Assembly: GCA_017449025.1 (NCBI GenBank)
Contig: JAFSKJ010000063.1
Coordinates: forward strand, 18,463-82,462
Direction of reading: 5' to 3'
Source of the DNA: Prevotella sp.
GTDB taxonomy: Bacteria; Bacteroidota; Bacteroidia; Bacteroidales; Bacteroidaceae
Length of the DNA stretch: 64,000 nucleotides
The notes below the pieces were generated by a model. It had not been told where the DNA came from and ran no database searches. It was given only the letters and a program-made list of their open reading frames with translations. Positions within the stretch are counted from its first letter, which is position 1; every line of letters starts with the position of its first letter. Of this stretch, positions 1 through 64,000 are shown in pieces. Both the position numbers and the translations under genes were made by a program.

Positions 1-1053
1 GAGAAGGTAACGAACATGACGGAAGCATTCTTTGGTTGTAAAAGCCTGACAAGCCTCGATGTGAGCAACTTCAACACGGCTAACGTGACGAGAATGGACT
101 ATATGTTCTATGGCTGCTCCAGCCTTACGAGCCTCGACCTAAGCAGCTTCAATACGAAGAACGTGAGAAACTGGGAATGTATGTTCCGTAACTGCTCCAG
201 CCTGACTACCATCTATGTCAGTGGCAGATGGAGTACAGCGAATGGGAACGGAGGCAATAATATGTTCTATGGCTGTACCAGTCTTGTTGGCGGACAGGGG
301 ACAACATTCGATGCCAACAACACCAACAAGACGTATGCCCGTATTGATGAGCCGGACAACGACGCGCCAGGCTACCTGACTTCAGCAAATAAAGAGTTAG
401 AACCAGTTAATGAAGTGGATGAGATTGACTTTAGCGGCGATGGCAGCACTGTCAACGAGAACACAAACTTAGACGGCAACGTAATAGGGAACATATTCTA
501 CAGCATTGCCCCCACCGACGGCGGCTACAACAAGAGCGAGGGCTACATTGAGGTGACAAGGCCGACAAGCGACGACGATATGGACGCCATTGCGGGCAAG
601 GATCTGTCAGACGACGCAATGAATGACTTCACCGGTATTATCTTCAAGGTGAACACTGGCAAGGGAACCATCAAGGTGAACGGCGAGACCACGGGAGGCA
701 TGACGCTGAAAGTGAAGATAGGCAATGCCCAGTCGATGGCGAAGACGTTGGATGTCAGGCAGAAGGCAACATTCCAATATAATGTGAGCGAACCCACCTA
801 CGTGTATATCTATGCCGGCAATAGCGGTGCGGCCTCAGCACGCGGCAACGGCGAGGAGCCGAGCCTGAAGATCTACGGCATTGAGTGGAAGCAGGATTCG
901 GGCACGCCGACGGGCGTGGGCGACGCTCCGCTTCTAAATGATAAAGGAGAAAATCACAGTTACTACGACCTGCAGGGCCGGCGCATAGATGCACAGCCGA
1001 AGAAGAAGGGTGTGTATGTGCGGCAGGGCCGCAAGGTGGTGGTCAGGTGGTAG
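1..1053 (+). CDS. BspA-like leucine-rich-repeat surface protein, 3' part
   Basis: The reading frame is open from base 1, so the true start lies upstream of the window. The visible N-terminal third holds DUF285/BspA-type repeats with a period near 23 residues (MFYGCSSLTSLDLSSFNTKN and variants), a family of surface-exposed leucine-rich repeats found in host-associated Bacteroidetes and often linked to adhesion. After about residue 130 comes a beta-rich region without a family I recognise. The protein ends in the local secretion-type tail (YYDLQGRRI, then KKGVYVRQGRKVVVRW), as do many other proteins in this window. Probable role: a secreted or cell-surface binding protein. Ligand and export route are inferred, not seen. 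The gene is followed by 0.7 kb of repeat-rich non-coding DNA. Confidence 0.85.
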   Translation, partial: EKVTNMTEAFFGCKSLTSLDVSNFNTANVTRMDYMFYGCSSLTSLDLSSFNTKNVRNWECMFRNCSSLTTIYVSGRWSTANGNGGNNMFYGCTSLVGGQGTTFDANNTNKTYARIDEPDNDAPGYLTSANKELEPVNEVDEIDFSGDGSTVNENTNLDGNVIGNIFYSIAPTDGGYNKSEGYIEVTRPTSDDDMDAIAGKDLSDDAMNDFTGIIFKVNTGKGTIKVNGETTGGMTLKVKIGNAQSMAKTLDVRQKATFQYNVSEPTYVYIYAGNSGAASARGNGEEPSLKIYGIEWKQDSGTPTGVGDAPLLNDKGENHSYYDLQGRRIDAQPKKKGVYVRQGRKVVVRW

Positions 1054-1146
1054 CTCTGCCCCTACAGTCGGCGGATTCAACAGAAGTCGTGTTTTTTCAA
1101 AAAACTGATGCGGAACGTGTAAGACGAAAAATGGTGTCTGATTCCC

Positions 1147-1261
1147 AAACATTGAGCTTCATCCGTAGAGTGGCACTCTACGGAGCTAAAGTGGCACTTT
1201 TTTGAAATTATGTGGCACTTTACGGTCGTAAAGTGCCACTCTACGGATGACCCCAATGTTT
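1147..1261. repeat. Palindromic intergenic element, copy A
   Basis: Outer arms: a 19-bp perfect inverted repeat at 1159-1177 and 1232-1250, extended by AAACATTG (1147-1154) and CAATGTTT (1254-1261). Inside are self-palindromic units: a GTAGAGTG/CACTCTAC palindrome at 1165-1181, and 13-bp arms GTGGCACTTTACG (1212-1224) and its complement (1227-1239). Bases 1171-1241 match 63598-63668 in the opposite orientation at 68 of 71 positions. Related 21-bp tandem units lie at 16658-16754. Function unknown. Confidence 0.85.
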
Positions 1262-1430
1262 CACACACCGTTTTGTAAATAATTTACAATGTCCCCAGAG
1301 CGTATGTAAACGACAACTATGACAACTTGGACAACCTATCTGTGTCAGCGGGGCGGGCGAGGTCGCCCGCGTTCCTATGTGTCATCTCGTACGTACACGT
1401 CAGGTGGGAATGCCCCAGAGGGGCATGATA

Positions 1431-1623
1431 GGAGTAGCCAGCCATACAGCCATGCCGTAGGTACGGCGAAATGGCTGGTGGAATGTCGTAGGTAAGGATG
1501 CCTGCCTCGTAGGTAGGCGACAAACACCGCGGATTGTCGCGTACCTACGGCACGCCCGTTACCGCCACCGTCTCACCAGCCATTTCGCCGTACCTACGGC
1601 ACGGCTGTATGGCTGGCTACTCC
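1431..1623. repeat. Long 50-bp inverted repeat
   Basis: The arms are 1431-1480 and 1574-1623. They are reverse complements with one mismatch in 50 bp (CATGCCG against CGTGCCG, near 1451-1455), separated by 93 bp. Each arm contains the smaller palindrome GCCGTA-GG-TACGGC. The spacer carries more CGTAGGTA octamers. A transcript through it could fold into a very long hairpin. It could be the remnant of a non-autonomous mobile element or a strong bidirectional transcription barrier. Confidence 0.85.
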
Positions 1624-1648
1624 TTTATGTATAGTGTTAATAAGAAGT

Positions 1649-1680
1649 GTGCCAGACTCCTTGTGTACGAAGTCTGGCAC
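1649..1680. terminator. Hairpin downstream of the GH2 operon
   Basis: The perfect 10-bp arms GTGCCAGACT (1649-1658) and AGTCTGGCAC (1671-1680) flank a 12-nt loop. It lies about 90 bp past the stop of the minus-strand GH2 gene. There is no clear T-run on either side, so a terminator role is plausible but unproven. Confidence 0.4.
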
Positions 1681-1769
1681 AACCAAGATTTATTGCCTAA
1701 TAAACTCTCCGGCAGCTCTTTCATTTGAGAGGTGACGCTTCAGTGTCATAGTGCCCTGCCCCACCCCAA

Positions 1770-4700
1770 CTATTTTGTCGCCACCCGTTTCTTTCCTCCT
1801 GCTATGTATACGCCCTTAGCAGGCTTCTCCGGGAGCTGTAAGCCCTGAAGGTTGAAGATTGTTGAGGCTTGTGCCGGCGTCATGGGTATGGCGCTGATGG
1901 CGGTGACGTCGGCAGCGGCCTCGATGCTTATCTCTGCTGCGCTGGTCCATGCATTGCCGTTGATTTCGCTTTTGGCTACGAACTTCATGTATCGTGCTGC
2001 AACGGGAGTTGTGAGGCTTGCCTTCTGCAGGGCCGTGGTGTTCTTCAGCTGCCCCGTCACTGCCGCGCTGCCCCATTGCTTGCCGTCGGTGCTGAGATAG
2101 ACCTCAAAGTCCTTGACCATGCCATTCTGGTTGCCGTCCTGGCGTGACAGATAGGTGATGGCTGTGACGAGGTATGTCTTTGCCATGTCGATGACTATTG
2201 TGTGCGGACATTGCGGCTCGTTGGCTCCCCACTCCGTATGCCAGAAGGTTGAGGTGTTGTTGTCGAAGGCCATACGAGCCTCGTTGCCAGAGTGCTGGCT
2301 GTCGGCACTGACGAGCTTCCATCCGTTCTTGACCACGAACATCGGGAACTCGTAGGTCATCACGGGGCTGTCTATCATGCCCTCTGCGGCGCAATATGCC
2401 TTGACGGTACAGGCATCATTGTTAAGTATCACCCCAGTGTACTTCTGGTACTCTCCGCCGTCTATGCTATAATATATTGTGGCGTTCTTGGTTGCGGTAG
2501 TCATGCGTATGCGTCCGCTGCTCACGCGCTCGCAGCTTACTGGCTGGCATACAGGCATGCTGACACATGCCCTGGCAGCCACGTCGTCGCCCTTGGCTAC
2601 GGGCAAGATGAGGAATCGGAACGAGGTGTTGGCAGCGTGCAGCTCGTAGCTTTCCCTGACGTCAGGGCCGCAGGAGGCGTTACCTAAGCCGCGGGTGGCG
2701 GCATCAAGCGACACCACTGCCGTGGCACAGGTCTTGAACTGGTAGGTGTGTTTTGAGCGGTTGTCGCGATTGGTATAGTTGTCCTCGGGGCGGAAGTGCA
2801 CCGCCGAGGCTGCCATCTGGTCGGGAGCCACAAAGAGCAGTCCGCAGCCGTCGCTGTTGGTGAGTGACATCCACCGCACCTCTTGCTTGGTACCGTGTTC
2901 CTGCGGCAGTATGTAATCTTCACGCTGGTCGCTGACGGTGCTGTGGTAGATGCCGGGCAGGCAGGCTTCCTTGCGGTCGCGATAGCTGTCCCATGGTCCA
3001 CGGCCAAACCATGCCAGCTGCTCCATCTGTGAGGGCATCTCAAGGCGAAAGCCGAGCTTGGGGATGATGGCTCCGGTGGCCGACGGGCGTATGAACGAGT
3101 TGACCATCACCACGCCGTCGGCACATACTGTGAACCATAGGCTCACGTCGAAGCGTGTTCCGTCGGCACCGGTGTATGTGCTCTCCATGCTCACCTTGGC
3201 CGTCTTGCCGTCGTCGCCGAGTGTCACCTCCGCTGCCGTGCCCTTGACGGTAAGCTTTCGCAGTCCCATGGCGTCCCAGCCCGACGTCTGACGACCGTCG
3301 TTGTCGGTGGGCAGACGGAAGGCATTGAGAAGCAACGGCTTGCTCATGAGGCTGACATCGTCGAAGGTGTAGCTGCTGAGTGTGCCTTGGGCGCGGTTGA
3401 AGGCTGCCTTGAAGCGGGCACCGCTGACGGTGATGGCTGTAGCAGACTCGTCAACGGTGAGCGACTCTGCCGCAGAGAGCTTGGCAACGTCGTAGAACGG
3501 CTTTTCAGCAATGCTCACGGGCAGTTTCTCCTCGGCCACCACATATCCGGCGTCAGCCCAGAGGGTGTTCTCTTTCTGCGTGGCGGTGAAGTGCAGAAAG
3601 GCTTCTTTCTCTGCGGGCAACGACTGCAGTGGCGACATGTCGATGGTGAACACTGCGCTGTCGGCGGCAGCCACTTCCTTGTCGACGGTGCCGCGAGCTA
3701 AGACGTTACCCTCTTCGTCCATAAGCTCATAGCTTACATTGTAGGTCGTTGACGGCAGGAACGCCATTTTGTTCTTCAGGCGGAACTGGTCGGTCTTTCC
3801 CTTTATAGGCTTGAACTCCAAGGGTTGGTAGATTTTCTTGGTGTTGTACGACTTTGCCGTAAGACTCCTGTCGGGCCGCACCAGGCCGTTGATGCAGAAG
3901 TTCCCGTCGTTGGGGTTGTCGCCGAAGTCGCCGCCGTAAGCCCAGTACTGCTGCCCTGTTACGCTCTTTGTCAGCAGGCCCTGGTCCTTGAAGTCCCAGA
4001 TGAACTCACCGGTGAGGCACGGGTACTTCTCGTAGAGGTCGAACATGTCGCGCACGTTGCCCATGGCGTTGCCCATGGAGTGCGAGTTCTCACATTGTAT
4101 GTGGGGTTTCTGCCCTGTCTGTCCCTTTCTCGACGAGCCTATCCACTCTATGGTTTCATAGCTGGCGTACATGGTGGAGGAGACGTCAGCGTAGTCGCTG
4201 TTGCCCTCGTAGTGTGTGAGGCGCGTTTTGTCGAGCTTCTTCACGGCTTCGGCCACGTACTTGAAGTTGCCGCCGCTGCCGCTTTCGTTTCCAAACGACC
4301 ACATAAAGATGGAGGGATGGTTGCGAAGCCAGCGCACCTGGTTTTCGGAGCGCTCGACCATTGCCGGGCGGAAGAGCTCCAGCGAGGAGAGCTTCTGGTG
4401 GGCATGGCACTCCACGTCGGCCTCTGCCAGCACGTACAGGCCGTACTTGTCGCAGAGGTCGTAGAACACGGGGTCGTTGGGATAGTGGCTTGTTCGCACG
4501 GCGTTGATGTTAAGGCGCTTCATGGTGCGTATGTCTTCCTCCATCTCCTCGGCGGTCACGGCACGTCCGTTGACAGGTGAGAAGTCGTGGCGATTGACAC
4601 CGTGGAACACCATGCGACGCCCATTGATGGTAAGTGCTCCGTCGCTGCGGATAGCTACCTTCTTGAAGCCCACTTTAGAGCCGCGGATGTCGATGGTGTT

Positions 4701-5783
4701 GCCGGAGGCATCCTTCAGGGTGAGCACAAGGTCGTAGAGATTGGGAGTCTCAGCACTCCAAAGACGTGGAGATGTCACGTCCATCGTCAGCGTGGTTGAA
4801 GCCTCTCCAAGCCCCTCCGAAGGAAGGGATGTTTGGTCACCTGTAAGAGAAGCAGCGGCAGTGGCAATCACCGTTCCGTTATCCAAGATCTTGGCTTCAA
4901 CACTTATGCTGGCCTCTCCTTCGGAAGGGTTTGGGGAGACTTTCACCTCAATCTTGGCCTTCGCGTTCTTGTAACTGTTGTCAAGGTCGGTGGTGAAGAA
5001 ATAGTCGCGTATCTGCGTCTTTGGTGCTGACCAGAGGAAGCAGTGGCGCTGTATGCCTGTCAGGCGCCAGTAGTCTTGACACTCCAAGAAGGAACCGCTG
5101 GTGAAGCGGTACACCTGCAGGGCAATGCTGTTGGTGCCCTCTGTCAGGTAGTCGGTGATGTTGAATTCAGACGGCACGTATGAGTCCTCGGAATAGCCCA
5201 CGCGCTTACCGTTGACCCACAGGTAGTAGCCATGTCCCACACCGTTGAAGCGCACGTAGACGTCGCGACCCGCCCAGTCGGCAGGAATGGTGAACGTGCG
5301 GCGGTAGGTGCCCACGGGGTTGGGCATGGAGCTGTTGTAGGTGAACCAGGAAGGGCGGTTGGCCATGACGCTGTAGGTGGACTCGCTGAACGAGAAAGGG
5401 TAGGCCACGTTGCAGTATAGGGGCTTGTCCCACGACTTGTTGTTATGCAAGCCCCACACCTGCCAGCTTGACGGCACGTCGATGTCGGTCCAGGAGCTGT
5501 CGTCGTAGTCCTTGGCGCACATGGAGGGGAGAGCCTTCGTGGGCGTGCTTACCCACATGAACTTCCACTTGCCGTCGAGCGACTGGTAGAAGGGGGAGGC
5601 CGACGGGTCGCCATTTGCCGCGTCGGCCTCAACAGCCACGGGTATGGCCGTGGTGTGTGCCACTTCTCGGTTAACACTTGTGGTCTTGGGGTCGTCCCAT
5701 TCCTTCCCTGTCTGCGCTGGAGCAAAGCTGCTGTTGCAAGCCAGCATTGCCAGCATCAGACCCGTCTGAGTTCTTGTAATCAT
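1770..5783 (-). CDS. GH2 beta-galactosidase with C-terminal discoidin-like domain
   Basis: This 1337-residue LacZ-type glycoside hydrolase family 2 enzyme is predicted to remove terminal beta-galactosyl units from hemicellulose side chains. It has a signal peptide, a sugar-binding jelly roll (about 50-240), immunoglobulin-like domains, and a TIM barrel with HGVNRHDF. The acid/base is E500 in MWSFGNESG and the nucleophile is E565 in CENSHSMGNAMGN. A LacZ small-chain domain follows. The C-terminal extension holds a chitobiase-like beta domain (IYYSIDGGEYQKY), an F5/8-type discoidin domain (FDNNTSTFWHTEW) and a tail ending GVYIAGGKKRVATK. It is the last gene of a five-gene operon, 36 bp after an esterase gene. 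Two GC-rich palindromic repeats sit in frame at about residues 280-330. Family assignment is firm; the substrate is inferred. Confidence 0.93.
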   Translation of the reverse strand: MITRTQTGLMLAMLACNSSFAPAQTGKEWDDPKTTSVNREVAHTTAIPVAVEADAANGDPSASPFYQSLDGKWKFMWVSTPTKALPSMCAKDYDDSSWTDIDVPSSWQVWGLHNNKSWDKPLYCNVAYPFSFSESTYSVMANRPSWFTYNSSMPNPVGTYRRTFTIPADWAGRDVYVRFNGVGHGYYLWVNGKRVGYSEDSYVPSEFNITDYLTEGTNSIALQVYRFTSGSFLECQDYWRLTGIQRHCFLWSAPKTQIRDYFFTTDLDNSYKNAKAKIEVKVSPNPSEGEASISVEAKILDNGTVIATAAASLTGDQTSLPSEGLGEASTTLTMDVTSPRLWSAETPNLYDLVLTLKDASGNTIDIRGSKVGFKKVAIRSDGALTINGRRMVFHGVNRHDFSPVNGRAVTAEEMEEDIRTMKRLNINAVRTSHYPNDPVFYDLCDKYGLYVLAEADVECHAHQKLSSLELFRPAMVERSENQVRWLRNHPSIFMWSFGNESGSGGNFKYVAEAVKKLDKTRLTHYEGNSDYADVSSTMYASYETIEWIGSSRKGQTGQKPHIQCENSHSMGNAMGNVRDMFDLYEKYPCLTGEFIWDFKDQGLLTKSVTGQQYWAYGGDFGDNPNDGNFCINGLVRPDRSLTAKSYNTKKIYQPLEFKPIKGKTDQFRLKNKMAFLPSTTYNVSYELMDEEGNVLARGTVDKEVAAADSAVFTIDMSPLQSLPAEKEAFLHFTATQKENTLWADAGYVVAEEKLPVSIAEKPFYDVAKLSAAESLTVDESATAITVSGARFKAAFNRAQGTLSSYTFDDVSLMSKPLLLNAFRLPTDNDGRQTSGWDAMGLRKLTVKGTAAEVTLGDDGKTAKVSMESTYTGADGTRFDVSLWFTVCADGVVMVNSFIRPSATGAIIPKLGFRLEMPSQMEQLAWFGRGPWDSYRDRKEACLPGIYHSTVSDQREDYILPQEHGTKQEVRWMSLTNSDGCGLLFVAPDQMAASAVHFRPEDNYTNRDNRSKHTYQFKTCATAVVSLDAATRGLGNASCGPDVRESYELHAANTSFRFLILPVAKGDDVAARACVSMPVCQPVSCERVSSGRIRMTTATKNATIYYSIDGGEYQKYTGVILNNDACTVKAYCAAEGMIDSPVMTYEFPMFVVKNGWKLVSADSQHSGNEARMAFDNNTSTFWHTEWGANEPQCPHTIVIDMAKTYLVTAITYLSRQDGNQNGMVKDFEVYLSTDGKQWGSAAVTGQLKNTTALQKASLTTPVAARYMKFVAKSEINGNAWTSAAEISIEAAADVTAISAIPMTPAQASTIFNLQGLQLPEKPAKGVYIAGGKKRVATK
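4798..4943. repeat. Pair of coding-embedded palindromic repeats in the GH2 gene
   Basis: Two inverted copies of a GC-rich element lie at 4798-4834 and 4911-4943. Their cores are CTCCGAAGGAAGGGA and CTCCTTCGGAAGGGT. They encode the peptides SLPSEGLGEAS and SPNPSEGEAS and keep the frame open. The architecture (an inverted pair inside a gene, each with a self-complementary core preceded by a CTCTCC-type arm) resembles the pair in the GH43-esterase gene at 29162-29243, with a TTCGGA core instead of TTGGGG. Confidence 0.75.
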
Positions 5784-5819
5784 AGTGTCTTTAGTTGTTG
5801 TTTCTGTAAAGGGAGGTGT

Positions 5820-6767
5820 CTATCGCGCTGCATTGAGGAAGTCAACCATCTTCTTCAGGTTCTCCTCGGAATACATGCCCATGCCGTGGCCTCCCTCGGG
5901 CACGAAGGTGGCCTCGGTCTTCACACCGGCAGCCTTCAGCACCTCGTAGAACTTCTTGCCCTGGCAGCATGGAACCACATTGTCTTTCTCGCCGTGGAAG
6001 ATGATGACGGGCGGGTCGTTCTTGTCAACGTATGTGGTGGCGCTGAGGCTGAGGTACTTGTCGGGCTCCTTGCTGAGCTTGGAGTCCAACAGCACATCCT
6101 CGGGGCTGTTGTCGCCCATCTTCATGCTCTCGCCGCAGTCCATGGCCGTGAGGTCGATGGGCCCCGACCAGTCGCAGGCGGCGTTGACGGTTGAGGGCTG
6201 GCTGGTGTAGTTGCCCACGCTGCCCTCCAAGTCGATGGTGATGGTTCCCACGGTCTCAGTCTTTGTTCCGCTGGTAGTGGCCGTGGTTGAAGCGAGGTGT
6301 CCGCCGGAGGAGAAGCCGCTGGTGGCAATGAACGATGTGTCGAACTTGTACTTGGCTGCCTCGCCGCGCACAAAGCGCACCACGGCGCGTATGTCGTGGA
6401 GCTGTGCCGGCCACTTGGCATCCATGCTGGAGCGATGGTTGGGGCACACCACGGCGTAGCCCGCATTGAGCAGCGTCTTGACAATGGTGCCCAGGTCGGC
6501 GGCACCCTTGCTGCTGTTGCTGAACCATGCACTGCCATAGATGTGTATGACAACAGGATAGCTGGCTTTTTCCTCCTTGGGCAGATATATGTCGCAGGTG
6601 TGGAAGGCCTTGTCGTCGCCGGCATAGTTCACATCCTTCCACTGCTGCGACGTCTCAAGGTTTGCCTGCTGCTGAAAGCCTCCGAAGCCTCCGAAACCCC
6701 CTTGGGGCTGCGCCGACAGGCTTAATGCGGCGCAGGCCATGAATAATGATAACGCGGTCTTCTTCAT
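5820..6767 (-). CDS. Secreted alpha/beta-hydrolase, feruloyl/acetyl-xylan esterase-like
   Basis: The 315-residue protein has a signal peptide (cleavage expected after LSLSAQ) followed by a Gly/Phe-rich stretch (GGFGGFGGFQQQ) and an alpha/beta-hydrolase domain of the BD-FAE type found in Bacteroidetes xylan loci. Visible catalytic elements are the nucleophile S153 in GFSSGGHLA, the acid in FHGEKDNVVP and the histidine in EGGHGMGMY. The oxyanion-type motif HIYGSAWF is at about residue 75. It should hydrolyse ester decorations (acetyl or feruloyl) on xylo-oligosaccharides, probably in the periplasm, since it lacks the C-terminal secretion tail. It lies between a type-B carboxylesterase and GH2 in the same operon. 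Acetyl versus feruloyl specificity cannot be decided from sequence. Confidence 0.85.
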   Translation of the reverse strand: MKKTALSLFMACAALSLSAQPQGGFGGFGGFQQQANLETSQQWKDVNYAGDDKAFHTCDIYLPKEEKASYPVVIHIYGSAWFSNSSKGAADLGTIVKTLLNAGYAVVCPNHRSSMDAKWPAQLHDIRAVVRFVRGEAAKYKFDTSFIATSGFSSGGHLASTTATTSGTKTETVGTITIDLEGSVGNYTSQPSTVNAACDWSGPIDLTAMDCGESMKMGDNSPEDVLLDSKLSKEPDKYLSLSATTYVDKNDPPVIIFHGEKDNVVPCCQGKKFYEVLKAAGVKTEATFVPEGGHGMGMYSEENLKKMVDFLNAAR

Positions 6768-6824
6768 AGTTGTAACTGATTTGCTGTCTGATTGATTGTT
6801 AATGTAAGTCTTTGCCTGCCATGC

Positions 6825-8351
6825 TCATCTCCTTCCTCTCGGGTCGCCGTTGGGGTCGACGATGAAGTCACCCATCTCGGAGGCCTCGGCATCGTTGTCG
6901 TCGAGCTTGAAGAGCATAAACTTCGGATTCTCCTCGGTACAGGGCTGCCAGCCAAGGGCTGATGCCGGCTGTTGGGCATTGGCATCGCCGTTGGGGTCGC
7001 TGTACTTGGCGAAGTTGGTCCAGGCGGTAAGCATTTTCTCTGACAGGTCCCAGTCGCCTTTGGTCCAGGGGCGCCAGCAGTGTTTAAGGCTCTTGAACAC
7101 AAACCAGAGGTCGCTGCTGTGGAAGGCTCCCTTCAGGCGGTCGGTAATCTCGGGATGCTTGCCGTCGTCGGGCAATGGGCGGGCAAACTCATAGCACCAC
7201 GCCTTGCCGCCCTGCTGCTGGCGCACCTTGCAGAACTCTGCAATGCCGGGACCCATGGAACCCATGTCGTTGAGAGTATAGCCAATCATATAGGGTATGT
7301 CGGCAATGGTGCCCTCGCGGGTGGCCTCGTTGAAGCTTTTTTTAGACACATAGCCGTCGATGATGGGGCGCTGCATGAGGAAAACGTCGCTCTTGGTCAC
7401 CATATTATATAAGGTGGGGATGGTGTAGAGCAACTCGGTGGATGCTGCGCGGAGCTTCTGAAGGTCGGTGAGTCCGGCCCAGTCCATCACCTTCTTGGTC
7501 TCAGCCTCGCTCTCCTGGAGTGTGGGGTTGTAGGTGAAGAACTTGTTGACAGGTGTGGCCGGCTTGGCCTCTTCGCCATCCTTGGCAGGCACGTCGATAC
7601 CGCCGCCACTCATGATGACGGCCTTGTGGAACAGTCCGCGGGCCAGCGGGCTCTCGCACAGTGTGCGCACGCTGCCGGCACCGGCACTCTGTCCGAAGAT
7701 GGTTACGTTGTCGGGGTCGCCGCCAAACTGCTCGATGTTCTCCTTTATCCACTTCAGCGATTGTATCTGGTCGAGAATGCCGTAGTTGCCGCTGACGTGA
7801 TTGGGACTCTCTGCCGACAGCTCAGGATAGGTCATGAAGCCGAAGATGCCCAGGCGGTAGTTGATGCTGACGAGCACCACATCCTTCGACGCCCACTCCT
7901 GACCGTCGAACTCCGGCTCAGAGCCCCAGCCCTCGCGATAGCCGCCGCCGTGAATCCACAGTGCCACGGGCAGCTTCTTGCCTACCTGTCCAGGAGCCTT
8001 TGTCCAAACGTTAAGGTAGAGGCAGTCCTCGCTGTAGGGAGCCTCGTCGCCGTAGCCCCACTCAGAGGCATAGAAGCCGGGGTAGTGCACGGCCTGATAG
8101 CCGGGATGCCCGAACTTGTCGCACAGGCGCACAGAGTCCCAAGCCACCACGGGCTGCGGCTCCTTCCAGCGCAGTTCGCCTATAGGCGGTGCTGCGTATG
8201 GTATGCCGCGGTACACAAAAACTCCGGGGTTTTCAGCCCGGACTCCTTGAATCTGTCCTCCCGCAATGGTAAGTATCGGGTTGACACCATCGTCTTGGGC
8301 GCAGCTGAGCATAAGTGCCAGCATTGGCAATAACAAGAAAATCTTTTTCAT
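6825..8351 (-). CDS. Type-B carboxylesterase lipoprotein
   Basis: The 508-residue carboxylesterase (COesterase fold) has a lipoprotein signal (ALMLSC, lipid-modified Cys at 17), so it is probably membrane-anchored. Family landmarks are YRGIPYAAPP near residue 50, SEDCLYLNVW, the oxyanion-hole motif WIHGGGYREG, and the nucleophile elbow GQSAGAG with S222. It is placed between GH8 and a second esterase in a hemicellulase operon, so the likely substrate is an acylated sugar or oligosaccharide, although the family also accepts many small esters. Spacing is 38 bp from GH8 and 57 bp to the next gene. The C-terminal part is polar and shows no secretion tail. Confidence 0.85.
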   Translation of the reverse strand: MKKIFLLLPMLALMLSCAQDDGVNPILTIAGGQIQGVRAENPGVFVYRGIPYAAPPIGELRWKEPQPVVAWDSVRLCDKFGHPGYQAVHYPGFYASEWGYGDEAPYSEDCLYLNVWTKAPGQVGKKLPVALWIHGGGYREGWGSEPEFDGQEWASKDVVLVSINYRLGIFGFMTYPELSAESPNHVSGNYGILDQIQSLKWIKENIEQFGGDPDNVTIFGQSAGAGSVRTLCESPLARGLFHKAVIMSGGGIDVPAKDGEEAKPATPVNKFFTYNPTLQESEAETKKVMDWAGLTDLQKLRAASTELLYTIPTLYNMVTKSDVFLMQRPIIDGYVSKKSFNEATREGTIADIPYMIGYTLNDMGSMGPGIAEFCKVRQQQGGKAWCYEFARPLPDDGKHPEITDRLKGAFHSSDLWFVFKSLKHCWRPWTKGDWDLSEKMLTAWTNFAKYSDPNGDANAQQPASALGWQPCTEENPKFMLFKLDDNDAEASEMGDFIVDPNGDPRGRR

Positions 8352-8389
8352 TTTGATTATGGTTTTGGTTGAATATATTAGTAAAGGTG

Positions 8390-9754
8390 TTATTTGTCAA
8401 AGATGATACGATAGTTGCCACTGAGGTGCATGAAAGCAAAGAGACGGAGCAGACCGTCGTAGTAGGCGTCGAAGTACCCGTCGTCGAAAGGCTCGTGGCG
8501 GGCATTCCACAGCTGGTCTACAAACTCCTTGCTCTTTTCGTGAGAGCACATGACAGAGGCAGCGGCAGTGGTAGCCACAAGGCCTATGCTGTGGCGTAGT
8601 TTGCGGAAGCCGCCGGCTCCGAGGATCTCGTTGCCCTCAGGTAGCGTGCCATCCTTGCGGTACTGGTCGACAAACGTGCTGATGCCCTGGCTATAGAAGA
8701 AGTTCTGGATCTTCTCGCCGTACTGGCGCTGCCATTCTCCGTCGGCGCAGCTCCATTCGTAGTCGAGGGCAATGTTCATAGGCACGCGCCACGAGTCGTA
8801 GCGGAAGTTGTTGTTGCCGTTACGACGCGGAGCACCCTCAGCCTGCCCCTGCGGCATGCCCGGGAAGCGGGGCATCTGCATCTCGGAGCCGTCGTACTGG
8901 CATTGGTCGCCGTTCAGGCCAGTATTCTCGTTGATGCACTTGTGAAGGAACTCGCGGCTTTTCTGTGCACACTCCATCCAGTAGTCGGCACGCCCGTCGC
9001 CTGCCCATCGCGCCCATACCTCGTAGAAAGCGGGGATATGGTATGAGGGGTCGGTAAAACGCTGGCCGAAGCCGTCGGGGGTGAAAGTGATGAGCTTTGT
9101 CTCGGGGTCGATGAGATACATCTTCTGGGGACCTGTCTGTTGCTGTCCGCCAAAAGCGGCGAAGCCCCCGAAACCGGCGGGGCGCGGCTCGGGTGTGTAC
9201 TCGCGGGGCTGAATGCAATCAAGGATGTGCTGGGCCTCTGCCTTGTAGTCAATGCCTGTGTTGTTGCCCCAGCGGTTGCTGGCAAAGAGCAGGGCGGTGA
9301 TATAGTACAGCTCGCCGTCGGAGGCTGCGCCTTGGGCGTTGCGTGTGCCGTCGGTCTGGCAGCTCCAGGCAAAGTAGCCCTTGCGGTTGCCGTCATGGTG
9401 CTGCATGTACTTCTTGCTCCACCGCCACAGCCGGTCGAAGATGTCCTTCTCGCCAAACTGTACGGCAATCATCATGCCATACGACATGCCCTCGGTGCGG
9501 GCATCGTGGTTCTTGACGTCAGACACGTAGCCCATGGTGTCTCCCACCTCAAAGTAAATCTTGTTGGGACCGCGGAACACGTCGTTGAACACTTCCTTTA
9601 GCTTGGCATCAACCTCTGCCGGCTGATAGCCCATTTCCACAAACACGTTGCGGTACTGGCGCGTCTCAAAGGCCCCCTTTGTCCAGGGTGTGGTCTGTGC
9701 GTTGGCAAGGAGAGTCATTCCGCTCAGGATAACGATGGAAAGGATTCTGTTCAT
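8390..9754 (-). CDS. GH8 xylanase / reducing-end xylose-releasing exo-oligoxylanase
   Basis: The 454-residue enzyme has a signal peptide (ending ANAQ) and an (alpha/alpha)6-barrel of glycoside hydrolase family 8. The general acid is E88 in ARTEGMSYGMM, and conserved D146 is in AASDGELYYITALLFAS, both standard for GH8. The length and single-domain layout match Rex-type exo-oligoxylanases that trim xylose from the reducing end of xylo-oligosaccharides; an endo-xylanase is the alternative. Two low-complexity inserts are unusual: a Gly/Phe/Gln stretch (AGFGGFAAFGGQQQTG, about 9130-9190) and a Pro/Gly/Arg loop (GMPQGQAEGAPRRNGNNN). It has no secretion tail, so it is probably periplasmic. Only 6 bp separate it from the upstream SGNH esterase gene. 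Confidence 0.9.
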   Translation of the reverse strand: MNRILSIVILSGMTLLANAQTTPWTKGAFETRQYRNVFVEMGYQPAEVDAKLKEVFNDVFRGPNKIYFEVGDTMGYVSDVKNHDARTEGMSYGMMIAVQFGEKDIFDRLWRWSKKYMQHHDGNRKGYFAWSCQTDGTRNAQGAASDGELYYITALLFASNRWGNNTGIDYKAEAQHILDCIQPREYTPEPRPAGFGGFAAFGGQQQTGPQKMYLIDPETKLITFTPDGFGQRFTDPSYHIPAFYEVWARWAGDGRADYWMECAQKSREFLHKCINENTGLNGDQCQYDGSEMQMPRFPGMPQGQAEGAPRRNGNNNFRYDSWRVPMNIALDYEWSCADGEWQRQYGEKIQNFFYSQGISTFVDQYRKDGTLPEGNEILGAGGFRKLRHSIGLVATTAAASVMCSHEKSKEFVDQLWNARHEPFDDGYFDAYYDGLLRLFAFMHLSGNYRIIFDK

Positions 9755-9760
9755 GTGGAC

Positions 9761-11587
9761 TTATCTTATGACAACCTTCTTGCCGTTGACTATGTATATG
9801 CCTTTCCTTAATATATGGTTGGCTGACGAGCCATTGCTGACTCGGCGACCCTGCAGGTCGTAGTAATTATCATTCTGGAACCTCATTTCATAATTGCCAT
9901 TGGGAAGCAGGGCCGATGCCGACGTGGTGCCGCCCAACAGGCAGAAGGAGAAGTAGGTGGGAGTGTCGTACTTGGCGGGCGTGGCATCCTTAAGGTATAG
10001 TCCTGTGCCGACGTTTTTCAGCGAGAAGCCTTCGCCGTCAACGTATTTCACTTCCCAGACAGCCCCATTCTTGATGTCCTGGCCGTTAATGTATTCTCCG
10101 TTATTGTTGTTGATTCCGAGGATGAAGCTGCACCATCCGGTGGCCTCCTGAGAGTTAAGGTAGCCGGGAGAGTTCCAGATGGAATAGTCAGTGCCACTTG
10201 GGGTGACGAGGCGGAAGCGGTAGCAGTTCCTGATGCTGGCGTCGGACTCATTCACTAAGCTTTCCATCCTCCAGATGTAGCCCGTGTTAGTGTCGGAGAA
10301 CGCTTTGTCGAGTACGTCGTAGCCCAGATTCTGGTCAGTGGAGCCGTATAGAGCCTTCTCTTCTTCCTCGTTGACTATTGCAAACTGCTTGCCCACGGCC
10401 TCCGCAACGCTCTTGAACCTGTGGCCCAACCCGTTGCTCCCCGATGCCTCTATGGTGATGCCGACGTTGTGTACTTTGCCGGTGAAGTCGGTAACTGTGG
10501 CGGTTACTATGCCTTTGGTTCCTTCGTCGCCCGTTGTCACCTTGCCGTTGGCAATGGTGAAGTCTGTGCTGCTGAAGGTGGCGTCAGCCGTCAGGTCTTC
10601 GCGGTGGCCGTCGGTAAAGGTGCACCACAGCTTCAGCGTCACGTTGCTGTTGGCCTTGGCAGAGATGTAGTTGTCGAAACTCTTTGGTGTGAAGAACCGC
10701 GTAAGGTTGTCGGGCAGCGAGTAGCTTGCGTCCATACGCACGTCGCGGCCCATCACCTTCAGTGCCTCGGCAGCATAGCGCTTGCCGAAGATGCGGTAGC
10801 CGGCGGCGGAGAAATGCCATGCGTCGGTACCGTTGCCGGGGATGTTCTCGGAGCTGACCACGTGGGCAGTGGGAATGACTTGGGGAACCTTGGCAACCAC
10901 AACATTGTGGGAAGAGCAGCCGCCACCCATTTCCTTACGTTCGGTCTCGCCCACGAACAGCGGAACGTCGGAAGCCTGCAGGTTCAGGTCGGTGAGAATG
11001 TCGTTGTAGATTTTCTTCACCATGTTAGGCCAATTCGTGTCGCCGCAGTTCGAGCAGCCCTGGTGTAGCAGTATGCCCTTGATGACACCCGACTCCTGTG
11101 CCTTCTTGGCCATGTCGATAAGGCGGCCGTAGGGGTTGCCGCCGTAATAGTTTTTTGCCAGCGTGGCCCACCATTCATTGGGATTGTCCTTCAGCTTCTG
11201 CTGGTACTTGTCCTTGTCGAACATCTCGATGGGACTGCCGCCCATGGCCACTGCCACGACACCTATCCTGACGTCCGCCGGCATGGCGGCCACCATTGTG
11301 CGCCCGAAGTAGTCGGTGGGACCCAGCTTGCCGGCGGGGCTGACGATGGGGCACAGTGCCTTGTACCAGTTGCCAAGGGTGCGTTTGGGGCTGTCGAAGT
11401 TAGTGGTGGCGAGCATTTGGAAACGTGCGTCCACATATTGGTTGTCAACGCTTTCCCACTGGGCGTTGCCCTCCATGTTGGATTGTCCGAAACAGAGGTA
11501 GATGTGGAAGTTGGAGTCTACTTCGGCACGGGCACCTACCCATGCCATTGTCAACAGCAGAGCCGTGAGTAATGATTTCATTTTCAT
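9761..11587 (-). CDS. SGNH-type acetyl(xylan) esterase with secretion tail (copy 1)
   Basis: The 608-residue protein opens with a signal peptide and the SASA/DUF303 SGNH-hydrolase fold: block I FGQSNMEGN with S36, a Gly in block II (AVAMGGSPIEMF), and the His block DAWHFSAAGYR near residue 274. It is predicted to deacetylate xylan or a similar polymer. Residues about 290-385 form a bacterial Ig-like domain, then a further beta domain, and the tail YYDLQGRRV ... KGIYIVNGKKVVIR. It is the first gene of the GH8-esterase-GH2 operon, behind a promoter-like sequence at 11618-11650. A paralogue with the same catalytic layout is at 35893-37599. Confidence 0.87.
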   Translation of the reverse strand: MKMKSLLTALLLTMAWVGARAEVDSNFHIYLCFGQSNMEGNAQWESVDNQYVDARFQMLATTNFDSPKRTLGNWYKALCPIVSPAGKLGPTDYFGRTMVAAMPADVRIGVVAVAMGGSPIEMFDKDKYQQKLKDNPNEWWATLAKNYYGGNPYGRLIDMAKKAQESGVIKGILLHQGCSNCGDTNWPNMVKKIYNDILTDLNLQASDVPLFVGETERKEMGGGCSSHNVVVAKVPQVIPTAHVVSSENIPGNGTDAWHFSAAGYRIFGKRYAAEALKVMGRDVRMDASYSLPDNLTRFFTPKSFDNYISAKANSNVTLKLWCTFTDGHREDLTADATFSSTDFTIANGKVTTGDEGTKGIVTATVTDFTGKVHNVGITIEASGSNGLGHRFKSVAEAVGKQFAIVNEEEEKALYGSTDQNLGYDVLDKAFSDTNTGYIWRMESLVNESDASIRNCYRFRLVTPSGTDYSIWNSPGYLNSQEATGWCSFILGINNNNGEYINGQDIKNGAVWEVKYVDGEGFSLKNVGTGLYLKDATPAKYDTPTYFSFCLLGGTTSASALLPNGNYEMRFQNDNYYDLQGRRVSNGSSANHILRKGIYIVNGKKVVIR

Positions 11588-11617
11588 GTCGTAATAAATT
11601 TGTTAGCTAACTGCCTG

Positions 11618-11650
11618 CAAATATACGACTAAAAAATGAACTGTGGTAAA
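11618..11650 (-). promoter_or_regulatory. Bacteroidetes-type promoter for the SGNH-GH8-GH2 operon
   Basis: On the minus strand, TATATTTG (11618-11625; consensus TAnnTTTG) is preceded by TTTA (11647-11650; consensus TTTG) with a 21-bp spacer. It lies 31 bp upstream of the start codon at 11587. The match is good at -7 and one base off at -33. Confidence 0.6.
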
Positions 11651-11738
11651 CACCTTGTTTCAAATACTTTACTATTTGTTACCAGGGCACTCATAATGGT
11701 TAAATGCCTTGGCAGCAGCAATAATTCTCGCTTGAGAA

Positions 11739-12512
11739 TCACTGTTTCCTCTGTTGTATGCCCTCGGCGGCGGCACTGTCTGCTTCGGCTGAGCCTGTTC
11801 GCCCTCTCTTGCTTCTCTCTGCCATGGCAGCCTTGTATACTGGGTACTGCGGCTGTTTCTGCCCCATGAGGTCAAGCAGCTCCTGCTGCTCCTCATCGGT
11901 GAACTCATTGGAGTAGAGGCCGTAGAGCATGTCGCTGGCTGGCGACGGCATGTGGCTGATGATAAACTCTTTGCGGAAGGTGTGCTGCTGGCGGCTAACA
12001 GAGTCGGCCTGTAGCGTGGCCATCATCCGTGTGGACTCGTCGGCGGTGCTGTCGTTGAGCACGTCGAGTGCCATCTGCATCTGCTGTCCTAACTGTGTCT
12101 CACCGTCAAGAAACTCCTCGTACAGCTTCTGCGACGGTCCTCCAGTCACCTTGTCGTTTCGTCCGTTGGCGGTTACGGCAAGCGTTATGTCTGCGTTCTC
12201 GAGCACGAAGACGCTGAAGGCCACGGCCTGACCATTATGCATAGGAATGACGAAGCGCAGCGAGGCACCCTCGGTGGTTCCCTTGAAGGTGAACTTCGAG
12301 TTGGCTACAACGGTGGTGTCCAATGGCACTACGTCGAAGAATCCCTCAATCTTGCAGAGGAAGACGGTGTCGCCGTCTACGGTTCCCTCTGCCGTTCCGC
12401 TGACGGTGTAACCCTCGGCAGCAGCGTTGTTGCTGTTACTGTTGCTGCACGATGTGGCTATCAGTGCGGCAAGTGCTATGATTATTGCTGTTGTGTGTCT
12501 CATAATTGTCAT
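11739..12512 (-). CDS. DUF4369-type lipoprotein
   Basis: The 257-residue lipoprotein has the lipobox IATSC (Cys at 22). The N-terminal half (YTVSGTAEGTVDGDTVFLCK ... FTFKGTTEGASLRF) is the DUF4369 beta domain usually fused to thioredoxin-like domains in Bacteroidetes periplasmic disulfide proteins. Here no thioredoxin domain or CxxC motif follows. The C-terminal half is helical and charged, with the sequence FTDEEQQELLDLM and an Arg/Lys/Gln-rich end. It is the last gene of the pckA cluster, 7 bp after the DUF4105 gene. Function unknown. It may be a truncated relative of the thioredoxin-fused form. A weak ATTCTC/GAGAAT hairpin overlaps the stop. Confidence 0.75.
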   Translation of the reverse strand: MTIMRHTTAIIIALAALIATSCSNSNSNNAAAEGYTVSGTAEGTVDGDTVFLCKIEGFFDVVPLDTTVVANSKFTFKGTTEGASLRFVIPMHNGQAVAFSVFVLENADITLAVTANGRNDKVTGGPSQKLYEEFLDGETQLGQQMQMALDVLNDSTADESTRMMATLQADSVSRQQHTFRKEFIISHMPSPASDMLYGLYSNEFTDEEQQELLDLMGQKQPQYPVYKAAMAERSKRGRTGSAEADSAAAEGIQQRKQ

Positions 12513-12519
12513 GGTGATG

Positions 12520-13452
12520 TTAGGATTTATGTTTCTTTTTTAATAGGCGCAGGGATAGTACTGCTATTGCTATAAGGATGAGGGTCATGACGAGGGCCAT
12601 CGTCGGCGTTATGACCGACGGGCGGCTCACGTCGAGCGTCTGCGGCAACAACTGCTTGGACTTGCCAACGGTCATCGGGCGGCTCTGTCCGTTGTCGCCG
12701 GTGATGGTTGCATTCTGCCAAGCCTCGGCGAGAAGGGGCGGGGCCAGCTTGTAGGCAGCCTGTCCTGTGTCGCTCCCCCTGGTACCCATGCGCAGTGTCC
12801 AGAAAAGTCTTGCCCACGGCGCGTGTGCGGATATGTGTTTCAGCAGGTCGTCGTAAGTGCCGCTGTCTACAGCCTCTGGCAGTGCAGAGTAGCTGATGTG
12901 TTCTCCGGCCTTGAGCAGAGCCTGCTCCACCATCCAGATGCACATCGACGAGCAGTTGGTGGTCAGGAAGTCGTAGTCCCAGTGCGCGCCGCGTTCCAGC
13001 TCTCCGTCTAACAGCCGCCACAGCTCCTGTTTCTCGCCTGGCAGCAGGTTCAGCACTGTCTGGCTGATGCCGCGACCTTCTTGGCGGTACTTGTCGGTGA
13101 ACAGTCTTGTCTGCATCACGGTGAAGCCGGCCTTTGCCGTGGTGAAGAGGAATCGCAGTTCCTGCCCCGGAGTGACGGGCATCTCGAAGGCAAAGCAGTA
13201 GTCGAGCTTGTGCGAGGGGCACTGCAGGCGCAGTGCCGTGTGTCCGTACAACGAGTAGACGGCTTCTCCTGGGCCTATGGTCAGCAAGCTGGCGGTGATG
13301 AAGTCCGGCTTTGAGGCCTCCACCTCAAGGCTGTCGGTAGAGTCAGCGGCCTTGCAGTTGCTGGCGTTCATGAAGACAAAGACTCCCGCTACGAGAAGTG
13401 GCAGGAGTCTTGTGTGTAGATTAGCGCTGGCGATAGTAAATCTTCTTGCCAT
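12520..13452 (-). CDS. DUF4105 (Lnb-like) membrane-anchored protein
   Basis: The 310-residue protein has an N-terminal hydrophobic signal/anchor (LLPLLVAGVFVFM) and a DUF4105 domain with GEAVYSLYGHTALRL near residue 60 and YDFLTTNCSSMCIWMVE near residue 160. The His and Cys in these blocks correspond to the catalytic-type residues of the family, which is related to the lipoprotein N-acyltransferase Lnb. A single C-terminal transmembrane helix (TMALVMTLILIAIAVLSL) is followed by the basic end LLKKKHKS. The chosen start overlaps the upstream gene by 32 bp; starting at the internal Met of FMNASN would remove most of the signal. Lipoprotein acylation or peptidase activity is possible; only family-level assignment is safe. 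Confidence 0.75.
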   Translation of the reverse strand: MARRFTIASANLHTRLLPLLVAGVFVFMNASNCKAADSTDSLEVEASKPDFITASLLTIGPGEAVYSLYGHTALRLQCPSHKLDYCFAFEMPVTPGQELRFLFTTAKAGFTVMQTRLFTDKYRQEGRGISQTVLNLLPGEKQELWRLLDGELERGAHWDYDFLTTNCSSMCIWMVEQALLKAGEHISYSALPEAVDSGTYDDLLKHISAHAPWARLFWTLRMGTRGSDTGQAAYKLAPPLLAEAWQNATITGDNGQSRPMTVGKSKQLLPQTLDVSRPSVITPTMALVMTLILIAIAVLSLRLLKKKHKS

Positions 13453-14827
13453 CGGTGATGTATATACCGTTGCCGTCCATCTTGTCTACGCGCCGTCCGT
13501 CAAGGGTGAACGTACCCTTCTGCTTTGCCGTTGGCTCTATGGTTATGTCTTCTATTCCGCTTGCATTGCTATAGGCCGTCTTGTCTACATAAATCTTGTC
13601 GGGCACGCCCAGACGTTCGTTAAGCATGTCGTCGGGAAGAATCATGTAGATGCGGTTCGCCTCTATCTTGCCGCCTTCGTAAAGCTCGAAGAACTCGCCG
13701 GAGGCCGACAGCAAGTAGTAGTTGTTGCCACTTACCAGCCTGACTCCGTTCTCGCCGCTCCACTTGAAGAAGGAGTCGGACTTGGGCGAAGCAGGTGAGT
13801 CGCTGAGCGGATATAGCGTCATGGAGGCAGAACCGCGCAGGAGTGCTGGTCGCTTGCCTTCGAGCACAGAGTATTCACCAGTGGTTGCAGGCAGGTTAAG
13901 CCACGTTTCGCGGTTGCCGAAGTCATCGCTGATGTCAACCATCTTGGCATCTGACTCTTTCGGGCTGTAGGCAGAAACATACTCGTTCAGCTCATAGTCG
14001 TAGTCGCTGTACCACTCTATGGTACCTCCGCCAGCGGGGAAGACAATCTCACGTGCCAACTCGTTGACGAAACGTGCCTCGTAGGTGGCAACACCAGTGA
14101 CGGTGATATAAAGCCTTTGGTCGGTTGAGACAAGCTCACCGTTGAGATACCAGCCCTCGAACTTGCTCACTCCCTGTGGTGCAGCAACGAGCATCACGCG
14201 GTCGCCAATCTCGTTGACGTAAGGAGAGCATGCAGCTCCGCCCAACCCCGACTGTCCGGTGGCAACCTTGGCAAGCACATGGGTGAAGAGCACACGTACG
14301 TAGTTGTTGGGTTTCTCCGGAGCAAGCTTGGCCACTTCGGCAGAGTCGGCCTTCACAAACATCCCGTTCTCGTCGGTGGCTGTAATGTTCGACTGCAGGT
14401 AGACCACGGGCATGGAAGGGTATGAATGTGAGTTGACATTGAAAAGCGGGTTACCCTCTTCGTCGTAGTCCACTTCCTTGGCAACTTCGCCGTCGGGCAG
14501 CTTCTGGCCGTTTACAAACCTGTTCTGCTGGTAGCCGGCAAACTGCCATCCGTCGGTAGGCTTTCCCCATACCACCATGGCCTTGTAGTCGGTGGCAAAC
14601 TTCATGTTCAGCTTGTCTGTCCACTCGGTAATGGTGCTCTGGTCCTTGAAGATGTCACTGTCGCAGCTTGACGCATACACCTTACCTGCGCCGGTGGGAT
14701 AAGGCTCAATGTCTACGTTCATGGCGTAGTAATAGTCGTAGGCACTGGCAGGGAGTGTGACAGCCAGTGCCACGACAGCCATTGCCAGCATGCGTAGCCA
14801 GGGTGAGGAAGATGCTTTCAATCCCAT
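13421..14827 (-). CDS. Secreted protein with InlB-like repeats and secretion tail, function unknown
   Basis: The 468-residue protein has a signal peptide (MLAMAVVALAVTLPASA). Two beta-rich segments resemble divergent InlB-type repeats: one around residues 45-110 (GAGKVYASS ... DYKAMVVWGKPTDGWQFAGY) and a clearer one around 205-250 (MLVAAPQGVSKFEGWYLNG). The end carries the local tail LDGRRVDKMDGNGIYITDGKKIYYRQR. No enzymatic motif is evident. It begins 3 bp after the pckA stop, so it is probably co-transcribed with that metabolic gene. Its last 32 bp overlap the start of the DUF4105 gene. Likely extracellular; ligand unknown. Confidence 0.75.
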   Translation of the reverse strand: MGLKASSSPWLRMLAMAVVALAVTLPASAYDYYYAMNVDIEPYPTGAGKVYASSCDSDIFKDQSTITEWTDKLNMKFATDYKAMVVWGKPTDGWQFAGYQQNRFVNGQKLPDGEVAKEVDYDEEGNPLFNVNSHSYPSMPVVYLQSNITATDENGMFVKADSAEVAKLAPEKPNNYVRVLFTHVLAKVATGQSGLGGAACSPYVNEIGDRVMLVAAPQGVSKFEGWYLNGELVSTDQRLYITVTGVATYEARFVNELAREIVFPAGGGTIEWYSDYDYELNEYVSAYSPKESDAKMVDISDDFGNRETWLNLPATTGEYSVLEGKRPALLRGSASMTLYPLSDSPASPKSDSFFKWSGENGVRLVSGNNYYLLSASGEFFELYEGGKIEANRIYMILPDDMLNERLGVPDKIYVDKTAYSNASGIEDITIEPTAKQKGTFTLDGRRVDKMDGNGIYITDGKKIYYRQR

Positions 14828-14830
14828 ATC

Positions 14831-16444
<1,614 letters not shown>

Positions 16445-16498
16445 AATTACTTAAGATATTTAATTGTGAATATTATCCTTAATTCTTAATACCGGCTG

Positions 16499-16529
16499 CA
16501 AAGTTACTAAATAATTCATAATTACCAAT
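16499..16529 (-). promoter_or_regulatory. pckA promoter
   Basis: Minus-strand TAACTTTG (16499-16506) matches the -7 consensus TAnnTTTG. ATTG (16526-16529) stands at the -33 position with a 19-bp spacer (consensus TTTG). It is 55 bp upstream of the pckA start. Confidence 0.6.
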
Positions 16530-16657
16530 TGATAATTCACAATTATTTGCTGTCAAGCGTTTTTTTTTGCGTTAAAGTATTGAAAATTAGCAGTGCAGAC
16601 GACACTTTTGCCACACAGAGTTAACAAAAATCCTCGATTTGGCTTGGGTGTTGCGGT

Positions 16658-16754
16658 TAAAGTGCCACTCTACGGAGCTAAAGTGCCACTCTACGGAGCT
16701 AAAGTGGCACTTTACGGAGCTAAAGCGCCACTCTACGGAACTGAAGTGCCACCC
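16658..16754. repeat. 21-bp tandem repeat, 4.6 copies (palindromic element family, copy B)
   Basis: Units start at 16658, 16679, 16700, 16721 and (partial) 16742. Units 1 and 2 are identical; unit 3 has GGCACTTT where the others have GCCACTCT; units 4 and 5 have single-base changes. The unit contains AAAGTGCCACTCTACGGAGC, and adjacent units create GTGCCAC/GTGGCAC palindromes. The same words build the elements at 1147-1261 and 63598-63668. The period is a multiple of three, so reading frames stay open, but there is no sign of translation. Confidence 0.88.
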
Positions 16755-16879
16755 ATGCCAGCCCAAGACATTATTCGCGCACTTTTCTCATGTCCTTGCG
16801 AGTTCTTTTCCCGCCGTTTCATAATACAAAAATGAAAAACAATGAGACAAACTACAAAGTATTATTGCGCGAAGAATTA

Positions 16880-16887
16880 TACCTTTG
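16880..16887 (+). promoter_or_regulatory. -7 box upstream of the 1261-residue secreted protein gene
   Basis: TACCTTTG followed by CAGG matches TAnnTTTG and lies 61 bp before the ATG at 16949. No TTTG was found at the expected -33 distance, so this is a half-match. Confidence 0.45.
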
Positions 16888-16948
16888 CAGGCAAAAACCA
16901 CAGAAACATCAACAATTTCATTTATTTATTCACCAAAAAAGTACGTTT

Positions 16949-19900
16949 ATGAGAAAAACTTACAAAATGTTTCTTGCATTCGCTCTGTTTGCAATGAACG
17001 CTCTGACAGCAAGCGCCATCAAGGCTGACTTGGATCCCGCCATGTTCAAGGCGTGGGACAGCAACCTGGCCGGTGCAAATGTTGTGGCTGAGCCGGAGCC
17101 CGAGCCTAAGTCGAATGGCACATTCGGGTGCTCCTATGCTCTTTACGAGGAAGTCGGCGCTTACGGCACCATCTATGGCAGCCCCAGCGTTTACTATCTC
17201 TGGTATGCCGACCTTACCGGTACTAAGACTATTACCGTGAAGGGTACTGCTGGAATGCAAATCCGCATGATGTTCAACCGTGAGCCTTACGTGGAAGGTG
17301 GCGTTGGCGACCTCGACGGTGGTGCTTACATTGAGTGGATTGAGACTATTGCCGACAACGGTGAGGTTGTTTTCGACTGCTCAGCAAAATCTGAACTCGT
17401 TTCGGCAGGATACATCCACCTCAACGCCATCAAGGTGCCCAACGGCAGTCCTGCCGGTACTGTGAAGGCCATCGAGCTGGAAGGTTCCATCAAGCCTGTG
17501 ACGGGTTGGGTTGACATTCTTGACAACGGTGACTTTGAGGGCACAGAACTCAAGAACTTCGTCGTTGCTCTCGACGCTGTTAAGGACCAGGGTACCCACG
17601 TGCCCACCATCGTCGACGGTGCCGGTGTTGACGGCAGCCGTGCCATCGTGGTTGAGTCGATGGACTCTCCCGCAGAGTCATGGCAGACTCAGTTCTTCAT
17701 CAAGTTCGACGAGCCTCTGCCCGAGGGAACAGCCTTTGAGCTTTCCATGGACATAAAGGCCGACAAGGAAGCCGAGACAGGCAGTGGATGCCACCACGCT
17801 CCGCGCGCCTGGTTCGCCGGTCCGTTCTTCGACCCGAACCCCACCTTCACCACTGAGTGGACAACCTTTACGTATTCTGGCGTTCTCGATGCCGCCAAGG
17901 CTGCCGACGACGGCCTCGGAAGCATTGCCCTCGACCTGAACGTACTGGGCGAGGCCAACAAGTACTACTTCGACAATGTGTCGTTCAAGGTCTACAAGGA
18001 GAGTTCTCCTATCTCCCTCATCAAGACTGCCTACAGTCAAGATGTTATCCGAGTTGACTTCAGCAAGGAGACCAACATGAAGGACCTGGTCAAGGCTGCC
18101 GGCGGACAGCGTGTGGTTTACCCCAACGACTGTGCAAAGGTTATGGTTAACGGCCAGCCCACAACCCTTATGTCTATTGAGGGTCGTCCCGACGGTTATC
18201 TCTGGATCTTCATCGACGAGCCTTATCCCGAGGGTGAGGGTGAAGACGAGGTTATCGTGAGCTTCACCAACCCCGAGGATGCTTCCATGCGCATTGTCTA
18301 CACTGCCGGCAAGTATGAGGGTGAGGCCATTCCCAACTTCGCCAACATGAAGGCCGAGTACATTTTCGAGCTTAGCGAGAACTACTCTTATCTCTATGGT
18401 GCACCTGCAATTGTAAGTGCTAATCCTGAGGACGGCTCGTTCAACCTGCCCGTTGACCTTAAGGAATTCAAGTTCACGTTCGACCATCCTGTTGACTGCG
18501 CTGCCTTGAAGGTAACTCTCGGCAACGAGGTTCTGACCTTGTCACCCTCTGAGGGCTTCAGCAAGGAGATTACTGCTACCCGTGCCGGTGGCGACATGAA
18601 GAACGGCGTAGTTGATCTTGTCCTGAGCAATGTAAAGGGTGAGAAGGATCTCGGCGATACCGGCACCTACGAGATGCAGGTGAGCTTCGGTCCTCTCAAT
18701 ATCGACCCGAACGACCAGCCTAAGGACATGATTCCTGCAAACTACTTCACCGACTGCGCTGCCAGCACCGTTCCCGAGGGCTTCAAGGTTAACTTCAACG
18801 GTGAGGAGCGTACCTCCGAGAACACCGGCCTTGGCTCTGGTTCACGTACATTCAAGTTTGCCGATGGTGGTGATTTCGTCTTAGGTCTCTATTTCCGTGA
18901 GGGCTTCGTAGAATATGGATCCATTGACGGCCATGAGCTGAACTTGGAGGCAGGAAATAAGTACAACATCCACTTCAATACTGCTGCATGGAAGGATAAT
19001 GGTACAACCATGAAATTCCAGATTCTGGACGAGAACGAGGAAGTTGTCGTAGAGAAGACTATTGACGTTGATGTCAAGGCCGCTAACGTAAATGGTAATA
19101 CCAGTGCTGTCATCAGTGGCTCTACTATTTCCGATTTCAGCTTTATTCCTGAGGCCGATGGCCGCTACTTCCTGAAGTGGATTGATGAGGGCTACCATGA
19201 GATGCTGTTAGGCAACGTTTACATGAAGTATGTTCCCAACGTGCTCGGTATTGAAGAGGTCACTCTGCTGAACAATGCTCTGGCTAACGCCAAGTCTACC
19301 CGCGATGCTAACGACGACCAGCGCTACGACGGAAAAGCTTTCGACGAGCTGTCAAGTGCCATTACCACCGTCGAGGCCATGCTGCCCTCGCTGACTGCTC
19401 CTTCAGTCTACAAGGCTCTTGCTCAGGAGCTTGACAACTATACTACTGCCATGAAGGATCACCGCACACTCTGCGACACCTACGATCCCCTGCCTGCTCA
19501 GGCCTATGAGATTGTCGTGAACAATGCTGCAAAGAAGTTTGCCAACACCGACATCTACAAGAACCTGGTTGCTGCCGTGTTTGAGTATGGTACCAATGGT
19601 ACTGAGACACAGACTGACCCCGAAACCGGCGAGGAGATTCAGATTGACGTGATTAACGCCAAGGTACTTAAGGACGATGCTGAGCTGAAGACTGCTGTAG
19701 AAAAGCTGCAGGGCAATATCACCTTAGCTAATGACATGTTCACCGAAGGTCACTCCAAGGTGGGCAACTGGAGCAGCACAAAGACGGGCTACGCCGTGTT
19801 AACCGACCGTCTGCTCTACGGTGTCGACGCTCTGAGGAGTCTCGGCGTGGCTGACGACGACAAGCAGATTGTTGCCGCCCTGAACGCTCTTGCCGATGAC

Positions 19901-20734
19901 GACAACATTGCCAGCGACCTGATGACCCGCGTTAAGCTCGAGCTCTATGGCAAGCTGAAGGATCCCAACAACGACCTGTTCAAGGCCGTTGTCGACGAGG
20001 TCACTCTCGAGGAGACCACTCCTACCTACGATATGACCGTGTTCGTGAAGAACCCGAACCTCTACAAGCTGAGCGATGGCAACGGCTGGAAGGAAGAGGC
20101 TCTGCCAGGCTGGACCGTCATCAGCGGTCGTGGCTTCAGCACCGGTTGGGACACCTTCGGATCTGCAACTATTCCTGTCGACGCCATGCTGTCGAACTGG
20201 GGTGGTGACTTCCGTGCTTACCAGACTGTATATAACCTGCCCGCAGGTGTTTACACACTCGTTGGTGGCTACGGCGAGCGTACATCTGCAACAGATGATG
20301 GTGGTACGCAAGACGAAGATTTGTCGGCTTCTTATCTCTACGCCAAGACTTCTGCCAACATCGACGATTCTCTGACCTTTGAGGCTCCTCGCGTTGGCCA
20401 GGCATTCCCCGAGAAGAACATCCGCATCGAGGACATCATCGTTACCGACGGTGTGCTTACCATCGGTGCTCAGGCTGGTGCTACATCTCACGTATTCTTC
20501 AACGAAGTTCAGCTGCTGCTGACGGCTCCTGCTGACGGCTTCAACTATGCCAATGCATACGATGCAGAGTCTGCTGGCATCAACGAGACAGCCGTGGCTC
20601 CGAAGAAGGTACGCGCCATCGAGCTGTTCGACATCAACGGCCGCCGCATACAGAAGGCTAAGCGTGGCATCAACATCATGAAGAAGCTGATGAGCGACGG
20701 CACGGTGGAGACCGAGAAGGTGATAATCAGATAG
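16949..20734 (+). CDS. Large secreted multidomain protein, carbohydrate-binding-like
   Basis: The 1261-residue protein starts at 16949, because MRKTYKMFLAFALFAMNALTA is a good signal peptide and a -7 promoter box lies just upstream. Residues about 175-345 form a CBM4/9-like jelly roll (DNGDFEGTELKNF, IVDGAGVDGSRAIVVES, YYFDNVSFKVY), homologous to a domain in the CotH protein at 48363. Ig-like domains follow. A helical FIVAR-like bundle covers about 770-1010 (LNNALANAKSTRDANDDQRY), then another beta domain and the tail LFDINGRRI ... TEKVIIR. No catalytic motif is visible. It is the first gene of a plus-strand hemicellulase series but is separated from it by a terminator. Probable extracellular glycan-binding role, inferred. 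Confidence 0.75.
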   Translation: MRKTYKMFLAFALFAMNALTASAIKADLDPAMFKAWDSNLAGANVVAEPEPEPKSNGTFGCSYALYEEVGAYGTIYGSPSVYYLWYADLTGTKTITVKGTAGMQIRMMFNREPYVEGGVGDLDGGAYIEWIETIADNGEVVFDCSAKSELVSAGYIHLNAIKVPNGSPAGTVKAIELEGSIKPVTGWVDILDNGDFEGTELKNFVVALDAVKDQGTHVPTIVDGAGVDGSRAIVVESMDSPAESWQTQFFIKFDEPLPEGTAFELSMDIKADKEAETGSGCHHAPRAWFAGPFFDPNPTFTTEWTTFTYSGVLDAAKAADDGLGSIALDLNVLGEANKYYFDNVSFKVYKESSPISLIKTAYSQDVIRVDFSKETNMKDLVKAAGGQRVVYPNDCAKVMVNGQPTTLMSIEGRPDGYLWIFIDEPYPEGEGEDEVIVSFTNPEDASMRIVYTAGKYEGEAIPNFANMKAEYIFELSENYSYLYGAPAIVSANPEDGSFNLPVDLKEFKFTFDHPVDCAALKVTLGNEVLTLSPSEGFSKEITATRAGGDMKNGVVDLVLSNVKGEKDLGDTGTYEMQVSFGPLNIDPNDQPKDMIPANYFTDCAASTVPEGFKVNFNGEERTSENTGLGSGSRTFKFADGGDFVLGLYFREGFVEYGSIDGHELNLEAGNKYNIHFNTAAWKDNGTTMKFQILDENEEVVVEKTIDVDVKAANVNGNTSAVISGSTISDFSFIPEADGRYFLKWIDEGYHEMLLGNVYMKYVPNVLGIEEVTLLNNALANAKSTRDANDDQRYDGKAFDELSSAITTVEAMLPSLTAPSVYKALAQELDNYTTAMKDHRTLCDTYDPLPAQAYEIVVNNAAKKFANTDIYKNLVAAVFEYGTNGTETQTDPETGEEIQIDVINAKVLKDDAELKTAVEKLQGNITLANDMFTEGHSKVGNWSSTKTGYAVLTDRLLYGVDALRSLGVADDDKQIVAALNALADDDNIASDLMTRVKLELYGKLKDPNNDLFKAVVDEVTLEETTPTYDMTVFVKNPNLYKLSDGNGWKEEALPGWTVISGRGFSTGWDTFGSATIPVDAMLSNWGGDFRAYQTVYNLPAGVYTLVGGYGERTSATDDGGTQDEDLSASYLYAKTSANIDDSLTFEAPRVGQAFPEKNIRIEDIIVTDGVLTIGAQAGATSHVFFNEVQLLLTAPADGFNYANAYDAESAGINETAVAPKKVRAIELFDINGRRIQKAKRGINIMKKLMSDGTVETEKVIIR

Positions 20735-20790
20735 TGTAGCCTAAGGTTGCTTAGGAACACCTAAGAGAACACTAAAGAATAAATCAAGCG

Positions 20791-20827
20791 GCGGGCAAGC
20801 ATGCAGTAGGCAGGCTTGCCCGCTTTT
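20791..20827 (+). terminator. Rho-independent terminator after the 1261-residue protein gene
   Basis: The stem GCGGGCAAGC (20791-20800) pairs with GCTTGCCCGC (20814-20823) across a 13-nt loop, followed by TTTT. It lies 56 bp past the stop and 21 bp before the next ATG, so the GH43 gene depends on read-through or a promoter I cannot see. Confidence 0.75.
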
Positions 20828-20848
20828 CACAACAGACACACCAGTAAC

Positions 20849-22549
20849 ATGAAACAATTACTATTCGCCCTTACTCTGGCAGCAGGCCAGCTCATTACAG
20901 CCACAGCCCAGAACCCAGCCCCACAGGCTCCCGAGGCCCAAGACACGCAGCCCGACCCCACATATACTGTCCTGGATGCTGCACCAATCAAGAATCCCAT
21001 GCTCTGGGCCGACGTGCCCGACCCCGACATCATCCGCGTGGGCGACACCTTCTACTTGGTGTCCACCACCATGCACCTCATGCCAGGTGCTCCCGTCATG
21101 CGGTCGAAAGACCTTAAGAACTGGGAGACCGTGGGCTACATCTTCGACCGCCTGACCGACTCGCCGAAGTACGACCTGCAGGAGGGCACGGCCTACGGCC
21201 GCGGGCAGTGGGCCACGTCGCTGAAGTATCACAACGGCAAGTTCTACGCCCTGCTGGCTCCCAACGAGCAGGGAGCCATGGGCGACACCTATATCTTCAC
21301 CGCCGACAAGGCCGAAGGTCCGTGGAAGGTGCTCTCGCGCATGCGCCACTTCCACGACTGCTCGCTCTTCTTCGACGACGATGACCGAGTCTACGTGGTC
21401 TACGGCACCGGCGAGATGATGGAACTGAAAAAGGACCTGAGCGATGTCATCGAGGGCACCCACCAGCACATCTTCAAGCGTGAGGCCGACGAGCGCGGAC
21501 TGTTGGAGGGCAGCCGCATGATCAAGCACAACGGCAAGTACTACCTGCTGATGATAAGCCATGTATATGCCCCCGGCAAGCACCGACGTGAGGTGTGCTA
21601 CCGTGCCGACGACATTCACGGGCCATACGAGAAGCAGGTGATACTGCAGAGCGAGTTCGGCGGCTTCTCCTACGAAGCCCAGGGCACCATCGTCGACACT
21701 GAGGACGGCGACTGGTACGGCATAATCTTCCAGGACCGCGGTGGCGTGGGCCGCGTGCTCACGGTGATGCCCTGCCGCTGGATTGACGGGTGGCCCATGC
21801 TGGGCGACGAGCAGGGCAAGGTGCCCGCCACCGTGCGCCCTCTGAAGACTGGCGAGCCGGAGAAGCACATCGTCTGCGCCGACGACTTCTCCTCGTCGGA
21901 CCTCGACCTGCACTGGCAGTGGAACCACAACCCCGACAACAAGGCATGGAGCCTCACCGAGCGCCCCGGATTCCTGCGGCTGAAGACCAACCGCGTGGTG
22001 CCAAACCTCTACTTGGCACTGAACACTCTGACCCAGCGCATGGAAGGCCCGTCGTGCAGCGGCAGCATAGTGATGGACGTGTCGAAGATGAAGGACGGCG
22101 ACTGTGCCGGCTTGTCGGCCTTCAACAGCGACACCGGCGCGCTGACGGTGAAGAAGGCGGGCAAGCGCATACTACTTGAGATGAGCGAGCAGAGCGTACA
22201 GTTGGCCGAGCGCACAAAGGCCGTGGAGAAGGTCGACGAAAAGATTGTTGAGTCTGTGGAGCTGACAAAGCTGCTCAAGCCGAAGTCGCAGAAGGTCTAC
22301 CTGCGCATCGACGCCGATTTCCGCCCCTCCGACACCGGACACTTTGGCGGCAGCGACAAGGCCAACTTCTTCTACAGCCTCGACGGCGAGCAGTGGACGA
22401 AGATCGGAACCAGCGACTATCGCCTGAGCTTCGACTGGCGCCGCTTCTTCATGGGCCAGAAGTTCGGCATCTTCAACTATGCCACCAAGAAGGCAGGCGG
22501 CTACGTCGACGTGGACCGTTTCAGCTATGAGGTAACGTCGGAGAAATAA
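20849..22549 (+). CDS. GH43 arabinofuranosidase/beta-xylosidase (subfamily-12-like)
   Basis: The 566-residue protein uses the ATG at 20849, which starts a signal peptide (MKQLLFALTLAAGQLITATA). The five-bladed GH43 propeller begins at WADVPDPDIIRVGDTFYLVS (catalytic-base Asp near residue 58-60). The pKa-modulating Asp is in HDCSLFFDDDDRVYVVYG and the acid Glu in GLLEGSRMIKHNGKYYLL. The C-terminal 200 residues form the concanavalin-like domain typical of long GH43 enzymes (DDFSSSDLDLHWQWNHNP, GEQWTKIG, FGIFNYATKKAGGYVD). It should release arabinose or xylose from arabinoxylan fragments. No secretion tail, so probably periplasmic. A hairpin with a T-run follows, then GH30. Confidence 0.9.
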   Translation: MKQLLFALTLAAGQLITATAQNPAPQAPEAQDTQPDPTYTVLDAAPIKNPMLWADVPDPDIIRVGDTFYLVSTTMHLMPGAPVMRSKDLKNWETVGYIFDRLTDSPKYDLQEGTAYGRGQWATSLKYHNGKFYALLAPNEQGAMGDTYIFTADKAEGPWKVLSRMRHFHDCSLFFDDDDRVYVVYGTGEMMELKKDLSDVIEGTHQHIFKREADERGLLEGSRMIKHNGKYYLLMISHVYAPGKHRREVCYRADDIHGPYEKQVILQSEFGGFSYEAQGTIVDTEDGDWYGIIFQDRGGVGRVLTVMPCRWIDGWPMLGDEQGKVPATVRPLKTGEPEKHIVCADDFSSSDLDLHWQWNHNPDNKAWSLTERPGFLRLKTNRVVPNLYLALNTLTQRMEGPSCSGSIVMDVSKMKDGDCAGLSAFNSDTGALTVKKAGKRILLEMSEQSVQLAERTKAVEKVDEKIVESVELTKLLKPKSQKVYLRIDADFRPSDTGHFGGSDKANFFYSLDGEQWTKIGTSDYRLSFDWRRFFMGQKFGIFNYATKKAGGYVDVDRFSYEVTSEK

Positions 22550-22604
22550 GCCGAGACGCCATAAGACAACATCGAAAACATTTGCAACACATTCCTAATG
22601 ACTG

Positions 22605-22642
22605 TCTCGGGGAAAAGCAGTAACTTTGTCCCCGAGATTTTT
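22605..22642 (+). promoter_or_regulatory. Terminator hairpin with a promoter -7 box in its loop
   Basis: The arms TCTCGGGGA (22605-22613) and TCCCCGAGA (22629-22637) are followed by TTTTTA, a good terminator for GH43. The loop contains TAACTTTG (22621-22628), a consensus -7 element 40 bp before the GH30 ATG at 22668. Terminator and promoter therefore overlap. The -33 position (AATG at 22597-22600) is poor. Confidence 0.55.
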
Positions 22643-22667
22643 ATTGTATACAATAGCCAAAACAAAC

Positions 22668-25259
22668 ATGACAAACCTTTACTACACAAAGAAGCTCGTG
22701 ACCGCCTTGCTGCTGATGGCTGCAAGCATCGCCACGACCAAAGCGCAGACCCAAGCCACACTGCGTATCGATGCCACCACACAGCACCAGCGCATAACCG
22801 GCTTCGGCGGGTTCGTATGCTCACCCCAGTTCACCTATAACCACATGACAGAGGACGAGATAAAGAAGGTTTGGGGGCAGTCGAGCACCGTGGGCTGCAA
22901 CATAATGCGCCTTTTCCTGCCCATTGGCAAGAACTCATGGGGCCAGTCGTTGGCCACGGCAAAGCTGGCCAAGCAGATGGGGCTTATTGTCTTCGCGTCG
23001 CCTTGGGGGCAGCCAAAAGCGTGGAAGACCAATGACTCGAGCGACGCCAAGAACGACAAAGGAGAGGAAGGCCACCTGAAGAAGGAGAACTGGGCCGACT
23101 ACGCCCAGTATCTTGAGGACTACGTGCAGTACCTGCGCAAGAACGGCGTGGAGCTTGACGCCATCTCCATACAGAACGAGCCCGACTGGGCAGCCTCCTA
23201 CTCCGGATGCCTGTGGACCACATCGGAGATGAGTGAGTTTGTGAAGACCTACGGTCGCACCATCAGCTGCAAGGTGATGGCGCCGGAATCCATAGGCGTG
23301 AGCGACAATTACGCCAACGCGCTGAACAACAGCACGGTGGTAGACTGCTTCGACATCTACGGCGGCCACCAGTACAGCGGCATACAGTCGGCCTACAAGA
23401 AGCTGGCAGCCAAGGGCAAGGAAATATGGATGACGGAGTATCTCATCAACTGGAATGAGAACAATCCTAACAGCCGCAACTTCGACTTCTCGCAAGACTT
23501 CTTCAACTTCTTCCGCTCTATCAACACCTGCATGCTTGGCGACTTCAACGCCTGGGTGCACTACGCAGCCAAGCGCTATTACGCCATGATGGGCGACGGA
23601 CAGTACGGCACCTCCAGTGGCACCATCACCCAGCGCGGCTACGTGATGGCACATTTCGCACGCTTCGTGACGGGCATGACCCGCATCGACGCTTCCTTCG
23701 GCGGCGGCCTTGAAGGGTCGGCATACCTTTCGCAGACAGGCGACACGGTGGTGGCTGTGGTGGCCAACACCTCAGCCAACGCCTGCACGCTGACCGTTGA
23801 CCTGCCTTTCTACACCGAGACGGGACAGCTGTACACCACATCAAAAAACGTCAGCATGAAAGCCACCACGCTCAACATCAGCGGCGAGACCTGCCGCCCC
23901 GTGACCCAGGTGGCAGCACAGAGCGTCAGCACCTTGCTCTTCATACGCTCGCGCGACCGTCAGCCATCGGACATGAAAGGCTCCATGGCCCACTTCAACC
24001 TCATCGACGACCAGACGCCGACGACTACCACTTTCGGCACCACCCATAAGCTGTCGAACACTACCAAGACCTTCGACGCGCAGAACCCGCTCATCTCCTC
24101 TCGCAAGAACACCAGCAGCGGCTACTTGGCTCTTAACGACCGCTACTCACAGTTAGTGATGCACGTGAACAAGGTCACCACCACCAACCTGTTTACCTCG
24201 GGGGCCACAACCCTCACCTACGTCAACGGCCAGGGCAAGGTTGCTTCACATGAATATGGGCGCATAGACCTTGGTGCCCAGCAGAATTTCGACCTCGTGT
24301 TCGACCTGTCTCCGGCCACCCTTCCCGACGGCTGTGCCGGCCTGTTGTCGCTTACCAACGACAATGCGACATCGCACCTGAGCATAAGCTTCGGCGACGT
24401 ATACCTGAGGGGAGCCGGAGAGTATTCGGCCAAGCTCAGTGGCAACTTTGTTGAAGACGACAGCTACGTGCTGGACTTCTCGGCCGACAAGGCCTGCACC
24501 AGCATCGACCTGAGCAATGTCAGCGGACTGCCGTCGGCCCTTCCCTGGATTGAGGGAACCAACCGTGTGGCATACGTGGCCGAGGGCGGCTCCCTAGCCG
24601 TAAACACTGTTGCCGGCAGCACCTGCAGCCACTTGGTGCTCACACCAGAGGGCGGCGACTTCCATCCCGCCACTGCCTTTACCGCCAACCAGATTACGTT
24701 TACAGCACAGGTAGACGGTGTGCGCCTGCTTATGCTTCCCTTCCACGCCGTCATACCTGAAGGCGCTCATGCCTATACCATCGGCGAAGACTATGAGTTG
24801 GTGGAGATGCGCTCCATCCCCGCCCATACGCCCGTGCTCATACATGGCAAGGGCGAGCTGACGTTCACCGGTAGCGGCGATGTGAGTTACTCCATCAGCC
24901 CGATAGGTGGCATAGTGCGCGGCACCTACACCAGCATTCCCCTCTATGCGGGCGACGGCGTGCTGGCCCAGCAGAATGGCAAGTGGGGCTTCATGCGGCT
25001 CTCCGCCTCCGAGACACTTGTCCCCTTCGGCGTCTATGCCCGTCTGCCGCAGGAGGGCGACAGCTTCTTCCCCTTCACTGGCGACAAGTCGGTGACCGAG
25101 GGCATCAGCACCATAGCATTCGGTGGCACCACAGCAGACTCAGTCACCGCCAACGTCTACGACCTGCAAGGTCGCCGCGTCAACGGCAATACCAGCAAAG
25201 GCATAATTGTTGTGCGCCAGTCAGACGGCACGGTGCGCAAAGTAGTATCAGGGAAATAA
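22668..25259 (+). CDS. GH30 endo-xylanase with C-terminal accessory domains
   Basis: The 863-residue protein uses the ATG at 22668 because it begins the signal peptide (LVTALLLMAASIATTKA) just downstream of a -7 box. The GH30 TIM barrel spans about 25-430, with RITGFGGFVCSPQF, the acid/base E171 in SIQNEPDW and the nucleophile E257 in IWMTEYLINW; the short form resembles bacterial (glucurono)xylanases. A second half (about 440-830) contains a beta-sandwich and a domain with IPAHTPVLIHGKGELTFTG and LVPFGVYARLP that also occurs in the GH128-like protein at 32548. The tail is VYDLQGRRVNGNTSKG, ending VRKVVSGK. It is predicted to cut the xylan backbone at the cell surface. It begins a run of four genes, GH30-GH98-GH43/esterase-GH43. 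Confidence 0.9.
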   Translation: MTNLYYTKKLVTALLLMAASIATTKAQTQATLRIDATTQHQRITGFGGFVCSPQFTYNHMTEDEIKKVWGQSSTVGCNIMRLFLPIGKNSWGQSLATAKLAKQMGLIVFASPWGQPKAWKTNDSSDAKNDKGEEGHLKKENWADYAQYLEDYVQYLRKNGVELDAISIQNEPDWAASYSGCLWTTSEMSEFVKTYGRTISCKVMAPESIGVSDNYANALNNSTVVDCFDIYGGHQYSGIQSAYKKLAAKGKEIWMTEYLINWNENNPNSRNFDFSQDFFNFFRSINTCMLGDFNAWVHYAAKRYYAMMGDGQYGTSSGTITQRGYVMAHFARFVTGMTRIDASFGGGLEGSAYLSQTGDTVVAVVANTSANACTLTVDLPFYTETGQLYTTSKNVSMKATTLNISGETCRPVTQVAAQSVSTLLFIRSRDRQPSDMKGSMAHFNLIDDQTPTTTTFGTTHKLSNTTKTFDAQNPLISSRKNTSSGYLALNDRYSQLVMHVNKVTTTNLFTSGATTLTYVNGQGKVASHEYGRIDLGAQQNFDLVFDLSPATLPDGCAGLLSLTNDNATSHLSISFGDVYLRGAGEYSAKLSGNFVEDDSYVLDFSADKACTSIDLSNVSGLPSALPWIEGTNRVAYVAEGGSLAVNTVAGSTCSHLVLTPEGGDFHPATAFTANQITFTAQVDGVRLLMLPFHAVIPEGAHAYTIGEDYELVEMRSIPAHTPVLIHGKGELTFTGSGDVSYSISPIGGIVRGTYTSIPLYAGDGVLAQQNGKWGFMRLSASETLVPFGVYARLPQEGDSFFPFTGDKSVTEGISTIAFGGTTADSVTANVYDLQGRRVNGNTSKGIIVVRQSDGTVRKVVSGK

Positions 25260-25287
25260 TACCATAACTAAATAAAAAAAGAAAGAA

Positions 25288-28200
25288 ATGAAGAAATTTG
25301 CTACAAGCCTGTTCATCTTGCTATTGCTGATGACAGCCCAGACACTGCAGGCGCAGCAGCGCCGACCCATTGACAACCAGCACCCGCTGTGGATGATTCA
25401 CATCGACGTGTGGAACGCTGCCGACCCGCAGAAAATCATCAACCTGATACCCGACGACATCAAGCCCTACGTGTGCATGAACCTGTCGCTGTCGTGCCAG
25501 TACGACACTGAGCTCAATATCTATAAGATGCCGCGCTGCGCCGTTCGTACCTACCGCTCATGGGCCTCGGTGTGCCAGCAGAACGGAATGTGGTTCACCC
25601 TCCAGCCTGCCAGTGGCGGCCACACCCATATTCAAGACGATGACTTGGCCACTTTCGAATACTTCTTCAAGGCCTACCCCAACTTCCTCGGCTGGAACTA
25701 TGCCGAGCAGTTCTGGGGCTTCGATGAGGGTGGCGACAAGAGCAGCAGCACGCAGGCATCGCGCATTGCCCTGTTTGCCAAGCTGGTGGCCATGCACGCC
25801 AAGTACGGCGGCTTCCTCACCATCTCGTTCTGCGGCAACATCTGGTCGCACGGCCTGAACCCCATGGGCATGATGAAGCGCAACACCAGCCTGCTGCAAG
25901 CCTGCAAGAAGAACCCTGAGGCCATACTATGGCTCTACAAGTACACCACGTCGAGCTGCTGGTACAACAACGAGAGCATGACCTACGGCCCCTTTATTGC
26001 CGGACTGGCCACCAACTACGGCGTGCGCTACGACAACTGCGGATGGAACGGCGCCCTTGAATCTATCCTTGGCAAGAATAATGGCTGCAAGTATCCAGGG
26101 GCGGCAGGTGTAGGCACCGTGATGGAGCAGACGTGCGTCAACGGCGGTTCTGTCTGGGACGGCCCGGAGCTTATCTGGACGGAGGACTTCCAGAACCTTG
26201 GAAACTCTACCGTAAGCGGCTACACGCGCCGCAACTGGGGCACCTTCCCCAACTTCCGCGGTGTGTGGATGGACATGTTCCGCAAGATTATCGACGGAAC
26301 AATGTATATCCCCACGCGAGAGGAGATTATTGGCAAGACCAAGATTGTGGTAATCAACGACGTCAGCAGCGGCTCCGACGAGAACAAGTACGCCGCCTGG
26401 GGCAACCTCTACGACGGGCTGTACAAACAGACAGACCCCTTCAACAGGGGCAACGGACAGTGGATGGACAACCTCTGCTACTTCAAGTCTTCGGGACGCT
26501 ATGGTGCCATACCCATAGTGACGGGCCTCTACGACGATGTTGCAAAGTCAATACCCGTACAGGTAAGGAAGTCGAACTACTCATCGCGCTGGGGCACCAT
26601 TGCGAAGAAGACCGCCGACTTCAACAGCCAGTACCCTGAGGTGTCGAAGGGCGACCTCTACGTCAACCGCTACCGCAACCAGCTGATAACTTACACGCCT
26701 TACACCTATTTAAATAAGAATACCACAGCCACGGCCGAGCTGCCCCTGCTCTACAACACCTGCGACTCGCTGAAGCTGTCGTACGGCAAGCTGTCGAGCG
26801 GACACATCCGTGAATACGCCGACCACATTGACATATACCTGAACAACTTCCGCGCCGACACCACCGCAGTGAAAACCGACCGCATCACCGTGACGGGAGT
26901 GACATCACAGCCTTCCTTCAGCTCAAACAAGCACTCAGAGGGTACGGTTATGGCATCGGCAAGCTACAACGCTGATGCCGCCACGTATACCATCACCGTG
27001 AAGCACTGCGGCCCCGTAGACCTTACCATCAACTGCACGGGAGCCGGCACCGGCAAGGCCACCGACGTGGTGCCCTCGGCAGCACTACCCACACCCAAGC
27101 AGCCAGAGAGCTTCAAGCACCCCATCATAATCGAGGCAGAAGACATGGACTATAAAAGCGTGGCTGGTGTCAAGATCACCAACTCCGGCGTTTACTATCC
27201 CGACGTGCAGGAGTTCTCCGGCAACGGATTCGTGGATTACGGCAGCAACACCGGTGCCTCCCTGCGCCACCAGCTCAACTGCAAGTATGCGGGCGAATAC
27301 TACATTGACATTCGCTATTCCAACGCCAAGAAGGAGGCAAACATTTCAGTCATCGTCAACGGCGAGACACAGAAGGTGAAAACCGAAAAGCTTGCCACCA
27401 ACGAGTGGAGCAAGATGAGGGTCACCGCCAATCTCAATGAGGGCCTCAACGAGCTTAAGATCAACAATACCGGTGCGGTGTCAATGCTGATTGACCAGGT
27501 GATTTACACCCCAACCGACATTGAGCCGGAGAAGTTCCTCGTCAGCGTGCGCGAATCCTCTCACGGTACGGTGTCGCCCAGCAAGGACGAATATGCTGAG
27601 GGCGAGACGGTGACGCTCACCGTCAACGCCGACAATGGCTATCAGCTGAAGGAGCTGCGCTTGGTGAACTCAGTGTTCTACACCATGGAGAAGACCATCA
27701 AGGTTAACCAGGAAGGCAACGAGGTGACCTTCGTAATGCCCGACGACAATGTCACGCTGCTGCCAGTGTTTGGCGACGCTACCGGACTGCTCAATCTCGA
27801 CTTCACCAATACCATCAACGGTGCCATGCCCGAAGGCTGGCGCTGCGTGCAGGAAAGCAACGAGGTGCATGAGTATCCCAGCACCTTCAGCCAGGGTGCC
27901 CGCACCATGGTGGGCTTCCAGGGCTACCAGGGCAAGGCTCTCTACTGGCGCAACAGCTGCGCCGAGTATGGCCGTCAGTCGGCCTTCCCGCTGTCGCTCA
28001 CTCCAGGCAAGTACAAGCTGGCGTTCGCCATGGCAGCATGGAAGGAGAAGCCAGAGTACAAGGTGTCGGTTGTCAATGCGCAGACAGGCGCTACCGTGGC
28101 TGCGTCGGAGCAGTTCTACGCCGAGCCTAATGCCAATGGCAGCACCTCAGCCAACGTGTCGAGTGCCGTCTCCCGCGAGCTGTCGTTTACCGTCGAGAGC

Positions 28201-28449
28201 AAGGGTGACTATGTCGTCAGCTTCAACGACGTGACCACCTGGGGCGGCTACCACGAGTTCCTGCTTCTTGAGTGCATCCTTATATCTGAGGGCACGGTAG
28301 AGGCTATCGACGATGTGGACGGCTTCGGCTCCAACATCAAGTTGGTATATGACCTGCAGGGCCGCCGCGTGGCCTCGTCCGCTATTGGCAAGGGCCTGCG
28401 CATCGTGCGCACCGCCGACGGCAAGGCCCGCAAGGTGCTTATCAAGTAA
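25288..28449 (+). CDS. GH98 endo-glycosidase (probable endo-xylanase) with CBM
   Basis: The 1053-residue protein has a signal peptide ending LQAQ. The GH98 catalytic region begins at HPLWMIHIDVWNAADPQKII, with GWNYAEQFWGFDE (E140 a candidate acid/base), GGFLTISFCGNIWSHGLNP, GVRYDNCGWNG and WDGPELIWTEDFQN. GH98 was first known for blood-group endo-beta-galactosidases, but B. ovatus xylan loci encode a GH98 endo-xylanase. The neighbours here (GH30, three GH43) favour xylan. Residues about 610-745 are a CBM6/35-like module (IIIEAEDMDYKSVAGVKITN), then an InlB-type repeat (about 750-830) and a further beta domain. The tail is VYDLQGRRVASSAIGKG, ending KARKVLIK. Probably surface-exposed. Substrate is inferred from context. 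Confidence 0.88.
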   Translation: MKKFATSLFILLLLMTAQTLQAQQRRPIDNQHPLWMIHIDVWNAADPQKIINLIPDDIKPYVCMNLSLSCQYDTELNIYKMPRCAVRTYRSWASVCQQNGMWFTLQPASGGHTHIQDDDLATFEYFFKAYPNFLGWNYAEQFWGFDEGGDKSSSTQASRIALFAKLVAMHAKYGGFLTISFCGNIWSHGLNPMGMMKRNTSLLQACKKNPEAILWLYKYTTSSCWYNNESMTYGPFIAGLATNYGVRYDNCGWNGALESILGKNNGCKYPGAAGVGTVMEQTCVNGGSVWDGPELIWTEDFQNLGNSTVSGYTRRNWGTFPNFRGVWMDMFRKIIDGTMYIPTREEIIGKTKIVVINDVSSGSDENKYAAWGNLYDGLYKQTDPFNRGNGQWMDNLCYFKSSGRYGAIPIVTGLYDDVAKSIPVQVRKSNYSSRWGTIAKKTADFNSQYPEVSKGDLYVNRYRNQLITYTPYTYLNKNTTATAELPLLYNTCDSLKLSYGKLSSGHIREYADHIDIYLNNFRADTTAVKTDRITVTGVTSQPSFSSNKHSEGTVMASASYNADAATYTITVKHCGPVDLTINCTGAGTGKATDVVPSAALPTPKQPESFKHPIIIEAEDMDYKSVAGVKITNSGVYYPDVQEFSGNGFVDYGSNTGASLRHQLNCKYAGEYYIDIRYSNAKKEANISVIVNGETQKVKTEKLATNEWSKMRVTANLNEGLNELKINNTGAVSMLIDQVIYTPTDIEPEKFLVSVRESSHGTVSPSKDEYAEGETVTLTVNADNGYQLKELRLVNSVFYTMEKTIKVNQEGNEVTFVMPDDNVTLLPVFGDATGLLNLDFTNTINGAMPEGWRCVQESNEVHEYPSTFSQGARTMVGFQGYQGKALYWRNSCAEYGRQSAFPLSLTPGKYKLAFAMAAWKEKPEYKVSVVNAQTGATVAASEQFYAEPNANGSTSANVSSAVSRELSFTVESKGDYVVSFNDVTTWGGYHEFLLLECILISEGTVEAIDDVDGFGSNIKLVYDLQGRRVASSAIGKGLRIVRTADGKARKVLIK

Positions 28450-28462
28450 TTAATCTTTCTGA

Positions 28463-30781
28463 ATGACTATGATAAAAAATGCAATGATCACCCTGCTGAC
28501 TGCCATGGCCACCATGACCGCCAGCGCACAGAACCCTATTGTACAGACGTGGTTCACCAGCGATCCCGCACCTTTGGTGGTGGGCGACAAAATGTATGTC
28601 TATACCGGCCACGACGAAGACAATGCCGACTTCTTCTGGATGCAGGAGTGGCGAGTCTATTCCACCGACGACATGGTGAACTGGCAGGACCACGGCTCGC
28701 CCTTGGCATTGGAGAGCTTCTCATGGGCCGACGACCGCGCGTGGGCCAGCCAGACCATAGAGCGTGACGGAAAGTTCTATTGGTATATCTGCGCCCATTC
28801 CAAACTGTCGGGCGGCATGGCTATAGGCGTTGCTGTCAGCGACTCGCCCACAGGGCCGTTCAAGGATGCCATCGGCAAGCCCCTCTTCGAGAACGGCTCT
28901 TGGGACCATATCGACCCCACGGTGATGATCGAAAGCCTCCCTCTACCCCCCTCCCAAGGAGGGGGAACCAAGCAGCAGGCTTGGCTTATGTGGGGTAACC
29001 CGCAGGTGTACTACTGCAAGCTTAACGACGACATGATTTCCATCGACGGTGAGGTGCAGAAGCTCGACATGACCGAGGAGGCTTTCGGCAGCCCTATCAT
29101 GAGCAAGCGCGAGAAAGGCAAAAAGTATAAGGACTCGTATGTCGAGGGGCCTTGGCTGATGAAAGCCCCCCTTTCATCCCCCCTTGGGGGGAAACCCAAA
29201 CGCGCAGCATCATCCCCCCAAGGGGGGACAGGAGGGGGGCTTTACTATCTTCTCTATGCCGCCGGTGGCGTCCCAGAACATATCTCCTACAGCACAGCCT
29301 GGTCGCCCACAGGGCCCTGGACATACGCCGGCGAGATAATGCCACTGTCTGACACAGGGTCGTTTACAAACCACTGCGGCGTTGCCGACTTCAAGGGTCA
29401 CAGCTATTTCTTCTACCACACCGGCAAGCTGCCCGGCGGTGGCGGCTTCGGACGTAGCGTGGCTGTCGAGGAGTTCCAGTACAATGCCGACGGCTCGTTT
29501 CCCACCATCCTTCCCACTGCCGAGGGCGTAAAGCCCATCGCCACCTTCAATCCCTTCCGTAAGGTGGAGGCTGAGACGATGGCTTTCTCCAAGGGCGTGA
29601 AGACCGAGCAGAACGATGAAGTGGGCGTCTACGTAACCGACATACATAACGGCGACTACATCAAGCTGCAGAACGTGAAGTTCGACGGCAACATCACCAA
29701 GCAGTTCACCGCCCGTGTGGCCAGCGGCCTGCGTGGCGGACAGATAGAGGTACGCATCGACAGCCTCGGAGGAAAACTCCTCGCCACACTTGACGTGCCG
29801 GGCACCGGAGGTTGGGAGAAATGGCAGACGCTGACAGTCGACTTTACCGAGAAGGGCACAGGTACCCATGACCTCTACCTCGTCTTCACTGGCCGAAAGG
29901 GACCGAAGCTCTTCAATTTCGACTGGTGGCAGATTGTGGGCTTGCTGTCGCAGGTCGTAGAGGACGGCGGCACAGGACAGTACAAGGCCATCATGAAGGA
30001 GGAGGCCACCCTTGAGGCCCATACCGTCTTCGTGCCTCAGGACCTGTCGGCATTCAGCAAGAAGAAGCCGCTGCCCGTGCTGGTATGGGGCAATGGTGCA
30101 TGCACCAATTCGCCGTGGGAACACTATAAGTTCCTCAACGAGATTGCGTCGCACGGCTATCTTGTGCTGGCCACTGGCTACATACCCATGGAGGAGAAGC
30201 CCTACAACGGCCCCATGTCAACCACCCAGCAGCAGATAGAGTCCATAGACTGGGCCATAGCCCAGAACGCCGATCCCACCTCACCTTATTATAATAAGAT
30301 AGACGTGAAGAACATCTGCGTAGCCGGCATGTCGTGCGGTGGCCTGCAGACACTCTACAACTGCGCCGACCCCCGCATCAAGACGCTGATGATATGCAAC
30401 AGCGGACTCTTCAAGAACTCTAACCGCAATCAGGCCGTCGGCGGCATGCCCATGCCCGACAAGTCGAAACTTAAGGAGATACACACCAGCATTATCTATA
30501 TCCTCGGCGGCAAGACCGACATTGCCTACGAGAACGGCATGGACGACTTCCACCAGATAAGCCACGTGCCCTGCTGCGCCACCAACTTCCCCGTGGGCCA
30601 TGGCGGCACCTACCGCCAGCCTCATGGCGGCGAGTTCACGGTGGTTGCCCTGAACTGGCTCAACTGGCAGCTCAAGGGCGACAAGCAGTCGGCCAAGATG
30701 TTCAAGGGAACCGACTGCGGGCTGTCGAAGCGTGAAGGGTGGACCATTGAGAAGAACGCCCTGTTCGATAAGCTCAAGTAG
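28463..30781 (+). CDS. GH43 arabinoxylan hydrolase-CBM6-esterase fusion
   Basis: This 772-residue bifunctional enzyme has a signal peptide ending ASAQ. The GH43 propeller includes D34 in SDPAPLVVGDKMYVYTGHD, the modulating Asp in HIDPTVMIE and the acid Glu in YVEGPWLMK. A CBM6-like module spans about 365-490 (VEAETMAFSKGVKTEQ, FNFDWWQI). The last 270 residues are an alpha/beta-hydrolase: the nucleophile is S624 in VAGMSCGGLQT, the probable acid is in GGKTDIAYENG and the His in VGHGGTYR. It would remove arabinose and an ester group from the same substrate. The GH43 part carries three GC-rich palindromic repeats in frame (28931-28983, 29162-29197, 29211-29243), absent or different in the GH43 paralogue 50 bp downstream. 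No secretion tail. Confidence 0.9.
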   Translation: MTMIKNAMITLLTAMATMTASAQNPIVQTWFTSDPAPLVVGDKMYVYTGHDEDNADFFWMQEWRVYSTDDMVNWQDHGSPLALESFSWADDRAWASQTIERDGKFYWYICAHSKLSGGMAIGVAVSDSPTGPFKDAIGKPLFENGSWDHIDPTVMIESLPLPPSQGGGTKQQAWLMWGNPQVYYCKLNDDMISIDGEVQKLDMTEEAFGSPIMSKREKGKKYKDSYVEGPWLMKAPLSSPLGGKPKRAASSPQGGTGGGLYYLLYAAGGVPEHISYSTAWSPTGPWTYAGEIMPLSDTGSFTNHCGVADFKGHSYFFYHTGKLPGGGGFGRSVAVEEFQYNADGSFPTILPTAEGVKPIATFNPFRKVEAETMAFSKGVKTEQNDEVGVYVTDIHNGDYIKLQNVKFDGNITKQFTARVASGLRGGQIEVRIDSLGGKLLATLDVPGTGGWEKWQTLTVDFTEKGTGTHDLYLVFTGRKGPKLFNFDWWQIVGLLSQVVEDGGTGQYKAIMKEEATLEAHTVFVPQDLSAFSKKKPLPVLVWGNGACTNSPWEHYKFLNEIASHGYLVLATGYIPMEEKPYNGPMSTTQQQIESIDWAIAQNADPTSPYYNKIDVKNICVAGMSCGGLQTLYNCADPRIKTLMICNSGLFKNSNRNQAVGGMPMPDKSKLKEIHTSIIYILGGKTDIAYENGMDDFHQISHVPCCATNFPVGHGGTYRQPHGGEFTVVALNWLNWQLKGDKQSAKMFKGTDCGLSKREGWTIEKNALFDKLK
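28931..28983 (+). repeat. Coding-embedded double-hairpin repeat (copy 1)
   Basis: Stem 1: CCCCCTCC (28947-28954), loop CAA, GGAGGGGG (28958-28965). Stem 2: CCAAGC-AGCAG-GCTTGG, about 28968-28984. It encodes SLPLPPSQGGGTKQQAW. The paralogous GH43 at 30828 has VFVDDDGQAYMYWG where this one has about 11 extra residues. The copy closely matches the complement of 47286-47338, including the 16-nt word AAGCAGCAGGCTTGGC. Confidence 0.8.
29162..29243 (+). repeat. Inverted pair of coding-embedded palindromic repeats (copies 2a, 2b)
   Basis: Copy 2a (29162-29197) starts AAAGCCCCCCTTTCATCC and contains CCCCCCTTGGGGGG. Copy 2b (29211-29243) contains CCCCCCAAGGGGGG and ends GGAGGGGGGCTTT; it is the reverse complement of 2a apart from a few bases. 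They encode the low-complexity peptide APLSSPLGGKPKRAASSPQG just before the strand YYLLYA of the GH43 domain. Confidence 0.85.
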
Positions 30782-30827
30782 AAACGGCCGACAGATTACA
30801 GTCACTATTTTTAGAACATACTGACAG

Positions 30828-32402
30828 ATGAAAAAGAAGACAATAATATCCCTTGTGCTCTTTGCTGCAACATTGTCGCAGCCCGCCCTTGCACAGCCTC
30901 AGGACCGCACGATGCCGATGCCCGACCTGAACAAGGTGAACATGCCCCTGTTCCAGACCAAGTACACAGCCGACCCCTCGCCCTTAGTGGTGGGCGACAC
31001 ACTGTTCCTCTATACGTCGCACGATGCCTCGCCCGAGGACATTCCCGACGAGAACGAGAAGAATTCTGCCGGCTTTTTCATGTACGACTGGCTGCTGTGG
31101 TCTACCACCGACATGGTGAACTGGACTGAGCACGGGACAGTGGCATCGCTGAAGGAATTCTCGTGGCGCAGCCGTGAGAACGGTGCCTGGGCCATACAGA
31201 CCGTTGAGCGCAATGGCAAGTACTACCTCTATGCCCCACTCCACGGCCATGGCATAGGTGTGCTCGTGGCCGACTCGCCCTACGGTCCCTTCCACGACCC
31301 GTTAGGCAAGCCCATGGTGTGGCAGAAAGAGCACTGGGAAGACATAGACCCCTCGGTATTCGTCGACGACGACGGCCAGGCTTATATGTACTGGGGCAAC
31401 CCCTATACCTACTGCATAAAGCTGAACAAGGACATGATCTCCACCGAGGGCGACATCTTGGTGCTCAACCCGCAGGACGGAGTGATGCGCCCCGTCAATG
31501 AGGAGGGTGCGAAGATCAACCTCCGCGTGCCGAACGAGGAGAAAGCTAACTGGAAAGTGAAGAACTATCAGGAGGGACCGTGGTTCTACAAACGCACCAT
31601 GCCGACGGCCATTGACCAACAGGGCCTCCCCCCAAGGGGAGACAGGAGGGGGGCTTATTATCTGGCCTACGCCACCACATGCTGTCCAGAGGCGCTTGGC
31701 TATGCCATGAGCGACTCACCTCTCGGCCCCTGGGAGTGGAAGGGCTACATACAGCGGCCAACAGAGCGAGACCGCGGAAACCATCCGGGCATCTGCGATT
31801 TCAAGGGGCGCAGTTACGTCTTCGGCCAGAACTACGACCTTATGCACTTAGACACATACGTGCATCACGAGCGCCGCAGTGTCAGCGCCAGCGAGATTGT
31901 CTACTTGGCCGACGGCACCATACCAGAGATTCCCTACTGGTTAGACCAGAAGCCTATGCAGCAGCTGCACTGGCTGAACCCCTACGAGCGAGTTGAGGCC
32001 GAGACGATGGCATGGGGAAAGGGCCTGAAGAGTGCTAAGATGGGCATACCCAACACTGGCGTGGTTAAGGATATGCCTGAGTCGACGGGCAAGAAGAACA
32101 TGTATGTCTACGACCTTGACAAGGGCGAGTACATCCGCCTACGCGGTGTAGACTTCGGTGAAGGTGCCAAGCTGTTCAGCATCGTGGCCGCTGCCACGGG
32201 CACGGCCACACTCACCCTGCGCATAGACAGTGCCGACGGACCTGCAATTGCCACCGTAGCCATTAAGCCTACCGGCTCTGCAGACAGCTACAAGGCTTTT
32301 TCGGCCAAGGTGAAAGGAGCTGCAAGCGTACACGACCTATACATCTGTATAGACAAGGCCGACGGCGACGTACGGTTAGACTGGTGGCAGTTTCACAAGT
32401 AG
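30828..32402 (+). CDS. GH43 arabinoxylan arabinofuranohydrolase-like enzyme with CBM6
   Basis: The 524-residue protein has a signal peptide ending PALAQ. GH43 landmarks are D49 in TADPSPLVVGDTLFLYTSHD, DIDPSVFVDDDGQAYMYWG (modulating Asp) and the acid Glu in YQEGPWFYK. A CBM6-like C-terminal module (VEAETMAWGKGLKSAKMG ... VRLDWWQFHK) ends the protein with no secretion tail. It is a paralogue of the GH43 half of the fusion upstream and probably acts on differently substituted arabinoxylan fragments in the periplasm. It carries one GC-rich palindromic repeat (31623-31660) in the same loop as copy 2b of its paralogue. It is the last gene of the plus-strand series; two strong palindromes follow. 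Confidence 0.9.
   Translation: MKKKTIISLVLFAATLSQPALAQPQDRTMPMPDLNKVNMPLFQTKYTADPSPLVVGDTLFLYTSHDASPEDIPDENEKNSAGFFMYDWLLWSTTDMVNWTEHGTVASLKEFSWRSRENGAWAIQTVERNGKYYLYAPLHGHGIGVLVADSPYGPFHDPLGKPMVWQKEHWEDIDPSVFVDDDGQAYMYWGNPYTYCIKLNKDMISTEGDILVLNPQDGVMRPVNEEGAKINLRVPNEEKANWKVKNYQEGPWFYKRTMPTAIDQQGLPPRGDRRGAYYLAYATTCCPEALGYAMSDSPLGPWEWKGYIQRPTERDRGNHPGICDFKGRSYVFGQNYDLMHLDTYVHHERRSVSASEIVYLADGTIPEIPYWLDQKPMQQLHWLNPYERVEAETMAWGKGLKSAKMGIPNTGVVKDMPESTGKKNMYVYDLDKGEYIRLRGVDFGEGAKLFSIVAAATGTATLTLRIDSADGPAIATVAIKPTGSADSYKAFSAKVKGAASVHDLYICIDKADGDVRLDWWQFHK
31623..31660 (+). repeat. Coding-embedded palindromic repeat (copy 3)
   Basis: Core CCCCCCAAGGGG followed by AGACAGGAGGGGGGCTTATT. This aligns with copy 2b (29211-29243) in sequence and in position, immediately before the YYLAYA strand of GH43. 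It encodes GLPPRGDRRGAYY. Confidence 0.8.
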
Positions 32403-32414
32403 GATCTTTCTCTG

Positions 32415-32508
32415 GGAAGACGATGCCTACGGCATCTTCTTCCTATAGATGTATATAGGGAATACCTATTATTGTAGGGACTTCTTCGACGAGCGAAGAA
32501 GTCCCTAC
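32415..32508. terminator. Two palindromes between convergent genes
   Basis: Hairpin 1 (32415-32443): GGAAGACGATGCC-TAC-GGCATCTTCTTCC, one mismatch. Hairpin 2 (32474-32508): perfect 15-bp arms GTAGGGACTTCTTCG and complement with loop ACGAG. They separate the converging GH43 (plus) and GH128-like (minus) genes. There is no T-run, so they may be REP-like or factor-dependent terminators. Confidence 0.55.
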
Positions 32509-32547
32509 ATTAAATAGCTACAGGAAAACCGTTGGCTTAAGCCTCGG

Positions 32548-35500
32548 CTACTTTATTATCACCTTGCGGCCATTCTGGATATAGACACCCTTGAAGGGAT
32601 TGCTGACACGCTGTCCTTGCAAGCCGAATAATGCGTGGGCAGAGTTGATGCCGGAGGCTTTATCGGCTACTCCCTTGATACCGGCAGTGCTGTCGAAGAC
32701 TACGGACAGGACATCGGCGGCGGAGGTGGTGGTTACAAATACGCGCTCTGCCGGTAGGACGGCGGCTGTATGCGGCAGGAAGACGCACTTGCCGTCGGCA
32801 CTTCCCATTGAGAAGGGATATTTGAAGGTAGAGGTCTTGATGTCGTAGTCGTTGCCTCGCAGTATGTTGGTGGAAATGGTTGCCGCCTGGTCGGCGTCGG
32901 GAGTGAAGGTGGTGGTGGTCAACTGCAGCTCTCCGGAAACGTTACCTACTATGATTACGGGGCAGTCTTGGGGTACGATGTCGCCGACGGGATGTAGTGT
33001 AAGTTTTGTATCGTCGATTGTGGCGACGTATGCCTTGGCTCCTTCTGGCAGCTGGTATGGGCTTACGGAGGAGTAGAAGGTGCCCCAATAGTACTTGCCG
33101 ATGGCTGTGGTTGAGACTATGGCAGTGCTAAAGTCGCCGAGGTACTCGAGGCGGAAGTTGTCGAAGATGGTCCAGTCGTTGGTGACGGCTGTTGTCTTCT
33201 TTACACCAATATCGATTGTGGCACTGCTCTTGACTATGAAGCTAAGACTGTTGTCGTAAAGATTGGCGATGAAGTATGCGGAAGCATCGTCCATGGTGTT
33301 GGGGAACTTGCCGCTGATGCCAGATGTGGTGGTTCCTACACTGAGCTTGCCTGCCTCGGTGAATATAGACTGGAATGGTAGTGAGTAGTTTCCCGCGTAG
33401 AATGTAGCATTGAGGCTCTCGGTGTTGTTTTTGTACTTTGTGGCAGCATCGGCATATCCGCCGTTACGGTAGAAGCCCTGCACTTTCAGCCTGTAGCGGC
33501 CTTCAGGAAGTGGGGATATGGTTTTGACATAGACGTTGAAATTGGTGTTGAACTTTTCTGCACATCGGTTTTCTGTTTTTCCACCGAGCGAGGGTTCTCC
33601 ATTCCACTTGTCGTTACGACTGTCGTAGATGCTGAACGTGGCGCCGGGAATGAGGAATGTTGCGTCGACGGGCTGTGCACTGTTGGCGCTTTCGAACTTG
33701 CTGAGTCGTTCGCTCTTTGTTACTCTCATCCACTGTGCGTTGGCGTCGGTGCTTGTGCCTAAGGCCAATGCGCTTGCGGAACCGTCGTATTGCAGGTACT
33801 TGTCGTCTTTAGATATGGTGTAGGCGGGCTGTCCGTCGATTTCAGCCACCTTGGTGACCTTCCATGTTCCTGAAGCCTGGTCTACCCATGCCGCCGTACC
33901 GTCTATATTCAGATAGTGGTTGTTGTCGTCGCGGCAGATGCCAGTGTCAATGATGCTGTTGCCGTCGTTGTCGGAGAGCATGGTGACATTGAGTCCGCCG
34001 TTTGGTGTAAGAGATGCCTTGGTGCCATAGTTGTTGGCTCCTGTGAGCCACTGTTTTGCCCCGACGTTATAGAGGTATACCTCTTCTTTCTTCATGAGTG
34101 AATATACGTCGGAGTAGACATCCCTGCCCTTGCAGTCGACGATATGCACGCGGTAATAGTGTCCGTAATCGCTCTCCGTATCGGAATGTATGTAATACTT
34201 TGGCGCCTCTGATACCGTGAATGTTGCAATGGTCTCCCACTGCGGGTTCTCATTGGTGCACCGCTCCAGTGTCATCTCCTTTGTCAGTTCGCCACTGTAT
34301 TCGCGCCAGGTGATTCTTGCCGTGTGGGTCGACTCAGTGTATTGCACTGCGAGCGTAGGCTTGCGCACTACAGCATTGGGCACGTAGACATTCTTGTTGT
34401 TGAATCCAACTCCGGAGTTGATTGTAGCATAGTATTTTCCTGCAGGAGTGAGCTTGCCATCCTTATAAATCTTTGATGGGTCGCGCTCGCCATTCCAATA
34501 GTAGTAGCGTTCCACGTAGCTTAGAGAGTTCATTTTCTGGCAGATGCGCCTGACTACAACGGAGTCTTGCTTCTCAGTGACTCCGGAGGCGAAGGCCCCG
34601 TTGGTGTTCCACGACGCTCCCCACACCCATTCAGAAACCCAGACGGGTCGTTTCACGGCGTTGTGCCAGTTAGGTATGTTGGTGCTGAAGGAGCCTTCCT
34701 CCCAGTATCCGTGAAGGTCGATGATGTCGCATCGCCATCCGCGTGCGTCTATGCTGTCGAAGAACTCCTTGAGAAATCCTGTGCCGTTCCAGTAGTCGCT
34801 GCCGTCCCACGACGATGGCGAGCAGAGCCTCATGCCTGTGGCCATGAGTGCCTCCCAGTTGGCGAGTATGTCGTCGAGTGTGCACGGCGAATCGTCGGCG
34901 GGGTTTCGCGGCTCGTTGTTGGTCTTCATGTGTGGCGACCAGGTGGTCTTGCCCAGGTCGGCAGGTGCAGGCCAGTTCTCCTTGATGTGTTGTGGCACGC
35001 TCTCGAAGTCGGGGCCCATGTTGCTGCCGGCTCCCCATCCGTAGGTACTTGTGACGTTGAGTGCAGAGCATGCAGAGTAATCATTGTCAGCGGCAGCCAA
35101 CTGCTGTTTGCCTGTGTCGTACCACTTGAAGATGCGATACGACGAGATCTTGCAGTCCAGCTCCTCGGGCAGTTCTGCCATCTCCAAGTCGGCATTGTCG
35201 GCAATGAAGCAACGGCTGTAGCCGTAGCCCCCGGCGCGCAGTGCGAATGTCACCATGTATCCTCTCTTTAGCTTGAACGAGCGTATCTTGTTGTTGAGCT
35301 TGGCCTCGGTGAGCGTGTTCATGAATCCGTTGTTGTTCTCCAACCCGAAATCATTGACGGCTGTTCCGCCGAAATCCTTTTCGGAGTAAACGGTGAGCGG
35401 CTTGGTGCTGTTGCCGTAGGGCAGTATGATGCATCCGCGGTTGTAGAGCTTCACCTGGCAGTTGGTGCCGCTTACGGCCGTTTCGCCTGCAATCTGCACG

Positions 35501-35766
35501 TGGGCTGCCAGCATCTTGAGTGCGGCAGAGGGCTTGACGGCGGCGAGTATAAGCACGGCTTGGTCTGTGTTCTCGATGTTAACTACACCGTTGTCACCGA
35601 AAGGTGTGTCGGAAATGATGGTAAAGTCGGTGGCAGTGGTGATGGTTACGTTCTCGTTGACCTGCGACACATTTTTCTTCTGGTTGGCTGCGTATGCGCA
35701 AATGCAGAGGGAGAGAAATGCGGCGGAAAGGGCGGTTCTTAGTGATAGTAACAGCTTTGGTTTCAT
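32548..35766 (-). CDS. GH128-like glycosyl hydrolase with accessory domains
   Basis: The 1072-residue protein has a signal peptide (LSAAFLSLCICAYA). After an N-terminal beta region comes a glycosyl-hydrolase catalytic core (PF11790/GH128-like TIM barrel): YGWGAGSNMGPDF, the putative acid/base E285 in KTNNEPRNP, WRCDIIDLHGYWEEGSF, and the nucleophile E379 in PVWVSEWVWGASW. GH128 enzymes are mainly beta-1,3-glucanases; the true substrate here is uncertain. A fibronectin-like domain, a ricin-like or C-terminal beta domain and a domain with LPEGAKAYVATIDDTKLTL follow; the last resembles part of the GH30 protein. The tail is LFGLQGQRVSNPFKGVYIQNGRKVIIK. It is a single-gene unit with a perfect consensus promoter. 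Confidence 0.78.
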   Translation of the reverse strand: MKPKLLLSLRTALSAAFLSLCICAYAANQKKNVSQVNENVTITTATDFTIISDTPFGDNGVVNIENTDQAVLILAAVKPSAALKMLAAHVQIAGETAVSGTNCQVKLYNRGCIILPYGNSTKPLTVYSEKDFGGTAVNDFGLENNNGFMNTLTEAKLNNKIRSFKLKRGYMVTFALRAGGYGYSRCFIADNADLEMAELPEELDCKISSYRIFKWYDTGKQQLAAADNDYSACSALNVTSTYGWGAGSNMGPDFESVPQHIKENWPAPADLGKTTWSPHMKTNNEPRNPADDSPCTLDDILANWEALMATGMRLCSPSSWDGSDYWNGTGFLKEFFDSIDARGWRCDIIDLHGYWEEGSFSTNIPNWHNAVKRPVWVSEWVWGASWNTNGAFASGVTEKQDSVVVRRICQKMNSLSYVERYYYWNGERDPSKIYKDGKLTPAGKYYATINSGVGFNNKNVYVPNAVVRKPTLAVQYTESTHTARITWREYSGELTKEMTLERCTNENPQWETIATFTVSEAPKYYIHSDTESDYGHYYRVHIVDCKGRDVYSDVYSLMKKEEVYLYNVGAKQWLTGANNYGTKASLTPNGGLNVTMLSDNDGNSIIDTGICRDDNNHYLNIDGTAAWVDQASGTWKVTKVAEIDGQPAYTISKDDKYLQYDGSASALALGTSTDANAQWMRVTKSERLSKFESANSAQPVDATFLIPGATFSIYDSRNDKWNGEPSLGGKTENRCAEKFNTNFNVYVKTISPLPEGRYRLKVQGFYRNGGYADAATKYKNNTESLNATFYAGNYSLPFQSIFTEAGKLSVGTTTSGISGKFPNTMDDASAYFIANLYDNSLSFIVKSSATIDIGVKKTTAVTNDWTIFDNFRLEYLGDFSTAIVSTTAIGKYYWGTFYSSVSPYQLPEGAKAYVATIDDTKLTLHPVGDIVPQDCPVIIVGNVSGELQLTTTTFTPDADQAATISTNILRGNDYDIKTSTFKYPFSMGSADGKCVFLPHTAAVLPAERVFVTTTSAADVLSVVFDSTAGIKGVADKASGINSAHALFGLQGQRVSNPFKGVYIQNGRKVIIK

Positions 35767-35800
35767 TGTTCTTTTGGGTTAGTGGTTTGTATATTTGGTG

Positions 35801-35832
35801 CAAACTTACGAATTCTTTTCTGAATACACAAA
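35801..35832 (-). promoter_or_regulatory. Consensus Bacteroidetes promoter for the GH128-like gene
   Basis: On the minus strand, TTTG (35829-35832), a 20-bp spacer and TAAGTTTG (35801-35808) fit TTTG-N19-21-TAnnTTTG exactly. The -7 box ends 34 bp before the start codon at 35766. Confidence 0.85.
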
Positions 35833-35864
35833 TATTCCGACACTTTTTTTAACTATAAAAAAAA

Positions 35865-35885
35865 CGGCGCGGCAGAACCGCGCCG
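35865..35885 (-). terminator. Rho-independent terminator of the GH127/GH3 operon
   Basis: On the minus strand the stem CGGCGCGG-loop-CCGCGCCG (35865-35885) is followed by a run of eight T residues (plus-strand As, 35857-35864). It lies directly after the stop of the second SGNH esterase gene. Confidence 0.88.
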
Positions 35886-35892
35886 CATAATG

Positions 35893-37599
35893 CTACTTCG
35901 CCACCACTTTCTTTTTCCCACGCACGTACACGCCCGCGGGAAGCCTGCCCTGTGTGGCGCGCTGTCCGCCGAGAGTGTAGATGGCAGAGGGGGTAGTGTC
36001 GGAGGTTGTGACATCGTCAATGCCTGCGGCATCGTACTGAGTGTCGTTGCTCAGGAACACGTCGTCGATGTTCAATGTGCCCGCCTTGGTGCAGCGGAAG
36101 GCAACGATATAGATTTTCGAGGGGTCGATGGTGTGTCCGGCGTTGTCGTAGGCCATCTGGTGGAGGTTGATTACCACGGTTGTGCGGTCACCGATGGTCT
36201 CCTTATAGCTTGAGCTGCTGACGCTGTTCTTGTTGAACAGGCGCACCTGTGTTCCCAGATCCTGCGGTTCCTTAAGCTTCACCACGAGGTACTTGTAGGC
36301 CGACATGTCGGCTCCGGCATTGTAGGACCATCCGCCTACTCCTCCTGACGAAAGCTTCATGGTGCGGTTGGCTGCGTCGTAGGTCATGGTTCCCGAGAAC
36401 TTGCTAATGTTCTGTTCGTCGAAGGGGAAGTACTTCACCTCTACGCCTACGGTTTTCCGTGTCTCATGGCGGCAGAAGTCGGTGTAGGATGCCTCCACCG
36501 TCCCTGTACCCTCGGCAGTGGGCAGCATGATGGTGCCGTTGAACGGAATGTCGTCGCTGGTGAAGGTAGCCCGCATGGAGACATCTTCGGAGTGCCCGTC
36601 GAGATACTGAGCCTTGACGGGAATGCGCGACCGGTTGCCAGGCATGGCACCTACGACGTCGGGAATGTCAAGGGTCTTGACCTCGTAGAACTGCTTCAGC
36701 GAGGAGTCCATCTGATAGTCCTTGTCGGCAATGGGTTGCATGCCCAACTGCTCCAAGGCGGCGAAGGCATAGCGGCTGCCCATGATGCGATAGCCCATGG
36801 CGCAGAAGTGCCAGGGGTCTTTGCCGTTGCCCTCGCAGCCGGCAGAGCTGATGACGTGTGACGTGGGTATCACCGAGGGCAGCTTGGCTATGACAGTGTT
36901 GTGGGCATAGCATGAGCCGCCATACTCCTGGCGTAGCGTCTCCCCGGCATACAGGTGCACATCCTCGGCTTTAAGGTTGAGGTCGGTAAGCAGTCGGGTG
37001 TAGATGGTCTTGACGTTGTTCGGCCAGTTCTGGTCGCCATTGTTGGAACAGCCCTGATGAAGGAGTATGCCCTTGATGACTCCAACCTGCTGGGCCTTTT
37101 TGGCCATGTCTACGAGGCGCTTATAGGGGTCGTTGCCGAAGGCCTGTATCAGTGCTTTCTGCCATGCCTCGGCCTTGCTTACTATGGCACCGATCTTTTC
37201 CGACATGAAGCCCTCGATGGCTATGCCGCCAATGGCTACGTCGACCACTCCCACCTTGACTTCTGGCGGCAAAGCTGCAACCATTGTGCGCCCGAAGTAG
37301 TCGGCCATTCCCAGGCCGATGTCCTGCCCGTCGTAGGGTCGCACTATTGGCGGGGTGGCAGTGTACCACTCCCCCGTCTTACGTGCAGGACTATTGAAGT
37401 CGCGTGCGGCAAGCATCTTGAATCGCGGGTCTACGTACTGTAGGTCTACGGCTTCGGGCTTGGCATTGCCTTCCATGTTCGACTGTCCGAAGCACAGGTA
37501 GATGTAGAAGTTGGGGTCTGGGCCTTCGCCTGCCCTCGTGTCGGCGCTGGCTGTCATGGCCAGGCTACAGAATAGAATAGCTAATAAAATCTTTCTCAT
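35893..37599 (-). CDS. SGNH-type acetyl(xylan) esterase with secretion tail (copy 2)
   Basis: The 568-residue paralogue of the protein at 9761 has a signal peptide (LLAILFCSLAMTASA). SASA/SGNH blocks are FGQSNMEGN with S40, DVAIGGIAIEGF, GILLHQGCSNNGDQNWP, and the His block DPWHFCAMGYR near residue 272. The catalytic domain is followed by an Ig-like domain and a carbohydrate-binding-like beta domain (YNAGADMSAYKYLVVKLK). The tail is IYTLGGQRATQGRLPAGVYVRGKKKVVAK. It is predicted to remove acetyl groups from hemicellulose outside the cell. It is the last gene of a minus-strand operon, 25 bp after GH127, and ends in a strong terminator. Confidence 0.87.
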   Translation of the reverse strand: MRKILLAILFCSLAMTASADTRAGEGPDPNFYIYLCFGQSNMEGNAKPEAVDLQYVDPRFKMLAARDFNSPARKTGEWYTATPPIVRPYDGQDIGLGMADYFGRTMVAALPPEVKVGVVDVAIGGIAIEGFMSEKIGAIVSKAEAWQKALIQAFGNDPYKRLVDMAKKAQQVGVIKGILLHQGCSNNGDQNWPNNVKTIYTRLLTDLNLKAEDVHLYAGETLRQEYGGSCYAHNTVIAKLPSVIPTSHVISSAGCEGNGKDPWHFCAMGYRIMGSRYAFAALEQLGMQPIADKDYQMDSSLKQFYEVKTLDIPDVVGAMPGNRSRIPVKAQYLDGHSEDVSMRATFTSDDIPFNGTIMLPTAEGTGTVEASYTDFCRHETRKTVGVEVKYFPFDEQNISKFSGTMTYDAANRTMKLSSGGVGGWSYNAGADMSAYKYLVVKLKEPQDLGTQVRLFNKNSVSSSSYKETIGDRTTVVINLHQMAYDNAGHTIDPSKIYIVAFRCTKAGTLNIDDVFLSNDTQYDAAGIDDVTTSDTTPSAIYTLGGQRATQGRLPAGVYVRGKKKVVAK

Positions 37600-37624
37600 A
37601 AAATATAAAAGTTACATATTTAGA

Positions 37625-39964
37625 TTACTTGCATAGTCTCACCTCGCTGATGCGCGGAGTCTGCCGGTTCGGCTCGGCACTGATAGTAAGTATTACCGGC
37701 TTTGAGGTGTCAATGCCGTCGGGCAAGTCTACAATGGCCTTTCCCTGACGGTCGAAGGCTACGGTGCCCTGTTCCTTGTCGTCGATGGCCACCACCATGC
37801 GCTCACGGTCGGCAAATCCAGAAAGGCGCAGGGTCTTGGCATCGGCGGCTTTCACCTGATAGGTGAACGATGCGTTAGTGCGACGCCAGTGTATGCCCTC
37901 GTCGCTGCCGTTCCAGCTCTGCCGGGCAGTGAAGAAGTGGTCGCTCTCAGACTGCTGTTCCCCACAGAACACCTTGTCTACGGTGATTGCCTCCAAGGCC
38001 ATGCGCGCCTGTTCCTCGGCGGCTATCTCCTGCTGCTTGGCCGCCCACTCCTGTTGGCTATAGAGAGGGAAGTAGATCTGGTAGCGGCACTCATAGAGCT
38101 TATAGAAGGGCTGGAGCGTCATGCCCTCGAACGAGGGTATAGTGACACCCTGTAGGGTGAAGGTGAGGGGCTTGCCCTCTACTGCCTTCAGGTGTGAGAG
38201 CACCTCGTCTGCCGAGCCAATGATGGCGGGCATCTGAGTCTGTGGAATCTTGGGGCCATTGGCAATGTGTCCGCCACGGCTGTCATCGGCAAAGAGTCCG
38301 TCCTGCCGGTCGGTGCCAGTCTTGGCGGCAAGCACAATGGGGCCGTAGAGAAACGAGTACTGGGGCTTGTTGTCGGGCGTGGTCTCGGCTGTCAGGTGCA
38401 TGGGCATGTCAATGTGCAGTTTGTCGCCGTCCTGCCACTTGCGGTCTATTACGAGATAGCCGTTCTCGGTTCTGTTGGCGACTGGCGAACCGTCGCCCAT
38501 GGTTACGGTGATGGCTTCGCACCATGACGGTATGCGTATCTTGACGGCAAACTCCTTGGCTTTCTTCAGCGTGAATGTCAGGTTGGTGGCAGGCTCGTAG
38601 GGGAAGCGGTTGTCCTGGCTGACGGTGATGTCGCCCCATGTGAGAGTAGAGGGGATGTAGAGGTTGACTAAGAGCTTGTCAGCGCCCTCATGGGCATAGA
38701 CCATCTCTCCGTAGCGTGCTGGGTTTTCAATGCCAGTGCCCACGCAGCACCACATGGAGGTTTGCGGCTGTGAGTAGACACGATAGTGGCCTGAGCGCAT
38801 GGGAGTGAAATAGACGAAGCCGCCCTGCACGGGGTTGAAGATGGAGAGAATATGGTTGTAGAGGGCACGCTCGTAGTAGTCCATGTACGACTTGTCGGCG
38901 CTGGTCTGGTAGAGCATCTTTGTAAGCCGCAGCATGTTGTAGGTGTTGCAGCTCTCCGGCCCCTGCTCAGAAGCCAGCAGCCCGCTGAAGTCGTTGGTGG
39001 GGTTGAAGTGTTCGCGCATAGAGTTACCACCGATGGAGACACTGCGCTGCCCCACCACCACCTGCCAGAAGAACTGCGCTGCGGCATCCCAGTCGTGAAG
39101 TCCCTCAAGATCGGCAATGCGCTTGTAGCCTATCACCTTGGGTATCTGAGTGTTGGCGTGCTTGCCCGTCAGGTTGTCCTCGCCGCGCAGCAATGGCTGC
39201 AGCATCTGCTGGTCGGAGAACTGGTGAGCGAGCCTGAGATACTTCTTGTCGCCTGTGATGCCGTAGACGTCGGCAAAGGTCTCGTTAAGTCCACCTTGCT
39301 CGCTGATAAGCATTTTCTGTATCTGCTCGTCGGTGAGCTGACTAACCTCCTGAATCATCCAGTCGGTGAGCCTCACCAGCATGTCCCTTGCCTGCTGTCG
39401 TCCAGCAATGAGATAGGCATCGCGCAGTCCGGCATAGATCTTATGTATGTTATAGAGCGGCACCCAACGGTCGTTGAGTCCGAAGGAGTTGGCTCGGATG
39501 TCTCCTCGGGCTATCTCGCCCCATATCTTCTTCGGGTCAGGTATTCCTCCAAGGTATCCGTCGGCAGCATCCTGGCAGCGCTTCAGCTCGCTGAGCATAT
39601 AGTCCATGCGGGCCTCAATCTCGGCGTTGCCTGTTGCGGCAAACATATAGCTGAGTGCGGAGAGATAGTGCCCGCCGATGTGTCCGTCGAGGCCGGTGTT
39701 CTCCCAGTTGGAGTAGTTGTCGGCCTTGGGAGTGAGGCCCGCGCCCTTAAGGTAAGGCGCCAACAGGCGGTCGACATCCAAGCCTAACAGGTAGTGGATG
39801 TCGGCCTGCTGGTTCTTCAGGAACTGGCTGTCGGCAAGGCGGACGCTACTGATAGGAAATGATTCGATGCGAGTGGGAAGCTGGGGCTGAGCCTTAAGGC
39901 CTGCCGAGAAAACCGGCAGGCACAATATGGCGGTAAGAGCAACGTGTTTAAGGGAATGATGCAT
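37625..39964 (-). CDS. GH127/GH146 beta-L-arabinofuranosidase
   Basis: The 779-residue protein has a signal peptide (LPVFSAGLKAQ) and a DUF1680-type (alpha/alpha)6 barrel. The zinc-thiolate catalytic set of the family is visible: E337 and C339 in PESCNTYN, and C406 and C407 in MWCCVGTGIENPARYGE. This spacing closely matches the characterised HypBA1 residues E338, C340, C417 and C418. A C-terminal beta extension (about 640-779) is present. It cleaves beta-linked L-arabinofuranose from plant glycans such as pectic arabinan or extensin-like chains. No secretion tail, so probably periplasmic. It lies between GH3 (22 bp upstream) and the SGNH esterase in one operon. Confidence 0.92.
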   Translation of the reverse strand: MHHSLKHVALTAILCLPVFSAGLKAQPQLPTRIESFPISSVRLADSQFLKNQQADIHYLLGLDVDRLLAPYLKGAGLTPKADNYSNWENTGLDGHIGGHYLSALSYMFAATGNAEIEARMDYMLSELKRCQDAADGYLGGIPDPKKIWGEIARGDIRANSFGLNDRWVPLYNIHKIYAGLRDAYLIAGRQQARDMLVRLTDWMIQEVSQLTDEQIQKMLISEQGGLNETFADVYGITGDKKYLRLAHQFSDQQMLQPLLRGEDNLTGKHANTQIPKVIGYKRIADLEGLHDWDAAAQFFWQVVVGQRSVSIGGNSMREHFNPTNDFSGLLASEQGPESCNTYNMLRLTKMLYQTSADKSYMDYYERALYNHILSIFNPVQGGFVYFTPMRSGHYRVYSQPQTSMWCCVGTGIENPARYGEMVYAHEGADKLLVNLYIPSTLTWGDITVSQDNRFPYEPATNLTFTLKKAKEFAVKIRIPSWCEAITVTMGDGSPVANRTENGYLVIDRKWQDGDKLHIDMPMHLTAETTPDNKPQYSFLYGPIVLAAKTGTDRQDGLFADDSRGGHIANGPKIPQTQMPAIIGSADEVLSHLKAVEGKPLTFTLQGVTIPSFEGMTLQPFYKLYECRYQIYFPLYSQQEWAAKQQEIAAEEQARMALEAITVDKVFCGEQQSESDHFFTARQSWNGSDEGIHWRRTNASFTYQVKAADAKTLRLSGFADRERMVVAIDDKEQGTVAFDRQGKAIVDLPDGIDTSKPVILTISAEPNRQTPRISEVRLCK

Positions 39965-39986
39965 AGTTGTTGTATGTGATTTATTA

Positions 39987-42623
39987 TTATCTTATTTCGA
40001 AAGGCAGGGTCTGCAGGTCCTTGTCTAACGATGAAGTACCGCAGAGTAGCTGGTAGCGGCCAGGCTTGACGGAGAGTTCGTCGATGCTCTCATCGTAGTA
40101 TTCGAATGCCTCGCCGTCGAGGGTGATGGTTGCCGTCTTTGTCTCACCGGGGTTAAGCGTCAGCTTCTGGAATCCTTTCAGGCCCTTAATGGGGGCTCCT
40201 GGGTCGTCGAGGCTCTTGACGTAGACTTGCACAGTTTCTGTGCCGGAAACTTTGCCGGTATTGGTCACTGGCATGGTGATGGTCACCTTGGGACTTGAGA
40301 CCTTGGATTTGGAATTTGAGATTTTTGCCTTGCCTGTGGAGAAGGTGGTGTAGCTAAGGCCGTAGCCGAAGGCGTATTGTGGCTGTCCGGTGAAGTAGCG
40401 GTAGGTGCGGTTCTTCATCGAGTAGTCCATGAAGTCGGGCAGGTCGTCGTTGGAGCGGTAGAACGTCACTGGCAGCTTGCCGCCAGGGTTGTAGTCGCCG
40501 AAGAGCACCTCAGCCAGTGCCTTGGCACCGCCCTGACCGGGGTACCAGGCCTGCAGCAGGGCATCGTACTGACCCTCGACGCTGCCAAAGGCAATGGCCG
40601 AGCCTGAGCAATTGACGAAGACGACGGGCTTGCCAGTCTTATGCATGGCTTGGAGCAACAGCTGCTGCACCTTCGGCAATTCGATGGTCTGCTTGTCGCC
40701 TCCTTCACCCTCCATACGGGCAGAGATTCCTCCGATAATAACGATTGCGTCGGCTTGCTTCACCTCGTTGGAAAGGTCGGTGAAGTCGGCCAGCTTACGC
40801 TCGCAGATGTCGCCACGCAGCATGGCGAACTGTCCGTTGCCACGGCGGTACTCAATGACCACGTCGTAGTCCTTGCCCTGCTCTACGGGGAACGACTTGT
40901 ACTCAACGCCACGACGTCCGAAGCCGAAGCCACGACGACCGCCGCCGCCCTTATTCTCCTCGACCACCTGGCCGTTGACCTTCAGCACATAGCCGTTATC
41001 GGTCATCAGTGTGTATTTCATCTCACCGGTGAAAGTCGCGGTAAATTTACCGCTGATGCGGACTGCGAGATTGTCGTTGTTGATGCCCTCGGCAAAGCCC
41101 CATGCACCGAAGGTCGAGAAGTTCAGCTCGTTGTAGTAGCCGCTCTTGTCAGGGTTCTCGAAATTGGTGTCCTTATCGTTCCAGAACTCCACGAGCACGC
41201 CCTTGCCGCCGTTGAAGTCTTGCAGGTGGTGTATGGTGGTGTATTCATCGTTCAGCTCGCAAGCCTTATGGTAGATAATCTTAGTGTTGGGCAGGACATC
41301 CTTGATGCCGCTGAGCAGCGAGTGCTGGTGGGCCTCGGTGGGCGTGCCGCCGTAGTTGCCGTTGAGCAGCTCCACGTCGTCGGCGTTAGGACCAATGACG
41401 GCCAGCGTCTTGATGTTCTTCGAGAGTGGTAGCACGGCGTTATTGTTCTCCAACAGCACCATCGACTCGCGGGCGGCCTGAGTGGCCAGCTCGTCGTGCT
41501 TCTCGCTACTGATGACCTCAGGACCGAGCTTAGCCCAGGGCAGCTTGTCGGCGGGGTCGAACATTCCCAGCTCAAAGCGGCCCATGAGGGTCTTTCTCAG
41601 GTGCTGGTCGAGGTCACTCTCCTTGATTAGTCCCTGCCTCAGTCCGTCGGCGAGGCTCATAAACACCTTACCGCACTCTAAGTCGGTACCGTTAAGTACG
41701 GCATCGACGGAAGCAGAAAGCCCATCCTTGTGGGTCTCGTGCTGTCCGCGATTGAAGAAGTTGTTGATGGCGTCACAGTCGGTGACCACCAGGCCGTCGT
41801 AGTCCCACTTGTTGCGCAGAATGTCGATGAGCAGGCGGTCGCTGGTGCAGCAAGGGCGTCCTTCGAAGCGCTGGTATGCGCACATCACCTCACGCACGTT
41901 GCCTTTTTTCACCAAAGCCTTGAAGGCAGGCAAGTAGGTTTCCCACAGATCGCGGTTGGAAGGCTCTACATTCATGGAGTGTCGCAGTGGCTCAGGTCCA
42001 CTGTGTACGGCGTAGTGCTTGGCACAGGCATGTGTCTTCACGTAATTGGGGTCTTTGCCCTGCATGCCGAGCACGTTCTGTACACCGAGGGTGGCGTTCA
42101 TGTATGGGTCTTCGCCGTAAGTCTCCTGACCGCGTCCCCAGCGTGGGTCTCGGAATATATTTACGTTTGGACACCAGAAGGACAGCTCGGGATTACCGGG
42201 GTAGTAGGTGGCTCCCTGTGGCACGTTGTACAGCTTGGGGTCGTTGTGGTCGGTGCGGTTCCAGTTGGCACGGGCTTCGTCGCTGACTTGCGAGAATACA
42301 TCATAGACGAGCTGTGAGTTGAAGGCTGCAGCCATGCCGATGGGCTGGGGATAAACTGTATACCCCCCCTGGCGCACTCCGTGGCAAGCCTCGCTCCACC
42401 AGTTGTAGGATGGTATGCCCAGACGGTCAATAGAGATGGACTTGTTCATCATCAGTCCGACCTTCTCCTCTGGTGTAAGCATGCCGATGAGGTTCTCCAC
42501 GCGCTCGGCACGAGGCTTGCTTGTGTCCTGCCATAGGTATTTTACCTGAGCGGACAGTCTGTTGGGTGTAAGCTGCGACAGAGTCGCAACAAAGAGGACA
42601 AGGGGTGCTATTGTATGTTTCAT
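39987..42623 (-). CDS. GH3 beta-xylosidase-like enzyme with inserted PA14 domain
   Basis: The 878-residue protein has a signal peptide ending RLSAQ. The GH3 N-terminal barrel has the nucleophile D282 in LVVTDCDAINNF; other marks are WWSEACHGV, FWCPNVNIFRDPRWGRGQE and CAKHYAVHSGPE. The second domain is interrupted by a PA14 domain (about 460-590: VLVEFWNDKDTNFENPD, YTLMTDNGYVLKVNG), which in turn carries a Gly/Arg/Phe loop (KGGGGRRGFGFGRRGV). A fibronectin type III-like domain closes the protein. It probably releases xylose from xylo-oligosaccharides in the periplasm. A Ser/Lys-rich stretch (KISNSKSKVSSPK) before the last domain looks like a low-complexity insertion. Confidence 0.92.
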   Translation of the reverse strand: MKHTIAPLVLFVATLSQLTPNRLSAQVKYLWQDTSKPRAERVENLIGMLTPEEKVGLMMNKSISIDRLGIPSYNWWSEACHGVRQGGYTVYPQPIGMAAAFNSQLVYDVFSQVSDEARANWNRTDHNDPKLYNVPQGATYYPGNPELSFWCPNVNIFRDPRWGRGQETYGEDPYMNATLGVQNVLGMQGKDPNYVKTHACAKHYAVHSGPEPLRHSMNVEPSNRDLWETYLPAFKALVKKGNVREVMCAYQRFEGRPCCTSDRLLIDILRNKWDYDGLVVTDCDAINNFFNRGQHETHKDGLSASVDAVLNGTDLECGKVFMSLADGLRQGLIKESDLDQHLRKTLMGRFELGMFDPADKLPWAKLGPEVISSEKHDELATQAARESMVLLENNNAVLPLSKNIKTLAVIGPNADDVELLNGNYGGTPTEAHQHSLLSGIKDVLPNTKIIYHKACELNDEYTTIHHLQDFNGGKGVLVEFWNDKDTNFENPDKSGYYNELNFSTFGAWGFAEGINNDNLAVRISGKFTATFTGEMKYTLMTDNGYVLKVNGQVVEENKGGGGRRGFGFGRRGVEYKSFPVEQGKDYDVVIEYRRGNGQFAMLRGDICERKLADFTDLSNEVKQADAIVIIGGISARMEGEGGDKQTIELPKVQQLLLQAMHKTGKPVVFVNCSGSAIAFGSVEGQYDALLQAWYPGQGGAKALAEVLFGDYNPGGKLPVTFYRSNDDLPDFMDYSMKNRTYRYFTGQPQYAFGYGLSYTTFSTGKAKISNSKSKVSSPKVTITMPVTNTGKVSGTETVQVYVKSLDDPGAPIKGLKGFQKLTLNPGETKTATITLDGEAFEYYDESIDELSVKPGRYQLLCGTSSLDKDLQTLPFEIR

Positions 42624-42689
42624 AGGGTTGTTTTTTTTTTCGTTGTATTATTGAATTGTCACCTTTCCCCGTATAAGAAAGCATTAAAG

Positions 42690-44684
42690 TCAGAAGCCTC
42701 CATCGGGACGACCACCGCCAAAGCCACCGCCGCCAAAGCCGCCGCCAGGACGTCCGCCGCCAAAGCCGCCACCCCCGAAGCCGGGCATCTGAGGCCGGGG
42801 TTCTTTATTGATGTCAAGAAGCAGTTTTACGAGTGCACGGCGACGCTGTGTCCATGTAGGGAAGTCATCGGCACGCAACACCTTTGGCGTGAAACCCGGC
42901 ATCTGAGGCATGCCGCCACCCATAAAGTCAAGGTTGCTGGTGGTGAGTATGCAGGGGCGCGTCTTGCCGTCGGCAATCATACGGTCGACAATGGCATCGG
43001 CGCCGCCCACCTTAAACCAGCTCTCCATGGTGTCGCCCTCTGCAGGAATGAGCTGCACGAAGGTGGGCATGCCCATGGCACGCGACATTGGCGGCGTATA
43101 CCATGCCTCATAGCGGTTTAGGTCGTAGGCCACACGACCGTGCTCTATCTCGCCTTGTGAAGCGAAGCTGAAGGGTGAGTTGGGATTGTTGGCAATGCTG
43201 AATTTGAATCCTTTGTCGGGCGAAATGAACATGTTGCTGGGGTCGGCAACGGGTGTACCGTCTACTATGAAGCAGTACTCAAAGGTCTCGAAGAGGTACT
43301 GGCCTTCGATGGTGATGCTCCAGACACCGTCGCTGTCGCGCTCCATGACTATGTTGTCAGGAATCATCTCGCAGTCAAGCTCCACGCGCTTAGCCTCAGG
43401 AGCCTTGAAACGGAAGGTGATGCCCTGCTCACCGTACTCAGGCGAGATAATGGGACGGGGGAAGAGACGAGCCATAACGCCCGGCGTGAACTGCTGTTCC
43501 TTGCCTGTGGCAGGAGGTGTAGGCTTTGCCTCCTTCATTGCTGCCTCGGCTGCTTTCTTGTTGAAAAGTAGAGGGAGCGTCTGTGCAAGGAAATATTTGG
43601 CGTTCATCCAGGTGTGACCATACTTATCGGTGGTGAACTCCTTCACCGAGTTGATTCCTTTCTTGTCGAGAAACTCCATGTAATCGCGGGCATTGCCGTA
43701 GAGGAAATCGTCTGTACCCACACCAAGCCAGAACAGCCGTATCTTCTTGTTGGTATCGTCGGCCTGGTCGTAGACGTTGGGAATGTCGGTAGATGTGAAT
43801 GAGCTGTAGGAGCACAGGTAAGCGAACTTGTCAAGGTTGGTAAGGCCATTGTAGAGTGCTTGATTGCCCCCTCGTGAGAAGCCTCCGATGGCGCGGTTGT
43901 CACGGTTGTTGATAGTGCGGTAGTTCTTCTCTATGTATGGCATGAGGTCATTGATGAGATCTTTGCTGAAGATGTCACCGCCGAAGGGGGATCGCGATGA
44001 TACCGCAGCATTGTTAACAGTGTCGGGCTTAAGTCCTGCCTTCAGTTTCATCGGATTGCCGTATGGCATTACAACTATCATTTCCTTTGCCTTGCCTGCC
44101 GCTATGAGGTTGTCGAGAATATAGTTGACACGCCCCACCTTGTAGTAGACCTCCTCGGTGTCGGTGGTGCCGCTGATAAGGTAGAACACTGGATATTTCT
44201 TCTGGTCTCCCATGTTAAACTGCATTCCCATATTATTATAGGAAGGTGGCAGGTAGACTACAGCATTGTTGGTGGCACCCAGACTCTTGGAGTAGTAGTG
44301 CACATACTCCACCCTGCCATGCTCCACGTCACAGATGTCGTGGGGAAGCGTCCCCGACTGCGACGGAATCTCCACGAGGCTGTTCTTAAAGCCCTCGTTA
44401 GGAAAGTACTGCGGGTTCATGGGGTCCATCACGCTGACCCCGTCGACGATGAAGCAATAGGGGTACATGTCGGGGGCTGCGGGTCCCAGCGTCACGGTCC
44501 ACAGCCCGTCGGTATTCTTGGTCATCTCTTTGCGACCCGCAAACTGCACATCGACAATCACCGCTTTTGCCGAGTCATTCTTGTACTGGAACGTCACTGT
44601 CCCGTCTTCGTTTGCTCGCGGCTGCGCCGACAAAGCTATGGCGCTGCTGAGTAACAAGGTTGATAATAAGGTTCTTTTCATCAT
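42690..44684 (-). CDS. CE1-like esterase with a degenerate second esterase half and Gly-rich tail
   Basis: The 664-residue protein starts at the MMKRTLL signal peptide (44684); a longer ORF would overlap the upstream gene and lacks a signal. Order: Ig-like E-set domain (about 25-110); CE1 esterase (about 115-375) with the nucleophile S270 in GGFSRGGNQAL, an acid in GVGTDDFLYG and H357 in YGHTWMNA; a second E-set domain (about 395-490, FRFKAPEAKRVELDCEMI); then a short esterase-like piece (WFKVGGADAIVDRMIADGKT ... DFPTWTQRRRALVKLLL) lacking the nucleophile region. The end repeats GGGFGGGRPG. Likely a feruloyl or acetyl esterase on xylan; only the first half can be active. It is followed by GH3. 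Confidence 0.87.
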   Translation of the reverse strand: MMKRTLLSTLLLSSAIALSAQPRANEDGTVTFQYKNDSAKAVIVDVQFAGRKEMTKNTDGLWTVTLGPAAPDMYPYCFIVDGVSVMDPMNPQYFPNEGFKNSLVEIPSQSGTLPHDICDVEHGRVEYVHYYSKSLGATNNAVVYLPPSYNNMGMQFNMGDQKKYPVFYLISGTTDTEEVYYKVGRVNYILDNLIAAGKAKEMIVVMPYGNPMKLKAGLKPDTVNNAAVSSRSPFGGDIFSKDLINDLMPYIEKNYRTINNRDNRAIGGFSRGGNQALYNGLTNLDKFAYLCSYSSFTSTDIPNVYDQADDTNKKIRLFWLGVGTDDFLYGNARDYMEFLDKKGINSVKEFTTDKYGHTWMNAKYFLAQTLPLLFNKKAAEAAMKEAKPTPPATGKEQQFTPGVMARLFPRPIISPEYGEQGITFRFKAPEAKRVELDCEMIPDNIVMERDSDGVWSITIEGQYLFETFEYCFIVDGTPVADPSNMFISPDKGFKFSIANNPNSPFSFASQGEIEHGRVAYDLNRYEAWYTPPMSRAMGMPTFVQLIPAEGDTMESWFKVGGADAIVDRMIADGKTRPCILTTSNLDFMGGGMPQMPGFTPKVLRADDFPTWTQRRRALVKLLLDINKEPRPQMPGFGGGGFGGGRPGGGFGGGGFGGGRPDGGF

Positions 44685-44734
44685 GATATCTTGGTTTTTT
44701 GTTGTAGGTTTGGTAGGTATGGTAGGTTTTGAGG

Positions 44735-46273
44735 TTAATGGCTTAGTTGTCTTACGTATTTCACGGGTTCGCCGTCGCCTTTCAGTATGTCGGCAAAGGT
44801 CTGCGGGGTAATGGTTACAGGGCCGCGCATAAGTTCGGGGATATTGTAGCATTTCAGGAACTGCCTGTGATAGTCGGGGTCGGATTGTGGCAGCTCGAAC
44901 GGCTTGGCTGCGTGTCCGTCAGCGTCAATATGTGCGAAAAACGGCCGTGTGTAGACACCGTCGTCGCGTCGGCTGCTGAATACCACCCACCGCCCATTAC
45001 TCGACCACGTGTGGTAGCTCTCCGTGTCTGGCGAGTTTGCTTCCTTGAGAGGCTGTGCCTCTCCGCTTGTCAAGTCAAGCATCCAGAGGTCGGCATCGTG
45101 GTGCCATATATGGAAGTATCCGTAGCGGGCCATGGTGAACAGCAGGAAGCGCCCGTCTGGCGAGATACGAGGCAAAACGGCACTTTTGTCCAATGTGTCG
45201 GCGGCGAAAAGCAGCTCGCGTGGCCCGAACTGTCGGGTGTCTGGATTGAACGACTTCTTGTAGATGTTGTATTTCAGATCTTTTGTTCGCATTACCACCT
45301 CTAATCCCTTTGATACAGTAGAGTCGCGGCGGTCGAAGTGTGCGCTGCAATAGTAGAGGGTCTTGCCGTCAGGCGCCCAGGCTGGGAACACCTCAAACTC
45401 GGTGCTGTCGTTTTCAAGATTGGTCACCTCACCACTGTCAATGTCGTACGCTATGATGTCGCTCTCCGTGTCGTAGACTTCAATCTTGTTGGGGTCGGTG
45501 GTGTGGAAGCTCTGGTGGGTCTTGTCTGTGGAGTAGACGATGAGCTTCAGCCACGGATGCCATGCAGGATAGACACCTGCGGAGAGTATGGAGTCGTTCT
45601 TCATGTTCACCTTCTTGATTTTGCCGTCGTAGGCAATGATGGTGCCGCCGCTCTTCTGGCGGGCGTGGAACTGCATGCGCGCGGGGTTGTACATCTGATA
45701 GTTGTGGCAGTTGATGCACTGTCCTTCCTTCTCGAATCCGCAGAGCATATTGTCATAGACAACGCTCTCGTCGTAGTTCTCTACGCACCGCTGGCTTATG
45801 GTGAGTGCCTCGTAGCTGACGTATGACGGCTGAATGAGGCGGTAGCTCAGGTAAGAGTCGATGCTGTCGGGCGAGACGTAGATGCTGAACGGCTTGTAGT
45901 GTGTCCACTTGTCGCCGTGGCGGGCATAGACGTCCACCATGATTGCATTGCCCTTTGTCAGGTTGATAAGGTTATGCCAGTCGTCGGTGTCGGGCTGCAT
46001 CTTGTCTGCGCAGACAATCTCAAAGGGTGCGTTGTCTGCACCGTGGCCTGCCGCATTGCCGAGAGCAGAATAGCGCGCAACCATCTCGTCGGCCTCCTCG
46101 TCGAGTTCGAATGTCAAGGGGGCGATGTTGACAGGGATGGTTACGCCGATATAGTCGGGATATATCTTGGGCAGCACGTTGGCTTCGCTGTAGGCGGTGG
46201 GCACTTTCGCAGTGCAGGCAGTGAGCACCGTGACGGCCAGGGCTGCAATGATTATCTTATTATTCCGTATCAT
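44735..46273 (-). CDS. Beta-propeller (PD40/TolB-like) lipoprotein with c-type heme motif
   Basis: The 512-residue lipoprotein has the lipobox VLTAC (Cys at 20). An N-terminal beta domain (about 30-160) is followed by CINCH (C186-H190), a covalent heme-attachment motif, and then by WD40/PD40-type propeller blades (VYPAWHPWLKLIVYSTD, VFPAWAPDGKTLYYCSA, PRISPDGRFLLFTM, YHTWSSNGRWVVFSSRRD). If heme is attached, the protein would be a periplasmic or surface-anchored monoheme cytochrome; otherwise the Cys pair may be structural. It follows the membrane-protein gene by only 2 bp, suggesting the two work together. It shares the strand with the downstream CE1-GH3-GH127 genes but need not share their function. 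Confidence 0.75.
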   Translation of the reverse strand: MIRNNKIIIAALAVTVLTACTAKVPTAYSEANVLPKIYPDYIGVTIPVNIAPLTFELDEEADEMVARYSALGNAAGHGADNAPFEIVCADKMQPDTDDWHNLINLTKGNAIMVDVYARHGDKWTHYKPFSIYVSPDSIDSYLSYRLIQPSYVSYEALTISQRCVENYDESVVYDNMLCGFEKEGQCINCHNYQMYNPARMQFHARQKSGGTIIAYDGKIKKVNMKNDSILSAGVYPAWHPWLKLIVYSTDKTHQSFHTTDPNKIEVYDTESDIIAYDIDSGEVTNLENDSTEFEVFPAWAPDGKTLYYCSAHFDRRDSTVSKGLEVVMRTKDLKYNIYKKSFNPDTRQFGPRELLFAADTLDKSAVLPRISPDGRFLLFTMARYGYFHIWHHDADLWMLDLTSGEAQPLKEANSPDTESYHTWSSNGRWVVFSSRRDDGVYTRPFFAHIDADGHAAKPFELPQSDPDYHRQFLKCYNIPELMRGPVTITPQTFADILKGDGEPVKYVRQLSH

Positions 46274-46275
46274 GG

Positions 46276-48129
46276 TTAGTATTCAGGTAATTGATTCATA
46301 ACGTAGTAATCGAAATAATATGTATGTCCAAAGAAGGGATACAGGCCTGCGTAAGCCTGTTCGCGGTCGGCACCATCATAGTTGGGAGCTATTTCTGTGA
46401 AGCGGTTGAAGTCGTTCTTGACGTTGTCGTCGAACGGCAGGCGGTCAAGGTTTTTCCTGTCTTCTATCTTACCATACAGATAGGCTGCCTCCTGAAGATG
46501 GCGCGGCATAGGATCCTTGGGGTGTAGGAAGACATAGTCGTAGAACCGTTGCCAGAACTGGTTGATGTCTTTTGTCCAGAGTGTTGCTAACAGGGCCTGC
46601 TCTTGGAATACAGGATCGTCCTTATAGGTGCTCTCCGCCAGACGGCGCATGATAAAGTCTTCCACGTACCCGTTGTCAGAAGAGAGCACATTGTCGTAGT
46701 GCATCATGTGGGTGATGGGAGCCACCTCTGGGTCTTTAACTATTATTTCGCGATGGTTGAGCAGCTCCTCTGCCTGTCTGGCCCATTTGCTGTAGAACAA
46801 TGTCTTGTGCAGCAGCTTTATGTATTTCAGGGCGGCTTGTCTTTCTCCGTTCAGTATGGCGCACTTGGTCATCAGCCTCAGGTACTCCGGACTGAAGCCG
46901 AACTCCACGCCAGTCTCAATGCACATTCGGTTGCAATAGTTCAGCATTCCATACTGATAGTACATCAATGGCCCGCAGACGAGCAGCAGGCGCATGCCAA
47001 ACGGGGCGTTGTAATCTTTGGAGCCGTTCTTGTAGAAGTACATCTCGTTGGCTTGGCGCCCTAAGCGCGCCAGCGCCACGTTCCTCATCATCACAATGGC
47101 CCTGGTGGGTTCGTCGTTCTGTCCGACGGCCTCTGCGATAATGCCTTCCCAGTCTTGGTTTTCCATTCTGTGCTGCATGGCAAGCTCGCGGTGAAAGTTT
47201 TCGTCCTTAAACCAGAAAATGGCTACACCGGCACAGACAGCAGCAGCCACGCCCACCTGCGGCAGTACGTTGACAATGCCTCTGGCCAAGCCTGCTGCTT
47301 GCTTCCCCTTCCTTGGGAGGGGGCTGGGAGATGCCTTTCCTGCTGGCCAAAGTGCCAGCACCACGAAATAGAGCAGTAGCAAGTAGAAGGGCAGATAATA
47401 TGCCTGATACTCTTCTGTTACGTAGTATAGGGGCAGCTCGGCATAGTAGATGTTGGCCAGGTTAGTCTGATAGTACACATACTGGTAGAAAAGCAGGGGT
47501 ATGGCAATGACGGCGAGCAAGGCTGTAACGCTGTTAATGGTCGCCTCGGCCCTTTTCGTTTCTGTTCTCCACGACCAGATGGCCATCAGCAGCGGGGCTG
47601 CCAGCCCATAAATCCCCATTAATGGGTAACCGGCAGCACAGGTCAGCAGAATAAAAGCTGTGCATAGGTGCCACTTTGGCGGTAGCAGACGGAAAGCCCA
47701 GAGCAGTGCGGCCACGGCTGTTGTTCCGATGGTAGCTATAAACGTTAGGCCATGCAACTTAAGCACGTATATCCAATAGCCCATGTCCGTAAGAGTCATC
47801 AGCAGCAGGGCTACGGGTATGATGGTAATCACGACCCATGAGTCCCTGATACGGAATGTACGCTTGATGAGCCACATCAGCAGCAGCCACCAGGCGCATA
47901 GCACCAGTACGCCAACCACAGGATAGAAGAAGAGCTGCGTGAACAGCATTCCCACCCATGTGAGCATACCTCCAGGCACCACCATTTGTTCGCAGAAGAA
48001 CATGGAAGTGTTGAGAAACAGTGTTGTCTCCTGTATCTTCCATAGCAGGTCTTTCTCATATATTAGCAGGAGCAAGGCTATAGCGAGCAGCGTGAATGCC
48101 CAGACGGCGATGGTGGAATGTTTCTTCAT
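46276..48129 (-). CDS. Polytopic membrane protein with helical soluble domain (DUF6057-like)
   Basis: In this 617-residue protein the first about 350 residues contain roughly ten hydrophobic helices (for example FTLLAIALLLLIYEK, FFYPVVGVLVLCAWWLLLMW, TALLAVIAIPLLFYQYVYY). The rest is a soluble helical region with TPR-like character (EYLRLMTKCAILNGERQAALKYIKLLHKTLF). It resembles the uncharacterised DUF6057 proteins of Bacteroidales, often next to PD40 lipoproteins as here. Function unknown. A GC-rich palindromic repeat (47286-47338) sits in frame in the last membrane-domain loop and encodes KASPSPLPRKGKQAAGLARG. Confidence 0.7.
   Translation of the reverse strand: MKKHSTIAVWAFTLLAIALLLLIYEKDLLWKIQETTLFLNTSMFFCEQMVVPGGMLTWVGMLFTQLFFYPVVGVLVLCAWWLLLMWLIKRTFRIRDSWVVITIIPVALLLMTLTDMGYWIYVLKLHGLTFIATIGTTAVAALLWAFRLLPPKWHLCTAFILLTCAAGYPLMGIYGLAAPLLMAIWSWRTETKRAEATINSVTALLAVIAIPLLFYQYVYYQTNLANIYYAELPLYYVTEEYQAYYLPFYLLLLYFVVLALWPAGKASPSPLPRKGKQAAGLARGIVNVLPQVGVAAAVCAGVAIFWFKDENFHRELAMQHRMENQDWEGIIAEAVGQNDEPTRAIVMMRNVALARLGRQANEMYFYKNGSKDYNAPFGMRLLLVCGPLMYYQYGMLNYCNRMCIETGVEFGFSPEYLRLMTKCAILNGERQAALKYIKLLHKTLFYSKWARQAEELLNHREIIVKDPEVAPITHMMHYDNVLSSDNGYVEDFIMRRLAESTYKDDPVFQEQALLATLWTKDINQFWQRFYDYVFLHPKDPMPRHLQEAAYLYGKIEDRKNLDRLPFDDNVKNDFNRFTEIAPNYDGADREQAYAGLYPFFGHTYYFDYYVMNQLPEY
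47286..47338 (-). repeat. Coding-embedded double-hairpin repeat (copy 4)
   Basis: Read on the minus strand: CCCCCTCCCAAGGAAGGGG, then AAGCAAGCAGCAGGCTTGGC. This is the same two-stem layout as copy 1 (28931-28983), here inside the membrane-protein gene. The two copies are about 18 kb apart, in unrelated genes and in opposite genomic orientation. Confidence 0.8.
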
Positions 48130-48195
48130 GTCTGTCTATTTGTGCAGCAGTGCTTACAGCTTGTAGTTATTCATTAGCTTCATCGGTTTAGGCTG

Positions 48196-48203
48196 CAAAG
48201 TTA
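48196..48203 (-). promoter_or_regulatory. -7 box for the membrane protein/PD40 operon
   Basis: TAACTTTG on the minus strand matches TAnnTTTG and lies 66 bp upstream of the start at 48129. The nearest TTTG upstream is 26 bp away, too far for the consensus. Confidence 0.45.
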
Positions 48204-48286
48204 CGAAAAATCCACCGCTGTGTTTCCACCAAATGTATCAGAAATTATAATATATGTAACACAGGGCTATTACTTCCCGTTGCATG

Positions 48287-48318
48287 TTTGTCTACTCGGG
48301 TAATTCTTAGTATCTTTG
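48287..48318 (+). promoter_or_regulatory. Consensus Bacteroidetes promoter for the CotH gene
   Basis: TTTG (48287-48290), a 20-bp spacer and TATCTTTG (48311-48318) match TTTG-N19-21-TAnnTTTG exactly, 44 bp before the ATG at 48363. Confidence 0.87.
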
Positions 48319-48362
48319 CAGCCCTTACCATTTTAATTCTCGTTAAATAAAACCTTTTCCCA

Positions 48363-51300
48363 ATGTGGTCAAACTTACTATCTGTAATCCTACTCATCAA
48401 TGAGCTGATGGCAGCAAACGTGGGCGAGACGATGAGCCCCGCAACAAACTTCGACAGCTGGATAGAGCTGTACAATCCTACGGATGAGTCAGTATCGCTG
48501 GGCGGCATGATACTCAGCGACAACAAGGGCAACAGCTGGACTATTCCTTCCGTGGCCGGCGTAGTGGCTGCCGGCGGTTTCAAGGTGGTTTGGCTCGGCT
48601 CCAACGGCATAAACCCGTCGCAGGCGCCCTTCAAGCTTGACTGCGACGGAGGCACCATAAGCATCAGCGATGCCTCAGGGCAGGAAGTCGACAGCAAGGA
48701 ATACCCATCGGCCATGAGCCGTACATCGTACGCACGTACCACCGACGGCGGCTCCACTTGGAGCTGGGCGGTGACGGCCACGCCCGGCACTACCAACACA
48801 GCCTCGACCTTTGCCGAGGAGCGCTTGGCTGCTCCTGAGGTGAGCACCGACAGCCGCCTGTTTACCGGACAGCTTGCAGTGAGCGTCGACATTCCCGACG
48901 GAGCCACGCTTATGTATACCACCGACGGCAGTGTGCCCAAGGCTCCTAAGAACACAGGCGAAGCCTCGCCCTGGACGGAATGGGTGCGCAATGGCAACTG
49001 TGAGGGAAGCGATGCCTCATGCCTCATAAGCCGCGATGCAGACGGCAATGGCGACGTGGAGAGGATTGTTGACGGAGCAGGCGTGAACGGCAGTCGCGGA
49101 ATAAAGATACATGCTGTCAATAACCCCACCAACTCGTGGGATGCCCAGTTGTTTGTCTACACGCCCGACCACGTATGGCAGGTGGGCGAGAAGTTTCGCT
49201 TCAAGATGATGGTGAAGGCCGACAAGGCAACCTACATCACCGTGCAGTCGCACTCCACCCCCCACAACTACATCTCCGGCAACATGCTTGACGGCAGATA
49301 CAACGTTGGGATCGACTGGGCTGAGATAGACTATGAGGGAACCGTCACCGCCGACATGGTTGGCGGCGGAGGAGGCGGATGGTGGTGGGGCGGAGAGCCT
49401 GAGTCTACCCTGCAGACCATTGCCTTCAACCTGAACGAGGAGAAGAAGGAGAACAATTTCTACTTCGACGAGGTGTCGTGGGCATCCGCCACAGAGGATG
49501 TCGTTGAAACCAGCAAGGAGAGCAAGGACGGCCGCTTCAGCGTTAGCGGCACCTCCACCTATTGCTTCAGGCTGTTCAAGGACGGCTACCTGCCCAGTGT
49601 GCCTGTTTACCGCTCGTACATACAGTCGGGGCCGACTCAGTTGCCTGTAATCTCGATTGTTGGCGACAAGCGATACTTTACCGACCCGAAGTGGGGCATT
49701 GACACTCAGGGAACCAACGGCCGCACAGGCAACGGACGCCAAGACAAATGCAACTGGAACATGGACTGGGAGCGACCGGTGAACTTCAGCTACATAGGCA
49801 CCGACGGCTCACTGCTCTTCACACAGGATGTGGAGATAGAGGTGTCGGGCGGATGGACAAGAGCCGCCTCGCCACGCTCGTTCAAACTGAAGTCGGGTAA
49901 GGAGTTCGACGGACAGAACCGCTTCGACTACGCTTTCTTCCCACAAAAGCCCTACCTGCGCAACAAGGTGCTGCTGATACGCAACGGCGGCAACGATGTA
50001 TGGGATAACGGCGGCAGTCGCTTCATGGATCCCGCAATACAGACCATATTGCAGCGCTCAGGAATCAACCTCGACCTGCAGTCGTACGTTCCCGTGATAG
50101 AGTATGTGAACGGCGAGTACCGCGGCATGCTTAACATGCGTGAGCCTAACAACAAAAAGTTTGTGGAGGCCAACTGGGGCTACGACGACAAGGCCATAGA
50201 CATGTTTGAGATGAGCGCCGACTCCAATCTCTGCTTTATGGTTGGCATCGCCGACGTGCTCGATCACATCTACGAGCTTGGCGCAAATGTCAGTGATGCC
50301 AATGCCTACGCTGAGCTGAAAACCCTTCTCGACATCGACGAGTTTATCAACTATATGGCCGTTGAGCTGTTTCTCGGTTCCACTGACTGGCCGCACAACA
50401 ACATCAAAGGCTTCCGCAGCCAGGAGGATGGCCGCTACCGCTTCGTGACCTTCGACCTCGACTTCGCCTTCAGGAGCAGTAACCCCTTCAAGGACTTCCA
50501 GAACAATCAGACATGGAAGTTCAATCTGATATATGACACTGGCGAACAGCGCACGGAGGAAATCAAGCTCGTGACCCTCTTCCTCAACATGCTCAACAAC
50601 GATGAGTTCCGCAAGCAGTTCATCGACACCTACTGCATAATTGCCGGCAGCGTGTTCGACCACGACCGCTGTGTGGCCATCGTCGACGAATTGGTGAATA
50701 GGGTGAGCGGCGTACACAATGTCACCCAGTCGGCAAACAAGATAAAGAAAGAGCTGAGCAACCGCATGAGCAACATGATCTCGTGCATGCAGAAGTTCAG
50801 CCCCATGCAACTGTCTGGCGTACAGAAAATGAATGTCAGCCTGAACAGTGACACCAAGGGAGCCACAATCCTTGTCAACGGCATTGAGGTACCCTACACC
50901 GAATTCAGCGGCTACCTCTTTGCCCCCATACACTTGGAGTGCAAAGCCCCCACAGGCTACCGCTTCACCGGATGGAAGAGCGGCTCCACCATGGTCAGCA
51001 CCAAGTCGGCCTTCGACCTTACAAGCGGCTCTACACTCGTGGCAACGTTCGAGCCTCTGACAGAAACGGAGCGCGCAAAAGAAGGCTACTCACCTGTACG
51101 CATCAACGAGGTGAGCGCCGACAACAACATATTCGTCAACGAGTACTGGAAACGCAACGACTGGATTGAGCTTTACAACGCAACCGGCGAGGCCATCGAC
51201 GTAGACGGCATGTACCTGAGCAACAACCTGCAAGAGCCTCATTTGTGCAAGATCAGCGGCGGCGAGACCGTCATTCCGCCTTACGGATACCTCATGGTGT

Positions 51301-51818
51301 GGTGCGACGGACTTATGTCGAGTGACAAGCCACATACAACATTCAAGCTCTCGGCAAAGGGCGGCGACGTGATCCTTACGGCTGCCGACGACTCTTGGAG
51401 CGACCAGCTCACCTACACCCGCCATCAGGGCAACGAGAGCGTAGGCCGCTTCCCCGATGGCAACGATGCTGTGTATAAGATGAACGTACCCACACCCGAG
51501 CAGCACAACTTATCTTCCAACTATCTCACCGTTATCAACCAGCCCAGCAATCACGATGCCGGCATTCCCACAAACATTTTGCCTGCCGACATACAGACAA
51601 GATACGTGCTTGGACGGCTCGTGGTCTGCGCGCAGCAGGGCAGCAACTTGGAGGTGGCGGTAGTCAACATGGCAGGACAGAATGTGGCCTCATACAAATT
51701 CCGCATGGCCACCAACCGAGCAGAGATTTCTCTTGAGCATCTGCCTGCCGGAGTTTACGTGGCCACCACCACTGACGACAGCAACAAGAAGACTTATTGC
51801 AAGTTCGTCAAGAAGTAA
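48363..51818 (+). CDS. CotH kinase-like protein with lamin-tail domains and split chitobiase-type domain
   Basis: Domain order in this 1151-residue protein: lamin-tail domain (about 10-150: INELMAANVGE, DSWIELYNPTDESV); a chitobiase/fibronectin-like domain that starts near 160 (LMYTTDGSVPKAP), is interrupted at about 200-383 by a CBM4/9-like module (IVDGAGVNGSRGIKIHAVNN, FYFDEVSW), and resumes with GRFSVSGTSTYCFRLFKDGY; a CotH region (about 420-800: YFTDPKWGIDTQGTNG, YRGMLNMREPNNKKFVE, DWPHNNIKGFRS, FVTFDLDFAF); an InlB-type repeat; a second lamin-tail domain; and a type-A sorting domain (EISLEHLPAGVYVATTT). An in-frame stop just upstream and a consensus promoter support this start, yet the lamin domain begins almost at once, leaving no ordinary signal peptide. 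Probably secreted, possibly a protein kinase. Confidence 0.85.
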   Translation: MWSNLLSVILLINELMAANVGETMSPATNFDSWIELYNPTDESVSLGGMILSDNKGNSWTIPSVAGVVAAGGFKVVWLGSNGINPSQAPFKLDCDGGTISISDASGQEVDSKEYPSAMSRTSYARTTDGGSTWSWAVTATPGTTNTASTFAEERLAAPEVSTDSRLFTGQLAVSVDIPDGATLMYTTDGSVPKAPKNTGEASPWTEWVRNGNCEGSDASCLISRDADGNGDVERIVDGAGVNGSRGIKIHAVNNPTNSWDAQLFVYTPDHVWQVGEKFRFKMMVKADKATYITVQSHSTPHNYISGNMLDGRYNVGIDWAEIDYEGTVTADMVGGGGGGWWWGGEPESTLQTIAFNLNEEKKENNFYFDEVSWASATEDVVETSKESKDGRFSVSGTSTYCFRLFKDGYLPSVPVYRSYIQSGPTQLPVISIVGDKRYFTDPKWGIDTQGTNGRTGNGRQDKCNWNMDWERPVNFSYIGTDGSLLFTQDVEIEVSGGWTRAASPRSFKLKSGKEFDGQNRFDYAFFPQKPYLRNKVLLIRNGGNDVWDNGGSRFMDPAIQTILQRSGINLDLQSYVPVIEYVNGEYRGMLNMREPNNKKFVEANWGYDDKAIDMFEMSADSNLCFMVGIADVLDHIYELGANVSDANAYAELKTLLDIDEFINYMAVELFLGSTDWPHNNIKGFRSQEDGRYRFVTFDLDFAFRSSNPFKDFQNNQTWKFNLIYDTGEQRTEEIKLVTLFLNMLNNDEFRKQFIDTYCIIAGSVFDHDRCVAIVDELVNRVSGVHNVTQSANKIKKELSNRMSNMISCMQKFSPMQLSGVQKMNVSLNSDTKGATILVNGIEVPYTEFSGYLFAPIHLECKAPTGYRFTGWKSGSTMVSTKSAFDLTSGSTLVATFEPLTETERAKEGYSPVRINEVSADNNIFVNEYWKRNDWIELYNATGEAIDVDGMYLSNNLQEPHLCKISGGETVIPPYGYLMVWCDGLMSSDKPHTTFKLSAKGGDVILTAADDSWSDQLTYTRHQGNESVGRFPDGNDAVYKMNVPTPEQHNLSSNYLTVINQPSNHDAGIPTNILPADIQTRYVLGRLVVCAQQGSNLEVAVVNMAGQNVASYKFRMATNRAEISLEHLPAGVYVATTTDDSNKKTYCKFVKK

Positions 51819-51889
51819 ACCTGAAGCATGAAGACATGTCGTTCGGGTACTCTACGGTTGAGCAATCTCAAATAAATGCCACTATTTGT

Positions 51890-51941
51890 GCAAATTACCA
51901 CTTTTTTCCTTTGCTATTTAGGAAAAAAGTGGTAATTTTGC
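51890..51941. promoter_or_regulatory. Near-perfect inverted repeat covering the exporter promoter
   Basis: The left arm GCAAATTACCACTTTTTTCC (51890-51909) and its complement (51921-51941, one extra T) flank an 11-nt centre. The promoter TTTG (51910-51913)-N19-TAATTTTG (51933-51940) lies across the centre and right arm, 36 bp before the tolC-like ATG. This could be a dimeric-repressor operator, or a hairpin at the 3' end of the CotH gene. Confidence 0.75.
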
Positions 51942-51976
51942 GCCTAATTTCTTATTTAGAGGAAAGTTATTACCTT

Positions 51977-53293
51977 ATGATGCTAAGCAATTTTATACCA
52001 AATGCGCATAAAAGGGCAGGCATGATAGGCATTTTGTCTATTTTGTCTTGCGTTATGGCTTGGGGGCAGCTCACCATAGAGCAATGCCAGGAAATGGCGC
52101 GCGAGAACTACCCCGTCATCAAGCAGTACCGACTGGTTGAGGCCAGCCGCGACCTTACCTTGAGCAATGCCGCCAAGGGCTACCTGCCACAGGTGCAGAT
52201 AGCGGGCACAGCCACCTACCAGAACTCTGTGACTGAGATGGCCGCCAAGCCGGGACAGCTGATTGACCCGGCGGAACTGGGACTGTCGGACCTGCCTAAA
52301 GACCAGTACAACGCCACTCTCACCGTTAACCAGCTGGTTTACGACGGAGGAGCCATCAGGCAGGCAAGGGGAGTGGCGCGCGCTGAGGCACAGGTGCAGA
52401 CAGAGCAGCTGAACGTGCAACTCTACAATGTGCGCAGCCGTGTGGAAGAACTCTACTTCGGCATTCTGCTGCTCGACGCACAGATACGGCAGACAACACT
52501 GCTGCAGGAAGACCTGCGAATATCGCACAGCAGCATCAGCGGTATGATGAAAGGTGGACTGGCAAACATGAGCGACCTCGACGCCATAAACGTGGAGATG
52601 ATAAAGGCGCAGCAGCACGAGAGCAGCCTGAGGAACATCCGCCAGACCTACCTGAACATGCTCTCACAGTTCATCGGGCAGAAGGTGAGCGATGTCACAA
52701 CTCTCGTGTGCCCACCGGCAGACAACAGTGTGGGCATTTTCCTGGCCGACATGAGCCAGCGCCCGGAGATGACGCTCTACAACGCGCAGGAGCAGCTCAT
52801 TGGCCGTCGCATCAAGTCGCTCAATGCTGGACTGCAACCCAAGGTGGGACTCTTTGTGCAGGGAGGCTACGGCAAGCCGGGACTCAACCTGTTCAAGCGC
52901 GAGTTCAACTTCTACTATCGCGGCGGCGTGCAGCTGTCGTGGGACTTCGGCAACTTCTATACATACAAGAACAGCAAGCGTCTGCTGAAGAACGAGCTTA
53001 ACAGCATCGACGTGAACCGCGAGACTTTCCTCTTCAACACCACGCTCCAGCACGAGAGCCAGACGGGCAACGTGACGAACCTGAGAAGCCAGATAGCACA
53101 GGACGAGCAGATAGTGGAAATACGCGAGCGCATCTGCAAGAAGTCGCGCACACGCGTGAAAAACGGCATGGAGACGGTCAACGAGATGCTGCGCGAGATA
53201 AATGCGCTGAACGAGGCCAAGGAGACCAAGGCATACCACGAGATTCAGCTGGTGCAGGAAATATACAAGCTAAAGAACATTCACAACAATTAG
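51977..53293 (+). CDS. TolC-family outer-membrane efflux protein
   Basis: The 438-residue protein starts at 51977, directly after a consensus promoter; the longer ORF would run through that promoter. The signal peptide is IGILSILSCVMAWG. It has the TolC-type duplicated coiled-coil/beta-barrel pattern: LTIEQCQEMARENYPVIKQY near the N-terminus, LSNAAKGYLPQVQIAGTATY, NQLVYDGGAIRQARGVARAE, and a second half with QLSWDFGNFYTYKNSKRLLK and long heptad-like helices. It forms the outer-membrane channel of a tripartite exporter whose adaptor, ATPase and two permeases follow within 17 bp gaps or less, or 22 bp at most. Identification is firm; cargo unknown. Confidence 0.92.
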   Translation: MMLSNFIPNAHKRAGMIGILSILSCVMAWGQLTIEQCQEMARENYPVIKQYRLVEASRDLTLSNAAKGYLPQVQIAGTATYQNSVTEMAAKPGQLIDPAELGLSDLPKDQYNATLTVNQLVYDGGAIRQARGVARAEAQVQTEQLNVQLYNVRSRVEELYFGILLLDAQIRQTTLLQEDLRISHSSISGMMKGGLANMSDLDAINVEMIKAQQHESSLRNIRQTYLNMLSQFIGQKVSDVTTLVCPPADNSVGIFLADMSQRPEMTLYNAQEQLIGRRIKSLNAGLQPKVGLFVQGGYGKPGLNLFKREFNFYYRGGVQLSWDFGNFYTYKNSKRLLKNELNSIDVNRETFLFNTTLQHESQTGNVTNLRSQIAQDEQIVEIRERICKKSRTRVKNGMETVNEMLREINALNEAKETKAYHEIQLVQEIYKLKNIHNN

Positions 53294-53308
53294 CATACAA
53301 TAACGAAG

Positions 53309-54250
53309 ATGAAGACAAAGAATATGGCACTGCTGTCGATGGCGCTGATAGTGGCAGCTTGCATGGAAAACCAAGAGCGCACCACGGCCACCGGCACATT
53401 CGAGGCCACGGAGATTATAGTGTCGGCTGAGGGCAACGGAAACCTGCTGCAGTTCGACGTGGCAGAAGGCCAGGAGCTGAAGGAGGGAGAGCAGGTGGGA
53501 CTTATCGACACCGTACAGCTGCAGCTGACGGCCCGTCAGCTTGGTGCCACACGCAACACCTACGCCAGCCAGCGTCCCGACGCCCAGAAGCAGATAGCTG
53601 TGATACGCGAGGAGCTGTCGACAGCCATCAAGGAGCGAGACCGATTCAAGCGACTTGTTGACGAGAACGCCGCCAACAAGAAACTGCTTGACGATGCCAC
53701 AAGCCAGGTGAAGGTGCTCGAGCGGCAGCTTGAGGCACAGCAGTCGAATCTGGGAAACACATCGGCAAGTCTCAACTCGCAGATGAGCACCACCGACATA
53801 CAGCGGTACAAGGTGCTGGACCAGTTGGACAAGTGCCACATCAAGGCTCCAATATCGGGCACTGTGCTTGAGAAGTACACCGAACGCGGTGAGTTCACCG
53901 CCGTGGGCAAGCCGCTGTTCAAGATTGCCGACATAGAGAATATGTTCCTGCGCGCGTATCTCACTTCGTCGCAGCTCTACGACGTAAAGCTGGGGCAGAA
54001 GGTGACGGTGGTGAGCGACTTCGGCAACAACAAGATTCGCGAGTACGAGGGCAAGGTGGTGTGGATTTCGAGCAGCGCTGAGTTCACCCCGAAGACGGTG
54101 GTGACGGGCAGTGAGCGCGCCGACCAAGTCTACGCCGTCAAGATTGCCGTGAAGAACGACGGATACATAAAAATAGGTATGTACGGCGAGGTGAAGCTAC
54201 AGAAGGGGCAGGGACAGCAGCAAGAGGAAGAGCAGCAGGAACAGCAGTAG
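53309..54250 (+). CDS. HlyD/AcrA-type periplasmic adaptor lipoprotein
   Basis: The 313-residue membrane-fusion protein has a lipobox (LIVAACMEN, Cys at 18), so it is anchored to the inner membrane. The biotinyl-lipoyl half (TATGTFEATEIIVSAEGNGN) is followed by a long coiled coil (about 90-160, AVIREELSTAIKERDRFKRL), the second lipoyl half (IKAPISGTVLEKYTERGEF), a beta-barrel domain and a Gln/Glu-rich end (GQGQQQEEEQQEQQ). It links the ABC permeases to the TolC protein, 15 bp after that gene. The layout matches the YbhG/YhiI group of adaptors that pair with YbhFSR-like ABC exporters. Confidence 0.92.
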   Translation: MKTKNMALLSMALIVAACMENQERTTATGTFEATEIIVSAEGNGNLLQFDVAEGQELKEGEQVGLIDTVQLQLTARQLGATRNTYASQRPDAQKQIAVIREELSTAIKERDRFKRLVDENAANKKLLDDATSQVKVLERQLEAQQSNLGNTSASLNSQMSTTDIQRYKVLDQLDKCHIKAPISGTVLEKYTERGEFTAVGKPLFKIADIENMFLRAYLTSSQLYDVKLGQKVTVVSDFGNNKIREYEGKVVWISSSAEFTPKTVVTGSERADQVYAVKIAVKNDGYIKIGMYGEVKLQKGQGQQQEEEQQEQQ

Positions 54251-54260
54251 CACACAGGCC

Positions 54261-55715
54261 ATGAACAGCATAGAGGTAAGCAACGTCAGCAAGCGCTTTG
54301 GCCGCGTGAAGGCACTCGACAATGTGTCGCTAACCGTGGAGAAGGGCGAAATCTTCGGCATCATCGGTCCCGATGGCGCCGGAAAGACCACGCTGATGCG
54401 CATACTCACCACGCTGATGAAGCCGAAGGGGGGCAAAGCCTTCGTCGAGGGCTTCGACACCGTCAAGCAGATGTCGCAGATACGCGGCATGGTGGGCTAC
54501 ATGCCCGGACGCTTCTCGCTCTATCAGGACTTGACGGTTGAGGAGAACCTTAACTTCTTCGCCCGCCTGTTTCGCACAACCATAGAGAAGGGCTACGACA
54601 CGGTGAAGGACATATACTCGCAGATAGAGCCTTTCAAGACGCGACGCGCGGGGGCGCTGTCGGGAGGCATGAAGCAGAAGCTGGCTCTCTCGTGCGCTCT
54701 CATACACCAGCCTAAGGTGCTCTTCTTGGACGAGCCTACCACGGGCATCGACCCCATATCTCGCAAGGAGCTGTGGGCCATGCTCAAACAGCTGAACAAG
54801 CGCGGCATAACCATTGTGGTTTCCACACCATACCTCGACGAGGTGCGCAAATGCGACCGCATTGCCTTCCTTGAAGAGGGAAAGCTGCGGGGCGTGGGCT
54901 CTCCAGAGGAAATACTGCAGCAGTTTGCAGATGTATTCAACCCGAAGAGCTTAAGCCGCAAGATTCACAAGGACAGTACGGACACGGTCATCGAGGTTGA
55001 CAACATGGTGAAGATGTTCGGCTCGTTCTGCGCCGTAGACCATATAACGTTCAACGTGCACAAGGGCGAAATCTTTGGGTTCCTCGGGGCAAACGGCGCG
55101 GGCAAGACCACGGCCATGAACATACTGATAGGGCTGCACCAGCCTACGTCGGGCCATGCCACGGTGGCTGGATATGACGTAGCCAAGGACTATGAGCAGG
55201 TGAAGAAGCACATAGGCTACATGAGCCAGAAATTCTCGCTCTACGAGGACATGACCGTGAGGGAGAACATACGGCTCTTCGCTGGCATCTACGGCATGAA
55301 CGACAAGGAAATCAAGGAGAAGACCGACCGCATGCTCGATGACTTCAACTTCTCCGAGCATGGCGACGACCGTGTGCGGTCGCTGCCCTTGGGATGGCGG
55401 CAGAGAGTGGCTTTCCTGGTTAGCATTTTCCATGAGCCCGACATCGTGTTCCTCGACGAGCCAACGGGCGGTGTCGACCCGCTGACAAGACGGCAGTTCT
55501 GGTCGCTGATATATGATGCTGCCGAGAGGGGCATCACTGTCTTCGTTACCACCCACTATATGGACGAGGCCGAATACTGCGACCGCCTCTCAATCATGGT
55601 GGACGGGCAGATACGCGCCATTGGCACGCCCGACGAGCTGAAACATGAATACGGCTTTAGCGACATGGACGGGGTGTTCACCCACCTGGCCCGACAAAGC
55701 CAGCGAACGGAATAA
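54261..55715 (+). CDS. Double ABC ATPase of a YbhF-type exporter
   Basis: The 484-residue protein has two nucleotide-binding domains in one chain. Domain 1: Walker A GPDGAGKTT (36-44; Asp is typical of the YbhF group), signature LSGGMKQK, Walker B VLFLDEPTTGIDP. Domain 2 (from about 240): Walker A GANGAGKTT, atypical signature LPLGWRQR, Walker B IVFLDEPTGGVDP. The asymmetry (canonical plus LPLGW signature) is the known YbhF pattern. It powers export by the two ABC-2 permeases encoded next. The start is 10 bp after the adaptor gene. Substrates of such systems include drugs, cations or lipids; none can be named here. Confidence 0.93.
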   Translation: MNSIEVSNVSKRFGRVKALDNVSLTVEKGEIFGIIGPDGAGKTTLMRILTTLMKPKGGKAFVEGFDTVKQMSQIRGMVGYMPGRFSLYQDLTVEENLNFFARLFRTTIEKGYDTVKDIYSQIEPFKTRRAGALSGGMKQKLALSCALIHQPKVLFLDEPTTGIDPISRKELWAMLKQLNKRGITIVVSTPYLDEVRKCDRIAFLEEGKLRGVGSPEEILQQFADVFNPKSLSRKIHKDSTDTVIEVDNMVKMFGSFCAVDHITFNVHKGEIFGFLGANGAGKTTAMNILIGLHQPTSGHATVAGYDVAKDYEQVKKHIGYMSQKFSLYEDMTVRENIRLFAGIYGMNDKEIKEKTDRMLDDFNFSEHGDDRVRSLPLGWRQRVAFLVSIFHEPDIVFLDEPTGGVDPLTRRQFWSLIYDAAERGITVFVTTHYMDEAEYCDRLSIMVDGQIRAIGTPDELKHEYGFSDMDGVFTHLARQSQRTE

Positions 55716-55737
55716 AAGTAGAAATGACAAACAATAT

Positions 55738-56823
55738 ATGGGAGCGTTTTTCAACTGCGTCAGCAAAGAGATAAAGCATATTCTGCGCGACAATCGCACA
55801 CTGCTGCTCATATTCGGCCTGCCGATTATCATGCTGCTGCTCTACGGCTTTGCCATTACCACCGACGTAAAGAATGTGCGCGTGGTGGTGGTGAAGGCCA
55901 ACATGGACAAGGACACGCAAAGGGTGATTGACCGCATCAACGCTTCCAACGATTTCCATGTGGTGGGAATGGCGCACACACCACAGGAGGCAAAAGACAT
56001 AATAAGGAGACAAAAGGCCGACGTGGCAGTGCTCTTCAGCTCTGGTTTCGCCAACCACAAATACACCGGTCAGGCAGGCGTGCAGGTGATTTGCGACGGA
56101 ACAGACCCGAATACAACCATCCAACAAACCAACTACCTGAGACAGATAGTGGTAAGCGGACTGATGAACGCAATGCAACAGGACTTATACACCATACGCC
56201 TGCTGTATAACCCGCAAATAAAGAGTATCTATTATTTCGTGCCGGGACTGACGGGAGCCTTGCTGCTGTTGTTCTGTACCATGATGACGTCGGTAAGCAT
56301 TGTGCGAGAGAAGGAAACCGGGTCGATGGAGGTGATGCTTGTATCGCCCGTACACCCATTCCTGATCATAGCCTCAAAGTTGTTCCCCTATCTCATCATA
56401 TCGGAATTTGTGCAGATGCTGAACTTGATCATCACATACTTCGTGCTTGAGGTGCCGATACGGGGGGGCATAGCCTCCATCATGCTCATTTCAACGCTCT
56501 ACGCCATGGTGGCGCTGATGCTCGGACTGCTGGTGAGCATTGTGGTGAAGAGACAAATAACGGCCATCCTCACCTGCAGCTCGGTGTTCGTCATACCCAC
56601 AATCATGTTGTCAGACATGATATACCCCATAGAGAGCCTGCCAGAGGTTATACGGCATTTCTCCACCATAGTGCCGGCGCGGTGGTTTGTTTCGGCCATG
56701 AGGAAAATCATGGTCATGGGACTCGACCTGAACGCCGTACAACAGGAGATAAAGATTCTGCTTATCATGCTGGTAACACTGGCCACGCTGGCACTGGCAA
56801 GTTTCAAAAAACGACTGGAATAG
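55738..56823 (+). CDS. ABC-2 permease subunit 1 (YbhS-like)
   Basis: The 361-residue protein starts at 55738 (MGAFFNCVSKEIKHILRDNR), 22 bp after the ATPase stop; a longer ORF would overlap the ATPase. One N-terminal helix (LLLIFGLPIIMLLLYGFAI), a large periplasmic domain (about 45-170), then five helices ending at LLIMLVTLATLALASF. The motif PVHPFLIIASKLFPYLIISE and the conserved IREKE/VREKETGSMEVML region mark the ABC2_membrane_3 family. It forms the transmembrane dimer with the following gene. Confidence 0.9.
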   Translation: MGAFFNCVSKEIKHILRDNRTLLLIFGLPIIMLLLYGFAITTDVKNVRVVVVKANMDKDTQRVIDRINASNDFHVVGMAHTPQEAKDIIRRQKADVAVLFSSGFANHKYTGQAGVQVICDGTDPNTTIQQTNYLRQIVVSGLMNAMQQDLYTIRLLYNPQIKSIYYFVPGLTGALLLLFCTMMTSVSIVREKETGSMEVMLVSPVHPFLIIASKLFPYLIISEFVQMLNLIITYFVLEVPIRGGIASIMLISTLYAMVALMLGLLVSIVVKRQITAILTCSSVFVIPTIMLSDMIYPIESLPEVIRHFSTIVPARWFVSAMRKIMVMGLDLNAVQQEIKILLIMLVTLATLALASFKKRLE

Positions 56824-56839
56824 GTAAGGAGGAAAGAGT

Positions 56840-57943
56840 ATGCTGAAATACGTGCTTGAAAAGGAATTGCTGAAGTTCTGGCGCAACAAGTTCATGATGT
56901 GCCTGTTCGTCTTCCTACCTGTCATTGTGATGATAGTCTGCCCCTACATCACCAGCCTCGAGGTACGCAACGTGAAAGTTTGTGTGGTAGACAACGACCA
57001 CTCCACGCTCTCACGCCGCTTTGTCGACGAGCTCAACGCCTCACGATACTTTGTATATAAGGGCACCGTGTCGTCGTATGCCGACGGCCTGAAAGAGATT
57101 GAGAAGACTGATGCAGACTTGTTTGTGGTCATTCCCAAGGACTATGAGAGCAAACTATTGCGCAACGAACAGGCCAAAATGCAGATTGTGGTCAACGCCG
57201 TCAATGGGCCGAAAGGAGTGATTGCGAGCAACTACGTCACGCAGATTGTCATTGACAACTATCTCTCCGCCTTTAGTACTTTTTCCGACGTGGCGAAAGA
57301 CAAGCTGTTTTCGGCGTACAACCTCTACAACCCGCATCAGGACTATAAGTTCTTCATGATACCGGCCATCATTATGGTGATATTCATCACCGTCGGTGGC
57401 CCCATGCCAGCCCAGGACATCGTGGGAGAGAAAGAGTCGGGCACCATCAACCAGATTAATGTGTCGCCTGTGCGACGCTCAGTGTTCATCTATGCCAAGA
57501 CCCTGCCCTACGCCTTCATAGGCATCTTTGTGCTCACCACGTCGCTCATCACATCCTGGCTGGTACACGGCATTACCTGCGAAGGCAACTATGTGGCGCT
57601 CTATACCCTGTCGTTCCTGATGATTATCTCGCTGTCGGGCTTGGGACTGACGGTCTCGAACTTCAGCGACACCATGCAGCAAGCCACGTTTACCATGTAT
57701 TTCTTCGACATGACCATGATGTTGCTCAGCGGACTGTTCACCCCCTTCCGCAGCATGCCCGAATTCATCCAGTCAATCATGGTAATCAATCCCGTGGTCT
57801 ACTTCATCGATGCCTTCCGCACCATCTTTGTGCGAGGGGGTAGCTTCTCCGATGTTTACATGCAATTTTTTGCCATTGCCACCTTCGGTATCATCATGAA
57901 CCTGATGGGCATACTCACATACAAGAAAAACATTAAGGCATAA
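56840..57943 (+). CDS. ABC-2 permease subunit 2 (YbhR-like)
   Basis: The 367-residue protein has the same topology as the preceding permease: an N-terminal helix (FMMCLFVFLPVIVMIVCPYI), a periplasmic domain, then five or six helices. The characteristic GEKESGTINQINVSPVRR lies before the membrane block, and TFTMYFFDMTMMLLSGLFTPF near the end. It starts 16 bp after its partner. Together with the double ATPase, the adaptor and the TolC protein it completes an exporter without a local regulator gene. Confidence 0.9.
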   Translation: MLKYVLEKELLKFWRNKFMMCLFVFLPVIVMIVCPYITSLEVRNVKVCVVDNDHSTLSRRFVDELNASRYFVYKGTVSSYADGLKEIEKTDADLFVVIPKDYESKLLRNEQAKMQIVVNAVNGPKGVIASNYVTQIVIDNYLSAFSTFSDVAKDKLFSAYNLYNPHQDYKFFMIPAIIMVIFITVGGPMPAQDIVGEKESGTINQINVSPVRRSVFIYAKTLPYAFIGIFVLTTSLITSWLVHGITCEGNYVALYTLSFLMIISLSGLGLTVSNFSDTMQQATFTMYFFDMTMMLLSGLFTPFRSMPEFIQSIMVINPVVYFIDAFRTIFVRGGSFSDVYMQFFAIATFGIIMNLMGILTYKKNIKA

Positions 57944-57964
57944 ACCTATATCACCATATTACCA

Positions 57965-58813
57965 ATGAAGGATTACATCGACTTTCGCGGACAGATGACC
58001 AAGGTTCTTGGGAAGACAAAGATGTTTTTCATTCCCAAGCCTTTTACCGACTGGTTGTCACGATACAACCACGCAGACTTCTTCAACCGCATGTATAACG
58101 AAAGGATGCAGGGGAACGACTACGTTGAAAACATACGCGCCTCAATGGAATACATGAGGAATACGCTGGAAGTCGTGGGAAGCGAAAACCTGCCGCCTGC
58201 CGACAGCGGACGGCGCTTCACATTCGTCTGCAACCACCCCATGGGACTGCCTGACAGCGCAGTGTTCTCACGCACCATAGGCGAGCTGTACAATGGCAAG
58301 ATAAACATCTTAGCAACGGTGCTCACCACCGAGCTGCCGGGGCTGTGCGACGTGGTGGTGCCTGTAAAAGTGTCAGGCGAGCACGATCGCGAGGAACTGA
58401 TGCTCCATAAAAAGATTTTTGCCAGCGACAACCAGATACTGATACACCCGGCGGGGCGAATCTCTGTGCTGGGTGACGACGGATGTATTCACGACCTGCC
58501 GTGGAAGACAAACTTCCTACGCAGAAGCCTACAGACAAAGCGCGACGTAGTGCCAGTGTTCTGCGACGGAATGTTCTCGCGCTGGTTCTACAAGACATGT
58601 CAACGAGCCGACTACTTCATGGTGAGGAAACACATCTTCGACGCCTTCATTATGTATCACGAGTGGAGGAAACATGTGGGCGCCCACTACAAGATTTACA
58701 TAGGCAAACCCATACCCTGGCAGACATTCGACAATAGCCGAACCCTTGACGAGTGGGCACAGTTCGTTAGGCAGAAATGCTACGAGCTGGCACCGCTGCG
58801 CAAACCACAATAG
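57965..58813 (+). CDS. PlsC-type acyltransferase
   Basis: The 282-residue lysophospholipid-acyltransferase-like protein has FVCNHPMGLPDSAVF near residue 80, the NHP...D variant of the acyltransferase HX4D motif seen in Bacteroidetes OlsA/hemolysin-type members. Other marks are VVVPVKVSGEHDREELM and LIHPAGRISVLGDDG (the substrate-binding Pro/Gly block). No signal peptide is apparent, so it is probably peripheral on the inner membrane, acylating a lyso- or amino-lipid. It follows the exporter by 21 bp and precedes priA by 15 bp, so it may share their transcript without sharing function. Confidence 0.82.
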   Translation: MKDYIDFRGQMTKVLGKTKMFFIPKPFTDWLSRYNHADFFNRMYNERMQGNDYVENIRASMEYMRNTLEVVGSENLPPADSGRRFTFVCNHPMGLPDSAVFSRTIGELYNGKINILATVLTTELPGLCDVVVPVKVSGEHDREELMLHKKIFASDNQILIHPAGRISVLGDDGCIHDLPWKTNFLRRSLQTKRDVVPVFCDGMFSRWFYKTCQRADYFMVRKHIFDAFIMYHEWRKHVGAHYKIYIGKPIPWQTFDNSRTLDEWAQFVRQKCYELAPLRKPQ

Positions 58814-58828
58814 ACACCATACGCCACA

Positions 58829-61093
58829 ATGCCCTTTGCCGACGTAATACTCCCACTGCCGCTCAACGGCTTCTTCACCTATTCCGTACCTGAGCAGTAC
58901 AGGAAACAGCTGAAGGAGGGGGAGAGAGTGCTTGTGCCATTCGGACAGAAGAAGACATACATAGCCATTGTGGCAAAACTCCACGACAGCAAGCCGGAGG
59001 GATATGCCGTAAAGGACATCTTCAGCGTGCTCGACGCGCAGCCCATAGTCTACGACACGCAGCTAAGGCTCTGGCAGTGGATTGCCGACTACTATATGTC
59101 GCCTGTTGGCGAGGTGATGAAGGCGGCACTGCCGTCAGGGATGAAAGCCGAGGAGGGCTACCGCCCGAAGACTGAGACCTGCGTGCGCCTGACACCAAAG
59201 TTCGGCAACGAACAGGCACAGCACATAGCCCTCGACATGCTACAGCAGAACAGGGCACACAAGCAGTACAAGGCCTTCTGCACATTCCTTGACATCTGCA
59301 CCAGCCAGCAACCTGTCACCCTCGCAGAGCTACTTAACGCCAGCCATGCCAGTCCGGCCACCATAAGGGCACTCGTACAGCGAGGGCTGATAGAGACATA
59401 CGAGGTGGAGGTGGGGCGCCTGAACCACGGCGGAGAGCCGCATCCGGAACTGATAAAGAAGCTCTCTGCTGCCCAGCAGGAGGCATACAACAAGATTCTC
59501 TTCTCCATGCTGCGCAAAAGCGTGACACTGCTACATGGAGTAACAGCGTCGGGAAAGACGGAAATATACATCCACATCATACAGCGCGAGATTGACCAGG
59601 GGCGGCAGGTGCTATACCTCTTGCCGGAAATAGCACTGACGGTGCAGATGATGGAGCGTCTGAGACGCGTGTTCGGCAACAGGCTCGGTATCTACCACTC
59701 ACGCTACAGCGACGCAGAGCGCGTGGAGATATGGCAGAAACAGCTCTCAGCAGCCCCCTACGACGTTATCCTCGGTGCCCGCTCTGCCGTCTTCCTGCCG
59801 TTCCAGCGCCTGGGACTCGTTATCGTAGACGAGGAGCACGAGACCAGCTACAAGCAGCAGGAACCCATGCCACGATACCACGCACGCAGCGTGGCCATCA
59901 TGCTGGCGTCGATGGCTGCCGCTGCTGAACAGCAGAGGCCGTCGGTAATCCTCGGCACTGCCACACCCTCACTCGAGTCTTACTACAATGCCCGCACAGG
60001 GAAGTTCGGGCTGGTGACGCTTACCGAGCGCCACCAAGGCATAGAGCTTCCCGAGATAGAGGTGGTTGACATTGCCGACCTTCAGCGGAGGAAAATGATG
60101 AGCGGACCATTCTCACCTTTATTATTATCGCGCGTGCGCGAGGCTCTGGAGCGCGGAGAGCAGGCCATTCTCTTCCAAAACCGCCGAGGCTATGCCCCGC
60201 AGGTGGAGTGCCACCAGTGCGGGTGGGTGCCACACTGCCAGCACTGCGACGTCTCGCTGACACTCCACCGCCAGATGAACCAGCTGACGTGCCACTACTG
60301 CGGCTACACCTACCAGGTGCCCACAGAGTGCCCTGCCTGTGGCAGCCACGACCTGCGCACCAGGGGCGTCGGCACAGAGAAGATTGAAGACCAGCTGCGC
60401 GACATCTTCTCCGAAGCACACATAGCACGCATGGATTTCGACACCACGCGCTCACAGGGAGCCTACGAGCGACTCATCGGCGACTTCTCGTCAGGGCGCA
60501 CCAACCTGCTAATAGGCACCCAAATGATTTCCAAGGGACTCGACTTCGACCGTGTGTCGGTGGTGGGCATAATAAATGCCGACAACATGCTCAACCAGCC
60601 TGACTTCAGGGCATACGAGCATGCCTTCACCATGATGACACAGGTGAGCGGCAGGGCGGGACGACGAAACAAGAGAGGGCTGGTGATACTGCAGACGCGA
60701 AGCCCGCAGCTGCCAGTAATACAGCAAACCATTCACTCCGACTACGAGGCCCTCTACCGCGACCTCATTGCCGAGCGCCAGGCATTCCGCTATCCGCCAT
60801 ACAGCCGCCTCATCTACATATTCCTGAAGCACCGCTCAGAGCAGCTGACAGACTCTGCTGCACTGGAGCTGGCATCAAGGCTGAGACAGTGGTTCGGGAG
60901 CAGGCTTCTCGGACCAGACAAGCCTGCCGTGGCCAAGGTGAAGTCGCTGGCCATACGCAAGCTTGTGCTGAAGGTGGAACTGGAACTCAGCATGGCCGAC
61001 GTGCGCCGCTACCTGCTCTTGGCGCAGCAGCAAATGATGGCCGACAAGCGCTATGGCACCTTACAGATTTACTTCGACGTAGACCCGTTGTAA
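58829..61093 (+). CDS. priA: Primosomal protein N' (PriA helicase)
   Basis: The 754-residue protein restarts stalled replication forks by loading the primosome. The N-terminal DNA-binding domain is FADVILPLPLNGFFTYSVPE. Helicase motifs: Walker A GVTASGKTE (usually GVTGSGKTE), the DEEH box VIVDEEHETSYKQ, then GTATPSLES. The zinc-binding domain has eight cysteines in CHQCGW, HCQHCD, TCHYCG and CPACGS. The C-terminal motor has IGTQMISKGLDFDRV and QVSGRAGRR. Length and order are normal. It is the last gene of the plus-strand run and is followed by a perfect terminator hairpin. Confidence 0.96.
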   Translation: MPFADVILPLPLNGFFTYSVPEQYRKQLKEGERVLVPFGQKKTYIAIVAKLHDSKPEGYAVKDIFSVLDAQPIVYDTQLRLWQWIADYYMSPVGEVMKAALPSGMKAEEGYRPKTETCVRLTPKFGNEQAQHIALDMLQQNRAHKQYKAFCTFLDICTSQQPVTLAELLNASHASPATIRALVQRGLIETYEVEVGRLNHGGEPHPELIKKLSAAQQEAYNKILFSMLRKSVTLLHGVTASGKTEIYIHIIQREIDQGRQVLYLLPEIALTVQMMERLRRVFGNRLGIYHSRYSDAERVEIWQKQLSAAPYDVILGARSAVFLPFQRLGLVIVDEEHETSYKQQEPMPRYHARSVAIMLASMAAAAEQQRPSVILGTATPSLESYYNARTGKFGLVTLTERHQGIELPEIEVVDIADLQRRKMMSGPFSPLLLSRVREALERGEQAILFQNRRGYAPQVECHQCGWVPHCQHCDVSLTLHRQMNQLTCHYCGYTYQVPTECPACGSHDLRTRGVGTEKIEDQLRDIFSEAHIARMDFDTTRSQGAYERLIGDFSSGRTNLLIGTQMISKGLDFDRVSVVGIINADNMLNQPDFRAYEHAFTMMTQVSGRAGRRNKRGLVILQTRSPQLPVIQQTIHSDYEALYRDLIAERQAFRYPPYSRLIYIFLKHRSEQLTDSAALELASRLRQWFGSRLLGPDKPAVAKVKSLAIRKLVLKVELELSMADVRRYLLLAQQQMMADKRYGTLQIYFDVDPL

Positions 61094-61104
61094 GAGATAA
61101 AATA

Positions 61105-61142
61105 CAACATCCCCCGCAGCGTATGAGCTGCGGGGGATGTTG
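61105..61142. terminator. Bidirectional terminator between priA and the 712-residue protein gene
   Basis: The perfect 16-bp arms CAACATCCCCCGCAGC (61105-61120) and complement (61127-61142) flank the loop GTATGA. It lies between converging genes, 12 bp after the priA stop and 41 bp from the stop of the minus-strand gene. No long T-run is present, but stem stability is very high. Confidence 0.75.
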
Positions 61143-61183
61143 ATATAGGTGAGCGAACAATGTCGCTCTGAGGAGTGCTGGAA

Positions 61184-63322
61184 TTACTTCACAACCTTCT
61201 TGCCATTCTTGATGAAGATGCCCTTCGAGGCGCTCTTCACCTCCTGGCCAGCCAGGTTGTAGATGGCATTATCCTTGCTCTCGAAGCTCTTCACACCCTT
61301 GACGCCTACAGATGCTGACTCCTGAACGTAGATGAAGTCGATAGCCTTGGCCATCTTACCGCTGCTGCCAGCACTACCAGTACCTGAAACGCTAATAGCT
61401 GTCGGGCCGTATACGGTGAACGACTCGCTGGCGTGCTCGTTTACAGCGTTACTTGTATCTACAGTGGTGAGAATATCACCGTTGCTTGTGCTGAATACAA
61501 AATCTCCATTGGTGCTTGCCACGAAGATGTATTCACCTGCATCAATTGTGCAGAGCTGAACGGTGTTCTCAGGATAGCCGCCAGCACCTTTGGAGAAACG
61601 TCCGTTGGTGTAGAAGCCGCTGGCCTTGGTCAGACCGTCAATGTCCTCTCCCTCAGCGAAGAATACCACGCCGCCGAGATTTGCCTTGGTATACTCTACC
61701 ACTTCCTCCTGACCGTTGGTCGTCAGCTCAAAGCTATGAGTGAAGCTCTGACGGTCAGAGTTGGGACCGCCGATACCCTTCAGCTCAAAAGTCTGCTCGT
61801 TCCAGATGTACTTGGGAAGGTTCACGGTGACAGTGCTACCTTCATAGCCGGTACCCTCGGCAAGAGTCATACCTAAGTCGGCGTTTACTGTGTAAGAGAA
61901 TGTCTGGGGAACCTGTCTTACTAAGATGTAGTCGATGGATACAGGAATCTTGCTGGTTGAGCCAGCATTACCGTTCTGGGCTACCTTGATGGTGGTGCTG
62001 CCGGCTACGGTGAAGGCCTCACTTGATACTTCTGAGAGATAGTTGCCGCTACTTACTGCAGAAAGAATCTCAGTGCCGTCGGACAGAGTGAACACGAAAG
62101 GTGTAGCACCGCTGACGCGGGCTGTCAGAACGTATGTGCCAGGGCCAAGGTCAATGATGTCTGCAGACTCTGTCTCAACATAGCCGCCATAACCTTTGGA
62201 GAAGCGGGTGTTGCAGTAGCCATTGTCAACAGTCTTTGTCAGACTCTCAATTTCCTCGCCTTCCTTTAGGAAAATCACCTCACCGTCAACATTGTCGTCA
62301 GTATATGTCTGGTTTGCAGAATAGTTGTTATATTCTAAAAGGTAACCTTGGGAAACGTTATTGTTGTTAATCGGCTTAGAGTAAAGTCTGCCGTTCAGTG
62401 TTTGCTTGAGTGGATAGAATATTGTCACATTCTCGTTGGCATAGTATTCGCCGGTTGCCTCGAATGGAAGTGTCACCTGGTTGTCACCGTCAGTGTATGA
62501 GGTGGTGAAGGTATAGCCGTACTTAGGAGCCTCAACAAAGGTAATTGTAACAACAGTGCTGCCGTCGGAAGCAACCTGCTGGTTTTCTGCATCGTCACTG
62601 CCGTAAGTGTACTTTATGCCGTTTGCCCAGAAATCCTTTGTATCATCGTCCGACAGCGGAGGGATACCACCTATTTCACCTGCGGCACTGCGATTGCTCT
62701 TCAGCGTATTTCCGTCGCCATCAACATACTTGATGGTGAACTGTGCGGTAGGAGCGGTTGTAGCCTCAATGGTAACAGTGGGGAGGTTCATTGTGGGACC
62801 GCCGGCCATTGTCTCGTAAACCAAAATGGTGACAAGCTTGTCTTCGTCGTTGGCAAAGGCGGCAGTGATGTCAAAGGTTAAGTTCCCGGTTTGACCTTTG
62901 GATACGGTCTGAGTCTCGCCTAACAAGGTGATAGATTTGTCTGCTGTATTCCAAGTCAAATCACTTGACCATGCCGAAGAGTTGTAACCAACGCCCCAAG
63001 TAGTATTGCGTGCACTGAAGGCATCTGTTGTGAAGTTCATTGTAGCCTTGCTGACGTAACCGGCAATGTCACGGGCATCAACCTGCACGTAGACAACATA
63101 GTTAACACCCCAGCCGGCATTGGCAAGCGCCACTTGTCCACCGGAAATCTTGTTGTAGCCGGCAGGGCAGGAAGTAACCTCGCCAAAAGAGGTGTCCAAG
63201 TCATTATCTGAACCACTGATATACGTCATCTTTACGATGGCTTCCTCGGCTGCCGAAGCATAGCCTACACCCATGACCATAGCTATGGCCACGAGCATTG
63301 TTTTTAGTAAATTTTTCTTCAT
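61184..63322 (-). CDS. Secreted protein with two tandem CBM-like repeats and secretion tail, function unknown
   Basis: The 712-residue protein has a signal peptide (MLVAIAMVMGVGYASA). An N-terminal domain resembles DNRLRE-type beta modules (about 25-185). A MucBP-like strand pair follows (FTIKYVDGDGNTLKSNR). Then two homologous modules lie at about 315-460 and 540-670: each has an EGEEI/EGEDI opening, a TRFSKGYGGY or GRFSKGAGGY block, an AGEYIFVAST-type strand and an IDYILV/IDFIYV end. The tail is IYNLAGQEVKSASKGIFIKNGKKVVK. No catalytic residues are evident; glycan binding is a reasonable guess. It is a single-gene unit; an imperfect promoter (GTTG-N18-TAACTTTA) lies at 63375-63404. Confidence 0.72.
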   Translation of the reverse strand: MKKNLLKTMLVAIAMVMGVGYASAAEEAIVKMTYISGSDNDLDTSFGEVTSCPAGYNKISGGQVALANAGWGVNYVVYVQVDARDIAGYVSKATMNFTTDAFSARNTTWGVGYNSSAWSSDLTWNTADKSITLLGETQTVSKGQTGNLTFDITAAFANDEDKLVTILVYETMAGGPTMNLPTVTIEATTAPTAQFTIKYVDGDGNTLKSNRSAAGEIGGIPPLSDDDTKDFWANGIKYTYGSDDAENQQVASDGSTVVTITFVEAPKYGYTFTTSYTDGDNQVTLPFEATGEYYANENVTIFYPLKQTLNGRLYSKPINNNNVSQGYLLEYNNYSANQTYTDDNVDGEVIFLKEGEEIESLTKTVDNGYCNTRFSKGYGGYVETESADIIDLGPGTYVLTARVSGATPFVFTLSDGTEILSAVSSGNYLSEVSSEAFTVAGSTTIKVAQNGNAGSTSKIPVSIDYILVRQVPQTFSYTVNADLGMTLAEGTGYEGSTVTVNLPKYIWNEQTFELKGIGGPNSDRQSFTHSFELTTNGQEEVVEYTKANLGGVVFFAEGEDIDGLTKASGFYTNGRFSKGAGGYPENTVQLCTIDAGEYIFVASTNGDFVFSTSNGDILTTVDTSNAVNEHASESFTVYGPTAISVSGTGSAGSSGKMAKAIDFIYVQESASVGVKGVKSFESKDNAIYNLAGQEVKSASKGIFIKNGKKVVK

Positions 63323-63597
63323 GATGTTTTAATTTTTAGTTGTAAGTTAAAAGTTGTCTTTCTGAATTTGGCTGTAAAGTTACGAAAATTATTTGGCGTA
63401 CAACGCTTTAGCGTCACTTATTTAGTACACTTTAACACTTGGCCTGCGTTTCGTATCTCTCAGCACCCCTATCATAAGGACAACCTAAATTCGGAGCGCA
63501 GGCGACCTCGCCCCCCACTTCCTACATATTCACGCACGCGTAAGCGTAAGTAAAAACTACTGACACGTATAAAATGGCGTGAAACCTGCCTGACGAG

Positions 63598-63668
63598 GAG
63601 TGCCACTTTACGGCCGTAAAGTGCCACTTAATTTCAAAAAAGTGCCACTTTAGCTCCGTAGAGTGCCA
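63598..63668 (+). repeat. Palindromic intergenic element, copy C
   Basis: It matches the reverse complement of 1171-1241 at 68 of 71 positions, including the asymmetric centre TAATTTCAAAAAAGTGCC. It contains the palindromes CACTTTACGGCCGTAAAGTG and CACTTTAGCTCCGTAGAGTG-like arms. It lies 23 bp upstream of the promoter of the nuclease-family gene. Confidence 0.88.
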
Positions 63669-63690
63669 TGATAGTTTTTCCGCCTAAAGT

Positions 63691-63721
63691 TTTGCTCATT
63701 GGAAAAAAATGCGTACTTTTG
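63691..63721 (+). promoter_or_regulatory. Consensus Bacteroidetes promoter for the nuclease-family gene
   Basis: TTTG (63691-63694), a 19-bp spacer and TACTTTTG (63714-63721) fit TTTG-N19-21-TAnnTTTG exactly. The ATG is 24 bp further on, at 63746. Confidence 0.85.
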
Positions 63722-63745
63722 CAGCAACCAAACAAAGAAAGGCTT

Positions 63746-64000
63746 ATGATTACCGTTGCAAACCCTATTTACGACGTGGTGTTCAAGTACCTGATGGAAG
63801 ACCGGCGCATAGCCCGCACCATACTGTCAGCTCTGCTGAAGGAGGACATCCTGGAGGTAGAAATGCGTCCCCATGAGTATGTTAACGACAAGCGCGACTC
63901 TGTGTCGGTGCTTCGTATCGACTTCGGTGCCCGTGTGCGTCGTGCCGACGGCTCAGAGCATCTCATACTCATAGAGCTGCAGAAGACTTGGCTTGAGACC
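63746..64000 (+). CDS. PD-(D/E)XK nuclease/transposase-family protein (Rpn-like), 5' part
   Basis: 85 codons are open to the end of the window, so the 3' end is missing. The N-terminus NPIYDVVFKYLMEDRRIART and the block VLRIDFGARVR ... LILIELQKTW (Asp, then Glu-x-Gln) match the PD-(D/E)XK family of Rpn-like recombination-promoting nucleases, often annotated as putative transposases in Bacteroidetes. The start follows a perfect consensus promoter and AAAGAAAGG. It is probably a cytoplasmic DNA nuclease; whether it is mobile is unknown. It lies just downstream of palindromic element copy C. Confidence 0.8.
   Translation, partial: MITVANPIYDVVFKYLMEDRRIARTILSALLKEDILEVEMRPHEYVNDKRDSVSVLRIDFGARVRRADGSEHLILIELQKTWLET

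Follow-up and report, generated by a model that had tools for sequence, protein, structure and literature searches.

Ever since the Rickettsia palindromic elements (RPE), it has been puzzling that palindromic repeats can reside within genes and keep the frame. The CGTC REPs are reported to be tagged at one end with CGTC (or TGTC/CCTC) and to have a stem that opens with AT pairs, and the 2013 survey that reports them treats the class as lacking a dedicated transposase (PMC3733652). REP insertions in frame are also reported within the genes of RAYT subclass 2.4, a group described as abundant in Cyanobacteria and Bacteroidetes (PMC6006769).

We analyzed palindromic elements in a 64,000-nucleotide stretch of Prevotella DNA (the window) and in its source genome (G000), a 3.50-Mb draft that is 80.65% complete. 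We propose, with a probability of about 0.7, that the elements of the window are related to an undescribed mobile unit armed with a nuclease, which they themselves lack, and we infer the mover of that unit to be a DUF559 protein. Among the matches listed, a literature search over open-access titles and the beginnings of abstracts returned no link between DUF559 and palindromes.

Palindromic elements in two GH43 genes

An earlier note on this DNA described four copies of GC-rich palindromes within two neighbouring GH43 genes. The palindromes are present where it had placed them, and ORF translation shows that all are open in frame. The sequences stand, but the count does not: a single inverted repeat of 80 bp (29163-29242) has copies 2 and 3 as its arms, which leaves three elements. 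The host genes and elements are as follows (window coordinates):

28463..30781, plus strand: host gene 1, encoding GH43, CBM6 and a C-terminal alpha/beta-hydrolase-like region, 772 aa (ORF, Pfam)
28933..28966, plus strand: element 1, a single palindromic arm with core CCCCTCCCAAGGAGGGG at site 1 of host gene 1 (R1 model 35.6 bits, C113:47395-47428, training row)
29163..29242, no strand: element 2, a full inverted pair of 80 bp at site 2 of host gene 1 (arms 29163-29196 on plus, 29209-29242 on minus)
30828..32402, plus strand: host gene 2, encoding a paralogous GH43 and CBM6, 524 aa (ORF, Pfam)
31623..31656, minus strand: element 3, a single arm directly before YYLAYA in host gene 2 (R1 model 46.5 bits, C113:50085-50118, training row)

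R1 is a model of the arm family. The set on which it was trained included the window arms, so that their scores, including 44.5 and 45.2 bits for the arms of element 2 (both training rows), are partly high by construction. Host gene 1 matches the Pfam families GH43 (2.3e-35) and CBM_6 (1.2e-33) and, weakly and below the cut-off, a PETase-like family; its inserts occupy aa 157-168 and aa 234-260. The comparison of the paralogues holds at both sites: gene 1 has an extra stretch at site 1 where gene 2 reads DDDG, and both genes carry a copy directly before YYLxYA, element 2 lying in the K-(R)NG-Y turn ahead of YYLLYA. At site 1 the core, CCCCTCCCAAGGAGGGG, is not that of the main family and recurs in the arms of a DUF559 unit of another genome (L300 of G127); no nuclease of this arm family was found in G000.

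A dispersed repeat family in the source genome

The core CCCCAAGGGG matches the window four times against a shuffled mean of 0.15, one of these matches (at 6698) not being an element. In the draft genome it occurs 48 times against 4 for the reversed control, a count that covers CCCCAAGGGG alone; the earlier note would have been refuted by a copy number no higher than chance, and this outcome was not seen. A 32-base arm of G000 allowed up to 3 mismatches gave 18 matches in G000 against 0 in the control, and it had 3 matches in G054 and 0 in six other genomes. One further arm probe (up to 2 mismatches) also matched genomes beyond its source, and G059 holds ∼74 near-identical copies of one arm core.

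The R1 model found 89 matches at 61 sites in G000, some matches being the two strands of one arm. Among the 45 sites with E<=0.01 (at least 24.3 bits), at least 18 have coding sequence on both sides in one open frame, and no frame-shifted gene copies were found. Two same-strand sites (in C27 and C31) were considered as frame-shifted copies and rejected, since each falls after one gene's stop and ahead of the following gene's ATG. The genes with in-frame inserts include dnaE, a trpE-like gene, and alaS and metG, each the only copy found; the sole alaS above the cut-off carries two inserts. Because G000 is incomplete, the statements that this is the only alaS and that the genome has one DUF559 gene (see below) are provisional. 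Orthologues of the insert-bearing genes in up to 10 relatives have no R1-type insert, with some exceptions that carry other loops.

These observations agree with the proposal of an RPE-like insertion, namely a dispersed palindromic family inside coding DNA with the frame kept. A further idea of the earlier note was not supported. Inserts in genes for AlaRS, MetRS, DnaE and a TrpE-like protein, and copies between genes, mean that surface loops of secreted enzymes are not the theme. A conserved peptide was likewise rejected: every codon phase and either orientation is used for reading the arms, so that they share no single peptide. It is therefore hardly credible that Pro/Gly/Ser loops were selected for function in secreted enzymes. 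The GH43 inserts do fall in hairpin turns between strands, as seen in the alignments, but an adaptation of this kind is at odds with the use of every phase and orientation and with arms in cytoplasmic enzymes and between genes.

By eye, no target duplication was seen in the 14-bp flanks of 18 full-length pairs, nor did these copies share a clear target motif. At C132:28660 a different palindrome has an R1 element at its exact centre. At 59 of the 61 sites the arms have no DUF559 gene; the other two sites are the arms described next.

DUF559 nuclease genes between inverted arms

The sole DUF559 gene found in G000, encoding a Vsr-like nuclease, sits exactly between two inverted R1 arms (C3:13396-13891), that is, between arms of the same family as the dispersed copies; the unit looks to be placed at the korA/korB junction. 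Inverted palindromic arms are present at 56 of 79 Bacteroidota DUF559 loci and at none of 1704 control stretches (0/1500, 0/168 and 0/36). By sample, arms scoring at least 30 were found at 24/30 genus, 16/29 phylum and 16/20 hand-picked loci, a threshold chosen after the genus scores were known and only just passed, at 31-35, by several phylum loci. At a score of at least 45 the counts are 19, 8 and 13 (40/79). Arms were sought within 260 bp of the DUF559 domain, or 300 bp for non-Bacteroidota loci, of which 8 of 14 have them; the score test found no arms at 23/79 Bacteroidota loci and 6/14 others. Units of DUF559 and arms were found in four phyla: Bacteroidota, Pseudomonadota, Deinococcota and Cyanobacteriota. 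Residues E16, W20, Q35, E55, H61 and D70 are present in 79/79 domains, and D44 in 78/79.

The two arms flanking one DUF559 gene match each other, and arms covary with the nuclease (Mantel r 0.32, 0/5000 permutations as high), a modest covariation that comes mainly from close pairs and that inheritance of whole units would also give. Both facts bear on the idea that the palindromes are an independent REP-like repeat serving as landing sites, with DUF559 a homing nuclease for which arms already present, or the space between them, are the insertion site. The sites that homing nucleases cut are often those where their genes insert, and the many arms without DUF559, as well as the element centred in another palindrome, would fit. 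We nevertheless consider this unlikely, given the matching and covarying arms and the five DUF559 copies of G127 (L300, L337-L340), whose differing arms fit units better than one shared site.

Still less probable is that the elements are REPIN-like and moved by RAYT, an IS200/IS605-type Y1 transposase. The arms form inverted dimers as REPINs do, Y1_Tnp genes are present in G000, and the in-frame REP insertions reported for RAYT subclass 2.4 (PMC6006769) offer a precedent. However, an R1 search over the 20,914 bases of the four Y1 loci in G000 showed R1 arms flanking none of them, the best matches being a weak pair of ∼16 bits lying ∼600 bp from a stop-bearing Y1 fragment (L202); two Y1 genes are flanked by other repeats, and the gene found exactly between R1 arms is DUF559. 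Y1/RAYT was accordingly rejected as the mover.

DUF559 domains in frame inside host genes

Units with arms lie in frame within genes for LeuRS (L353), MetH (L330), HsdR (L314 and L316), an AAA helicase (L297 and L354) and DegT (L339). In-frame DUF559 domains with no detected arms occur in LeuRS (L310, L313, L352), MetH (L336), ABC-F (L294), DegT (L356) and a DprA fusion (L355). Several places were used recurrently: a loop of the LeuRS editing domain (L310, L313, L353), MetH (L330, L336) and the start of ispF (L289, L291, L304, L348). No protein-splicing (Hint) domain appeared in the Pfam listings of 25 DUF559 ORFs (E<=1e-4 for 9, 1e-10 for 16). Two genomes that are 100% complete have a single leuS, which carries DUF559; as no arms were detected there, the domain may have been inserted long ago or in an ordinary way. 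Whole nuclease domains within the only leuS of complete genomes represent an in-frame resident that needs no splicing.

Distribution of inserts among GH43 orthologues

Among 78 readable orthologous loci, the site-1 loop has at most 5 residues (DDDG type) in 72 and is longer in 6, with a strict GC hairpin in 3 of these 6. Site 2 is short at 42 loci and long at 36, with a strict GC hairpin in 9 of the latter. The insert of L104 is near-identical to element 1, and element 2 is missing both from L104, which is its closest neighbour on the tree, and from the best whole-length matches (L068-L070). L120 has a similar element at the site-2 turn and is the one orthologue with a near-identical peptide there; this peptide is encoded by the same kind of DNA core rather than by unrelated codons, which the earlier note had named as a refuting outcome. 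At the site of element 3, related genes of other species (e.g. L076, L079) read KRNGKYYLAYA. One GH43 turn holds several different repeats, depending on the species. Neither these other repeats nor the link to a DUF559 nuclease figured in the earlier note.

The GH43 tree comprises the 64 of 81 rows with all motifs (17 were dropped); its bootstrap is not settled, and it pools gains and losses. Under these conditions the short/long label at site 2 must have changed 15 times, on well-supported branches in at least 5 cases, and a single ancestral insertion was rejected. The label is clustered on the tree (3/500 shuffles as low), i.e. partly inherited, and many loops look decayed; some site-2 loops may be decayed old inserts.

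Clustering and decay, together with the lack of a visible target duplication and the variety of repeats at the same turn, would also suit elements that no longer move: old palindromes that recombination or gene conversion has spread, and whose link with DUF559 arose because both favour tolerant spots. We regard this as very improbable in view of the 15 label changes, the arms at DUF559 loci and at no control stretch, and the near-identical cores of G059, which indicate recent spread.

A proposed nuclease-armed mobile unit

In the preferred reading, a complete unit would consist of a palindromic arm, a gene for a DUF559 nuclease (Vsr-like, PD-(D/E)XK) and an inverted palindromic arm, and the window would hold forms without the nuclease, one inverted pair and two single arms. 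The nuclease would recognise the arms, which probably take a hairpin or cruciform shape, and then cut a target, and repair or strand transfer would copy the whole unit, or the arms alone, into the break with no target duplication. Insertion is assumed to be frame-blind, and copies within genes would survive solely if open, frame-keeping and in a tolerant turn. We infer that DUF559 causes movement, that a DNA intermediate is involved, and that the frame is kept through selection rather than targeting; neither a movement nor a strain-level pair from before and after one was seen.

On balance we also favour, somewhat less firmly, a wider reading in which these units form a large undescribed class of bacterial mobile elements, with a Vsr-like DUF559 as their sole protein and inverted palindromic ends. 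In Bacteroidota and other phyla, arms-only copies would account for a large share of the C-rich palindromic repeats, and both forms could reside in frame in essential genes with no splicing. With a nuclease gene found repeatedly between such arms, and in four phyla, the question of where these repeats come from becomes open to experiment. If the proposal is true, DUF559 is a candidate for the enzyme still missing for those palindromic repeats, the in-frame kind included, to which no transposase has been assigned. In-frame units and arms also give proteins new loops and linkers by a natural route.

Comparison with known systems

The RPE and the CGTC REPs are likewise palindromic repeats found within and between genes, with the frame kept in genes, but the units described here have a nuclease gene between the arms. 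R1 stems open with C runs, in contrast to the AT pairs reported for CGTC stems (PMC3733652). By eye, two AlaRS arms have CCGTC before the stem, some arms TGTC or CCTC, and several CATC or TATC, with no constant CGTC tag seen.

MITEs are also short gene-less copies with inverted repeats that exist beside a longer gene-bearing form, and R1 elements have terminal inverted repeats of the MITE type; they differ in that no target duplication was seen and that no known transposase is encoded in the form with a gene. Inteins and free-standing homing endonucleases similarly place a nuclease domain in frame in hosts, including LeuRS and MetH, at recurrent places, but here no splicing domain was found, and palindromic arms are present in many cases. 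The arms-only elements alone would be a variant of RPE-like repeats, and the novelty of the DUF559 unit would rest on no tested family fitting it.

The nearest working analogy is to REPtrons and REPINs with RAYT, in which a small nuclease gene likewise lies between inverted palindromes and gene-less copies are dispersed. The 5' GTAG/GTGG foot of REPs is absent before the stem in the 23 R1 arms inspected by eye, and the enzymes differ, RAYT being an HUH/Y1 enzyme and DUF559 a Vsr-like PD-(D/E)XK protein, as reported in PMC12907096.

Palindromic elements in the window

Two adjacent GH43-CBM6 genes of the window (28463-30781 and 30828-32402) contain three GC-rich elements, each built of a palindromic arm that is either single or paired with an inverted second arm:

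28933-28966, single arm, encodes ESLPLPPSQGGG; in most orthologues a short turn of DDDG type occupies this place
29163-29242, full inverted pair, encodes KAPLSSPLGGKPKRAASSPQGGTGGGL
31623-31656, single arm, encodes GLPPRGDRRGAY

The earlier note had described four copies; their sequences stand, but the count does not, since its second and third copies pair up as arms of a single element. A common full form elsewhere in this draft genome (G000, 80.65% complete) is 73-74 bp long and comprises AAGCCCCC..., a self-complementary core (e.g. CCCCCCTTGGGGGG), a spacer (e.g. GACAAACAGTT) and an inverted second arm.

Repeat family and its host genes

Across the genome, CCCCAAGGGG has 48 exact matches, against 4 for the reversed control. 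A covariance model (R1) built from 23 arms gave 89 matches at E<=1 in G000, merged into 61 sites; scoring covered 150 of the 1117 candidates from a first look. These matches include both strands of some palindromic arms, and the weakest may be due to chance. A stricter probe matched 18 times in G000 (control 0), three times in G054 and not at all in six further genomes from this genus. One R1 element (L179, C132:28660-28733) interrupts another palindrome precisely at its dyad centre, giving cctaaagggggagt|element|actccccctttagg. A further family of longer inverted palindromes in G000 has the ends AGCCCCCTTTCGTC and carries CGTC ahead of the stem (L013, C30:14898). Other repeats flank Y1 transposase genes on C50 (L199, inverted AATCACGGGGACAGGTTTTTGATTC) and C87 (L200, GCAGGCGGTGGAGC-type).

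We scored 180 bp on either side of each site with a codon model for which 25 genes of the window served as training set. Both flanks are coding in one open frame at 23 of the 61 sites (18 of 45 at >=24.3 bits). The remainder are coding only on the left (13) or the right (9), on neither side (11) or on opposite strands (2), or represent a contig end, a phase shift and a same-frame site with stops (one each). The last two are both intergenic, falling after one gene's stop and ahead of the next ATG, and some one-sided sites also lie in an open frame (e.g. C50:70028). The in-frame hosts include AlaRS (two inserts), MetRS, DnaE and SusC/RagA above the NCBIfam cut-off, and TrpE, a TonB receptor and an alpha-xylosidase below it; L183 has weak radical-SAM matches, and L158 and L176 had no match in the NCBIfam comparison. 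The insert-bearing AlaRS gene is the sole alaS above cut-off in G000. The 32 arm matches at the 23 in-frame sites are translated in every codon phase and in either orientation, and hence no one peptide is preserved. In a TonB receptor (C132:65299-65426), DnaE (C133:21825-21932) and a receptor-like gene (C19:47832-47947), inverted arms surround a longer stretch that is translated through, and thus host or spacer sequence lies inside the arm pair.

Insertion sites in related genomes

Among 80 related GH43 loci, 78 were readable at each of the two turns of the first host gene that carry inserts. At site 1, 72 loci have a short turn and 6 a long loop; at site 2 the split is 42 short to 36 long, and nine of these long loops contain a strict GC hairpin. 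The long loop of L120 is a near-identical element, whereas those of L102, L105, L112, L114, L118, L131 and L134 are other palindromes, and those of L113, L133 and L137 are simple repeats. In-frame simple repeats of AGTTCAAAGTT, AGCCAACAGCC and GTCAGGAGTC types, partly decayed, occupy site 2 in other Prevotella-type genomes (L071, L083, L111, L113, L133, L137, L143), and the long loop of L143 contains an in-frame TAG stop. In a tree computed without the loops, L120 groups with the short-turn L088 and L089 at 100/96. The short/long label requires 15 changes on this tree, at least five of them on strong branches (bootstrap not settled), and is also clustered, with 3 of 500 shuffles as low. Repeated gain is likely, and older inserts may also have decayed or been lost.

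We queried ten relatives with 14 host-protein stretches, and part of the matches were fetched and aligned. The G000 peptide at AlaRS site 1 is found in none of ten aligned genomes; a similar loop, rich in Ser and Gly, is present in G004, and P. ruminicola KHT3 (L246, G010:C44) has Ser/Ala/Asp-rich repeat peptides at both AlaRS sites. A palindrome-like loop at AlaRS site 2 in G009 also starts with APLSSP. The MetRS turn is short in 9 of 10 relatives, with a different repeat-like loop in G004, and TrpE and DnaE (8 genomes each) have the short form in several and longer, differing loops in others. At several of these places the inserts are therefore recent or local, and the turns vary in general.

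A DUF559 nuclease between matched arms

A 128-residue open frame of G000 lies between the arms C3:13396-13429 and C3:13858-13891, and sits between two genes that, by their motifs, look like korA and korB. It is the sole match in the genome (E 3.2e-35) to DUF559 (PF04480), a Vsr-like nuclease domain family. DUF559 occurs at E<=1e-8 in 63 of 120 genus genomes and at E<=1e-20 in 83 of 198 phylum genomes (58 of 103 genera). To detect arms, we aligned the 260 bp preceding each domain with the 260 bp that follow it, reverse-complemented; the threshold of 30 was chosen once the genus scores were known. Arms were detected at 24 of 30 genus loci (one per genome, from 30 of the 63; L286, L294, L302, L303, L305 and L307 fell below 30), at 16 of 29 fetched phylum loci and at 16 of 20 further copies, chosen by hand because their genomes hold several or because they lie in long open frames. 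Scores of at least 45 were reached at 40 of the 79 (19, 8 and 13, respectively). No control reached 30 among 1500 random stretches of the 80 related loci (maximum 29), 168 off-domain stretches within DUF559 loci or 36 small genes, the last with slightly different windows.

Arm similarity rises with nuclease similarity (56 loci; Mantel r 0.32, a value reached in 0 of 5000 permutations): it averages 0.75 among the 17 closest nuclease pairs, 0.53 among the 47 that follow and 0.32-0.34 in the rest. E16, W20, Q35, E55, H61 and D70 are invariant in all 79 domains and D44 in 78, so the nuclease looks to be under selection. A solved structural relative is 3hrl ('Endonuclease-Like Protein'; PDB match). 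A probe from the L281/L295 arms, allowing up to 2 mismatches, gave forward/reverse counts (largely of the same palindromes) of 74/74 in G059, 38/40 in G069, 7/7 in G073, 7/11 in G000, 4/7 in G127, 4/5 in G054, 1/2 in G038 and 0/0 in G106 (controls 0). From these counts, arm families can be very large, and the probe is not specific to genomes holding that nuclease.

Many DUF559 matches fall within long open frames. Host sequence, recognised by its domains or by PDB alignment, was found on both sides in LeuRS (L310, L313, L352, L353), MetH (L330, L336), HsdR (L314, L316), ABC-F (L294), a Type ISP enzyme (L308) and a DegT aminotransferase (L339), and by eye in AAA helicase (L297, L354) and DegT (L356). 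Residues 301-460 of LeuRS L310 are inserted between residues 236 and 240 of 1h3n, and residues 464-627 of MetH L330 between 752 and 772 of 9ssp. Arms score at least 30 in L353, L330, L314, L316, L339, L297 and L354, and less in L310 (13), L313 (17), L352 (28), L336 (28), L294 (17), L308 (29) and L356 (16). In all four genomes searched, the DUF559-bearing leuS is the sole leuS above cut-off and has no internal stop; two of these, G182 and G232, are 100% complete (G232 a single contig), and the arm test detected no arms around their leuS DUF559. The start of ispF is a recurrent in-frame site, occupied in four genomes (L289, L291, L304, L348). Other open frames join DUF559 to SpoU, amino-acid kinase, RNase H and DprA (L285, L301, L302, L355), and to HsdM, a DNA methylase and a glutamine-amidotransferase protein (L324, L309, L319).

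Beyond Bacteroidota, we fetched 14 loci from 40 DUF559 matches in a plasmid collection. Arms are present at eight (S. meliloti, A. lipoferum, two Sphingomonas, Novosphingobium, D. aetherius, D. proteolyticus, Pseudanabaena), with scores of 51-208 against shuffled maxima of 22-28 for the same rows, and were not found at six (Sinorhizobium K101, A. brasilense, Shinella, Methylobacterium, Photobacterium, Synechocystis). In L374, a Sphingomonas plasmid, an armed DUF559 lies between sufB and sufC.

Proposed mobility and relation to known repeats

Our observations concern anatomy, spread, covariation and in-frame residence only. Matched palindromic ends around a nuclease gene, together with many nuclease-less copies, are most likely the layout of a mobile element with dependants, and we favour the reading that the window elements are nuclease-less relatives of an armed DUF559 unit. 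No target duplication was seen, by eye, at 18 full-length element copies of G000; this and the one insertion at a palindrome centre (C132:28660) suggest that the insertion route is unusual, perhaps hairpin cutting followed by repair. Frame retention is best explained by the loss of harmful insertions.

The mobility of DUF559 is the subject of no title or abstract opening among the literature matches listed, and an excerpt on a Caulobacter DUF559 protein describes it as Vsr-like, of the PD-(D/E)XK type (PMC12907096). Intragenic REPs and in-frame RPEs are already known, and CGTC REPs are said to have no dedicated transposase (PMC3733652). In-frame REPs are likewise known from RAYT genes, in a subclass that is abundant among Cyanobacteria and Bacteroidetes (PMC6006769).
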